Below are positions 1 to 64,000 of a stretch of DNA of 64,000 nt, piece by piece. The notes under the pieces are model-generated. The model did no database searches and was not told the DNA's origin. It was given only the letters and a program-made list of their open reading frames with translations. Within the stretch, counting starts at the first letter, position 1, and each line of letters starts with the position of its first letter. The stretch is taken from positions 1 to 64,000 of the forward strand of contig CAMPDV010002074.1 of NCBI GenBank assembly GCA_946699065.1, given 5' to 3'. The position numbers and the translations under genes are program-made. This DNA is from Loxodes magnus (lineage: Eukaryota; Ciliophora; Karyorelictea; Loxodida; Loxodidae).

Positions 1-1510
1 TTCAAATTCATAGTTAAGCTTAAGAAAAATTTATATAGATTTGTAATTTTTGTTTGATTTAATTTACTACACTACTCAAAAAAGGCTAATTCTCATTTCT
101 TTGGAAGATTAAGTGCTTTGGCATAAAAAATTTGAATTCTAGTTAATAAATTAGCAAGTTAGCCTAGTGTATTAGTAGAGATAAATATTAATCAACTGAG
201 TATCCATTAATTTATTTAATAAGCTTCCTACTTGTCTAGCTTTCTATTTAGTATACATCTAATTTATGTAACATGTTATAGATCATAGAAATAAAATCTC
301 ATCTATAAAATAAGAAAAATTAAGTTCTTATATACTAAAAAGAAAGAAAGTGGATATTCCTCCTTTTTTATCTATTTAATGATTCTTTAAAGGTTAAAAT
401 CTTTATTTGCTTGAGTGTTATTAAGTCAAAAGTTTATGGATATCATTTTATAACAATAAAGATAATCTAAAAGGTAATAAAAAAGATGTATAAGGTATCA
501 TTCATAAATTATAATAATTTTATGTTATTTTTAAGTGTTATTAGTTAGATAAATCAGGGTTATAGATGTATAAGCACTAATAATTATTTTTGCTTATTTA
601 ATTTAAAAAATAATACAGCAAGTTTTTCGACAGCATAAATTACTTTATCTGCGGAAATTACTCAAGTTTTAAATAAAGATTTAAACTTTTTTTAATGATA
701 TTCCTTCATTTTAATATATCTTTAGTTAAGAAAATTTAATTTAAATACTAAGCTAATTTAAGAATTTTATACTTTTCGAAAGAGATAAAGCTATATCAAT
801 TATTTTCGTTGTTGTTATATATCAGAAGAACTTTTTCATGTATGGGAAATTTTATATAATAATTAAATTCATATTATTAAAGCTTAATTACACTATATAT
901 AAAGTTCTTAATTGGTAGTAGACATAAATACTCAAAAGGGCAAAATATTTCTTTTTGTGATTTTCAAATTTGTGATTGTCTTTTGTTCGAATTTTTGAGT
1001 TTACTTTTTCTACTCAATACTTTAATTTTGTGTATTATATGCCTAGATAACTTTCTAATTTCTTAATTATGAAAAAATAAAAGAGTAACTGAATTATACC
1101 TCACTCAATATCTAGTTTCTATGATATTCAAAATAATTTAATAAACCAATTAGTTATAATTATTGGAAAGGTACTATCCACTATTTTAAAGATATAAGTT
1201 TATAAGATTTCCTTAATTTATTTCTTATTACACAATTCTTCAAATTTCATTTAAGATATAACTAGTTATATTTCCTAAGACTTTTAAACAAACGGTGGCT
1301 AAAATATAAAATTTATTTTTTTGCATACTTTTATTTTTTCTTTTATCCATTGATGAAACTAATTTTTTACTCAGCTATAATTTAGCTTATCAAATAATGA
1401 TTTTAATTTCTATTTTAATATTAATATTTTGACATTTCTATCTTAAATATTATCCAAATATACACTATCATTTAAATTGTAGTTTTGTCTCTTATTATCA
1501 ATTATTTTAA
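1..1510. other. AT-rich intergenic tract
   Basis: I see no supportable gene. The sequence is low-complexity AT-rich DNA with poly-A and poly-T runs and no domain motif in any frame under the TAA/TAG=Gln, TGA=Trp reading. Confidence 0.4.
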
Positions 1511-1514
1511 ATAG

Positions 1515-1720
1515 GAAGGAGCAATCCTCCAACTGAGATTGACTTCAATTCTGGCACTCGAAAATTGGGAAAATTTGAAAGAAAAAAACGGATTCTTAGC
1601 TCTGAATATAAAAAGGAGGAAAGTAAAAGAAAATGAAATGCAAAGATAGAAAATGCAGAAGAGGAAATTCCATACTTTTAAAACTTTAATTAAACCGAAG
1701 TGAGAATAATTATTTAATGA
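1515..1720 (+). CDS. possible terminal exon, unknown protein
   Basis: A short island richer in G and C than its surroundings follows an acceptor-like TTTTAAATAG. With TAA/TAG as Gln it reads as a charged peptide (begins GRSNPPTEIDFNSG, then Lys/Glu-rich) and reaches TGA at 1,718-1,720. The composition and charge look coding, but no upstream exon or domain was recognised. It could be the last exon of a gene or a gene fragment. Confidence 0.3.
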
Positions 1721-3011
1721 TTAATAATAAATTATATTATTTATAACTTTATTGTCAGAAATTGACCTATTAAGGCTAATATATATTAGGATTAAAACAT
1801 TGTTTATGAAAATTTTATAGATTTATTAATAAAACTAAAACTAAATTACTATAAATAAATATTTATCTATTCTATCTTTTCTGTGTAATCTTAAGAATAT
1901 CAATTTTCTCTTTAAATAAATTTTAATTTTTACTTAATTTTATAAAAATATAAATATAAAATTATTTTTAAGCAATAAAGCTATCACCTAATATTTTAAT
2001 TAAAATTTTCTTTGAATGAATATGATTTTATCAAATAAACTAATATTATAAAATAATGGATTTTAAATATTTTATTTAAATAAATAAAAAATAAAAAAGT
2101 AATTATTTAAATTTTCTTAATTTTAAATATGAAATAATATAAAATAATATAAAATAAGATATAATTAATTAAGATTTTTAAATAGTTAATTTGTACTAAT
2201 CATAAAATTAGCATATTATTTATTATAAATTAATTTTATTTATAGATTAAAATATATCATTTAAAATATTTAGTGACTAAACTTAAGTATGCTTATATTT
2301 TTATTTTGTTGCTATTTTTTGTAAGATTATTTGGAAAAAATCTATAAAAGAATAATTAAAAGATAAGCAATATCTAATCTTTTTGCTTATTTTCTAGAAT
2401 GTTTATTTATATTTTATTAGTTTTTAAATTGGATTATAAACTAAAGTTATAAAGTTAATGCAAAATAAATTATACCTAATTAATTATTTATATAAAGTAA
2501 AATATTTTATACTTCCAATTCTTAATTAATTAATTTATTTTCTAGAATATAAAGTTTAAATAAGAATAATTTTAATATTATAAACTTTTATTTACAAATA
2601 GACAAGCCATAATAACTTATATTGCTTATTTATTAATTTTAATTATTTTAATTAAATTTTATTTAAATCAATTTAGTCTATAAAGTGAGAATCTAATTCA
2701 TTATTTTTCAATTTAGATTTTATAATTATATGCAAAATTTTAACTTTCTAAAGCTTTTTACAATTTTTTAAACTAATTGTTTCTTAAAAAGCAACTTTGT
2801 TAAATAAAGGTTGAAATTAGCTTTTAATTATTCAATGTAAACATTGTAAAATGAGCAAATAATTATTTAAGATTTAATTAATGTAAGCGATTTGTATTTT
2901 TTTGTAAAATATTATGTAAATTAGATTATAGTTGAATAATGGTAATAAAATTAAAGATATTAAAGCTATTTAATTAATACTTTTAATTATAAACTCATAA
3001 TTAAAAAAAAT
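1721..3011. other. AT-rich intergenic tract
   Basis: Very AT-rich DNA with no gene, RNA or repeat that I can support. It lies downstream of receptor A. Confidence 0.4.
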
Positions 3012-6000
3012 TCATTCTTCTGCTGCCTTTTTCTCTTCTTTATTCTCTTCTTCTTTATAGAACTAAATGATAGTTAGTTCCTCTTTGCTTGAGATTTATT
3101 AAAATTAAATTGCTTAATTGTCTGACTTATAAAAAGGTTTTTTGAAAAAGATACTTTCATCGTTAGAAAATGGATTGTGAGTTAAGGATACTGAAATATC
3201 TACCTTCTTGTGAGATTTTTATTCTTCAATATCTTCTTGAGGTTATGTCTGTATTTTAAATTCCTCTTTCACGGAACTATCCTAAAATGAAATTGAATCT
3301 TCGTTTAAATAATATAAGAACAAGTTACTATTATTACCAAAAACATTATGCTGCAAATAGGTCTATAGAGAAAAGTCCTTCTAGTCGAATAGAAAGTTTT
3401 CTTTGGTTAGTTATTTCTAAGCTTGAAATTTTCTAAAATTGAGATAAAGGAATTAGTTATTAATGTAATGATGCATTAAGTGATCGTTTTTCTTTAATTA
3501 AAATACCCATCTAAATAAATAAGTTTCATCTAGCTCGAAAATTGTTAGCAAAGTTTGATATTTTCTCTAAAATTTGTAGCCTACCAAAATACTTATAAGA
3601 CATCCAAATATGAATAATATTATTCATATTCTTATGTCTATGACAAGACTAGATAGACTTATTCTAAAAATTTGAATAATGGCGTGATTTATATTGCAGC
3701 TGAGAAGGATTAGTATTCATACATTCACTTTTGGATAAGAGCAAGGTCAAGATTTGTAAGTATAGTAAAACAATATTACCAAGATTATTAGGTAAATAAC
3801 AGAATACGCAAATTAATGATTCTGGAACATTAAGTTAAATGTAACTAAAATCATCTAAAATACTCTATACCCAACTAAATAATTCTTTTCATACTTTATT
3901 TTCATAACGTATCCGTATAATTCTTGTCATATCAGAACTGTTTAAGTTCCAAAAATTGTATATGCAAAAAAGCAGAAAGAGCATATTACAACGAATAAAA
4001 GGTGACTTCCTTATCAACATTCTCAATTGCAATCTTTGTAATGGAAAGATTCTTAATACTCTAAGTTACCACTTTTATTCTTATCTACTCCTTCCAAGCA
4101 AATAAATAAATCCATAAAATTTCAGTTAAGAGGAAGGTAAAAACTATAAGCCAAAAATGGTCCAAAGTAATAAGAAAAACTTCCTATAAACTAAAAAAAT
4201 TATCCTTTCTAGAATTCGAGTTTCAAAATTGTGGAAAAAAAGCAGAGAATCCAAATAAAAGTTACAGTACATGCTACTAATTAGTTAGAATATTATCTAT
4301 TATTTGAAACTCAAAAAATGTTTACGAAATCTAATTTAACACAACTCATTATAAATTCTGCTGTGAAACCATACTCTGATATATCTGGACCTACAGAAAT
4401 GATTTATAAAAAGCACAAAACTAGATGTAAAATATAAATGAAATCTCAACTAGACATTACTAAACATCTATCTAGTCTAATAAATTTATAATTACTTTCT
4501 AATTTAATCTCGCAGAATGAAACTATAATTACTAGAGAAAGCATCACAAAAGATACCACATATTTTATTATTTTTCCGTTTCTGAATTCCTTTTTATCTC
4601 TTTCCTTAAAAGGACAGGATAAGCGCCAAATATAGTCATATGCTCCTGTACTTCCATCTCCTCACATGAAAGGAGATTTAAAGTCAAAAATGACACTACA
4701 AGTGACACAATAATATCCTATATTTTAAACTTTTCATAGTCCTTATTCATCTTTGCGGTAATTAATAATAGATCAAGCATTACTTTCTCTATCATTTGAG
4801 GAAGAATCAATACTAACTTTTCCAGTAGTTCCAATGAATTTAACATTCCTCATTTCTTTGATTATATTGTTTATATCGGTATAATTTTACCCTGAGCTTA
4901 TTAAATTTTTAAATGTGTGAGCTCCTAGTAAAATGGAATCGAACTCAATAAGAGAATTGTTTGCTATCTAGGTTGTGAAATACTTTTTACTTAATTCCAA
5001 TATTTTCTAACCAAATTCTCCAATTTATCCTATAGGAAAATATTCGATAGTCCCCTTAGTTACAGTTTATATTTTGTATATTTCTTCACCTTACTCAATT
5101 AAATTTTAAGTTAGCCAGGAAAAAGCGATAAACTACAGATCTCCTTCTCTTGCTCCAAGATCATAAAAGTGTTTTAGAATAAGCTTAATATCATCTTAGT
5201 AGGTGATGATAAGTACGATTCTTGTCTATTTATATATTTTTTACACTATATCTTATCAATAGATACTATTTTCAGTTTTTATTTCCCCAACTTGTCTTTC
5301 TTCATTAACGATGCTTATTTTGTAGTGACTCAATTCCTTTATTAAATACTCGTAAACTCCTTCTGCCCAAGAGTTATTTTGAAAAATTACTCCTACTGAT
5401 TTTCATCCCTGAAAATAGCATGTCCACGCAGCTAAAACAGCTGAGTAAGCTTCAGATTGGATGCTTCTAACAAAGAAAGGAAATTTTTATTTATCCGACA
5501 GCATAGGAGCTGAGTTACCACCAGAAGTACAAGGGACTGTAAAATTTTGCTATTCGAAGAAATGGTAAAGTTTAATAGAGTTAGCACTAGTCTCTGGCAT
5601 AAAATGAATGAGTCCATAATCATTCTTTTTTATGCTTCATTCTCTATAAACGTAATCATAATTGAAATATTCTGCTCCTGTATATAATCTAGTTACTTGA
5701 AATTGATAATATGGTAGCAAGTCACTTAGATTGTTAACATAAATAACCCCAAATTCTCTCCCTTAATAGTAATACTAAACTCACTAAACTTCTTTTCCAT
5801 CAGGATTTTTAGGATCAGAGACCATACTTATTGGTATTTAAATTAAGCTATTATCAGGAATATTTGTAGTCCCATCAGGCCAAACTATTTATTCATCAAT
5901 ATGAATTGAAGTAATATTTACAGTTCCTACTACCTTTACCTTATCTAATTGCACATTCAAGATTAAAGACTGCGAAATTAATTTAGAAAGTACCTTGTTT

Positions 6001-6917
6001 ATTATCTAATTTGTTTGGTCATTATTAATATAACTATTTTCATGGTAAAAATCAAATATTTGCTATAACACTTCTTCTAAGCAATAAAGCTAATACTCTT
6101 AGAAGCTTTTAGTTATTTTTTATCCAAAGTTGAAACCAATAAACCCATTTAAGTTATATTTGGTAGTTAAATTTCAAATTTGTCAGGAATTCTTAAAATC
6201 CATAATGAAAGCTTTAGTTTTGAATTTCTTTTTTAAGAATTGCTGTATAAAAGTATCGAAGTTATACTGGATATTGCTATAAAACTTGGAAATTCCTTTT
6301 ACTTAAACTTCATTCGTAATAATGGCGAACTGCAAATTTTAATTACTAAAATCAGGGACCATTCATAAATATACCATATTCCTTAATTTTTCTTGCATTA
6401 GCTCAGGTTCTTTTGTAGAAAATTAATCTGCAAAATAGCCCATCGATGATCAGTTAAATTAATCTAGGAAATTAATAATTATTCCTGATAGCGATTCAGT
6501 GCTAGGAAGTATATAATGAGAGAACTGACCCAATTTAAATTGGTTGCTTCTTTATTCTTTGGCTACTAAATGAATAATTGAGTTTTAACTCGAAAAAATG
6601 GAAATTAATTAAGAGATCTGAATACTGCTAGTCATATCTACTATAATATCCAAATGTTCTTATTTTCATTGCTAAGTAAGATCCAAAAGATGATTCATTG
6701 TATAGTTATTTAGAGTTATTTCTAAAAGTTAGATATATAAAAGATAATTATCTTTACGGAAACTCTCATAAGTCTATTTCAATAAATAACTAACCTATTA
6801 TTTAATAAGTAAATCTAAGTTATTATCATCTCTTTTATCATAAAGGTAAACTATTTTTCAAGCTCGAAGTATCAAAACTAAAAATAAAAGCTAAAATGGT
6901 AAGAATAGCCTTGCCAT
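3012..6917 (-). CDS. receptor A: PBP-like ectodomain, multi-TM
   Basis: One uninterrupted frame of 1,302 codons from ATG at 6,917 to TGA at 3,012-3,014, with TAA/TAG as Gln and internal TGA as Trp. A hydrophobic start (MARLFLPFQLLFLVLIL) is a plausible signal sequence. The middle carries type-1 periplasmic-binding-protein/ANF-receptor hallmarks: PFFVRSIQSEAYSAV, then GWKSVGVIFQNNSWAEGVYE, in which the conserved first Trp is a TGA codon. Several hydrophobic segments follow and the tail is Lys/Glu-rich (ends KKAAEE). It is a diverged paralogue of the genes at 20.5-24.5 and 49.1-53.0 kb. Family knowledge suggests a surface receptor binding a small ligand; ligand and output are unknown. No intron was needed. 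Confidence 0.85.
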
Positions 6918-9900
6918 TTTATAAAGTACTAAGTTTTAAAAGAATTTATAATAAATTAAATTAAATAGGCTTCTACTTTACATTATTAATTTAAAAAATC
7001 CCAGATTAATAAAACATTCAAAGTTGTAGATAAATCTTTAGATTTAAGTAAATATCCAAATTTTTTAATAACTAGAGATATGTTTAACCCCTACCATTCA
7101 AAGGTTTACCTAATTTTTATTATTGAACTTGTATTTAATTATTTATACATTGCTAAAACTTTATAAATTATGCTTATATATTTCTTTAGCTTATTTATGG
7201 AAATTATTGTTTAAATCAAATCTATTTCTTTTAGCTTTTGCAATATGAGAAAGTAACATTCTATCTAATATTTATAATTTATTATGTTTTGATCTTGACT
7301 ATGAAAGTAAATTGAATGTGGTTAATTTTGAATCAAAAGGTTAGCTTTTTTCTACAATTTTATTGATCTATTTATTTTTATTTTTCGCATTAAATGAATA
7401 GGTAAAAAATTATCGATGCTATTTACTTAATTTATTACTTGGTTTATTCTGTTAATTTTGCTAATTTAATTATCCAACATTTTTAACTAGAAGATTTAAT
7501 TTTAGATAATTGATATAAACTTCTAGATATTTCTTTTATCTCTCGTTTACTTTCAAATGCTTAAGCCTATTAACAGAAAAGATAGATTTTATTCTGTATA
7601 AAATTTGGTTTGAGCAATCTAAAGCCTTTGAATAATATTAATAGTTTATTTACCTTTTAGTTTGCTCAATAACTATTATTATTTTCCCTCATATACCAAA
7701 AATCTATATGCATTCATTTAATAACAAAGAACTTTAATTGTCAAATAGAAACTTTCAAAGTATAAATCTAATTTTTCAACTCTGATATTAGAGGAAAAGT
7801 GTAGTAAAGGTTAAAAGATTTAATAGGATGTTAGATCCTTATATATCTTTCTAATCTAACTAAATATATCATTTTAGTATAATTATAATGTTGATAGCTA
7901 TATTTAATCTTGAAGTAACTGGATAATTTTAACTTTTGGCCTTTTTATAAATTTACAAGTAGAATGCTAGTCAATAATATTAAAATTCAAATATTAGGAG
8001 GAAAAGTCTAGTTCAGAATAAATAAATTAAAAATGCATATTGTTTTTTATAGATAGCTGGATTAAAATGCATCTAAGCTAAAAAATTAGAAACCTGAAAG
8101 CTTTTCATAATAAATATAAATTTTAATCTCACAACAAATGAGATAAATATACTTGGCTAGAGATATATTAGCTATATATATCATATAATTAGTTATAAAC
8201 TCTTATGTTTTCATTATAAAAATATACAAATGAGAGTTAATAAACTTACAAGACTCTCTTTAAATTATCAAGTTAGTTTTAGATATTAGTTTATAAGCAA
8301 AACAGAATTATTTAGTAGCTAATAGTTTAAAAACCTTAGCTAATAAATTTAATTCTATTATTTTAAATGTAACTTTATGGTCTCATATCATATATCAAGA
8401 TAATTAAGCTATAGGTAAATATATAAGCATACACACTATTATATAACATTTAGAATTTCTTTATTTCCTATATTCGCTAAAGCAATTTATAATAATCAGG
8501 ATAAAGTAGCTTTATTAGAGTAATCAATATAAACTTTTTAAATTTAATAGTCTAATTTATTAATCTACTAGCAAATTAAAATTAAAGCCATTCTTAGTTA
8601 GGCTTGTAATATTTTATTATTTAGGTATAATAATCTTCTTAAACCTTTCAATCTTAAATTATTTCAATTTCCTTGCTATAGATACAATTGTTAAATTTAA
8701 CTTCAATTATAACATTTTTTATTATATGAAATATTAAAAACTAGCAGCGTATGTCCAGTTCTTCCTTTATTTAACTTTCTAAGTTTCTAATAAATCCATT
8801 ATTTTAGATCTCAATTTGCATTGATGATTTTCTACTATCGATATTATTCTTTAGAATCACTCTTATTCAATTAAATACACATAAAAATTAAAAAATATCT
8901 CCAAATCTAGATTTTAATATAGTGCTGTTTAAACTCTTAACGTAAATAAAGCCAAGATTGTAGAAACTATTTTATATGAATTTGATTTATTTTAGAATAA
9001 ATTATAACTATAAGCTATTTATTTTTGGTTCCTTATATGTAATTTATTACCTTAGTATTAAGATAAATTATAATAGAGATCTTAAAAATAAAACCATTAT
9101 AAATTATATTATTGTTGGTTTTAAGAGTTTATACCTCAAGAGGAAACTTTCTTTATATGAAAATTGTGTCAAAACCTTTCTTTTTAACGGGTTTATCTTA
9201 GATTAATTTTTGAAATAATTCTCTAAATTTAGGAAATTATAAGATGATGCTTTTTTAAAGATTGACTAGTAAAAATAAAATATTTTTGCATAGCATTATT
9301 AAAGTTAAATTGGAACCAAGTAATTTTAATTTTATAAAGGTATTTTTATCTACAACATAATTAGATAAAACTAATCTATACAAATTAATAAAAAAGAAGG
9401 AATGCCAAAAATATAAAATCTAATGTTCTATATTTTAAATTCTAAATTAACACTTTCTTTAAGATATATTTCTAATTTTTTTGCAAACTGATAAGATAAA
9501 AAACTATGAAAAATCTTAAAAAAGAAAGTTTAAGATTAATTAGATAATTGGTAACACTTTTATAATTCTAATACATTCAAGAGAAAAGAATAACTTCAAT
9601 AAATAAAAATAAAATTATTACTAAAATAAGTAAACCAATGTATATATCAAATTTCTTTAGCAAAAGTATCTATAAAAGAAACCATGTAAGCAAGTTATTG
9701 CTGAAATAGTAGAAATTAAATTTGATTGATTATTAATTAGGAAGAAATTACAATAAAAATAAAAATTTGCTTTAAGGTTTTTATTTTTAGCCTTTTATTT
9801 TATATTTAATCTAGGCTATGAAAACTTAGAATAACTAAAGTTCTCATAATAGAAGAATAAATAGGCAATTTGATGATTATTAAATTCTTTAGATAAATAG

Positions 9901-10802
9901 AAAAATTTTAATATAATAAAAAGATTATACTAAATCTGTGAAATATTTACTAATCTACATAAAAGCATTCTACTCCTTTGAGAATAGTTGAACTCTTTTA
10001 GATCTTATGAGCTTAAAATCACTTTCTAAACATAATTTTGCAATAATCATAAGATTAAAAGATATAATAATTTATATAATTCCTCAATAAAAAGCATATT
10101 ATATACAAAATAAATATAAGTGAAACTAATATATAATGCACTAATAAATTAATTTATTATTATTTGCTTATAGCTTTATCATTATATTTAATGAAGCATA
10201 TATCATAATTATTAAAATTAAATTAGCTAGGTATTCATTTCAATTAAGAAATTACAAAGGAATTAATGCTAATTAAATTAGTTGAATGGTTTGATTATTA
10301 CAAAATAGGTAGTGGAATATAAAATAGAAAATTGCTACATAACTAAGTATTTGTTTAAGTTTAATTATACTGATATGCATTACTTGCTACTAGTAATAGT
10401 TTAAGATTAATAAGGATTAAGTTAATTATATTTATTTAAATTATACATTTATTTAATAAATCATTTCTATTAATTATCCTACTTGCTACTAATATACATT
10501 AACTTTATTCATATTCTACTTCAGTTTAATTTATTTGAGATTCTAAAAGCAAAAGATTGTCCTTTATGTATCTAAAGTTTATTTCTTTAAAAATTTTCTG
10601 GTGAGAATATAAAATAAATGAGTATATAGAAAAAAGGGAAAAAGTTAATAAAAGTAATTCTATATAAGGAAATAATATAAGCTTTAATTAAGTATATTAC
10701 ATGCATTATTAATATTAACTCATATAGATATAAGATAAGCTAGTTAGTAAAGTTTTATAATTATAATTTTCTTTTAATTTATAAGATTAATATTATTTTA
10801 AC
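6918..10802. other. long AT-rich intergenic region
   Basis: About 3.9 kb with no supportable gene. A 76-codon standard-code frame at 8,976-9,206 is a chance stretch without domain or paralogue. The part just upstream of 6,917 presumably holds the receptor A promoter, but no motif stands out. Confidence 0.4.
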
Positions 10803-10875
10803 AAGGTTTTAGCGCAGTCGGTAGCGCGTCAGTCTCATAATCTGAAGGTCGTGAGTTCGATCCTCACAAACCGCA
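10803..10875 (+). tRNA. tRNA-Met (CAT), elongator type
   Basis: Cloverleaf with D stem GCGC/GCGC, anticodon loop CTCATAA (anticodon CAT) and T arm GTGAG-TTCGATC-CTCAC. The anticodon-arm core TCAGTCTCATAATCTGA is the common eukaryotic elongator Met form. The acceptor strands are AAGGTTT and AAACCGC, so pairs 1-72 and 2-71 do not match while 3-7 do. The 3' end is followed by a T run, as expected for a Pol III terminator. It is either functional with 5'-end repair or editing, or a slightly decayed copy. Confidence 0.85.
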
Positions 10876-11403
10876 TTTTTATTGTATAAATTTTAGCTTA
10901 TGGACTTTAATGAACTTAAATTTAAATATAACCAAAATATAAACTAATAATTATCTAATAACACATTAGAGTTAAATTATACAACACTCACATAACTATT
11001 CTATTGTCTAAGATTAAAAAACTTTAATAAATATTTGTATATTTCATTAAAATAATTAATCTTTATCATATAATAAACTTATACATTTAATTCCTAATCT
11101 CTATGTAAAGCAATATTTTAGAGTTATATTTGCAATAGAATTGATTAAGCAACTGAAAAGTTTTATAAAGAATAAAAAAATAGCAATATCCCTTTAAATC
11201 TAAAGTTTACAAACAAGATAAACAAAAGTATGATATAATATTTAAGATTATTTATTTATTTATTTAATATTATTAAACAATAACTTCGCTATAAATAGAT
11301 AGATAATTAATAATTTATCCTAATAAAACTAATTAATTAAGGTTATTACTAAAGTTAATATTTTAAATATAAATTTATAAAGAAAGAATAATAGATGCTG
11401 TAA
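10876..11403. other. spacer between tRNA genes
   Basis: AT-rich spacer without a recognisable gene between the tRNA-Met and tRNA-Leu genes, which share the plus strand. Confidence 0.4.
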
Positions 11404-11487
11404 GGCAGTTTGTCCGAGTCGGTTAAGGAGACAGACTTAAGATCTGTTGCACACTAGTGCGCGTGGGTTCGAATCCCACAGCTGCCA
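11404..11487 (+). tRNA. tRNA-Leu (TAA)
   Basis: An 84-nt class II tRNA with a long variable arm. The acceptor GGCAGTT pairs with AGCTGCC (one G-T), the anticodon loop is CTTAAGA (anticodon TAA, reading UUA), the T arm is GTGGG-TTCGAAT-CCCAC and the discriminator is A. A T run follows. A copy identical over all 84 nt lies in inverse orientation at 36,491-36,574. The long variable arm assigns it to Leu, so it is not a suppressor tRNA-Gln. Confidence 0.95.
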
Positions 11488-14383
11488 TTTTTCTCGCTCT
11501 AAATTTAATTTTCATATTATATTAAATTTAATAAATACAAAAAGATTTAACCTAATAGGTATACAACTTAAATATGAATTTGTATATAACAAAAATACTT
11601 AAAAATAAGAAAAAATGTTTTATTTGATGAGTAATAATTTTATTTATAGTTATTTATTTAATATTAGTAGTCTGTTGCAAATAAAATGTTATATCTTATA
11701 AAAAATATGAGACAGAAATAAAATAATATTTAAAAATGAAATTCTTTTTTTCATGACTTTAATAAAGAGATAATCAAAATTTAAAAATAGTTTTTTATCT
11801 TTAAAGATGCATTGAAATTAGATGATAATGAAAATCTAGTCATATGTATTTTTATTTTAATTTAAGCTTATAGCAATAAAAGCATAAAAGAAATAAAAAC
11901 TTATATTAAGTTTAAAATTATTTAGTTAAGAAACTATATAAATTTATCAAGAATAAACTTTTAAATTATTTATTTTTATAAAAAGCTTCATAGAATTCAT
12001 TGCTGAGGATTCAAAATAATTATTTTATTATTTTTTTAGTTATATATAATTATATAAAAAGATAGGGATAAAAGGTTTTCATGCTTAATATAACTACAGA
12101 GGGTTAATATTTTTCTTATCTTGTTGCTTTCATTTTATCAAATATTCTTCATAAAATACTAAATTTTTTTATCAAATTTCCTTAAAAACTTAAATTCCCG
12201 CTTAATAAGCCATTTCACAATTTTGAATGTAGTCTATTACCTTATATGTGACTAAGCATATTATCTTTTAATAAAACTAAATCAAAATATTAAGATTATA
12301 GAATATATCACATAGAAATCAAAGCAAAAATAGCTAAGAGTAGATAATTATATTTAATAAGCTTAGAAACTTTTATAATTTATTAGATTACTTGACTCAG
12401 ATAAAATATTATAAAATAATAGTTTTATTAGTTAATTTATTTAAATACATCAATTAATTAAAGCATCACAATATTTTAGTTTTGTATATATCTCTTAATA
12501 ATTCATGCTTTCATTATTTATATTAATTTTTTTACTTAAACAATATCCTTTTTGCTAAAATTTATTGCTTTTATCTTGCAAATCAAAACAATAAGATATG
12601 CAATATAAAATGTCTTTTATATTAATGCTAAATTTATAAAAAAATCAAAATAGTTATAGCTCAAAGTTATTTAAATAAATATTTGATATAATTTTATTGC
12701 TAATAGACTTTTATCTAAAGTTATATCTGAATTTAACTACTCATTTAGAATTTATTTCGAGCTTTACTCTTAATGTTTTAATGATATGTTAGATGTATTA
12801 TTAGTTCTATAATTTTCTGAACCAGAAACTCATATGAGGCTATTATTTAGACTTTTGGTAAAATGTACATTAAGTTTAAAAGAATTGAGATATTATTTTG
12901 CTTTATGCATATTTGCATGCTAGTTTCTACATTTAAGGTAAAATATTAATTTATTATTTAATTGTAGAGTCTTAAAAACAGCAATCTTTATTTTCATCAT
13001 AGAAGTAAAATTCTAATTTGAAACTTTATAGTTATTTATCATGCTGGTATACTCTGTTAAGCAAGTATAAGTAAATTAACTTTATATAATCATTAGTTAG
13101 ATTCTTAATTCTGATAATTTTTAGCTACTTTTTTCATTATGAGATATCGATAATTTATCATATTCAGATGTGAGAGAAAATTTGAATTTCTATTTCAAGA
13201 TTCTCTTATACTTTCTTAATTTATTTTATTTAAGCAAGTTTATATTCCAAGACAAATAATCTAATTTATATATATTTTAAGTTCTTAGTAAAAAAGCCTT
13301 CAAATAATTATATCATCTACTTCATTAAATTTTATTTATGCCACTTAAACAAAAAATCTATTAAAATGTACTTAGCATACTTAACTAAATTAAAATTATT
13401 CTTATACATCAGCAATTTTGATTAATTATATCGATTTTACTACATTTTAAAAGAATCTTCCAAACTTTATGCTAGTTGCACAGCTTTTTTTAGCTTATTT
13501 GAAAAATAAATCCTCACTATAAGGGGAAATATTCACTTTATTTATCAAAACTCATAATCAATTAAATTTCTAAGAATTATATTTATTAGTAACTTAATAA
13601 GCATAATGATAACTATTCTTTACTATCATTATAGAAATATTTCAGGTAAATTTCTTTATTTATTAACCTTTTCTTTTCTTACTAGATGTTTAGAAATTTA
13701 GTTACAGAATAAATTTTTATAATCTACTTTAGTGTATTAAGATATATCAACTATTATAAATCAGCTAAATTATATGATTCAACTTGATAAATTTAAATTA
13801 TTTCCTTCTAATTTTATATTTTAAATAAGTAGTTAGTTACTTACACACTTATAGCTTTTCTTTAAGTCTTTAAATGAATTTTCATAAATTTCTTAGCATA
13901 TTTAAACTTCTCCTTTATACTAATTAAGTGTTGGTAGCTTGTCATCCATACAGCATTTTCTCTATCCTTTATATATATAAAATTCTCATCTATCCTATAA
14001 ATTATGAAAAGATAAATTAGACGAATATAAGAATATTCTATTATGAATAAGTTATTTTCTGCTTACATCATATACTTATTATCATAAAGCTATCCATTAA
14101 TAATTATTATTTACCTAAAGTTTACTAACTAAGAATTAGTACTTTTATGTACTAAAAATAAATAAGGTATCTATTATCACTTTATTCTAATATTTACTCA
14201 TTAACTACCTTTTAATTGGTAGCTTTAAGTAAATTTAGATTTGAATTTAGTTATTTTGTATTATGAATGTAGAATCTTAATAGAAGAGATTTACTAATTT
14301 TCTAAAATTAAATATAGAGATTAAATTAAACCTATAATTAGATTTAAGATTATATTAAAACAGAAAATATATAAACTTATTAA
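11488..14383. other. AT-rich intergenic region
   Basis: About 2.9 kb without a supportable gene. It has numerous A/T runs and no domain motif in either strand. Confidence 0.4.
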
Positions 14384-15060
14384 AATGTTAAAGAAGATAT
14401 ATAATAGCAACTTGCAAATAAGAAAACAACCTTCCTTTAATCAAATTAAAATAGCAAGTATAGAGAACAGATATGAAATTGGGCAATAGTTAGAGTCAAA
14501 GGTCTTGGATAATAATATGTTTGATAATATAATAAAAATTTAATAAATTGCATGTCTAATATATAGTAGGTATAGTAGATCTTTCTTAAATCTAATTAAT
14601 TTAAATTAAAAGCTACTTAGAGTTAAAAACTTTTGTCGTGATATGATAAAGCTACTATTTAGATTAGTCTAATAAGAACCTTTTATAAATAGCATGGTAA
14701 TTAAAATAAAAACATAAAATATTTTAGTCTAGGATTAATTTACAAGTTCCATTAGCTCCATTATAGCGACTTAGAAAAAAAGGATGCGAGATAAGTTTAA
14801 AATTGAAACATCAATCATAGAAGAAAGAGTATAAAGCTTGAATTTTAACCTGAATGAAGAATAATTGAATTCAAGAGAAATATGATATATTCAAATAGTT
14901 AGAATAGCAAAATAATTGGAAGAAGTAAATTAAAATAAAAAAGAAAGAAAGAGGCTTAAAGATAGCTAAAATATATTTGCTAAATTTGCATTTGTTTAGA
15001 AATAAAAAATTTTATCTATAATAATTTGAATCTCATCACAATATTTGTTGAAAAGAGTAT
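14384..15060 (+). CDS. possible charged coiled-coil protein (weak)
   Basis: From ATG at 14,384 the plus strand reads as a Lys/Glu/Gln-rich polypeptide with coiled-coil-like stretches around 14,800-14,960 (for example RIAKQLEEVNQNKKERKR). No domain or paralogue was recognised. Since this code has no dedicated stop, the open frame carries little weight; only the amphipathic composition argues for a gene. It converges with gene E on the opposite strand. Confidence 0.25.
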
Positions 15061-15309
15061 CTTATTTATATATATTCTACTATATGATTTAATTTATAAA
15101 TATATGGAACTAGTAATATAGTAAATAATTTAAAAGCCTTAGCTTATAAATGGTAAATATCTCTTTTGGTTTTATCTTATCAGTATCTTGAAGTTTGCTC
15201 TTGGATTGTAGATTTATTAATGTTATGTCAATTCTTTCTAATTTAATAAAATCCTTACATGTTTTTATAATTAATTTTTTATTTATCTATCTTTTACCTT
15301 GGATTTTCT

Positions 15310-17290
15310 TCACTTAGAAAATCAAAATTAGTCTACTTTATTTCTTCGTTATAGTTAAATAAAATATCTATTTAAGTGTTTTATAAGTTTACTTTAGTTA
15401 TTTTTTATTACAATTAGGAATGTTTTCTCCCTTATTTTTAAACTCTCTACTAGTAAATTTTTGCTTAATGTATTAATAAAGTTGCAAAGAAGGACTAAGA
15501 ATGCATATATTCAATCTCCAATCTCAATCAAGAAAGTGAATAAGATAATTGTGAATGCAAATCTATCCTATTTTTCTGGTTTTTAATTAATGTAAAGAGA
15601 ATTTTACAAAAAAAGACTTAAGATCAGGATTTCATTAATTACTATAAGATTAACTCTATTTTACTTTTCAAAGGCCTAAATATACAAATGTAAGCCATGT
15701 AAAAAAAAGTAAGAATTGCACTAATTGAAATTTAGAATTCTGTCTATTCTTATCCCATTATTATAATGAAGGGTTGAATTATTCTCCTTATTAAAAATAA
15801 GCTGTAGAATTATAAGCAGTAAATATTGTCTCACTTTTTTAGTTCTGTTAGCAAGCTTCTGTAATTCTATATTATCTAAATCTTAAAGAAAGTGGTTTTC
15901 ATGTTCTGCACTTAATTAGGCTAAACTTTTACAAAGGCCTTCTAGAAATTTCTAAGCTTTGAAATTATAGGAAATATAAAAATAAAAAAAGGATCTAAAT
16001 TATAGCTTACTAGGATTGTGTAAGAAAGAATGCAATTAAACCCACATAAGCATCAGTAAAACTTGTAAATCTAATTTAAAGTAAACTGAAGTCATCAGAC
16101 CAACAGAAAGATTTAAAAGAAGCCTTATGAACGCTGAAAATTTATAATTTTAGTAAGTTTCCTGTAAGTAACGACCAAACTTATTTTATATGTGCTAGGA
16201 TTTTCAAAGGAATATAAATATAAAGCAGTAAAAATACAAAGTCAATTACTTACCCTAAATCATTTGAAAGGAAAGTCGCAGATTTTGTTCCTTGTATTTA
16301 TAGATTATAAAAAATTTCTGTTTGTAATTTCTTCTTAGAATTAAGTCAAATCCAAGCTATTTCAGAATGAGAGTTTAAAAGTTTGTACTTACTAAGTATA
16401 GATCTTATAAAATTTAGGCATCATAACTGAAACCATTCCTGTACATAAAATCATTTCATCCAAACAATATGCAATTCATAGTTAGTAGCAAGTCTTAGTG
16501 GAACCTGAAGTCATAACTAAAGCAATCATTCCGGTTGCTACAACTAAAGGAATTATATAGGTTCGGAAATTTTCAATTTTCTTTATTTATCTTTTAATTT
16601 TAAATCTGAAACTGAATTTGGTGCTGATTAATTGTTCTGCTAAACTTCTTCATTTATTTGTGGTAAAACGCACTCAGAAGTTTCATTAGATAGTTGATAA
16701 GAACTTGAGCATTCTAAGCATTTTATAATATTTCTGGAACATTTTGAACAGTTTGAAATACTTAAGTTGCAAAATTAGCATATTCTATCTTGGTCATAAT
16801 CTTATTCATCTTCAGGACATATCAAATCACACTTATTGGTCTAGAATGATAATCTATAAGGTTTTTGCATGAAACACAAGCTTACTCTAACCAAGCTTCA
16901 CAATTATCATCAAGATTAGTACAGTTAAGACATTCGTTATACTTCAAAAAGTGCCTTTTATCGCATTTTAAGCATCTATCTTGATTACATAATTCAAAAT
17001 AAGGTATGCAACTATCTTGCTATAGAAATGTAGATAAAGGGCAATTTTGTCAGCATTATTCTTCATATAAAAGAAGAGAATTATTCCGTTCAGTAGATTT
17101 TCCTTATCTGCATTATATGCAATTTTTGGCACTTAATTGCAATTCCTACACTTTTTATTAGCATCTATCTCAAAACCTTATTAGCATCTTTAGCAAATAT
17201 TTCCAACTTTATCACATATCAATTTTCATATGTAAATTGTACAAATTAGACTACTAATTTATTATATACACATTTCAACAGTGAGTCTTT
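15310..17290 (-). pseudogene. gene E: Cys-rich (furin-like) multi-TM protein, damaged
   Basis: The minus strand reads as CxxC-rich repeats of the furin/growth-factor-receptor type, for example CNQDRCLKCDKRHF, CLNCTNLDDNC and CQFCNLSISNCSKC, followed by hydrophobic segments (VIDFVFLLLYIYIPLKILAH near 16,210; FAFTIILFTFLIEIGDW near 15,540) and a basic tail ending at TGA 15,310-15,312. Its domain order matches gene D at 58.1-61.8 kb. At least two frame changes in the cysteine-rich part (near 16,860 and 17,130) are not explained by obvious GT-AG introns, and no start or N-terminal domain was found. Further changes in the C-terminal half could be short introns or decay. It is probably a pseudogene of a surface protein, or several consensus errors. 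Confidence 0.65.
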
Positions 17291-20200
17291 TCTGTTTGTT
17301 AATGTCTACTAACTCAGGCAATTTAATTATCTTAATCCTTTTTATTTTAAATAATGATAGATATTATTTTAATAGCTTGATTAAATATTATGAAACATCT
17401 AAGTGTTCAATCATTCATACACTTACTAGCTACTTTAATTTCAATAATAATCCTTATCTTATCAAGCCAAATATTTAATTTGATGGATATCTAAATTCTT
17501 TAGTTAAAAGGATTAGATTAAAAACATTTCATTTAGTTAATACCAAATTCTTTTATTTTTAAATAACTCCTTATTAATTGACTTTAAAGCTATGCAAAAC
17601 ATAAATAACTTATATTCACTAGGAGTGTAAAATTATAAAATGCTTAATTTTAATTTTATTTTAGAATTACAAGTTAAAGCTATATCATTTAGTTCTTAAT
17701 ATAGGATTGCAAGTATTTTACGTAAAATAAAAGTTTGCAAAAAGTATTAATTACTTTAAATAAATATCTTAGTTGGTTTATCCTATTCATTTAACAACAT
17801 TCATTACGTTATAATTGTAAAACATTTCAAAAGTACTATTCCTCCTTACATTTTATTATAATCTTAATTAGCTTATCTTGAATTTAACTTAAATCAAAAG
17901 CCATTTTCAAAGAAATATTTTAAATCTCCCTTTTATTTAAAAATTTCTAAGTTAAAAGCATCAAACAAATTAGAAAGTAGGAATTAAGTTTTGCTTAATA
18001 TTCTTTGTTCTAATATTTAAGGACTTAATCAAATTTTTAAAATAGATATTATTATTATATTAATTTCAGCTAAATTACCATATAAATATTATGAGTTTAT
18101 TTCAAGAGTTAAATTAATATTGCTCTTTTGTTTAGAGAGCATGATTATTGTTATTAAGCATACTTTATGCATTTATTCAGTTTAAATGGATTTAAGTTTA
18201 TAGAACTTTCTAGTAGATATTAACCCTTCACTGTGTAAAGAATAATAAATTTTATTTTTTTGATTAAACTTAAAGTATATTATAATTTTATTGATCATTC
18301 AACTTTATAACTAAAAAGAAAAGTTTTAAGTTAAAAAGCAGGATTCTCTCAAGTGTATTTATAAATGTATTCTTTAACTTATCTGAAACTAAAATTTAAA
18401 TAAATAGCTTCTAATATCTTAAATTATAAAGACACTAAGGTATACCCTTATTGTTTATAGAATTATAACTTTTAACTTAAGAAAGTATTAGCATATTTTA
18501 AATAATTTATTCTAGAAATTTCCTTTATTTATTTAAAATTCTCATACATTTTTTGCCTATAAATATTAAGTTGATCCAAGAAATTTAAAATTATTAAGCA
18601 TTTGGCATTTATTTTTATCTTTCATTAGTCTATTATAACAATATAAGCAGCTTAGCTATCTTCTATTTATGTTTCTAAGTTATTTGCTAATTATAGTGAA
18701 ATAAAGGCAGTTATAAAACAATAATTTCTTTCAAATAGTAAATTTATTTCTATTTAATACATCTTTAAACTAAATTGCTCAATTAATTATACAAATTCTC
18801 TATCTAAAGAAAATTTAGAAATTAATAGGACTAATATCAAATAAAGAAAATTAATAGTTATCCATTAGGATCCAATATGTATCATTAACTGTATTTATTA
18901 AAGAATAAATACAATATTCAAAAAGGTTGATATATTTATTTGTCTATTCCTAGCATTTTAAATTATAGGAATGTTTAAAACTCTCTTTAGATTAATATTT
19001 ACAACAAAGTTTAATTTCATTTAAGGTGTATATGAAGCATAAACCTTCTTCGTGATTTTAACTTACAATTTTTTTAAGTTTATTGTTCCTTGCTTAGATT
19101 TTACAAAATGTAGATTTTAAAATCCTATACAGTTTGATGATAAAGAAGTATTATATATTTATCTCACAAAATTTAGATATTTCTTATAAATAAACCTAGC
19201 TTATATACTTTTAAGTAATTGATAGATTATTTATTAAGAGCTAGCTTTATTTCCTAAATCATATACTCTATTACTATACTTTTATTCAATTGCACTCTTT
19301 AATTTTATCTATTATACTGTCAGCTTATTATTTTAGCTACTAAAAACGAGGCATAGATTCTTAAAATTTAATTATACCTTTAAAATGTAATTATAATAAA
19401 AAGATAAAAATAGTAGCAGTTATGAATAATAAAAAGCTTATTACTATAATTAAAAGATTAAGCATCAAAACAGGATAATTAATTATATATAACCTAAGAA
19501 ATCTTCATTGATAACCCTAAAACTAAATATTCTTGCTTAATTAAGAGATAAAAAGTACAAAAATTTAATTTTTAGAAAAGTTGAAAATTGCATTGAATTA
19601 TTATGAGAAGGTTAGGCTATATATAAAATAAAAAAATAAGTATTTTATATATTAAGAATGATATACTAAATGTATGCATTTACTATGATTTAGTTTCTTT
19701 CTTGCTTAATTGAATTAAGTACATTATTATTTTATTATAGTATGCTTTTATTTTAATGTTTTATACATTAGTATTTTCTCCTTATAATTAAATAATAGCT
19801 TTTCTATCCTACAAATGTAGACTTTAGATTTATAATTAAATTTATTATAATTTATATATTATAAGGTATGTTTTAGTCAATCACATACATTATATTTTCA
19901 CATAAATATCATCTCTAATTAAAGAGATCTAAACCCTAATCATCTAAAACTCCTAATTTAGTAAGCTATCTTTCTATACCCTCCCCATCCGAAGCTTGAT
20001 TATGAAATATGTAAGGTAATTATTATTGAAAATAATTTTTAAGTTTGAACATATTTCATATTCAAAATCTCTAAAAACATCTAGTTAAGTTTAGCAATAA
20101 TCAAGAATATTTAATATTTCTTATATTTATATCTTAATTAAAGCTTAATCTATTTTACCCTAAAATAATCTTAGAATCCTAAATTTTCTAGATTTGATTT

Positions 20201-20470
20201 AGTAATTATTTATAATAATAGCTTTAATTTAATATTTAGGCTATTAATTATGACTATGCTTATAATAAGCTTAGATGTTTATTAAATGCTATAAAGGATG
20301 AAATTAATAAGTTAATTACTTAATTTATTCCTCTATTTTTATAATTGAGACTTTCTTATTTTAAATTTAACTTTCCTTCATTTCTTAAACTTTTGTTTTA
20401 TCATATTTATTAAACTTTATGCCTTGAATAAGAATCAATTTTATCTTATACCAGTATTAACAAAAAGATA
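17291..20470. other. intergenic DNA, left flank of segmental duplication
   Basis: No supportable gene. The tract from about 17,620 on is recognisably homologous, with much substitution and many small indels, to about 46,250-49,070; one matching block is at 19,380-19,500 against 47,880-48,030. It is the downstream flank of receptor B, as 46.3-49.1 kb is of receptor C. Confidence 0.55.
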
Positions 20471-23400
20471 TCATATCAAGAGCGGACTGTCAATTTGAAA
20501 TTGTTGAGGTTTTGGAATTTTAATAGAGAATTAATGATTTTATATGTTTGAAACTTTAAATATTGCTTAAATTTTAAAAAATTATTAAGGTAGTATAAAG
20601 AGTAACTCTTAGTCATATACTATATCATTTTAATGATCTTCGCTCTCATATAGATCCTCAACTTGTTTTACCTTTTATACCTTCGAAAGTTTTATTCCTT
20701 TACTTGAGCCACTTTGTTGAATAATAATTTATGAAGATTAATTTTTATATGAAGATGTAGGAGTTGGATATGCTTTAGCTTCTTAGCTTTTTTAAAGTTA
20801 TTCTATTTTTTATTCCAGATTTTTATTTCTTTTTCTTTGTACATTTTTAAAATTTCCAGTTAGCTCTGAAGGACTGATGCTTTATTATTCTTAAAATAAG
20901 AACTAGTTCTATTCATTATTTATAACATTGTGATATAAATAAAGCTTAAGAGAAAAATTTTCTTACTCAAACAAAAAATTTTCATCATTTAGTATCTTAA
21001 AAGCTAAGAATTATCTGAAATTAAGGAAAATAGACTGATTCAGGATATATTTAGGTAGCAAATTTTAATCTCTCTTGCATTAAAAGGTTCATCTGAATAA
21101 ATAAGTTTCGTCTAACTCAAAGATAGTAATTAAGGTTTTTTATTTCAATTATAATCTAAATCCTATTAAAACTATTAAGCTACATCCTAGCCCATTCGCT
21201 AAAATGTAGAACTTTTTAACGATATTATAGGAAGAAAGTTCCATTCAAATTATTTATACTATTGAAAGCCAAAAGTTACAACCAAGAAAAATTAACATTC
21301 AGGAATTTAGTTTAGGGTAGCAGCAAGGCTATGTCTTGTAAATATAGAGGGAAAGAAAAGCTAATATAACTAAATAAAGTGCAGCATGGACTATTTTATT
21401 CTGCCTTTCTGCTAATAAATTCAAAGTAACTAGAATAAACTAGAACACTCTAAAGCTTATTAGTCATTGTTTTTTGTACTTTATCTTGTTTAAGTATCCA
21501 TATAGTTCTTATCACATTAGAAGGGTTTTAGTTCCTAAGATTGTATAGATAATGAAGGAAATAGAGCATACTATTACGAAAAAGAGGTGACTACCTTATC
21601 AACATTTTCAGTTACAATCTTTATAGTGAAATGACTCGGAAAATTCGAGAGATCCATTATGATTTTAGTCAAAGCCTTCAATGCAGATAAATAAATCCAT
21701 AAAGTTTCAGTTCAAAGGTAGGAAAAAGCTGTATGTTAGAAACGGGCCTAAATAATAAGAAATACTTCCAATTAAATAAAGAAATAATTTATTGGAAAAC
21801 TCTAACTTTCGCATAATACTCAAAAGGCTAATTAATCACAAAGAAGCTATGACACATGCAACTAACTGATTGGAGTATTGCTTGTTATGAGACTCTCCAA
21901 AAATATTTACGAAATCAAGTTTTGCACAGCTTACAATAAATTCTGCTAAATAACTATAATCAGAGAAGTCTGGACCAACTGAAGCGATTTGCAAAGTATA
22001 TAAAAGAATATGAAAAATGTAAATAAAATCCCAACTGGACATTACAAATACTCTCTTCAGTTTAACAAATTAATAGTCACTTCTTTTTCTTATCTCTCAA
22101 AAAGAAATTGAAATAACTAATATTAGCATGCTAAGTAAAATTACGTATTACACTATTTCGCCTTACGTAAATGTTTATCTTTCTCTTTCTTTAAAGGGAC
22201 ATTCTAAATTTCAATTATCTTCAAAACTTCCTGTACTTCCATCTCCTCACATAAAAGGCTTTTCGAAATTAAAAATGACATCACATGTTAAACAATAAAC
22301 TCCAATAGTTTAAATGCTTCAAATCCCTTTTTCATTTTTCCGATAGTTTTCTATGCTTCATGGCAGTGCAGATCTATCATTCGAAGTTGATTCGATACTT
22401 ACTTTCCCTGTTGCTCCTATGAATTTAGTATTTCTAACTGCCTCTATGATATTTTCCTATTTCTTGTAATTTTATCCTTTATTTATCAAACTTTGCAAAG
22501 CATGAACTCCCAAAAGAAGAGCATCGAATTCTGTGAAGGCATAATTAGTTAACTGCTCGGTGTTAAAATATTCCTAAATTTACTTTTTTATACTTTACCC
22601 AAAATCTCCCTATAAATAAGCAGGAGTAAATTATATTGCTCCTTTTACTACTGCTTGAATCTTACTTACTTCTTTATCTTGAGAAACAAAATTTTCGGTT
22701 AGTCAGGAAAAAGAAATGAATAAAAAGTCTCCTTCTCTCGCCCCCTATTCATAAAACTGCTTTATTATGATTTTGGCATCATCTTCATAAACAATAACCA
22801 AAACAACTCTAGTCTTCTAGTATATTTCCTTTACTATATCTTTTCATGATTCATTGCTAGTCTAGGACTTAATGTCACCTGCTACTCTATTTTTATTAGC
22901 TATGCTTATACTGAAGTGACTTGATTCTTTAACAAAGTAATCATATATTCCCTTTTATCATGCTGTATCCTAATAAATTACTCCTACTTTTGTTCATCCT
23001 TACATATAACATGTTCTTGCAACTAAAACTGCTGAATATGCATCTGAAGGAATTGATCGTACAAAATATGGATATTTTTATTTATTTGATAAATCAGGAG
23101 CTGCATTATCACCAGAGATACATGTTATAGTAAAGTTTTGCTATTCGAAAAAGTGATAAAGATCTATAGAATTAGAACTTGTTTCTGGTATGTAATGAAG
23201 TAGACCATATTCTTACTTCTTTTAGCTTTATTCTTTGTAGACATGGTTATAATCAAAATACTCAGCTCCTGTAAAAATATTGGTTGATTTTAAGCTATAA
23301 TAGGGCATTATGCTATTTACATTATTAACATAATAAACACCATATTCTCTACCTCAATAGTAATAAGTTACTCATGACACGTCAACTCCATCAGGATTTT

Positions 23401-24514
23401 TTTTGTCCGCTACCATGCTAATTGGAATTTCAATTAAACTATTGCCTGGTATGTTAGTAGTTCCATCAGGCCAAATTATTTATTCCTAATACACTATGGA
23501 AGTTAAATTAACGATTCCCACTACTTTAACTTTATTAAGTTGTACATTCAAAATTTAAAGCTAAATACTTTGACTAGAAAATAGCTTCTATGCCAAATCT
23601 TTCACTAATTCATTGTTGATATATTTCTACTCTTTTAATGCCTTTGCCATCTACTCTAAAAATAGGTCTATACAATGAAGTTAGTATTCATTCTCATTTC
23701 TAGTAATTTCCGTTCCAAAGCTAAAACCAACAAATCCATTTATAATCTAGATATCATGTAAATTCCATATTTACCAGGAGTTTTAAATATTCATTATAAA
23801 AGCTTTTATTTCATAGTTTTATTGCGAAATCAAATTTAAAAAGTATTCAAAGTTATAGCTGATAGTACTATAAAATTTCCTTATTCCTTTTATTTAAATA
23901 TCTTAAGAAATATCTCCTAAATTTATCTTTTCAATGCCAAAAGCAGGAATTATTCATTAATATTCTAAATTTCTTAGAGCTGATTAAATTATTGAAGGTT
24001 CACTTCCTGTAAATTAATCTGTAAAGTATCCCAAAGATTTTCATTTAAATTATTCTAAGAACTTTATTATTACTTTAGTAAGAGATTCAGTTGAAGGAAG
24101 GATAAAATGACTGAACTTACTATTTTAAATAATTTTGTTATTTTACTCCTTTGAAACTATGTGAATTATCTTATTTTAATGAGCTCAAATAGAAATTAAA
24201 TAGGTAAGTTAGTAGCTTTTTGTCATATCAATGATCATGTCTAGTTATAATTTCTCTCACTTTAATGTAAAATAGTTAAAGTTTTTAGTTATATTTCTAT
24301 TTATCTTTATTTACTCAAATTCTAGTTATATATCTTAAATTCTAAATCACTACTTATTTTAAAAGTGCTTATTTAAAGTTTCTTCCCATCCTTCTTTCGC
24401 AGCATTGACATCATAAGGTTGACTTATTCGATATTCATTTAGAAAAGCTATTTTTAAAGCATTTAACTTGACTATAGCTAAAATAATTAGCAAGATTGAT
24501 AATTTAGCTTGCAT
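20471..24514 (-). CDS. receptor B: PBP-like ectodomain, about nine TM
   Basis: A single frame of 1,348 codons from ATG 24,514 to TGA 20,471-20,473. Residues 1-20 form a signal sequence. The ectodomain (about 20-785) contains ANF-receptor-like motifs: ILPSTESLTKVIIKFLEQF near residue 150, CISGDNAAPDL and PYFVRSIPSDAYSAV near 480, and GWTKVGVIYQDTAWQKG near 518, possibly two tandem PBP lobes. In the last motif both Trp are TGA codons. About nine hydrophobic segments span roughly 790-1130, with a Ca-loop-like DQNHNGSLEF near 946 in one loop. The tail is polar, Gln- and Lys-rich. It resembles class-C-receptor-like ligand binding joined to a non-canonical membrane domain. Residues about 25-1236 are nearly identical to receptor C. 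Confidence 0.88.
20806..24440. repeat. near-identical tract shared with 49,255-52,889
   Basis: Base-by-base comparison at an offset of 28,449 shows only scattered differences (about 1%) over 3.6 kb. Both ends lie inside the receptor coding sequence. Outside the tract the two loci remain homologous but differ densely. The sharp change at both ends is the signature of recent gene conversion between paralogues, or, less likely, strong selection on the core only. Confidence 0.85.
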
Positions 24515-26130
24515 TTGATTAAAGCAGAGTTAACTTTAGTAGAGATACATAGAAAATATAAAAGTTAATTGAAGCATAAATAATTAATACCTTTAATTTC
24601 ATATATCAACAGTTTTTATATATCTTTAACTATTTTAAAAGCATAAGCTTATTTTATTTAATACCTTGCTTTTAATATTCTAGTTAGATCTTAGTCAATA
24701 CTTTAATCTCCACTAATTAGCATTTATTAATACTTAAATCTCTAATGAAGCATAAATTAATTTCCATTTAGATATTCTCTTATACATAAAGTAAGTTCTT
24801 AGGTGTAGTAATCGCTTTTAATTTTTACTAAGGATTCTAAACTAAAATATTATATTGTAAATGAATAACTAGACAGACAGCTTAAAGAGGTAAGTAGTAT
24901 AATTAATATAATAATTAGTAAACTTAGTCTAATAATTATTTAAGTAGTACATATAAAATAAACATCTTCTCTGAGAGGTATATTTATAATACATTTAATT
25001 ACATTGATATGATACTAAGCATATATTAATTAATTAATGGAAATCATTATTATTATATATCCATATAAAGCAAAGCGAGGATAAATTACACCAACCTAAA
25101 TCTTAAAATTACTAATCATTGTTAAGGCTTATCTACCAGTTACACATAATCTAAATAAATAAGTATTATAATTATTTTTTAAATGATCTTGAGTGAATGT
25201 TTTTTATTTATTTAGAGCTTATAACTAAATAAATAAAATAAAGCATCAACTAAATAATCTCTAATAAGCAAATCCTTATTCCTTCAACCTTTCAATATTA
25301 TATATGATTAAGGCTTAATGGTTAAAAATGCTATCATTTTAGTTTTTTATCCAAGCTAATTAATAAGTATATTCTAAATTTAAATATAAGATTTAGCTTT
25401 CTTTTTTCTAAGTAAATATAAATGTGAAAGATAGGTAAGGAAAAAATGATTTAAAAGAATCTTTTTAAATAAAGAAATTTTAACTTATTATTAAAATTAA
25501 GATAAATTGCTAGCTTGCTGTGTTTTTAAACTTTAAATTTATATTCTTAAAAAAAATGAAAAACATGATATAACTGAATATCTGAATTTTATTAGATATT
25601 AATTTTCTTTATTTATAATAAAAGAAAGTTGCTACTGAAAAAGATGTATAAATGCAATTTTAATATTTCTTTTATTTTTTCAATTTACGCTTGAATGATA
25701 TGATGACTTCTAAGATTCTATATTAATTTATCAAAGGTTTAAGTTTAATAATTAATTTTTCAGATTCTTAATGATTTTTCAACTGATTTTCAAATTTAGT
25801 AGAAGCTTAATTGAATATTTGTTAAACTTATATACAAATCTTATTTGATTATCTAAGTAATGCTTATCTATGAAATTTAATCTCAATTCATTCTTCTGTA
25901 ATCCTTAACTTATCATTATTCTAACACCTTTTATTATAAAAATTGAAATTAGTAATTATAAGCAATTTAGCCTTTTATTATGTAGTATAAAATATACTAA
26001 GCATATTATAATATTTACATGCTTTATTAAGAAAAATATAAATAAATAAAGGATTATTAAGACTAATACAGATTGAGCTTTACTTTATAATTAGAAATAA
26101 ATTATAATTAAAAATGGTAGTTTATTATTA
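24515..26130. other. intergenic DNA, right flank of segmental duplication
   Basis: No gene supported. It remains alignable, with many changes, to about 52,964-54,200 in direct orientation. From about 25,860 onward it instead matches 55,990 downward in inverted orientation. Confidence 0.5.
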
Positions 26131-26374
26131 TTCTAGTATTAAGATTATCTAAATTGTGGAAGATATTTTAGGCCCCATTAATAGTAAGTAGATTATAACT
26201 TTCTATTTTAGTGAAGCTATTTCGTAAGTATTAAATTAATTTATTTGGTATAATAGAAATATAAAAACATTTAGAAAGAGTATTTAAAGGATTGCTCTAA
26301 GATTTAAAGAAAAGGAGGTTATTACATTTTAATAAATATAGGAAATTAAAAAAATCTACAGTAAAGTATATTCT

Positions 26375-27297
26375 AATTGATATTCCAACTACAAAAAATG
26401 GAAGGCTTAAAGAAAGGTTTCTACACCACCTCCAAGAAATAGGAGAGGAAACCAGAAGCCACTCTTAATCAGTCGTCTTACACTTAACCCTAATCTTCTT
26501 CTTAATAAGACTAAACTCCGGTGAAGTAATATTAATTTTCCTTACCCAGGGAAGAATACCCAATTGCTAGGACAAGCCATGAACTCACTCCGTCAACGCA
26601 GGAAAAGCCAAGGAACCAGCCTAAGTCGGCTCTACATTAGGAGGTGTTGGAAGTCTATCCATCCGGGTAGTTGAGCATAGAACAATTAATTAAGGTAGTC
26701 ATAAACCTATAGGAAGAGGTTAAGAAGCTCAAGAAGGAAAATACGAAGCTAATGGATTTAATTGAGCAACAGGACTCAAGAGAGCTTCGAATGGCAAATT
26801 GGGAAAGGGAGCTTGACACTCTCTGGAAGTATCAGTAGGAAGAGTTGAAACAGATGAGTGCCTCAATAAAAACGATACAAGATTAGAATAAGGAAATAAT
26901 ATTAAGTTAGAGACAAGAAATTCCTAAGATCGACAAAATGGAAATAGAAGAAGAGCAGGTAATCAAGATGGAGCCGGCTAGAAAGTTAAAGAAGAAATGT
27001 TACTTTTGTAAAAGCCAGAATCATCTGTACAGAAGATGTAAGAAATTCTAGAAATTCAAGAAAGAATACTGAATTAAAGAAGAAAAGGAAAGGAAGAAAC
27101 TGTATTGCAATAAAGACGGACAAATATACAAGAAAAAATAAAAACAATCAGGAACTTCAAGAATAGAGAAGATGAGAATTGGGACAAGAGAGAATCAAGA
27201 AGAAAAACCACCAAGATTGAAAAACTTTTGTTTTATGCGGCAGCTTGAAGCTACTGCAGAACATTTAAATTGAATTGAATTAAATTGATATTCCAAC
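26375..27297 (+). mobile_element. ORF1-only retroelement with 15-bp target duplications
   Basis: An 893-bp insertion (26,390-27,282) is flanked by direct repeats AATTGATATTCCAAC at 26,375-26,389 and 27,283-27,297. The copy of the host locus at 54.7-55.6 kb has a single diverged site there, confirming insertion. The 3' end carries a short ATTGA-type tail. Variable-length target duplications of this size and a simple-repeat tail are typical of target-primed LINE-type insertion, not of LTR elements. Only one protein, of ORF1/gag type, is encoded and no reverse transcriptase is present, so it resembles the half-LINE (HAL1-like) arrangement and would need another element for mobility. GC content is clearly above the surroundings. 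Confidence 0.8.
26398..27273 (+). CDS. ORF1/gag-like protein with CCHC zinc knuckle
   Basis: ATG at 26,398 begins a 291-residue frame ending at TGA 27,271-27,273; one internal TGA reads as Trp. Residues 1-100 are Pro/Gln/Ser-rich. About 100-190 form a coiled coil (LQEEVKKLKKENTKLMDLIE). At about 200-213 lies CYFCKSQNHLYRRC, a perfect C-x2-C-x4-H-x4-C knuckle. A second, weaker knuckle-like segment (LYCNKDGQIYKKK) follows near 235, then a basic tail. This architecture is that of nucleic-acid-binding ORF1 or gag proteins. The frame looks whole, and the G/C-rich codon use differs from every neighbour. Confidence 0.8.
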
Positions 27298-28033
27298 ATC
27301 ATTAGAAAGTAAAAAAGATTTGCCAAGTCCGTTTTTGATGATCAGGTTTCTGAATTTTAAGACTGAATATAAAAATTTTTGAATAACAAAATTAAAAAAA
27401 TGAACTTAGGAGAATAGGCCAAGAGACTTAAGAAAGATAATAAGAAACTATTGGAAAGATAATAAGAGCGAAGAAATTATTTCAGATTCTCTTCACAAGA
27501 GTTATATCTAAATAATTCAAAGCTTGGCAAAAACTAAGATAGGTAATTTATTTTAGTATTTAGAGACAAAAAAGGGTGTAAAATTAGAATAAATAGTTCA
27601 GAAATATTAATAATTGTAAAATTATATCAGGTCTCCAAATTGAAGAAATGAAGGACAAAAATAGTGAAATAAATATTTAAAAAAGGTTGAAAAAGATGAA
27701 GAGCTATCACAAATCACAAGGCATCTATATATCAATATCAAATTTTTATTTTTTATAATAAATATTAAAAATATTAGTAAGACAAATAAAAATCTTTAAA
27801 ATATAGACATTGAAAGAATGTTAGGAAAATCAAGAGAAAATAAGTTTTAATAAATTGTCTAAGTCAATAAAAAAGACTTAAGAATTAAGAATAAAAAGAA
27901 AACAATTATTAAAAATTAAAAAAGCAATAAAAAATAAATAAATCTAAATTTTAAGAAATATCTGGATTAGTGGAAAAGAGGATTTAATGATTCTAAAGTG
28001 CTAAATTTTAATTTATCATTATTATAGCAACAG

Positions 28034-28620
28034 TAGCTATACATAAAAAGAAAAGAAGCACCTTATATTTAGTTTATTGATATTTCTGGATTTAGTGGTA
28101 TTGAATAAGATGATAAAGAAGTAAAAACTAAAATTAGTAATAGCTTAAGCTAACTTAATGAGGGAATTAACATCGCACTTTTATGTTTTTTAGCAGAGAG
28201 AGAAGCCATACATTAAAATTTTATTAAAGCATGATACAGTTAGGAGAAGTTTTAAAGAGATGTAACATCAAATATGTAAAAGTATGCTTCACTGAAATGG
28301 ACATGCTTTCTTAATAAAAAAGTTATAATTTCTTTTAGATTCTTGTCTAATAAATGTTCACATCTATTTAGTAAATTAAGAGTGAAAAAGTTAACGAAAA
28401 AATAATATTTATAAGCATAAATTAGAAAATGATGAACTATAAGAAATGGTAAGATATTAAGAACAAAACTAAGTCATTACAAGCGTTAACATCTATACAT
28501 AACAAGCAACATAAAAGTCGAATTTATATGAGTAAAACTAAAATTAGACAGTGGAGTTATAATAAAGTAATAGCACTAATTAGTAAGAAGAAAGTAAAGA
28601 ATATTTAGATTTGATAATAA
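28034..28620 (+). pseudogene. AIG1/GIMAP-type GTPase, 5'-truncated copy
   Basis: Begins abruptly with KRKEAPYIQFIDISGFSGIE, the region around the G3 (DxxG) motif of AIG1-type GTPases; the P-loop half is absent. It is about 93% identical at DNA level to 37,310-37,880. It keeps the frame through SQLNEGINIALLCF, where the 37-kb copy is shifted, but lacks one base near 28,228 relative to that copy. It was joined to the coiled-coil remnant by a rearrangement at about 28,034. Non-functional. Confidence 0.65.
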
Positions 28621-30290
28621 AAATAAAGCTAATACTTTATGAATTAAGTGTAATTGGTTTAAAGTTATAATAATTAATCTATTTTAAAATTGATAAACTA
28701 GCTAAATTAAAATTTATCTCATTCTTTCATAAATGTGAGTTAATAGTTAAAATTAATTATAAATAAAATTTTTGAGAAGTACTGTAATCATTAAAGTTAA
28801 TTAATAAAATAAATTATTTATTTAGAAAAGAATTCTTTAATAAAATTCTAATTTAACATTCTTTCTGTAGTAAGTAAAATTGAAAGAAACATTTTGCGAA
28901 GTAAAAGTAAGCTGTTTAGAATAAAATATATTATATAAATTAAGATATAAAAATGAAAAATCTTAGGAATATGATGAAAATGATAAAAGATATTAATTTT
29001 CTTAAGCCTGGAGATAATAAAATTAACATTCATTTAAAAGAAAAAAATTAATTGAATGAAGAAATGAAGAATATAGAAAGAGAACTATTTCTACTAAGTA
29101 AAAATAAAATAAATTAATAAATAATTGAATACTTAAAAATTTATAATATTAAGCATACCTGCTTAATAAATTATCTTTGTATTTTCGAGTGTATATTACT
29201 AAATAAACTAGCAAATAGTTGTATATAAATAGAAGAAGAAAAATAGTAAATTAAGATTAAATGGTAAGAGAAAGATAGAGAGTATAATATAGAAAAAATT
29301 AAGAAAATTAGCTTAAATAAAGCAATTAAAATAAATAGTTATTAAACAATAAAGATCTTAATATTTATCAACTTTATTTAAATTGCTTGGTAGAAGAAAC
29401 AAACTTCAGTTAAAGAAATTTTATGAATATATCGAAATATTAATATTTTAATATAGCAATTGAGAAGCTACGCAGCTAATTTGATAGATTTATTGCTTGG
29501 TATATTTAAAGATTTATACTTTGCTTGAAATAGAACTTTATCTACTTTATTACAAATTTATTTTCTTTACTTAAAATAATTCTTCCAAAAGCATTTTATA
29601 CTTTGCATCAGATGCTAACTAAAGAAATAAAAGATTTAGAAATAAATAAACTAAAGGATGATATAAATATAGAAATATTGTACTAAAAGAATAATATTAA
29701 AGTAAATAGAGTTAAATTAGAAATAATCATAGAATGCTTTTAATTATAATCATTAACAAATGTTTAAATTTTAATTTATTATCTCTATTATATCCCAAAT
29801 ACTTACTTAAATACAAATAATAAACATAATTTCTTATATTTTACCCATATTTTTATTCTTTACTAAATCAAAATTTTTTCGTCTTAATTTTTAATTTAAT
29901 CAGTTTATATAAAAATTAAAGCAGAATAATACATTTATTTAAATAAGCTTTAAATGAAAGATATTATTATAATATATCAGTATTATCTTTATAGACTTAT
30001 TAATGCTTCTTTTAATGCTTCTAGCTTATTGATTCTTTGTATTTTATTTATAAATTTTTCAAAATTCCTATCTTAACTTAATTTCAAGATAATTTTATTT
30101 CTTTTATGGATTTAACACTAGAGATAGACTTTTATTTGCTTAACCATAATTAGTGTTATATTTATGAAATTATTGAGATATCTAGTCAAGCATATTGCAT
30201 GATGATACATATTATGCATCAGATTAAATTTTTAACTAAGTTAAATATTTAAAAATTAGCAAAAACTTAATTGTATAGAATAGAGAAAAT
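28621..30290. other. decayed intergenic DNA
   Basis: Short blocks still match the tail of the 37-kb GTPase locus (for example 29,110-29,150 against 38,300-38,330), but no gene is supported. Lys/Glu-rich readings in this AT-rich DNA are expected by chance under this code. Confidence 0.4.
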
Positions 30291-31110
30291 ATGTAAATAC
30301 TATAGCTTAAAAGATATCAGGACTTTTTGCAGTTCTAAGAAAAAATTAGCCAACAAAATCCTAGAAAAACTAGGCTATTGAAAATAGTTCAAAAAATTAT
30401 CAACCAAATCGAAAATCCTGTCCCTAAAGAGAAGTTTAGGAAATAGGCTATAATATTATGCACCCATAAGACAAAAATTTCGCCATATAGCAGTAAATAA
30501 ATTATGATTAGCTGATAAAAGTGGAGTTGGATTTCCAAGAAGAGGTCAAAAAGTTGATGACAATAAGAAATTAATGTAAAAACTTAAAATTTCAAAGGAA
30601 ATAGAATCGAGTCTCATAACTATGAAAGAGACCGTAATGCCTTTGAAATATTTAAAAAGGCATGAAAAACCAATTATTTAACTAGCAATAGAAACGGGAA
30701 GAAAAAAGCAATTATAAAGGAAAAATAGAATAAACAGCAGAAAATGCAGAGTTAAATGGAACTAAGAGAATAGTGTAATGATCCAATGATAATCGAAAGA
30801 ATTAAAGCTCAAGATTCACACCTAAACAAAAATAAAAGTTATAATTACTGTAGCTCACATCTTCGAAAAAGTTGCTATAAATTTCACAACTTCAAATAAT
30901 AATAATAAAATTACTAGAAGGTATTGGAGAACAAAAAGAAGAGACTTCTCAAGATATAAATAAAAAGAGAAAGATTATATTGCAAAAAATCGAAAAAATA
31001 TACAAGAAAAAGAATAACAAGCATCATCTAGGCGAAAGAATACCTCAAGGACCATATGCATCGCAAAGAGAAGAATTTTAGAGACTTTCAAACTTTTATA
31101 TATTTAGCCT
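30290..31110 (+). mobile_element. decayed relative of the ORF1/gag-like element
   Basis: The plus strand contains short stretches alignable to the intact ORF1-like protein at 26.4 kb: a coiled-coil piece with FQEEVKKL near 30,530 and a Cys/His knuckle-like patch near 30,850. GC content is raised. The element is heavily broken and old; no target duplications were found. Family as for 26,375-27,297. Confidence 0.5.
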
Positions 31111-31129
31111 CTAAAGCAATTTAGGGGCT

Positions 31130-31930
31130 GATGGAAAAGAGATTGAATTATCTCCAAGAAAGTTAAACATTTAATTTATTATATGTATTATTTAAAAATA
31201 AAAAAATGGAAAGCTTATTGTAAAATGTCTCTCTAAACAGGATCCATCCCAATCAAATTATGATTAGCAAAATATACTTTAAGAACTCAAAATTGTGCAT
31301 AGAATAATCTTAAAATTTTAAGAAAAATATAAGAACTTGAAGGAAAAATAACATGCCGATGTCTAACTCATAAGAATAAAAAAATGATAATAAATACTCA
31401 GCAAAGATAAAAATTGAATAATTAGAAACTAAATTCAACCAATTCGCAGAGCTGACCGAAAACATATTCCTTTAAAATATATCGATGAATGATCCAAAGG
31501 ATGTAGAACCAAAAAAATCAAACAGAAAAAATTTCCTACTCAAGAGAAAAAATAATATTGATATTGCAGGAGATTTGAACATACGTTAAGATACTGCTGT
31601 AATTTCAAACGAAAGCATTAACAAGAAACTTTAAAATTATGATAATCGTTTAGTAATTATATTGCACCCCAGAAGGGTTATTAAATAGAAAAAAAATGTA
31701 CTTTTGGAGTGAAATCTTGATGAAAATTACTCTTGCTCAACAAAGAAGAAACTTAAATATGATTGGAATTGAACTCGACGGAAGGAAAACACCTTTAATA
31801 AAAAGGGTTAACACAGTAATGCTTGGCATGTATTAAAAGAAAATTATCCGGAATAAAACTGGAAATGGAATATTTAACAGAACTAATAAATTTTAAAGTA
31901 ATGAACCTGAATGAAAAGTGGAGTCACTAT
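31130..31930 (+). mobile_element. second decayed relative of the ORF1/gag-like element
   Basis: Another old, broken copy with a knuckle-like patch near 31,560 (CRRFEHTLRYC, keeping C-x4-H-x4-C spacing) and a coiled-coil-like part upstream. It follows the previous copy within about 30 bp, so the two may represent a tandem or nested pair. A Trp-rich reading near 31,730-31,900 has no recognised domain. Confidence 0.45.
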
Positions 31931-32070
31931 AATTTACTCATTTAATTCTAAAAATTAATTATCTTGTATATATCTAACTTTTAATATTTCAAATATACAA
32001 ATTAAAAAATTATTTTATAATATGAGTAAATAAAGAGTAAAAAAAAGTTTCTTAGTCACTTTCATAATTC

Positions 32071-35000
32071 TCATTTAGCAGCTGTTTTATAAAAATAATT
32101 ACCACCTTCATTTGGTTTGCATTACACTCTATTGTAGATAAATTAACTGCCTAATATTTAGTTAAGTGTATTTTACAACCTTAAAATTCTAATATCTTAC
32201 ATTCTGGCTTTTATATTATTACCCCCTAAAATAAAAAATAAGCATACAAACTATTTTTTGAATTATTTACTTTCTTATTTCATTTTAAATATTTACCATC
32301 TAAAATTTAATTTATTACATTCTCTGTTTAAAATTTACATTCTAATGTCATTAAATTATTTAACATTCTGAAACATAAATAACGCACTCCCTATAATTAT
32401 AGTAACTTACACTCTTATATAATATACCTACACTCTAGATTTTAGAGTCTTACAGTCTTTTCAATTACAGTCTTACATTCTTTTATTAAAATATTACTGA
32501 CTATAAAATAGATAACCTTACTTTCTATAAACATTAAAGATTTTACAATCTTTAAGTCTTTATAAATTACCTATTTAAATGTCTTAATTATTTTACTTTC
32601 TAAGCATATATTTTAATTTTTTTACGATCTTGAGTAATGTTTAAAACAACTTACTTTCTAGTTTTTTAAACTATTTTACATTCTTAATTTTTATTCAAAT
32701 CTCTTACATCCCACAGCTTCTGATTATTTTGATTAAAATATTTTACATTCTTAAGTTTTATTCAAATCTCTTACATCTCGCAGCTTCTAATTATTTTGAT
32801 TAAACTATTTTACATTCTTAAGTACTATTAAAATCTCTTACATCCAAAAATATCTATTTATTTTGACTAAACTATTTTACTTTCTTAAGTTTTATTCAAA
32901 TCTCTTACATCCCAAAACTTCTAATTATTTTGATTAAACTATTTTACATTCTTAAGTGCTATTCGAAATAACTTACAAGCCACTTAGATTTTCAAATATT
33001 TACTTTCTTTTGAGTAAGAATATTACGATCTGATATAATAAATATTTCTTACTTTCTAAGTAAATCTAAATATTATTAAAAGTTACTTAAGTTAATAAAA
33101 AATTCATACGTTGGGCTTTTTAAATTTAAAGTTTACATCCTAGTGTTGAAATATATTACCACCTAAAATAGATTGTTAATATTACAAGCTTGTTATAAAT
33201 AAGAATTTACAGCCTAGATGTTAATTTATTAATTGATACATTCTATATTTAACTTAATTATTTACAATCTGCATTACATTTAAGTGGATTACAGACTTAT
33301 AATTTATTAAAGCCCTCTTACTTTCTGAATATAACTTTAAAATTTTTACAGTCTATATTTTATTTTAGTTATCTTACTCCCTATATATAAACTAAAAATT
33401 ACTTTTATCTTGTTATATTCAAAATTACGCCTCTATTTTTCTCAAACATTTACAAGCTTATATAACTATCTTACCACCTATTTTTAAGACATTACATTCT
33501 TTATTATATCAAGGAACTTACTTGCTAATGTTTATTTATATATATTACTACCTTGTTATAATTTAACTTTCTTACAAGCTTGATGAGCATTAAAAGCATT
33601 TACAATCTTTGTATAATTACTTTATACATTCTTTCATATTTTTAATGCTTTACATCCAACTTAATAATTTAAAGTTCTCACTATCTGTTTTATCTCTTAA
33701 TAAGTCTTACTCCGTTATTATCCTTAATATAATCCACCAACTTGATGCTTTATATAACTTACTTTCTTATTATATGTTAAAGGCTTTACGTTCTGAAAGT
33801 ATAGTAATAGACTTACATTCTTATTATATGTTAAAGGCTTTACGTTCTGAAAGTATAGTAATAGACTTACATTCTTATTATATGTTAAAGGCTTTACGTT
33901 CTGAAAATATAGTAAGAATCATACGTTCTTTGCATTAGATATTTACAATCTGAAATATTTAACATTTTACATGCTAAAAGTACATGAAATTGATTACTGT
34001 CTTTTAACTTTATTATAGTTACGATCTATTTTACTTATTACTTCCTATAATTTTAAAATTTACTACCTATATTAATTTAACTTAATACTTCCTGATTTTA
34101 ATAAGAAAATAAACATTCTTACCACCTATATTTTTAGCAACTTACCACCTTTTAGATTATTTTATTTTTACAAACTATAATAATTATTTTCTTACCTCCT
34201 AATTTGTTAGTTAAATTACCACCTTGAAATAATTTATTTTACAAGGTGCTTTCCTTTAATATCTTACTACCTTTATAATTTGTAAATATATTACACTCTG
34301 GACTTAAATATTACTGTCTGTATTTAAAATTTAGCATTCTTAAATTATAATAGTACTTACTTTCTAATGCATTTAGTTAATTACATGCTATTTAGCTTTT
34401 ATTTATTTACTGCCTTTAGTGATTTTTTATAGCTTACATGCTAATTTTAATTTTATACCTCCTTTTTATTTATAACTATTTACCACCTTTTAGATTTAGT
34501 ATTTCTTACATACTTATTTAATTTTTTACTTACTATATATTAAAAAATCTTACTCTTAAACTCCAGACTGATAAGATTCTTCTCATCTACTTCAAGTCAT
34601 TCTAAAGTCTACTAATTTTATTATTCTCTTTCGTTATGATTCAACTTTTAAAATTCTTGGCTTATTGCATATTATCCTTCTATCTTTTACTTAACTTGCT
34701 CTATTGTATTATTTCATTCAATTTAGACATTAATCAATTTGCCATTTTATGTCTTAATAGCTAGCTATTTCGTTTCTTTTATTTATATCTTATAATTCAT
34801 AAAGTTTAATATTTCTTATTTGATTCCTTCAGCTTAACTCTTATAGCATAGTACTGAATAAAGTTTCTTTATTTACTTGTTTTTTTAAAACAGATTAGAA
34901 GCATTTTTTATAAAGTCAATTAACTCTCTTATACTTTGTAAATTTACTTGATTAAGCTAATTTAGCTGGCTCTTTAGTAATTCTAAGTTTTTTCTTTCTT

Positions 35001-35595
35001 AGTCAAACTTCTAATGGATGGCTTATTCATCCTTTTCTATTTATTTTATTCTTTTTTGCTAAATCTACTATATTGAGTTTATTAAAGCCTAGGAACTTTC
35101 ATTTACTTCACTTTTGTATTTCTGAATTCAAAGCTAAGCTTTCTAATATTCTTCTTCAAGATTATTTTGGCTTTCAGATAGAGATTTGTCTAGTTAATCT
35201 TTCTGCTATTAGGCTTTTTTCAACTCGTTCTATTTTATCTATTCTATTACTTCTTCTGCTATTACTATTTCATGCTCTTTATGCTATTATGAAAAAGCAC
35301 ATAAATGACATATTAGCTAAAACTCACTTCTACACAATAAACTCTTTGGCTAATTATGCATCTAGCAAATATCGATTTAATTTGGTACTTTCCCAGGAGT
35401 AAAAGCTATTTCTAGATCATAAGGATCTTATGCCGTGATTTGCTAGCAGGAAGGACAAACTATCTAACTATTCTACTAATGGAGTTTTAGAGTGCATTCA
35501 AAGCATAAGACATGATTACAACTAAGCATCTTTGGCTAGTTTCTTCCTTTATTGAACTCTTTGCTACAGTTAAGGCAAGAATTCGTTTGCTGCAT
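32071..35595 (-). CDS. TRIM-like RING/B-box/coiled-coil/UBL protein with microexon tail
   Basis: ATG 35,595. Exon 1 (35,595-34,554, 1,042 nt = 347 codons + 1 nt) encodes a C3HC4 RING (C7, C10, C26, H28, C31, C34, C47, C50), a B-box (C77, H80, C88, E91, C96, C99, H105, H108), a long coiled coil (about 115-260) and a ubiquitin-like fold at about 275-347 (IKTQNGKLINVQIEW, TIEQVKQKIE, LISLEF). Family knowledge points to an E3 ubiquitin ligase. The remainder is split into about 93 microexons (see the next entry), adding about 113 residues with CxxC pairs (CGAC, CTPCGVC, CTKC, CCKC) and Gln-rich repeats, and ends at TGA 32,071-32,073, followed by two more in-frame TGAs. Total is about 464 residues. 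Domain assignment of exon 1 is firm; the splicing of the tail is inferred. Confidence 0.85.
32704..32971 (-). repeat. 67-bp tandem repeat of exon-intron units, four copies
   Basis: Motifs recur at exactly 67-bp steps (32,704, 32,771, 32,838, 32,905 and 32,743, 32,810, 32,877, 32,944). Each unit is a 12-nt exon, a 25-nt intron, a 3-nt exon and a 27-nt intron. In the phase set by exon 1 the units give pentapeptides QQVLG, QNIFG, QQAAR and QQAVG. Introns within the units are nearly identical, unlike introns elsewhere in the array, showing duplication of whole exon-intron modules. Confidence 0.85.
33786..33912 (-). repeat. 54-bp tandem repeat with two microexons per unit
   Basis: Motifs are spaced exactly 27 bp from 33,786 to 33,894, alternating TTACGTTCT and TTACATTCT; the 54-bp unit repeats nearly perfectly about 2.3 times. 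Each unit adds two codons, which become a Gln run (CAA/TAA) in the phase set by exon 1. Confidence 0.85.
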
Positions 35596-36272
35596 TTTAT
35601 TATTTTCAACGGATTCTCTTTTAAACTAAAATTAGGAGTTTAAGAAAAATTATGAAATAAACAAATTAATAAAGGAAATGGGACTCATACCTTATTAAAG
35701 CCAAACCTTAGCTATAACTACTTATTTTATTCTATCTTTCAAAGATAATCATTATAGCATAAGGTTTAGTATCCTTAAAACCTATAAGCATACTCATAAG
35801 TAAGTAACTTATTGATCAACCTTAAATAAATAACTTAATTTGTATGAAAGCTATTAGTTCAATTAACCTTATCTATAAGTAAAGAACTTAGCTATTTAAC
35901 CCATATAGATAGATTTAATTAATAGATAATTCATCTTTAAGAAAAGTATATGAGCTGTTTTAGCTTTATTTAGACTTAAGATAAATCTAATTTCTTTTAA
36001 CTAGTTTAGATTTGCTATGTATAAGGATTGTCACTAAGTCTCATATACTTAGATAGAAACAAGTTAGAATAACTTAAATTAAATCAATTTTTATCTCCAA
36101 CCTACTTAAATTATACTAGTCTCTAAGTTTTTAGATCACCTTTTAGAAATCAGACTCATTATTTACTTTTCCTAGATTCTCTTCTATAATATCAAATACT
36201 CTTTACCATCTACCAATCCCATATATTATTCAACCCTTTAACTATTAAAACTATTCTACCCAATATTTATTA
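35596..36272. other. intergenic, upstream of the TRIM-like gene
   Basis: AT-rich, no gene. It should contain the promoter of the minus-strand TRIM-like gene; no distinct element was recognised. Confidence 0.4.
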
Positions 36273-36350
36273 ACATGTGCACCGGTCCAAGGCGCTAGAC
36301 TCAAGTTCTAGTGGGGGAAATTCCAAGTGATTCAAATCTCACCGCATGCA
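36273..36350 (+). pseudogene. tRNA-Leu (CAA) relic
   Basis: GGCGCTAGACTCAAGTTCTAG gives an anticodon arm with loop CTCAAGT-like sequence (anticodon CAA), followed by a long variable arm, a T-arm-like TTCAAAT and an acceptor end CCGCATGCA. Compared with a normal tRNA-Leu the D arm is several bases short and the T stem has lost a base, so the cloverleaf is not complete. Probably a tRNA pseudogene. Confidence 0.6.
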
Positions 36351-36490
36351 TTTTAAAATAATCCTAATTAAAATAAAAATATTTAGGACTAATAGGTCTA
36401 TATTAGACTATTTTACACTAATAAACTAATGAAGACTTTTAAAAGTTATATTAATATACTCTTAAATTATTAATAAATACATTTTATAAA

Positions 36491-36574
36491 TGGCAGCTGT
36501 GGGATTCGAACCCACGCGCACTAGTGTGCAACAGATCTTAAGTCTGTCTCCTTAACCGACTCGGACAAACTGCC
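36491..36574 (-). tRNA. tRNA-Leu (TAA), second copy
   Basis: Reverse complement is identical over 84 nt to the gene at 11,404-11,487: class II variable arm, anticodon TAA, discriminator A. The flanks differ, so the identity reflects selection or conversion of the gene itself. Confidence 0.95.
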
Positions 36575-37130
36575 TTAGATTTACTCTTACTGACTTATTA
36601 TAAACAACTATAACCTTTAGTTTAATTGTGATGGATAGACTAAATAGCTTTGTTCCTTATTTCTAAATAAGCAAGGACTTTTAAAATAAAATAGGTTCTA
36701 TCTATTTTAGTTATAAACTTAATAAACTAAATGTTTATATTTTTAAATATCTTCTATTTATTAATAGGAATAACTATAACTGTTAATCTTAACTAAATAT
36801 TGAATTAATATAAGTTTCTAACTAACTACTTGATAAATAATAATTTCTAGGTTTATCTTTTTAAATAATAGTGAATGATATTTGTTTAGTTGATTTAATC
36901 TAATTGTTCATATTCTTTCAAAATAAATGATTATATATTAGTTTGATTATTAGCTAAATTATCTAAACCATTGTATTAAAGCTAAATAATTTCTATATAC
37001 TCTTTTTATTCCTTGTATTACTGCAAAGCTTAGTTGTAAGCATTATAGTAATATATTTAATTATCTCTTTTAACTTGATATTTCATTAATTCTTTTATTT
37101 CTACATAAGGATTCTAAAATTTATTATTAA
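36575..37130. other. AT-rich intergenic tract
   Basis: No gene, RNA or repeat supported between the tRNA-Leu and the GTPase pseudogene. Confidence 0.4.
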
Positions 37131-38234
37131 ATGCAGATTAATTACTAGTAGTACCCTTCCTTTTCAATTATTACCATTGGATATCATGGATCTGCCAAAA
37201 GTACTCTTCTCAACTGCTTATCCTTAGGATCTCATTAAGATCACGAAAAACTCTTTATAGAAAACGAAGGATTTGACAGTAAAGCAAGTGGTTTATCTAA
37301 TGTAATAAGCAACTGAAAAAGAAGAAAAGAAGCTCCTTTAATTTAGTTTATTGATATTCCTGGATTTAGTGGTATTGAAGAAAATGATAAAGAAGTAATA
37401 ACTTAAATTAGTAATTGCTTAAGCTAACTAAGTAAAAATTAACAGCGCACTTTTATGTTTTTCAGCAGAGAGAGAAGCCATACCTTAAAACTTTAGTTAA
37501 AACATGATACAGTTAGGAGAAGTTTTAAAGAGATGTAACATCAAATATGTAAAAGTATGCTTCATTAAAATGGACATGCTTTCTTAATAGAAAAGCTATA
37601 ACTTCTTTTAGATTCTTGTCTAATAAATGTTCACAACTATTTAGTAAATTAAGAGTGAAAAAGTTAACGAAAAAATAATATTTATAAGCATAAATTAGAA
37701 GATGATGAACTATAAGAAATGGTAGGATATTAAGAACAAAACTAAGTCATTACAAGCGTTAACATCTATACATAACAAGCAACATAATAGTCGAGCTTAT
37801 ATGAGTAAAACTAAAATTAGACAGTGGAGTTATAATAAAGTTATATCACTAATTAGTAAGAAGAAAGTAAAGAATAGTTAGATTTGAAAGCGTAAATAAA
37901 AGAACTATTTGATATATAGAGTAAATTGGCAGCAGATTATGCTAAAGAAATGCAATAATTGCTACTAACTATTACTTTGGAGTAATTTCAATAAAGAGTA
38001 GAAAAGTTTTAACAAGAAAACTAATAAATTAAGATGTAGCAAGTTAGACTGAATGAGAAAATATAAAATGAAGATTCTTGTAATTAGAAGAAATGCTTTA
38101 GAGGTATAAATGATTATAGGAATAAGAAGCGTAACTTTATAAATAGCTAGAAGAGTAAATCAAACAATTTTCTTAAATATAGTATACGAATAGTTGTAAT
38201 TATGAATGAGATTAAAAGAAACAAACATAGATGA
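37131..38234 (+). pseudogene. AIG1/GIMAP-type GTPase, frameshifted
   Basis: ATG 37,131 leads to a G1 P-loop TIGYHGSAKSTLLNC, then FIDIPGFSGIEENDKE (G3 DxxG) and, in a second frame, INSALLCFSAEREAI and VKVCFIKMDML. A Gln-rich coiled coil (DYAKEMQQLLLTITLEQFQQ) in a third frame ends at TGA 38,232-38,234. The domain order is that of AIG1/GIMAP GTPases. The first frame change (near 37,432) is a 2-bp difference from the 28-kb copy; the second lies near 37,880. It is probably inactive. The two copies together suggest an old, decayed local family. Confidence 0.7.
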
Positions 38235-39401
38235 TTTAAATTATTTTAAGTGATCTTCATAAATGTAAGCTAATAGTTAAAATTAAATAAAGAAATAATT
38301 AAAAATTTAATACTTAAAAATTTATAATATTAAGCGAAAGCCGGTAACTTTGATACAAAAAAATTACAAAATAAACAAACTAAGGGGGTTACCATATACT
38401 ATAACACCTTTTAGCTATTGTAGATTATAAGAATTTGAAATTGAACTCATTTATTAATATATAAGCAATAATAAATAAATTAAGCATAGTTAATGGTAAT
38501 AAAATAATTTTAGATGAATAAGAAATAAACTAAAGAGATTTATAGCTAAAAGCTATCTTGATGTTTCAGTAAACTCTAATTTTAGCTATTTAATTTTAAG
38601 AAATAGAGTATATAACTGAAATAAGTATTAATAAAATGAGAATATAAGAATATTTAGTAAATTTGATATAAAGCATAACTTAAAAATATCTAATAGGAAT
38701 ATTAAAAGCATTTCAATTATTCATCAGCTATATAATTACTTAACTTACCAAAAAACCTAAAATAGATATATAATAGTAGCTTTTTTAAAATAATTAAATG
38801 GTAAATGTTTATCTTAGAAAACAAATTCAAATAGTTTGCTTATTGATTTTATTCATAAACGATGAACAAGGTGGAAGGTTAGAGTGGTGAAGTAAAAAAT
38901 GAAAATAAAATAGAGTAGCAAAGATGAAGTAATTGAGATATTAATTAACTAATATATCTAACCTAAATAATAAAAAACCAGTTTAGTAGAATAAAAATAT
39001 AAAGATAATCAGGCAGATAAAGGAAATGTTTTCCGAGCTAACTAGAATCATAAGCAAAAACTTAAAATTTTAAAGCTGCTATGAGAAGAATTTTACATAG
39101 GTCTTTCAACTTTTTATTATTATGATAAATAAATTGAAGAAGGAAAAAATTTGAATTTTGACTTTGAGAAGCATGGCTAATAAAAAATAGCTTTTTAGCT
39201 TAATATAATAAAATAAGCAATAAACTATATAAAATTTTATAAAAGAGCAAGAAGAATAAGATTTAAATTAATTAGATCCAAATTTAGCCTTTCAGCGCAT
39301 TAAAAAATGTTAGTTGGAAAGTGGCCACGAAATCTTTTCCCTTAATAATCCTAATGCAAGTATAAGCAAACAAGATAAAATTAAAGAAATTACACAATTA
39401 G
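38235..39401. other. AT-rich intergenic tract
   Basis: No supportable gene. A short block at 38,250-38,330 matches 28,720-29,150. Confidence 0.4.
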
Positions 39402-40464
39402 TCAATGGAAAATAGTAAACGTTAATAATAATAATATACTTAATGTTAATAAAAGTGCTTGGCGATCACAGGACTTGAAACCTGGTCGCAGCTGCCACTA
39501 TTTTTTGCGTGGTTGGGTTCCACGGTCTATTTTATTGAGAAGACAACTCTCATAAAAAGATTCCTGCTAAAGTTCTAAAATATTTTTCTTTATATATCCC
39601 TTCCTTTGTTAAATAAAATTTTGATAAAATTCTTAATGTTTTTTATTCTTCAATTTTTTGTTTGGTTTAAGAACTTTTACATCTTCTTAGAATATGTCAT
39701 TATGATTTACAGTATCAGCATTTTTTCTTTCTATTTTATTTTGAGTTCTTATTTTCAAAATTTTTTAAATGTTTTTAATTTTTGTGTTCATTTAGGTTTT
39801 TTCTTTACTATTTTCTTATTCTGTTATTTTTTCTTAGGATTTAGAGATTATTAACTTATTTTGAGGATCTTCAATCTACATTGATACAACTGATGATGGA
39901 GGCAGTTAAGATTAGGACCAAATAAATTATCTTGTGATTTATTTATTATGTATTAATATTGTCTTGAGTTAATCTATTTCAAGGTTGAGTTGTTCATAGT
40001 TAGTAAGAATTTCTCGAATTTAATTTGTCAGATTTAATATAGTTTCTTCTTGTTTGACTGTAATTTATTTAATTTTTCAACTTATTCTTTTTCTATTCAA
40101 GAAGTTTCTGGGTCAACCATGCGCTTTCCCTAGGAAGGAGCTGAAGAGCTTGATTATTCTAAGGCCTACTTTTTTTACTTTTAAATTAGATTGGCTTTCT
40201 TCTAGCCTTCTTAATTTTGGCCTTGCTAAGATGCTGTCCGATATTAAACTCCATTTTTTATTTATAACTAGCAAACGTTTTAGCACTTATTTTCCTTTCG
40301 ATAAATCTTCTATTCAGAGCACTAAGAAATATTTTAAAGTTTCTCATATTATTTAGTTTGATTATTTGATTATTGAGTTTAAAATGATATCTATATTTAT
40401 CAAAGCAAATGTATTTAATCTCATAGTATCATCTAATTTTTCAAAAGTATTAATCTAAGTTCAT
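39402..40464 (-). CDS. gene K: unrecognised basic, coiled-coil protein
   Basis: ATG 40,464 starts a basic N-terminal part (MNLDQYFWKIRWYYE, SKAKIKKARRKPIQFK). After one frame change at about 40,090-40,190 it continues in a Gln/Glu/Lys-rich coiled coil (KQEETILNLTNQIREIL, NLEIDQLKTIL) to TGA 39,402-39,404. Length is 3n+1, so one intron or indel is required. GTAAAAAAAGTAG (13 nt) near 40,165 would restore the phase, but is shorter than any intron seen elsewhere. No domain identified. A GC-rich patch at 39,465-39,530 lies in frame near the C-terminus. Confidence 0.45.
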
Positions 40465-41788
40465 TTTAATTAAATCATAAAAATCTGCCTTTATCCTTTT
40501 CAGCTAATTTTTCTTCTAAGTATTTCTTTTTGATAGATAGAGCTTTAAAATAGACTATATAAGGAAAATAATAAAAACATAAGTATAAATTTTCAAATAA
40601 AAATAGGCTTAAACTATTTTATTTAAAGATAAGGTAAAATGCTAGAAAAAGACTTGAATTTCATTAAATTAGTCTTTGTTTGATAATTTTATTTTTTCTT
40701 TACTAATTCTATCCTTATTAATTAAAGACTATTTAGCTTCGACTCTATAAAAATTAGATTACCAAAGAAAATCTAAGTTTATACTTCCATTAATATAAAT
40801 TTATCCTCATTTATTAGTCTTTGCTATATCTAAAAATAAAATGTTATTAACTAGAGATTTTCTTTAATTTTAGTTTACTTAAATGTTTGCTTACCCCTTA
40901 CTTTAGATTACATCAGTTGAAATAAATTTAATCCTATTATGTAATTAATTTCTTAATAACTACTTTTATAGTCAAATAAGAGAAAATTGTTTACATACAT
41001 TTCGAACAGACTTACCTTTAATTCCAAAAAAGCACTATATAATTATGCAAATTTTACTAAATTCTCTCTTAATAAGATCTATAATTTCTCTTATTTAGCT
41101 TGCTGATTAAAGATGGTAATAAAAGTCAAAAATGTAAAGGTTTTATTTATAAATTTGATATTTAGAGATGAGCTAGAAAAAAGACTTAAACTCAACACAA
41201 CAAAGCCTTTTTACTCAATCTTATAATATTTATGTTGTATGAAATTAATGCTGCTGAAGAATATATTTAGACTAAAATGTCTTTCAATTTATTAAATCAC
41301 TTTACATTTAGAAAATATATTTGAAGTCAATTAAAAGAATGGCTTTGTTAGATTTTTTCTTGTAAAATATATGGTATATATGTTTCAGTGTCATGTGGAA
41401 ATATTTAAGATTTGCTTTTCATAAATCTAAGAAGATATTAGAATCCTTAATCTACAAATAAAAAGCTGAAGTTATTTGGGAATAATTGAATAAGATCTAA
41501 GGAAAGAGGTATTATTAACTAGGTTGCCTAGACCACTAAATTAGTAATTTATTTTAGCGTCTAATAGAGAGTTTACTAAATCCCATCTTAGCATTATTAA
41601 TTATAGCCTTATTTAACAAATATAAGAGAGATTATAACTATTGCTTAACACCTTCGAATGGTCATATGACTATTTATTTAATTCACTTTTAATTAATTTT
41701 AAGTTTACATTTGCTTCTTTATTTCTAAATGATTTCTTTTTACGATATAAAAGCTATATTTAAAGATTCTGGGTATTAATGTATAAAA
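40465..41788. other. AT-rich intergenic tract
   Basis: Space between the divergently transcribed genes K and I. No coding or RNA feature supported; promoters for both are expected here. Confidence 0.4.
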
Positions 41789-42762
41789 ATGAGTTTTGAA
41801 GAAAATAATACAAGTTAGTTCGATGAATTGTTTACAAATACATAAGAATTATCTAAGGACAACTTTGGAACTTGCAGTAATACGCTAGATCTTGGTAGTC
41901 CCTTTGTCGAGAATTTTTTGGATTATTAAAATTATTAGGATCTTTAATCAAGCACATAACTTGGACGCTAAAAAAGAAAATGCAATTATTCTTGGTTTGC
42001 AGATATAGAAAAATAATCTAAATTTGACACTCATTTTATAAAGCTTTCTGAAGAATTAAAAATAAATTTATAGGAAATATCGGTTGAAGAAGATAAATAG
42101 TACTAATGCTTCAAGACGCTGTATGTCGAGAAATTAGAAGAAAATGAGTAATTCAAGAAAAAATACTTCTTTACAAAAAATTTGCTGAAGGTATTTCGGA
42201 AAATCAAATAAAAAAATAGAAAAAAGAAGGTAAAAAAAGTACCAGTCAGGCTGTAGATTTTTATAATAAAGAAAAAGAAAAAGAATGGGAACCAACAAAT
42301 AAAATTAACGTTTTTAAGTCTCTTCTTAGCTATTTTAAATTAGGAATGATTTTATTCTCTAGATCTTGGGATAGTCTAAGACGTGAGCATGTGAAGCGTA
42401 TGTACTTATAAACTTTAAAATTAAGAAAATAAGGATAGAATAATGAATAAATTCTATAATAACTTAAATAAGAAAGGGACAATACAAATAAAAAAGTAAG
42501 GTTAAATGATTATTTACTCGCTTTTATTGTTTATGGCAGTGAATTTTACGCTAGCTTTGGATTTTAAGAAGTTCTGGAAAGTTTGCGAAAATACAAGGAG
42601 TAGAATTAAGATTAATTTATTAAAGGTATATTTGAATCTATGAATAAAAATTAGAAAAATACCTGGTATAAAGAATTTTAGGAAGAACAACCGGAGCAAC
42701 TCTTGCAACCCGAAAAACCTAAGCAAGTCCGAAAGAAGAAGAAAATTGAATAAGGCTTATGA
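41789..42762 (+). CDS. gene I: unrecognised protein with a 20-nt intron
   Basis: ATG 41,789 to TGA 42,760-42,762; removing one intron leaves 954 nt, exactly 318 codons. The intron (42,230-42,249, GTAAAAAAAG...CAGTCAG) is 20 nt and joins a frame rich in Asp/Glu/Lys (DIEKQSKFDTHFIKLSEEL) to one reading AVDFYNKEKEKEWEP and FIVYGSEFYASFGFQEVLES. The C-terminus is basic (QVRKKKKIEQGL). No domain was recognised; it could be a nuclear or regulatory protein. The strong composition change if the intron is ignored supports the splice. Confidence 0.6.
42230..42249 (+). other. 20-nt spliceosomal intron in gene I
   Basis: GT...AG, 20 nt, length 3n+2, needed to keep gene I in frame. Same size class as the mini-introns at 32-34.5 kb. 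Confidence 0.6.
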
Positions 42763-44840
42763 ATAGCATTTGTTTAATTTTAATATTCTAACTACATATA
42801 ACCAAATTAAATAAAGCCTTAATAGCAACATTTTTACCGATAAATTAAGTTTATCTCTAATTTAAGAAGAATAAACTCTTAAATTTTATTTATATTTTAC
42901 AAGTATTTTAAGTTTAACAATATATTATTGGTATGATATAATAGAAACAAGGTTTCTTAGCTAAGGTTATATTTCAATTATGTATTTCATATACAGTTAT
43001 TATAACTTTTTATAAATATTTAACAAGAAATCATTAAATCCTCAATTATTTCAAATCTTAGCAGCTTTTGAAGAAATTTAAGGTTTTATTATTTTCAGCC
43101 TTAAGTTAATATTTCCCAATTTATATCACTTTAATTAATATTTTTCTAGCGGCTTTATAAGACAGTTATGAAAAACCATAATTAAGATCAGGAGTTCCTG
43201 TCGAATAGAGCTAAATATTAGAAATAATACTTAGAATTTTGTAAGAAATTAAGATAAATATTATATAGGATTCATTTTAGCTAAATTTAGATATTTTAAA
43301 TAAATTTTTCTTTTATTGCTTTGAAAACTAGTCACCCATAAATTTGATTGACTAGACAAAATATCAAAAAAAGGGAATACTTTCTGTGTTGATTTTAAAT
43401 AAGATTGTTAATTTTTTTTTGTTTTCGTGTCTAATCTAAATTAAATATCTAAAGACAAAAGTCTAAGCAGGTAGTACTCTATTAAGCAGATTTATTATAT
43501 AATTATTATAAAGATTCTAGCTATTCTTTCTGTAGATGGTAAAATTTCTGATGATTTGCTTATTTATAAATTTAACTTCAAAAAGATATCTAAATTTAGT
43601 TATCTAGACTTATATAATTAAAAGACTTTATTCCTATTATCATTACATAGTTCTACTATAGCTTCATTTCCTTTAAATGAAGTAGCTTTGATTTATCACT
43701 GAAGATAAAGTCATAAGTAAGAGAGTCCATAACTATTACTAATCTGGTCAATTAGTATTGCTCCGTAAATGATGATGCTGCTCTTTGAATTATTGTGTAA
43801 ATTAGTAAAAGTTATCCTAGGATTAAGTTAAGCTAGATTTCATAGTAAAAGGCTTGGCAATGGGTAGAATAGTATAAGACTTTTTATTAAAATTGCTTAG
43901 TTTCTATTAAATTAAATTTCACTAGAATATTAAAATTCCAGAGACAATTAGCAAAAAGTCATTTTAGATAACTATTTTAAAGAAAAGTTTTAATTTAATT
44001 TATGAGATAATTCAATATACTTAAGAGAGTATTTATAATGAAAAATTTCTAGGTCTGCTAAATTGAGAACAATTATGATACTAATTGATCATATTCTTAA
44101 TTCCTTATTATTCTCATACTTAGATAGAAAACAAAAGTTTTGTCCAATTTCTAAATAAGGAAACAAAAGATGAAAGGCAAGTTAGTTAGTAAATTAAAAA
44201 AGCAGAGCTTTCTAATTTTTTTTAGCTTTCTCATTAAATATTTAGTTTAATCATATTCTTCCTATTTCCTTCTTTTATATACTGATTATACAAAATAGAG
44301 AATATCCTTTCAATAGATTGTAGGAAGTAAACCAGCTGATACTACAAAAGCAAGTTTTGATTATCCTTGTGTTGGTTCTTTGTTCTTAGGTTGATTTTGA
44401 AATAAGAGTTGATTATGTAATTCTTTTGTCTAGATTAGGCTTAAATTGTTATTTAGTTAGTAGAGTTAAAGACAGTTGTAGTTATTTATGCATAAGAAGA
44501 TAATATTACTGGCTATATCCTTAATGATATAGCCATTACATATAATACAAGCAATTTACTTATATTAAACGTTCTTTAGTAAACTGCTTATTAAGAGCAT
44601 TGCTAAAGTTATCTTAAGATTTAAGATAATTAATCTCTTTACTAATACACTAATTAAGAAATATATGGTATATTATACAAATAAGAAAATACTTAATTAT
44701 AGCTGCTTCCAATAAACATAAATGCTTAAAGCTAGATAAATGCGAGTTAGTATTTATAACTATATTAACTATTTTAGCTATAATCTTCTTTTATTTCACT
44801 CTTTCATATAATTTATTTTAACTAATTTCATTATATTAAT
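42763..44840. other. AT-rich intergenic tract
   Basis: About 2 kb with no gene that I can support in either strand. Confidence 0.4.
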
Positions 44841-44841
44841 A

Positions 44842-45330
44842 GAAGAAAAAATTGATTTAGAACTAGACAAAAGCCTTTAATGTCTGAAAAAATGCAAGAT
44901 TAATAAAGAAGAAATGCTTCTTCTGTAAAAGGGAAAAAGAGTCTCTATTGATAGAACTAATTATATTATAAAAGATAAAAGGTATATTAAAATGAAAGAA
45001 GCTGATTAGAAAGCAAACTATTTTGATAATATAGATAGATGTTGTCTACTAAGGAATTATATACTTGAAAAAAATAAACATCTGATCTAGAAATAAAACT
45101 GTAGAAAAGAAGGACGTGTAGAGTTAAGTTATCAGACCAAAGTGAAAAATCGGCTATTCGGAGTCTTAGAATCTGAACATCATGCAGGCAAATGTTACTT
45201 TTTATGCTGTATTTCATGAGCTCCTTCTTGATTCCTGCCCAGATTCTTTAGCGGTTCTTTGCTCCTTAAGATATTTTCTGATTCTAAAGTTATTGTCGAT
45301 TTCAGTGTGAGAATGGCTCCTCTCTATTTA
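44842..45330 (+). CDS. possible partial gene J, unknown
   Basis: Plus strand reads IEEKIDLELDKSLQCLKKCK, then RYIKMKEADQKANYFDNIDR and GRVELSYQTKVKNRLFGVLE, with raised GC and mixed polarity typical of coding DNA. An in-frame TGA at 45,217 may be Trp or stop; the reading stays plausible to about 45,330. No start or domain was identified. It might be a lipid-transfer-type fold, but that is a guess. Confidence 0.35.
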
Positions 45331-45399
45331 AATTAAATTATTTATAAATAAATAATTGGGAGACATTGAATACCTAATTTAGTATTTTATTAAACTTTC

Positions 45400-48300
45400 T
45401 TCATTTTCTTTCAAAATTTTAAAGCTTAGCCTTTAACATTTAATATACATCTAAATTAAGTCAAGCAAGAGTAATTATCTTTTTTTCTTCCCATATTATC
45501 TATTTAAACTACCTAATATTTAACCCTCAAGCTAAATATACCAAATTTTAAAGAAGAAAGCAGCAAAATGTTTAATAAGCACTCTTAAAGAGTAGAAATT
45601 TTGGAAGATCATCTTAGATAATATAGCTTTATAGGTTTATAAAAGGTTACTATGATTCATCAGTTAAAATACTTATTTTTAGATTTTAATTTGATGAAAT
45701 TATGAAAATTCTAGTTTATTTATGTTTCATTTATTTATTCCTTTTTATTAAGCAAGCAAATATAATTAAATTTTATTTAAATTAATAAAGCTAAGTATAT
45801 AGTATAATGATTTTAACCAAAAGGTTGCAAAAAGTTAGGATTATAACTTCGAAAGCATATAAATAAGCTTAAATAATAGTAATTTGATATCTAGAAAAGG
45901 TGTTTGATTTATGCTTATCTCTATGACTAAATTCTTATTTATCACTTCATAATCTTAACTTCATAATATACAAATGTGTTATCATTTTAGTCAGCATTAA
46001 AATATAAAATTTAGATTTTCCTTGGAATACTTTATCTAGTAAGGAAATAAAAAAATACAATTTTAATTAGTTAGAATTTACTTAAAAAGAGCAAATTATC
46101 TACTTAGATTTCTATATAGAGTCCATTATTTTTCTTAAGAGTACCTTTTAACATGTTTCTTGATCTGATATTTAAATTTATTTTCTTTTTAATTTTTCCT
46201 TTAGTTTCGTTAATATATTCTATAAGCTTAAATTTATTACTTGTCTATTAAAATTTAGGTATTCTATTATTAAAATAGAGTTATTAACAGGAATAAATTA
46301 AACTTAGAGATTTAAAACAAACTTTACAAGAACTTTCAAAAATAAAATTAATAGTAGAATTACAAGCTAAAGTGATACAAATTAGCTTTTGGTATAAAAT
46401 TTTATAATATATTGCATAAAAATAAATGTATATTGAGGAAGCTATTAATTACTTCAAACAAATATCTTACTTGGTTTATCCTGTTAATTTAAATACAGCT
46501 AATTAGATTATAGCATTTCTTCCTTTATTTATCTATTAAGTTCTTAGGTTGCTTTATTTGATTTAACTAAAATGTTAATCTATTTCATTTAAAATTAATT
46601 ATTTTCACATTTATTATAAAATTTCATAGTTATAAGTATCAACTAATATAGAAAATAGGAATTTAAAACTTATTTAATATTGTTAGTTCTTTTAACTTTT
46701 TGACATACTTACAATTTTTTTAATTAGATCTTATGAAATATTAATTTAGAAAAAATACAATAATTATTGCAATCTCACTTCAGAGTTAAGCTGCCACTTT
46801 TATTCTAATTAAAGTTAATAATTATTATATTACATTATTTGTGTGGTTTCTTCATCTAGATGGATTTAAGTCTATAGAGTAAACTTAATAAAAAAGTTTA
46901 TCAAATCTACTTTTCGGATTTCTTCATCATATATTAGCTACATAATACTCTTATAAGGTTGATTAAAAATTATAATTAATAAGAAAGATTTTTATAAAGT
47001 GTTCCTGATTAAGTGTATTTATTAATTTATTTTTTAACTAAATTGTATAGAAATAATTTAAATAATAGTTTCTAATAATTCTAAAATTAAAATTTTAATA
47101 GTTTATCTAAATCATTTTTAGAGTTATATATTATAATTTTAAGAAGTATTCAATATATTTTATTAAATATACTCTATAAATTCCTTTTATTTTTATCTTT
47201 CTTTAATTTAATATAAGCTTAAAACAAGCCTAGCTATCTTCTTTTTATATTCTTAGTTTTTGTAAATGCTAGGAAAATTAAATTATTTGATAGATATTTC
47301 ATTATAGCTTGTAAAATATTTCTATATAATACAGCTTAAAATAAACATTGCTTAATTTAGATATATAAACTTTCTTATATTGAAGTAAGTTTAAAAATAT
47401 AGCACTAATACCAAATAAATACACTTAATAGTTATTTTTTAAGGTATATATTTCATTAATTATATTATATTAACAATTATTAAAATCCTCATATATACCT
47501 AATATACTCATTTAACTAATCCAGAAGCTTAAATTTTGTAATAACTTAGATCTCTTTTTCTAAAATTTTTCTATAATTTATTTCTTTAATTACACAAAAG
47601 TAGAATTATAGCTTTAGTATGCTTTTTAAGAAATAGCTTAATATGGATTATTTTATATTAAACTTAATGAAACTAAAGTATTTCATATAATATAGAGAAA
47701 AGTAAATTAAAATTATTTCCTTATATACATTCTTTTTTCTTAGTTGATAAACATACAAATTTCATCACTTTAATCACATACTCTTTAATTGAGTTTTATA
47801 TTCAATCATACTCTTAATTTATATCTATTTATATTGTCAATTTATTATCTGGTAACTATAAATGTTATATAATTTCTTGAAATTTTAGTAGAACTTTTAA
47901 AGCTAAATTTACAATAAAAAGATAAAAATAGGAAAAAGACATTAATAAAAAACAGAATTAGAAAAAGCAACTAAAAGATGAATTATCAAAAGCATAATAA
48001 TTACCTATATATAACCTAAAGAAATTTCATATAAGAATCAAAATATTTGTAGCTTATAGACTTAAGAAAGTAATAAAGAATAATAAAATGTTTAAGAAGC
48101 AAAGATAAAAGTTACTAATTTATTAAAATAGAATTAAGATATGCAGCTAATTTAAACTTTTCTTTATTAAAACATTTCTACACTAACTTAGTTTTTATAT
48201 CCAACTTTCATTTGTATAATACTTTTAGTTAAATTCTTTTATGATATGCTTTTCCTTATAATTATATTATAGCTTTTATATCCCAATAAACCTAAAATTA

Positions 48301-49072
48301 AAAATAAATGTATAAAAGTTTAAATAGAATATACAGTTGTTTAGTCAGCTATATATTTAGCTATTATACAACTAAATATTTATATTTAATTAAATATAGT
48401 TAGTTATTACCTCAATAAAGCTTCATCTAGGAGTTATATAATCTGAAAGTTCTAATTAGTTCCTAAGAATTTCTTTAAGATTTATAAACTAGCTTTTTCT
48501 TTATACTTAGTTGTTTCAATAACTATTAAATAGCTTATTTCTGAATTTTCATCTTAAATGAAAATAAAATTTGTTAGTGCATTTTTATTTATTTTGATCT
48601 TAAGATGATTTTATACTCTTGATTATTTTAATTTGATTTAGTGAAAGATTATATGGTAACTTAAATCCTATATCTAGATCAATAAATTTTACTTGAATAA
48701 CTACGCGCTTAGTAGAACTTAATAGTATATTTAGTATTATACAGAGGATATTTATAAGCTTAGACACTTAATTTTAGATTGCTTTTATTATTAACTTAAG
48801 CCTTTTATTTAATTTAGCTTTTATTAATTCTTAAACTTTTATTTTATCATATTTTATACATTGCATAAGAATAATCATATTAGTTATAATATATTATTCT
48901 ATAAGGAAGATATAGTACAAATTACTATGATAGATTGATGCTATTAGAATTTTTAAGGATTTATAGAGTTAATTGTTTTTATATCTTATATCACAAATAT
49001 ATTATTAGCTAAGATTATAAAGAATTATTAAGGTAGTCAAAAAGATTTCTTCTATTCATATACTTTTTCTTT
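45400..49072. other. intergenic DNA, diverged copy of 17.6-20.5 kb
   Basis: No gene. From about 46,250 it aligns in direct orientation with the DNA downstream of receptor B, with frequent substitutions and small indels, showing that the duplication that made B and C included several kilobases of non-coding flank. Confidence 0.5.
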
Positions 49073-52000
49073 TCATTGATCTTCGCTCTCATTTAGATCC
49101 TCGATCTATTTTACCTTTTGTATCTTTAAAAGTTGAAGCTCTTTACTTTAGTTATTGTATTAATCATCAACTTACTAAGATTCGTTTTTTAATGAAGATG
49201 AAAGCTCAGGAGATGGATACATTTTAGAATCTAAGTTTTTTCGAAGTTATTCTCTTTTTTATTCCAGATTTTTATTTCTTTTTCTTTGTACATTTTTAAA
49301 ATTTCCAGTTAGCTCTGAAGGACTGATGCTTTATTATTCTTAAAATAAGAACTAGTTCTATTCATTATTTATAACATTGTGATATAAATAAAGCTTAAGA
49401 GAAAAATTTTCTTACTCAAACAAAAAATTTTCATCATTTAGTATCTTAAAAGCTAAGAATTATCTGAAATTAAGGAAAATGGACTGATTCAGGATATATT
49501 TAGGTAGCAAATTTTAATCTCTCTTGCATTAAAAGGTTCATCTGAATAAATAAGTTTCGTCTAACTCAAAGATAGTAATTAAGGTTTTTTATTTCAATTA
49601 TAATCTAAATCCTATTAAAACTATTAAGCTACATCCTAGCCCATTCGCTAAAATGTAGAACTTTTTAACGATATTATAGGAAGAAAGTTCCATTCTAATT
49701 ATTTATACTATTGAAAGCCAAAAGTTACAACCAAGAAAAATTAGCATTCAAGAATTTAGTTTAGGGTAGCAGCAAGGCTATATCTTGTAAATATAGAGGA
49801 AAAGAAAAGCTAATATAATTAAATAAAGCACAGCATGGACTATTTTGTTCTACCTTTCTACTAGTAAATTCAAAGTAACTAGAATAAACTAGAACACTCT
49901 AAAGCTTATTAGTCATTGTTTTTTGTACTTTATCTTGTTTAAGTATCCATATAGTTCTTATCACATTAGAAGGGTTTTAGTTCCTAAGATTGTATAGATA
50001 ATGAAGGAAATAGAGCATACTATTACGAAAAAGAGGTGACTACCTTATCAACATTTTCAGTTACAATCTTTATAGTGAAATGACTCGGAAAATTCGAGAG
50101 ATCCATTATGATTTTAGTCAAAGCCTTCAATGCAGATAAATAAATCCATAAAGTTTCAGTTCAAAGGTAGGAAAAAGCTGTATGTTAGAAACGGGCCTAA
50201 ATAATAAGAAATAATTCCAATTAAATAAAGAAATAATTTATTGGAAAACTCTAACTTTCGCATAATACTCAAAAGGCTAATTAATCACAAAGAAGCTATG
50301 ACACATGCAACTAACTGATTGGAGTATTGCTTGTTATGAGACTCTCCAAAAATATTTACGAAATCAAGTTTTGCACAGCTTACAATAAATTCTGCTAAAT
50401 AACTATAATCAGAGAAGTTTGGACCAACTGAAGCGATTTGCAAAGTATATAAAAGAATATGAAAAATGTAAATAAAATCCCAACTGGACATTACAAATAC
50501 TCTCTTCAGTTTAACAAATTAATAGTCACTTCTTTTTCTTATCTCTCAAAAAGAAATTGAAATAACTAATATTAGCATGCTAAGTGAAGCTACGTATTAA
50601 ATTATTTCACCTTACGTAAATGTTTGTCTTTCTCTTTCTTTAAAGGGACATTCTAAATTTCAACTATCTTCAAGACTTCCTGTACTTCCATCTCCTCACA
50701 TAAAAGGCTTTTCGAAATTAAAAATTACATCACATGTTAAACAATAAACTCCAATAGTTTAAATGCTTCAAATCCCTTTTTCATTTTTCCGATAGTTTTC
50801 TATGCTTCATGGCAGTGCAGATCTATCATTCGAAGTTGATTCGATACTTACTTTCCCTGTTGCTCCTATGAATTTAGTATTTCTAACTGCTTCTATGATA
50901 TTTTTCTATTTCTTGTAATTTTATCCTTTATTTATCAAACTTTGCAAAGCATGAACTCCCAAAAGAAGAGCATCGAATTCTGTGAAGGCATAATTAGTTA
51001 ACTGCTCGGTGTTAAAATATTCCTAAATTTACTTTTTTATACTTTACCCAAAATCTCCCTATAAGTAAGCAGGAGTAAATTATATTGCTCCTTTTACTAC
51101 TGCTTGAATCTTGATTATTTCCTTATCTTGAGAAACAAAATTTTCGGTTAGTCAAGAAAAAGAAATGAATAAGAAATCTCCTTCTCTCGCCCCCTATTCA
51201 TAAAACTGCTTTATTATGATTTTGGCATCATCTTCATAAACAATAACCAAAACAACTCTAGTCTTCTAGTATATTTCCTTTACTATATTTTTTCATGATT
51301 CATTGCTAGTCTAGGATTTAATGTCACCTACTACTCTATTTTAATTAGCTATGCTTATACTGAAGTGACTTGATTCTTTAACAAAGTAATCATATATTCC
51401 CTTTTATCATGCTGTATCCTAATAAATTACTCCTACTTTTGTTCATCCTTACATATAACATGTTCTTGCAACTAAAACTGCTGAATATGCATCTGAAGGA
51501 ATTGATCGTACAAAATATGGATATTTTTATTTATTTGATAAATCAGGAGCTGCATTATCACCAGAGATACATGTTATAGTAAAGTTTTGCTATTCGAAAA
51601 AGTGATAAAGATCTATAGAATTAGAACTTGTTTCTGGCATGTAATGAAGCAGGCCATATTCTTACTTTTTTTAGCTTCATTCTTTGTAGACATGGTCATA
51701 ATCAAAGTATTCAGCTCCTGTAAAAATATTGGTTGATTTTAAGTGATAATAGGGCATTATGCTATTTACATTATTAACATAATAAACACCATATTCTCTA
51801 CCTCAATAGTAATAAGTTACTCATGACACGTCAACTCCATCAGGATTTTTTCTGTCCGCTACCATGCTAATTGGAATTTCAATTAAACTATTGCCTGGTA
51901 TGTTAGTAGTTCCATCAGGCCAAATTATTTATTCCTAATACACTATGGAAGTTAAATTAACGATTCCCACTACTTTAACTTTATTAAGTTGTACATTCAA

Positions 52001-52963
52001 AATTTAAAGCTAAATACTTTGACTAGAAAATAGCTTCTATGCCAAATCTTTCACTAATTCATTGTTGATATATTTCTACTCTTTTAATGTCTTTGCCATC
52101 TACTCTAAAAATAGGTCTATACAATGAAGTTAGTATTCTATCTCATTCCTAGTAATTTCCGTTCCAAAGCTAAAACCAACAAATCCATTTATAATCTAGA
52201 TATCATGTAAATTCCATATTTACCAGGAGTTTTAAATATTCATTATAAAAGCTTTTATTTCATAGTTTTATTGCGAAATCAAATTTAAAAAGGATTCAAA
52301 GTTATAGCTGATAGTACTATAAAATTTCCTTATTCCTTTTATTTAAATATCTTAAGAAATATCTTCTAAATTTATCTTTTCAATGCCAAAAGCAGGAATT
52401 ATTCATTAATATTCTAAATTTCTTAGAGCTGATTAAATTATTGAAGGTTCACTTCCTGTAAATTAATCTGTAAAGTATCCCAAGGATTTTCATTTAAATT
52501 ATTCTAAGAACTTTATTATTACTTTAGTAAGAGATTCAGTTGAAGGAAGGATAAAATGACTGAACTTACTATTTTAAATCATTTTGCTATTTTACTCCTT
52601 TGAAACTATGTGAATTATCTTATTTTAATGAGCTCAAATAGAAATTAAACAGGTAAGTTGGTAGCTTTTTGACATATCAATGATCATGTCTAATTTTAAT
52701 TTCTCTCACTTTAATGTAAAATAGTTAAAGTTTTTAGTTATATTTCTATTTACCTTAATTTACTCAAATTCTAGTTATATATCTTAAATTCTAAATCACT
52801 ACTTATTTTAAAAGTGCTTATTTAAAGTTTCTTCCCATCCTTCTTTCGCAGCATTGACATCATAAGGTTGACTTATTCGATATTCATTAAGAAAAGCAAT
52901 TTTTAAAGCGTTTAGCTTTACTATAATTAGGATAATTAACAGGATTGGTAATTTACTTTCCAT
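49073..52963 (-). CDS. receptor C: PBP-like ectodomain, about nine TM
   Basis: A single frame of 1,297 codons from ATG 52,963 (MESKLPILLIILIIVKLNAL, signal sequence) to TGA 49,073-49,075. The centre is nearly identical to receptor B (same PBP motifs, membrane segments and DQNHNGSLEF loop). The first 25 residues and the last roughly 60 differ strongly. The stop lies where receptor B reads on (EDQ-TGA against EDHQNDIV), so the tail is about 30 residues shorter; if this TGA were Trp the protein would continue. Gene B and C promoters and tails are therefore distinct although the receptor bodies are the same. Confidence 0.88.
49255..52889. repeat. near-identical tract shared with 20,806-24,440
   Basis: Partner of the conversion-like tract in receptor B, at constant offset 28,449 with only scattered base differences. 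Confidence 0.85.
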
Positions 52964-54690
52964 ATTATTAAAGAAGGAATAATTTAGAAGAGATTACAAC
53001 TAAATTTAGAATTAATTGTAAAAAGAGTGATTTATACCTTTAATTTCATATATCAATTACGCTATTTCCAAATCTACACTAGCTATTTATCTTCTCCTAA
53101 TTAGCTCCAATACTCTGCTTAAACCTTATTAAAGTATAAATTTATTCAGATATCTACATGGCATCTAAATAGTTTTTCAGATGAATATGATAGCTTTCTT
53201 TCCTTAAGGCTTCTTGTTTAAAAAAGTATTAATCTAATAAAGAAAATAACTAGATAGTTAGCTAAAAGGCTAGTTAGTGTATTTAATAATATAAATATTT
53301 TAACTAGTACATATTAAATAAGCATCTCTAACTAGAAGAGTAATTATAGTCTTTATATACCCTCACTCTAATTTATATTCTAAGCATTTATTAATAAATT
53401 AATATATACCATTATTATATTAGTTCAATCTAAAGTTAAATGAGGATATAGCAATAGCTTAACTAAACATATCATATTAATAGCTATATGGTATATTAAG
53501 TGATAAGTATGCTTTTATTAGAGAAATAAAGAAAAAAATTGAAAATTGCCAAAGACTAACTTAATTAATAACTGCTTATTACTAAAGAAATAGAACTTAT
53601 GATTTAAAAATTAAGTTTAGATAATCAAGTAAGATAGTGCTAACTAAATAATCAAACTATAAGAATGAGATCTTTAGATTTAAAATTAATCTTATGCTTT
53701 TTGTTATTTACCTAGAACTTATAACTAATTAATAAGATTCAGTTTAGCTAATTAGTAATAGTTAAATCCTTTCCAGTCTATCATTCAATTTAAATGTTTT
53801 AGCAATGCTAAAATTTATTTATTCATAAATGTTTGTTTAGCAAACATCTTCTAAAGTATAAAGGAAGTTTTTATTTATTTTTATAAGAGGTAAATGCTAA
53901 AGAATTTTGAAGAAAATTTAAATTTAAAGAAATGTATAAAAAAAGTTTAAGATAAAAAGTCTATTTATTAGCCTGCTATTTTCTAAATTCTTAAAATTTA
54001 ATTCAAAAGCCCTAGCAAAATATGACTTTTTAGATTATCTGATTATTTATTTATCTGATAATTGAATTTTTTTAGATATTAATTTCTTTATTAATAAATT
54101 AAAAGCATGACTATACAAACCAAGATTATTAAATTTAACTTTAAAATCTACTTTTAATTTAAGCAATATTAAAACATCATAATATCTTTGAAGATAGTGT
54201 ATTCAAATGTTTGAGTTTATAAATAAAGATATAAATTAAATTATTTATTTCAATTATTTCAATGGTAGAAAAATTTATCAACTTATTTCTCTAGTTGCTT
54301 GCTTTAAGTGAATTATTTTTATATAATTAATTTTAAAGTCTAGATATATTTCCTTCATTTTAGGAGAAAAAATATTCTAATTTTTAATTAGTTTAAATAA
54401 TTAAATTTTTAGAATTAAGTTTTAGTTTCAATCATCTTTTATATCATTTTTACCTAATAATTATACCTTCATTTATATATAGATATAAAATTAGAGTTTG
54501 CCTTTAGTCTTTTTTATATTTAGATATCTCTTTAAACCTTATTATTTTTAATTTTTTTACTTGGCAAAATTAAATAATCATTATTTTTATTTTTATTAGA
54601 AATACCTCTTGGTATTATTTTGCTTTACTAAGCTTAAAATTTAAGTAAGATGCTTAGTTTAAAGATTTATTTATAAGAATATTAAAATAT
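52964..54690. other. intergenic DNA, right flank of segmental duplication
   Basis: No gene. Diverged but alignable to 24,515-25,800 over much of its length. Confidence 0.45.
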
Positions 54691-54699
54691 GAGTATTTG

Positions 54700-55640
54700 T
54701 GCTTGTATAGCTACTGTTGCTATAATATGATAAACTAAAATTTAGCACTTTAGAATCATTTAATCATCTTTTCCACTAATTCAGATATTTCTTAATATCT
54801 AAATTTATTAATTTTTTTTATTATTAATAATCATTTTCTTTTTATTCTTAGTCGTTAAGTTTTTGTTTTATCGACTTAGACTAACTTACTAAAACTTATC
54901 TTCTCTTTATTTTCCTTATATTCTTTCATTGTCTATATTTAAGGATTTTTTATTTCTATTATCTTTTAATATTTAGATTAAAACATAAAAAATTTGATAT
55001 TTTTGCTCAGATACCTTAATATTAGCGGTAGTTCTTCATCTTTTTCAACTTATTTTTAAATATTTATTCTCTATCTTTGATCTTTCACTTCTTTAATTTG
55101 TAGACCTAATCTTATTTTATAATTATTAATATTTCTGAACTATTTATTCTAATTTTATATAATTTTTTAGTTCTAAGAACAAAAATAAATTAAATATCTT
55201 AACTTTATTGCTAAGTTTTATGTCCTTTAAATATGACTCTTGCGAAGAGAATCTGAAATAAAATTCTTCGCTCTTAATTTTTAAATATTTTCTTATCACC
55301 TTTCTTAAGTCCCTTGGCCTATTCTTTTAATTTAATTTTTTCTTTATTTTTTAATTAAATTTTTATATTCAATCATGGAATTTAGAAACTTGATAATCTA
55401 AAATGTACTTAGTAAATTTTTTTTGCTTTCTAAAGAGGCCAGAATATCAATTTTATCATATAGCTTTGCTGTATATTTTTTCCATTTCCTATATCTACCA
55501 AAATTTAATACCTTCCTTTTCTTTAAAGCTTAGAGCAATCCTTTAAATATGCTTTCTAAATATTTTTTATTCTTGTATTATGCCAAATAACTTAATTTAT
55601 TACTTACGAAATAGGTTCACTAAAATAGAAAGTGATTATA
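54700..55640 (-). pseudogene. coiled-coil protein remnant, uninterrupted copy
   Basis: Reverse-complement homologue of 26,180-28,033 without the retroelement. It reads FRKHIQRIALSFKEKEG, then FRKQKKFTKYILDYQVSKFHDW. Homology to 28 kb ends near 54,700, precisely where the AIG1-type sequence starts in the other copy. Homology also continues into 55,640-55,990. No recognised domain; several frame changes make it a likely remnant. Confidence 0.5.
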
Positions 55641-55989
55641 AAGTTTCTATTAATAATGGTAAGTATATCTATAATAAATATAGATAATCTTAATACTATA
55701 ATAATAATAAACTAACTATTTACTTATAATTCATTTCTAGTTATAAAGTAAAGCTTTATCTTTATTAGTTCTAATAATCCTTTGTTTATATTTTATACTA
55801 ATAGCTACATAATAAAAGACTAAATTGTTTATAAGCACTAATATAAAATTTAATAATAAAAGGTGCTAGAATAATGATAAGTTAAGGATTATAAAGGAAT
55901 TAATTAAATTTAAATTTCATAGATAAGCATTACTTAGATAATCAAATAAGATTTGTATATAATATAACAAATATTCAATTAAACTTCTA

Positions 55990-57640
55990 CTAAATTTTAA
56001 AATTAGTTGAGAATATCATTTAGAATTTAAAAAATTTAGCTTTCTAATTTAATTTTATAGCTAAGACTTATATTTAATACTAGTTATATAAATTATTATT
56101 TGTATTTTATCTTAAATCTTTATTATTATTTGATTGCCTAATTATTTATATAGAAGATAATATTTTTTATTATTTTATTTCTTTATAATTTGTTAGGTTC
56201 TGTAATACAGACTCTTTCTAGCTTTCCACCTTTAATTTATGATTAATGATTTAAATATTTTCTTTTTCTTATATAATTAAGCATTTATATTCATTTTAAT
56301 AACTAAGGATATTTTAAAGAAAATAGCTTCTAAATTTCTAAATTACAACTAAATGAAAGTTATTCTAACTAACTGTTTTAAGGATGATAATTGTTTCTTT
56401 CATAAACTAAAACCTTTATTCGACCGATTTTCCTACTTGTTCTTTAGAAATAATATGAAATTAAATATTTTACTTAGCATTTCTATATCATAAGTCTTTT
56501 TTACATCTATGCTTAATTTCATTTATATCATCATTCTAGATATTCTTATAACCATACAACTTTAGTAAACCAAACTTTATATCAATTTTAAAATAAGCCT
56601 TATTAACTATGATTATAACATCGTTGACTGAATATTTTATTCATTATTATACTGTTTTGTTATTATAATAGCTTCCCCTGTAAATAAAGCTTCATAATGC
56701 TATTAAATGTATTTTAAGAACTTTAATATCTCAAGCTTTTGAAGTGTAATTTTGCATTGACTTGAGATTCTCATATTAAAGATAAAAATAAGATAACTTG
56801 CTTAATGGCACATAGCAAACAAAATTATAAGCTTAGTAAAATTAAATCTTAGCTATCTAATATATCTCTATTAAGAAATATCTTGTAGAACTAGACTTAA
56901 TATTCTTATTAGCCACTATCATATTATTATCTCAGTTTTGCTATTTAGCAAGTTAATCAAAATCTATTATTCTTTAACTTTATCATCTTTACTAATAAAT
57001 AAAAATAGAAAATGCGTAAGTCAACTAATAATCTATCTTTAACTTTGTGAATTACTTTAGTCATATACCATAAGCATATGAATAACCATATATCATAAAT
57101 TAACTTAATTTTATCATCTTATTTATTTAGGATATGCAAGTTAATTTCTCTTCCAAATTTAAGTTTAAAATAGATAAAAAATTGTAAATAGCTACTCTAT
57201 ATACTTTTAATATTAGAGCTCTAAGTTATTTTGCCTATTTTATAGATATTAAACTAGTTATTAAACTAAAGAAGCTATTGTTATACAGTTAGATAGTAAA
57301 ATATTATTTAAACTTTGCTAGTGCATAGTTGCATATCCTAAGAAAATCCTTTTATCTTCTATGTTATTTGGTTGCTGATTTAACTAGATAAAGTTTATGA
57401 AAATGAGCATTCTGAATGCACTGTTTATTTTATAGAGTTTATAATTTTTTAACATATTCAAAACTAAATAAAAGAAAAGGTTTTCTAATATACAAGTAAT
57501 GCTTAAAGAGATTAAATAGAGATAGTTTGAAGTTATAGAAGACTAATAAATTAAAAGGCATGCTATTATGTAAAGAAAACAACTTAAGATGAAGCTAAAA
57601 TTTTCGATTAATAGTAATAAATAATAAATAAATTTGATTA
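55990..57640. other. AT-rich intergenic tract
   Basis: No supportable gene or RNA. Confidence 0.4.
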
Positions 57641-57643
57641 TAG

Positions 57644-57680
57644 AGCGCGTAGCACTCTCGTTGGTGCGCAGCTCTTTAAA
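57644..57680 (+). other. GC-rich stem-loop
   Basis: GAGCGCG at the 5' side pairs with CGC-A-GCTC at the 3' side (7 bp with one bulged A) around a loop of about 17 nt. It is an isolated GC-rich patch in very AT-rich DNA, followed by an A run and the 19-bp repeat array. It could be part of a small RNA; it is not a complete tRNA. Confidence 0.4.
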
Positions 57681-57692
57681 AAAAATGTTTCA

Positions 57693-57830
57693 TACTGACA
57701 AGAATGTTTGTTACTGATAAAATTATCAGATACTGATAAACCTTGTTCAATACTGGTATAATTATTCAGTACTGATAAAAATGTTCAATACTGATATAAT
57801 TTTAGAATACTCGTAATCTTTAATACTTGC
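57693..57830 (+). repeat. 19-bp degenerate repeat array, about eight units
   Basis: The core TACTGATAA (variants TACTGACA, TACTGGTAT, TACTCGTAA, TACTTGC) begins at 57,693, 57,712, 57,731, 57,751, 57,770, 57,789, 57,808 and 57,824, i.e. steps of 19-20 except the last. On the minus strand each unit starts GTA(T/C)TGA-like and ends ATCAG. The array is followed by a GC-richer patch at 57,829-57,855. Confidence 0.7.
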
Positions 57831-58093
57831 TGGAGGTCCAAGGACATGGCAGGATTATAATAAATAATTATATAAAGTAAGCTAATACTGTAAAGATATA
57901 ACTAAATTAAAATTATCTTATCATCTTATTTAAAAGAATATCATAGCTCATTAAAAATCAAGTTCACTACTTACTAAATTAAAATTGACTAAGCTATATT
58001 TAGGATATAGTACTTAATAAGAAAAAATTATTAAAAATATAAAGCTATAATTAATTTTATAATAGTCTCTTTAATTGTTTATGGTTATAAGTT

Positions 58094-61000
58094 TCATTCA
58101 TATGAAAATACAATCTTAGGTGGTTTTCTTTTCTTTATTCTCTTCTATTTACCTTTGCTGATTTATCATTTTTAACCAATATTTAAACTTAAAGGCTCAA
58201 CATTTTCAGCTTTGATTTCATCTTTTGTGGTTTCTAATTATATTCTACCAACTCTTTTATTTTCATTGGTTGCTATTTAATAACTACTTTAGTTTTAACT
58301 TTGAGATATATTTACTAAAGAAGATCTGCTTTTATTATCTTACTCTGGAAGCACTTTTCTGGTTTTTGTTTTATTAAGTCTACAAATTTTCCAAAACTTA
58401 TAAAAATCTACCAGCATTAGAATAAAAGAAATGATTATTGTAATTAAGGAATAGCAGCAGCAAAAAGCTACTATAAACTCTCCTAAGTTATAAGCTTATT
58501 CCCTTTACTTCTCTGTCATTTCTTTTTTTTCTAGATCTAAATAGTAAAAATTGAAGAAGTAGATAAAAAGAAGTAAAAACTCACCAAAAATTTCTGAATA
58601 AAATAATAGAGAACTTGCAAAAGGCTTATAAATTACTATGTAGAAAAACCAAACCAGACAGTGAATTGTATACATTATTATTTAAACTACTTGGTATTCT
58701 ACTAGCACTATTGCAATAAGACCTACAAAAAATCTTCTTAGCAAGAAGAAAGTTTGAAACAAAGTTTAAGGTAAATTATTTTGTACCTTTTGCTCGAAAT
58801 AAAAGGTATATTTTGCTTTTATCTGATCTATTTACTTCTTGAGTGCTTCTTCCTTGCTTACCTCAAATTTCTACTGCAAATTGAAAAATTTTTTGAGAAT
58901 CATAAAGCTTTATAAAATGGTAATTAGTTGAATAATCTAAATAAAGAGCTTACCAAAACTATAATTGAGAGAAAGGAGTTAAAAGCGGTATAAGAATCAG
59001 TGATATCAAAATGGGTTAGTTGCATCATAACAGCTATGTTAATCTAAAGAGTTTTTAGATTATACTTTATTGAAATATAATTTCTATTAGTAAACTTATT
59101 TCTTACCTTCTCTATTTTTTATTTCCAACCAATATATCCAATACACTTCAGTAATAAATCTATAAAGAGTAATATAAATATAATGAATAAAGGGCTCATT
59201 AAGTTTGCTATTAAGGTAAAACTTTCGTAATTTAGAAGTGAGTAAATTGATTTATCAATTGGTAGATTTTAGAATCTAAGTCAAATTATAAGAAGTCATT
59301 GTTATTTATTCCACCTACAGGCTGACTGTTATTGAAGTTCATGAAGTAATATGCGTTTATATTTTCCGTTCTCTTAACATCTATGTAAGCACTAACCAAG
59401 ATTAACTAAGTGATCAATAGAGCTTATAAAAGAAAATATTACCCTAAAAATCTTTAAGTTAAGGTAAATAATGAGAGTATTAGCAAACTTACTGTTCCAA
59501 CGAAGACTACTTATGTTAAGGAAGAATTTAAATAAAAACTTGATTTTATAAGTTCTTTCTCTTAAGTTGTAACGTCGAAATCATCTACTGATTCTGATAT
59601 TTCTTCTTTATTCTAATCTTAGTTAATTTCTTATTCTTCTTAAGTCTAATTTTATTCGCAAATTTTAAAATAGTTAGTAAAATTTTTGTTGCATTGAACA
59701 CAGTCTTATAACTAAGTTAAGCTAGTTTGATTATTTAAGCATTTCTAGCAGTCTAAAATTAAATCGCATTCTTCGCAAGCTCCATCTATCTTTACTTGAC
59801 TTTATGAACAAAATTCTTAACTAACACAAATAATTTTATTGTCTATTTCTTGAAATATGTAATTTTCTTAGCACTTAACACAATTTTTTCCGTCGTCGCT
59901 ACATAAATCGCAATTTGCAATTTTTTGACCGCATTTTAGACACTGAAAGTTCTAGGTCTAAAAAGTATTATTAGGGCATTTTTCAATGCAAATATCATTA
60001 TAGATATTGAAATTTTCAAAGCATTCTATGCAAATATTTCCTTGTAAGTTACATCTTTTACAGTTACTTATTTGATTACTGCAAAGTGAACATTATTATT
60101 CATTTTATGAAAAGTAATATTCATCTGAAATACACTCTGCACATGCTTTTTAATCTTGCTTAAATTTAAAGCATTAAGGAATTTTTTATATGCATGGTTA
60201 GCAAACTCCATCTTAATCGTAATCTTGTTCTTAATCTGGACATTAATCCTGACATTAATTATGTGTTAGTTTCAGGGAATAGCTTTAATTACACTATAAG
60301 CATTAATTTCCATCTTAAGAGCAATAAGAGCAATTTTCTATTAATTCTGAGCAAGCTGCACATTTTTAATCTGCAAGATAATAGCCTGATTAGCACTCTA
60401 AGCACTACGAATCATTACATCTTTAGCAAAAGCCTCATTCTAAATTGCAAGGTAAATAAACTCCGTTTTAGTTTATGTCTTGTTCATTATCCTTACAATC
60501 TGCTAAGCAGACACCGCTTGTTAATTTTAGTAAAGAATTTTGATCACATTCTAAGCATTAACTTCCATCTTGCGAGCATTAAGAACAATCTTGAATTAAT
60601 TCTGAGCAGGAATAGCAAACTTTATTCTTTAATATGTAGTTTGGTTGACATACTAAACACTGTTAATTGTCACATTAAGAGCACAAATTTCATTTTTAGC
60701 TACAGGATTAGCAGTCTCCATTCTAGTAATACTATCCTACTAGACATTAATCTTGGCATACATTATTTATAAACTCTTTGCCGTCCCAACATTAGAGGCA
60801 CGTAAAAGCATCACAACTTATACAAAATTCATCGTAAGTCTAACAGGAAATACATTCTCCTTGAACTAAAGAGGAATTATTCATGCACTTCGAGCATGTT
60901 ACTCCTTATTAATCGCACTCTTCACAGAAAGGTAAAGTATCATTACATAATCCACATTTATTATCATTGTTAGCATCTTGCTGATTGTCTGGACAGGCTT

Positions 61001-61775
61001 AAGAACATTGGTTTTAAAGCGATAATTTTTATGTACAAATGCACTATCCATTTTAAAGTGATCAAGAATTATCAAAGCACTGTAAACAATTTTATGCTGA
61101 TGAATCAAAGCATTTAGAGCATGAAATATCACATGATAACTGACTTGGTAGTGATGTGAATCCTTAATAAGGTTAGTTGTATATTAAATAAAAGTCACTT
61201 TAATTGAAATAAGTATTTTTCCAGTATCTTAGGGCATAAACTGATCCTTTGAAATTAAAAGTTGAAGCAAAAGTTCCTTAATAAATGTTGTCACTATTAA
61301 TAAAACTTACAAAAGGATTAAGTTTCTATAATTTATTTTAAAGTTGATTTTACAATTAGGAATGAGTAAGGAAAAGTTAATTCCAACCACTATTATTTCA
61401 GGAAAAGGCAATAAAAACTCAAATATCACTTACAAGCGAAATGCTTAACGTAAAATTTTAGTAAGCACTACTCACTCTTTAGTGAACTTAAAAAGTAGTT
61501 TATTATGTTATCTAACTTTAATTTACTCCAAGTTCTATGTAATTATTAGAGTTTCTTTATATATTTATATAGTAGCCAAAATCCCTTTCATTTAATTTTT
61601 GCTAACCAAATTTCAATCAAGCTGTTATAGAATATCTTTATTGGTTCAAAGGATCATAATTATAATAAGAAAAATTATGAAAACTTGAATTGATTGAAGG
61701 AGAAAAGTTCTAGGGTGTGTTAGGAGTTTAAATGTCGAAGAAATCTAATTAAAGCTGAAGAGAAAGAAATACCAT
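58094..61775 (-). CDS. gene D: LamG-like, furin-like Cys-rich, multi-TM surface protein
   Basis: ATG 61,775 (MVFLSLQLQLDFF). Residues about 10-200 resemble a LamG/concanavalin-type sandwich (RYSITAWLKFG, WVFIAFSW, GSVYALRYWKNTYFN). About 208-700 are furin-like CxxC repeats (CSELIENCSYCSQDGNQCLQC and many more). About 735-1150 hold membrane segments (VVFVGTVSLLILSLFTL, LFIIFILLFIDLLLKC, VGLIAIVLVEYQVVQIIMYT, LITIIISFILMLVDFY) and a polar tail follows, with TGA at 58,166-58,168 or 58,094-58,096. One 17-nt intron is needed, plus one missing base near 59,273; with both, the length is a whole number of codons. It is a typical ciliate cysteine-rich membrane protein; function unknown. Confidence 0.8.
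58963..58979 (-). other. 17-nt spliceosomal intron in gene D (approximate position)
   Basis: GTAAGCTCTTTATTTAG joins AFNSFLSIIVL to IIQLITILQSFMILKKFF in the same frame. Longer alternatives break the frame. It supports mini-introns as normal in this genome. Confidence 0.6.
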
Positions 61776-64000
61776 CTGACTAAAGATAAGTCACTTCGTC
61801 ATTTTTTAAAATTGAATTAAAAGAAGATAAAAAATTAAAGGTAACTTAAATAAATAAAGATGATAATTAGCTAAAATAGAAAAATATGAAAACTAAACTT
61901 AAGTCGGGTATGAGCTGAACAATAAGCTCTCTTTAATCTTAATAGGCTATATTAATTTATATCATATTTAATACCTTACCTACCGTATAATATAACTAAT
62001 GCCAGCTAAAGGCATAAATTAAGTATCTCATTGTCTAATTTGATATTATGCTGCTCTTTTAATTATAAATCTCTCTATCTATTTATTCAAAATTTTAATT
62101 TCCTTTGGTACTTGTTTTATATCTCTATCTTTTACTTGGAATCCAAGGAATTTAACTATTTTTTTAAATCTTAAATTTAATTTTTGCTTCTTTGATATAA
62201 GCCTATTTAGTTAAGCCTAAGCCATAAATGCTTGTATTTTATGCTTAATAAAAAGGATAATGTAAGGTATTTAAATTAAATAAGTTAAGCTTCATAATTA
62301 ATAATTATAAGGTACTAAGTAATTTATAAGTGATTGCTTACTCTTTTTATAGCTTAGTTTTATATTATTTTATCTAGCATCCTTGTATATAATATACCTT
62401 TAGTTTTAATTACTTCCTAGCTATAGTTCCTAATATCTAATTTAATCAGGTAATAAAGCAAGCTTGATAGTAAAATGGGATAAATTTATCCTTAGCTATA
62501 GGGCTTAAATTGAAGAATTTAATAGTCTAATAACTAAATAAAGATTAATTTCTTTAGATCAAAGGTATATAGCGCTTTACTCTTCCCATTTATATAAGTA
62601 AGTTTAAGATGAATTTTAGAATATTATTGAAAAGGAAAACTGAGAATCTATGGCTTATAAACTTTTTAGTAGTAAAATGATAGAAAGATGATAAATAGAT
62701 GAGCACTGTAATTTAATAAAGGATGCAAACATAACTTAATAGAATAATTAAAGTAAATGCCTTCTTTAAAATAAATTAGTAGCTTTCTTTGCTTAAATCT
62801 TAATAAATTATCTTAAGATTCTTATAATCAGAAGGACTTACTAAGAAAATAGAGAATTAGTAGCACTTTAATTTAGAGGGAGTTATTAAATAAAGTTACA
62901 GAAGAAGGAAGCTTTAAGTTAATCTGTGAAAAAAGCATTTTAAAGTTAATAATAATAACTTTATTATGCTTAATTAAGGAATCGAAGATATTAAAGTCTC
63001 TAATTTAAGATTTATTAAGTATATATCTATAAAAGTTCTTCAATGTGTAAGATTTTTCAAAATTAAAGAAAGAAAAAATAATAATAAAAGCAAGCATTAC
63101 TAGAAAAACTACATTAAATTTGAAAAGTTAACTAAAAAGAAGAGCTTAGTAATTATTAATTGTAAAAGCTGAAATGAGAACATTTTATCGAAAACTAAAT
63201 TAATAATATAATTAATTTGAACAAACCACTTAATTAAGTTTTTAAATTCAAAGTGGAAGTATGTTGCAAGTATTCTTTTAAGCAATTCATTTATATTTGA
63301 ATGTTGATAGATATTAATTAAAGAAATAATAATTTAAGAACTGAGGAGAGTTAAATAATAATAGCCTGGTACTATTTAAAAGGAAAATTCAAACCAAAAC
63401 GGTATCTAAAAATTAAGTACTTTTATAGATTTAGCTTTTTATCTCTAAAATTAGTCAATCTTCTTTATATGGAGTAATAATAAAATCTATAATTAGGGAT
63501 TTTTTTAAATATACCATACCTTAAATTAACTAACTTTATAATAATTTAATGAAAATTAATAATTAAAAGTGTCGTTAAGTTTTAAAGCCTCTTATAGATA
63601 TAAAAGAATAAATTGCTTGTATTCTACCCAAGTATTTTGAATTAAATTGAGGCAAACTTTAAGTTCTAGGTCTGTGTTAAGCCAATTAAGTTTGAATCAA
63701 ATATTAGATTAATTTTTTAAATTCTATTACTATATAGCAAAAGTCTAAAGCTTCAATAGTTCATTTACGAAGTTGGAAATTATATAATTTTTCTAGTTTT
63801 TCAAGTTATGATCACTTGCCTCATTAAAAACCATGATTTTTAAAATATAAATAAAGTTATTCAAAATTATTATTTTTCTTTCTTTTATGATTTAAATATG
63901 TCTCATATGTCTAATCTAGAAAAGGAAAGATTAGATTTTGATGGTATATCCATATTTTTTTTGCAAGGAACACCTATGATTGTTTTACTACATAATAATA
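61776..64000. other. AT-rich terminal region
   Basis: No gene, RNA gene or ordered repeat that I can support. The first few hundred bases should hold the gene D promoter. Confidence 0.4.

Follow-up and report, generated by a model that had tools for sequence, protein, structure and literature searches.

In what appears to be a Loxodes-like, karyorelict-type ciliate, some 93 tiny spliceosomal introns probably divide the tail of a TRIM-like gene on the minus strand of the 64-kb window (the whole stretch of DNA that was analysed, 64,000 nt) into about 92 microexons, mostly of 3 nt, which would code for a Cys- and Gln-rich protein tail. The array itself is real: the motif array, the exon-length rule, the intron signals, the tandem units, the phase set by exon 1 and the effect of exon order on Cys codons and CxxC pairs are observed directly in the DNA, and we infer splicing and translation. 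In the proposed mechanism the introns would split a codon after its first base, and each 3-nt exon would complete that codon with its first two bases and open the following codon with its third. Intron definition would guide the splicing, through a GTAA donor, a YTAA 8-12 nt inside the intron and, about 22 nt beyond the donor, an NAG acceptor. Once joined, the exons would encode a RING-like, B-box and ubiquitin-like protein extended by a tail rich in Cys and Gln, of 133-142 residues according to the parse, and the array would have grown by tandem duplication of intron-plus-exon units. Every unit would lengthen the mRNA by a number of bases divisible by three, regardless of its genomic length, so that growth would be free of frame cost. 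The fuller picture, in which about 80 one-codon exons share one fixed phase, recognition is purely by intron definition, duplication is frame-neutral and exon bases outpace intron bases in recent copies, is put forward with less assurance, as somewhat better than evenly probable.

Exon 1 and the phase of the array

Exon 1 (34554-35595, minus strand; Pfam and splice parse) begins with an ATG at 35595 and carries a RING-like finger, a B-box, a coiled-coil-like stretch and a ubiquitin-like domain. It contains three in-frame TGA codons, read as Trp. With TGA translated in this way over 34560-35595, Pfam recognised the ubiquitin domain (29.8 bits, cut-off 25.4) and, after the RING, zf-B_box (26.6 bits, cut-off 24.1), and zf-RING_5 scored 24.0 bits, under its cut-off of 27.9. 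The coiled coil after the B-box was assigned by eye. The predicted product of exon 1 can be described as TRIM-like. A search for relatives of this protein in viral and prokaryote contig collections gave 4 and 30 pattern matches, respectively, none of which was confirmed by tblastn, as is expected for a ciliate gene.

The length of exon 1, 1042 nt, corresponds to 347 codons and one base, which agrees with the single extra base that the initial annotation had placed at its end. Because of this length the array starts one base into a codon, and the phase is unchanged along it as long as every microexon length is divisible by three. The phase was fixed by exon 1 and hence not picked to suit the tail. 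The first intron (34533-34553, minus strand; splice parse) has 21 nt, reads GTAAG...TAG and splits a codon after base 1.

Motif counts and predicted microexons

On the minus strand, AG-NNN-GTAA is repeated over 2.47 kb, mostly at distances of 19-29 bases, from the end of the ubiquitin-like domain (34554) to a TGA at 32073-32071. Within 32060-34545 the exact motif occurs 70 times on this strand and not once on the opposite strand, and each of the other gaps between AG and GTAA from 0 to 20 was found 0-9 times on the minus strand. The relaxed form AG-N3-GT was counted 90 times in the same interval, including some overlapping and unlikely sites. Over the entire window and both strands there are 112 copies of AG-N3-GTAA, compared with 39.6 +/- 6.0 in 100 shuffles. 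Runs of three linked motifs number 31 in the window against an expectation of 0.02, and every one lies inside the array. The initial annotation had described about 93 such motifs separated by unrelated AT-rich sequence. The array on the minus strand is confirmed, and the count is too high for the strict motif; the spacers are mostly unrelated, except in two sets of tandem copies with periods of 54 and 67 nt.

A donor/acceptor splice model was fitted without any frame assumption. It placed 71 three-nt exons in the array, compared with a mean of 2.3 and a maximum of 6 in 60 dinucleotide shuffles, and window tiles clear of the array contained no more than 4. In these tiles no second array of 3-nt exons was found in the rest of the 64-kb window. 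The number of introns returned by the model carries no information, as shuffles yield about 53; the count of 3-nt exons is what informs. When exon lengths were learned, the frame-blind model gave 93 internal exons, among which 76 had 3 nt and 88 were multiples of three, and the share of multiples of three in 25 shuffled arrays was 33%. A cruder first version of the frame-blind model had given 75/93 and 85/93, respectively. The five exons outside the rule have 10, 10, 14, 4 and 5 nt, and the one of 14 nt most likely represents the last bases of exon 1, set apart by a false intron.

Forcing every exon length to be divisible by three cost 10.5 score units in the array; in shuffles the mean cost was 99.8 and the lowest 70.3. 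The forced parse, obtained after one false intron inside exon 1 was dropped, places the array at 32082-34553 (minus strand) and divides it into 92 microexons and 93 introns; the microexons have 3 nt (80), 12 nt (5), 6 nt (4), 30 nt (2) or 33 nt (1) and total 417 nt. The unbiased exon-length figures are those of the frame-blind parses. The predicted introns (n = 93, forced parse) have 14-31 nt with a mean of 22.1, and 81 of them are no longer than 25 nt.

One stretch (33403-33453, minus strand) is irregular and has no clean multiple-of-three parse with introns of 16-27 nt. The frame-blind parses place a 4-nt exon, AGGC, in it, which may break the frame; the alternatives are a 30-nt exon with one TGA, as in the forced parse, or a 13-nt intron and a 12-nt exon, as taken for the exon-order and local shuffles described below that used a hand-curated exon list. 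At 32550-32596, a zero-length exon in which AG abuts GTAA is an alternative to a 14-nt intron and a 12-nt exon, and would look like a recursive splice site.

Signals within the predicted introns

We aligned 75 non-redundant introns of 16-27 nt on the donor. Position 10 is T in 68% and position 13 is A in 69% of them. In 36 of the 75 the motif [CT]TAA starts within positions 8-12, whereas 500 shuffled versions of the interiors gave a mean of 15.0 and a maximum of 25. Counted without regard to position it occurs in 39, which is within the shuffles (maximum 42), so the excess is an effect of place. Six branch-site patterns were tried. Both [CT]TAA and TTAA at positions 8-12 beat all shuffles, and YTNAY, TAAY and YTAAY showed no enrichment over shuffles of the same 75 introns. 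The YTAA at 8-12 nt from the donor is named here as a branch-site candidate. The 3-nt exons are richer in G+C than the intron interiors (26.3% vs 13.7%, p = 4e-6). One 18-nt intron in the splice parse (34335-34318, minus strand) is likely of the GC-AG type. The initial annotation had interpreted the array as spliced, and that interpretation is supported by the exon-length rule, the positioned YTAA, the G+C of the exons and the 67-nt unit.

Coding capacity of the joined tail

If the tail is spliced as proposed, the triplets might still not be selected as protein, and the array would then be a neutral or regulatory run of introns with 3-nt spacers, the peptide being tolerated because the code has few stops. 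We consider this unlikely. Neutral spacers need not be multiples of three unless the frame matters to the end, and the G+C excess of the 3-nt exons over the introns also argues against it, as does the order of the exons. In an exon-order shuffle the letters of the exons are kept and the codons across junctions are altered. With tandem copies removed, phase 1 has 12 junction Cys codons against 6.0 in order shuffles (p = 0.0003), in a hand-curated exon list that favours multiples of three at alternative sites and that was also used for the local shuffles and the codon-likelihood tests. The other split phase has 1 against 2.3, likewise with tandem copies removed. The excess persists if shuffling is limited to nearby exons (p = 0.0003-0.0005); reversed exon adjacency gives 6 junction Cys codons. 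In the forced parse there are 12 against 6.85 (p = 0.0035). The same parse has 5 CxxC pairs against 0.375, a number that 0 of 2000 order shuffles reached, and this statistic is not blind, having been raised beforehand by the initial annotation. A first cluster of Cys residues in the tail, which reads IICGACTQKYKCTPCGVCGG in phase 1, is predicted at 34089-34532 (minus strand; splice parse), with exons nearly all of one codon. The CxxC pairs would probably bind zinc.

Codon usage, in contrast, singles out no phase, and the joined tail is no more coding-like than the window average, as would be found if the triplets were not selected. When exon 1 and the ANF-receptor gene described below served as the training set for a codon likelihood, phase 1 was not favoured over order shuffles (p = 0.26-0.27). 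The per-codon score of the joined tail is -3.84 in phase 1, -3.82 in phase 0 and -3.92 in phase 2, all under the window average of -3.75. A favourable codon-likelihood result (p = 0.005) was dropped as evidence because its training had included a Cys-rich gene. The first base of the triplets is a purine in 84%, and their G+C by position is 36/20/23%, compared with 34/21/29% at the codon positions of exon 1. This positional composition is nearest to exon 1 in phase 0. Splice context, in which AG is followed by a purine and GT is preceded by T, could lie behind that fit, and composition by position may thus reflect splicing and not coding. TGA is absent from phase-1 junctions (0 vs 2.4, p = 0.036; local shuffles p = 0.06-0.10), but it is likewise scarce at phase-2 junctions (1 vs 4.0, p = 0.03), and TGA avoidance was therefore dropped as evidence of phase. 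Correlation between neighbouring exons is also present in phase 2 as well as in phase 1. All phases are nearly open, with 0 or 1 TGA per phase of the joined tail, and the caution in the initial annotation that other phases stay open was justified. The tail is without a protein family match: Pfam gave zero matches at E <= 5 for a 131-residue version without AGGC. The best PDB match of the tail, a flavocytochrome with E 0.12, was taken as chance, and the idea of assigning the tail to a named zinc-finger family was given up.

The exon-order shuffles give moderate support to coding in phase 1. The predicted spliced product has 347 + 142 residues in the forced parse, where the AGGC exon contributes a TGA read as Trp, and 347 + 133 residues with the hand-curated list. 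The peptides quoted in the initial annotation, among them QYSCTKCAQ and WECCKCAAK followed by TGA, were reproduced in phase 1, given that the AGGC stretch is a multiple of three, and the predicted tail ends with the latter.

Tandem copies and proposed growth of the array

A repeat search found two tandem repeats in the array. The 54-nt repeat (33757-33930, minus strand) consists of two intron-plus-codon units in about 3 copies. Its exons alternate between AAC and AAT, which gives Gln (CAA/TAA) in phase 1 and Asn in phase 0. The 67-nt repeat (32666-32977, minus strand; repeat search and splice parse) has 4.6 copies, each with exons of 12 and 3 nt and introns of 25 and 27 nt. Its length is not a multiple of three; its spliced content of 15 nt is. 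Insertion of 67 nt would break an unspliced frame and the spliced 15 nt keeps the frame, so the unit is frame-neutral only if spliced. Across the array the mean similarity of introns two units apart is 0.537, compared with 0.471 for distant pairs, and ten pairs reach at least 0.8. The higher similarity at a distance of two units results from the tandem copies.

In the 67-nt copies at 32666-32977 the exons are more variable than the introns, which is the opposite of the usual pattern. Among four copies, with one intron of unequal length left out, 8/15 exon sites vary compared with 8/52 intron sites (p = 0.005), in a small, after-the-fact comparison. Faster change of exons in recent copies is what diversifying selection on the encoded residues would give.

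The array might instead be unspliced, that is, a degenerate satellite, an array of binding sites or part of a long reading frame that mimics splice sites. This is very improbable. Tandem copies exist, as it would predict, and the unspliced frame is open over long stretches, but the 67-nt copies would shift any unspliced frame. The motifs occupy all three unspliced DNA frames (29, 23 and 18), so an unspliced protein repeat fails as an explanation. The GTAA...AG polarity is confined to one strand, the internal signal is positioned, the spacer lengths match known karyorelict introns and the array begins at the end of a domain, all of which argue for splicing. Chains of AG-N3-GTR do occur elsewhere without splicing. 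A pattern scan of viral contigs comprised at least 120 stretches, and the longest chains among the matches listed have 13 links at two loci (L119 and L078) and at most 6 elsewhere, compared with 15 in the window. Six viral loci were inspected (these two and L009, L079, L075 and L090), and all are short, mostly near-exact repeats, including both 13-link chains, whereas the spacers here are mostly unrelated (similarity of far pairs 0.47). Chain length alone is thus not special, and the unrelated spacers are. DNA elimination was also considered; internal eliminated sequences (IES) were set aside because the motif lacks TA boundaries and canonical IESs are reported to be absent from L. magnus.

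That the tail is non-functional debris behind an intact exon 1, from a decaying gene or an assembly error, is scarcely credible: the irregular AGGC exon and the odd 14- and 31-nt introns would suit it, but splice signals and exon lengths are preserved over about 92 units, which decay would erase, and with the host code the frame of exon 1 stays open.

Comparison with known microexon genes

The predicted exon pattern appears more extreme than any found described, at the far end of known microexon genes. No array of one-codon exons was found in open-licence PMC papers on ciliate microexons, 3-nt exons and microexon arrays. As predicted from the DNA, the internal exons of the array are mostly tiny, multiples of three and of one phase, as in micro-exon genes of the schistosome and aphid bicycle type. 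In schistosomes, micro-exon genes have runs of symmetric microexons that are multiples of three; their exons are of 6-36 nt and far fewer, their introns are long and they code for secreted proteins. These schistosome genes are a published class (PMC4671649). The array shares with the bicycle and megacycle genes of aphids a large number of tiny internal exons, almost all in the same phase (PMC9168663). The megacycle gene of M. sacchari has 118 exons, 2092 residues and internal repeat units over about 100 kb (PMC9168663). Megacycle exons, as described there, have many codons and are separated by long introns, whereas the exons of the array are mostly of one codon, with introns of about 22 nt and a total of 2.5 kb.

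Very small exons are known to be spliced singly. A microexon of exactly 3 bp is reported in Drosophila homothorax (PMC7392893); it is described as isolated and alternatively spliced, in contrast to the consecutive 3-nt exons predicted here. In plants, 1-nt exons are recognised by the spliceosome (PMC8831610; PMC4674806), and the tiny exons described in PMC8831610 are isolated cases, with no more than two side by side (of 5 and 12 nt, in a single transcript from rice). Tiny introns of the length class of the array are reported from L. magnus (mode 17 nt; PMC11441545) and from Stentor, in which introns are of 15-16 nt and the branch-site A is at position 10 of the 15-nt introns (PMC9505925). This fixed branch A of Stentor is comparable to the positioned YTAA of the array. 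In its main text the L. magnus paper does not contain the word 'microexon' and arrays of 3-nt exons are unmentioned (PMC11441545), and the read mapping of that study would presumably hardly place 3-nt exons.

If spliced, the array would be a limit case for the spliceosome, with about 93 consecutive introns and mostly 3 nt between them. Exon definition and exon-bound factors could not act on it, and adjacent spliceosomes would hardly be able to assemble together. Intron definition and the order in which adjacent introns are removed would become testable within a single gene. A gene of this kind could lengthen by duplication of an intron and a codon without frame cost, and could escape standard RNA-seq mapping.

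Host and neighbouring genes

The genetic code was assessed on an ANF_receptor domain encoded at 22157-23800, in a gene with a copy 28.4 kb off. With TAA and TAG (TAR) read as Gln the domain scored 116.1 bits, compared with 111.6 for Glu, 104.7 for X and 102.1 for Tyr. With TGA read as Trp it scored 116.1 bits, compared with 101.5-108.5 for Cys, Leu, Ser, X, Arg and Gly. These scores indicate that TAA and TAG encode Gln and TGA encodes Trp, as in the karyorelict code. The code of Condylostoma shares both assignments. The karyorelict code is listed as table 27 (PMC11441545).

The last coding exon of the forced parse (32071-32081, minus strand) ends with the TGA at 32073-32071, which is taken by inference as the stop. 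In L. magnus, coding TGA, and also TAA, is reported to be depleted ahead of true stops (PMC11441545). Near the end of the tail, Trp is encoded twice by TGG (codons 473 and 480 in a total of 489), whereas TGA and TGG are used 17:4 in the ANF stretch (TGA in 17/21), which agrees with that depletion of coding TGA. Two TAA codons also lie near the tail end, in a hand count from the exon list, though TAA too is reported to be depleted.

Introns of L. magnus are reported to have a mean of 19.3 nt and a mode of 17 nt, with 93% no longer than 25 nt, and heterotrich introns to have 15-16 nt (PMC11441545). The lengths of the predicted introns favour a karyorelict over a heterotrich host, and the code combined with such short introns fits L. 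magnus. Genome-wide, L. magnus introns are reported to be depleted of 3n lengths (PMC11441545); in contrast, 36/93 introns of this array, which is one gene, are of 3n length, without depletion.

A codon scan found 10 coding-like segments in the 64 kb and missed at least the second ANF copy. The paucity of such segments, together with a gag-like zinc knuckle, fits a repeat-rich Loxodes genome. Two coding-like stretches lie at 26551-27468 and 30254-31285 (both plus strand), and the former has a CCHC-type zinc knuckle, CYFCKSQNHLYRRC. By eye they are perhaps remnants of retrotransposon gag; a Pfam search of the gag-like zinc-knuckle segment gave zero matches.

The long ANF-receptor gene is present in two copies, at 20759-23983 and 49208-52432, 28.4 kb apart and with apparent membrane helices. 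The copies have 44 differences in 2401 bases compared without gaps. Both the ANF gene and exon 1 have long open runs without need of introns in the frames viewed. A gene for a Cys-rich repeat protein (59553-61154, minus strand) has three in-frame TGA codons and one TGG. Upstream in this gene is a candidate ordinary intron of 22 nt with TTAA inside (61585-61606, minus strand), found by eye; it connects two reading frames, and the spliced frame runs on across it. At gathering cut-offs, Rfam found three tRNAs and nothing else in the entire window. Two genes for tRNA-Leu(TAA), each of 84 nt (11404-11487, plus strand, and 36491-36574, minus strand), lie in inverted copies of 117 nt that are 90% alike.
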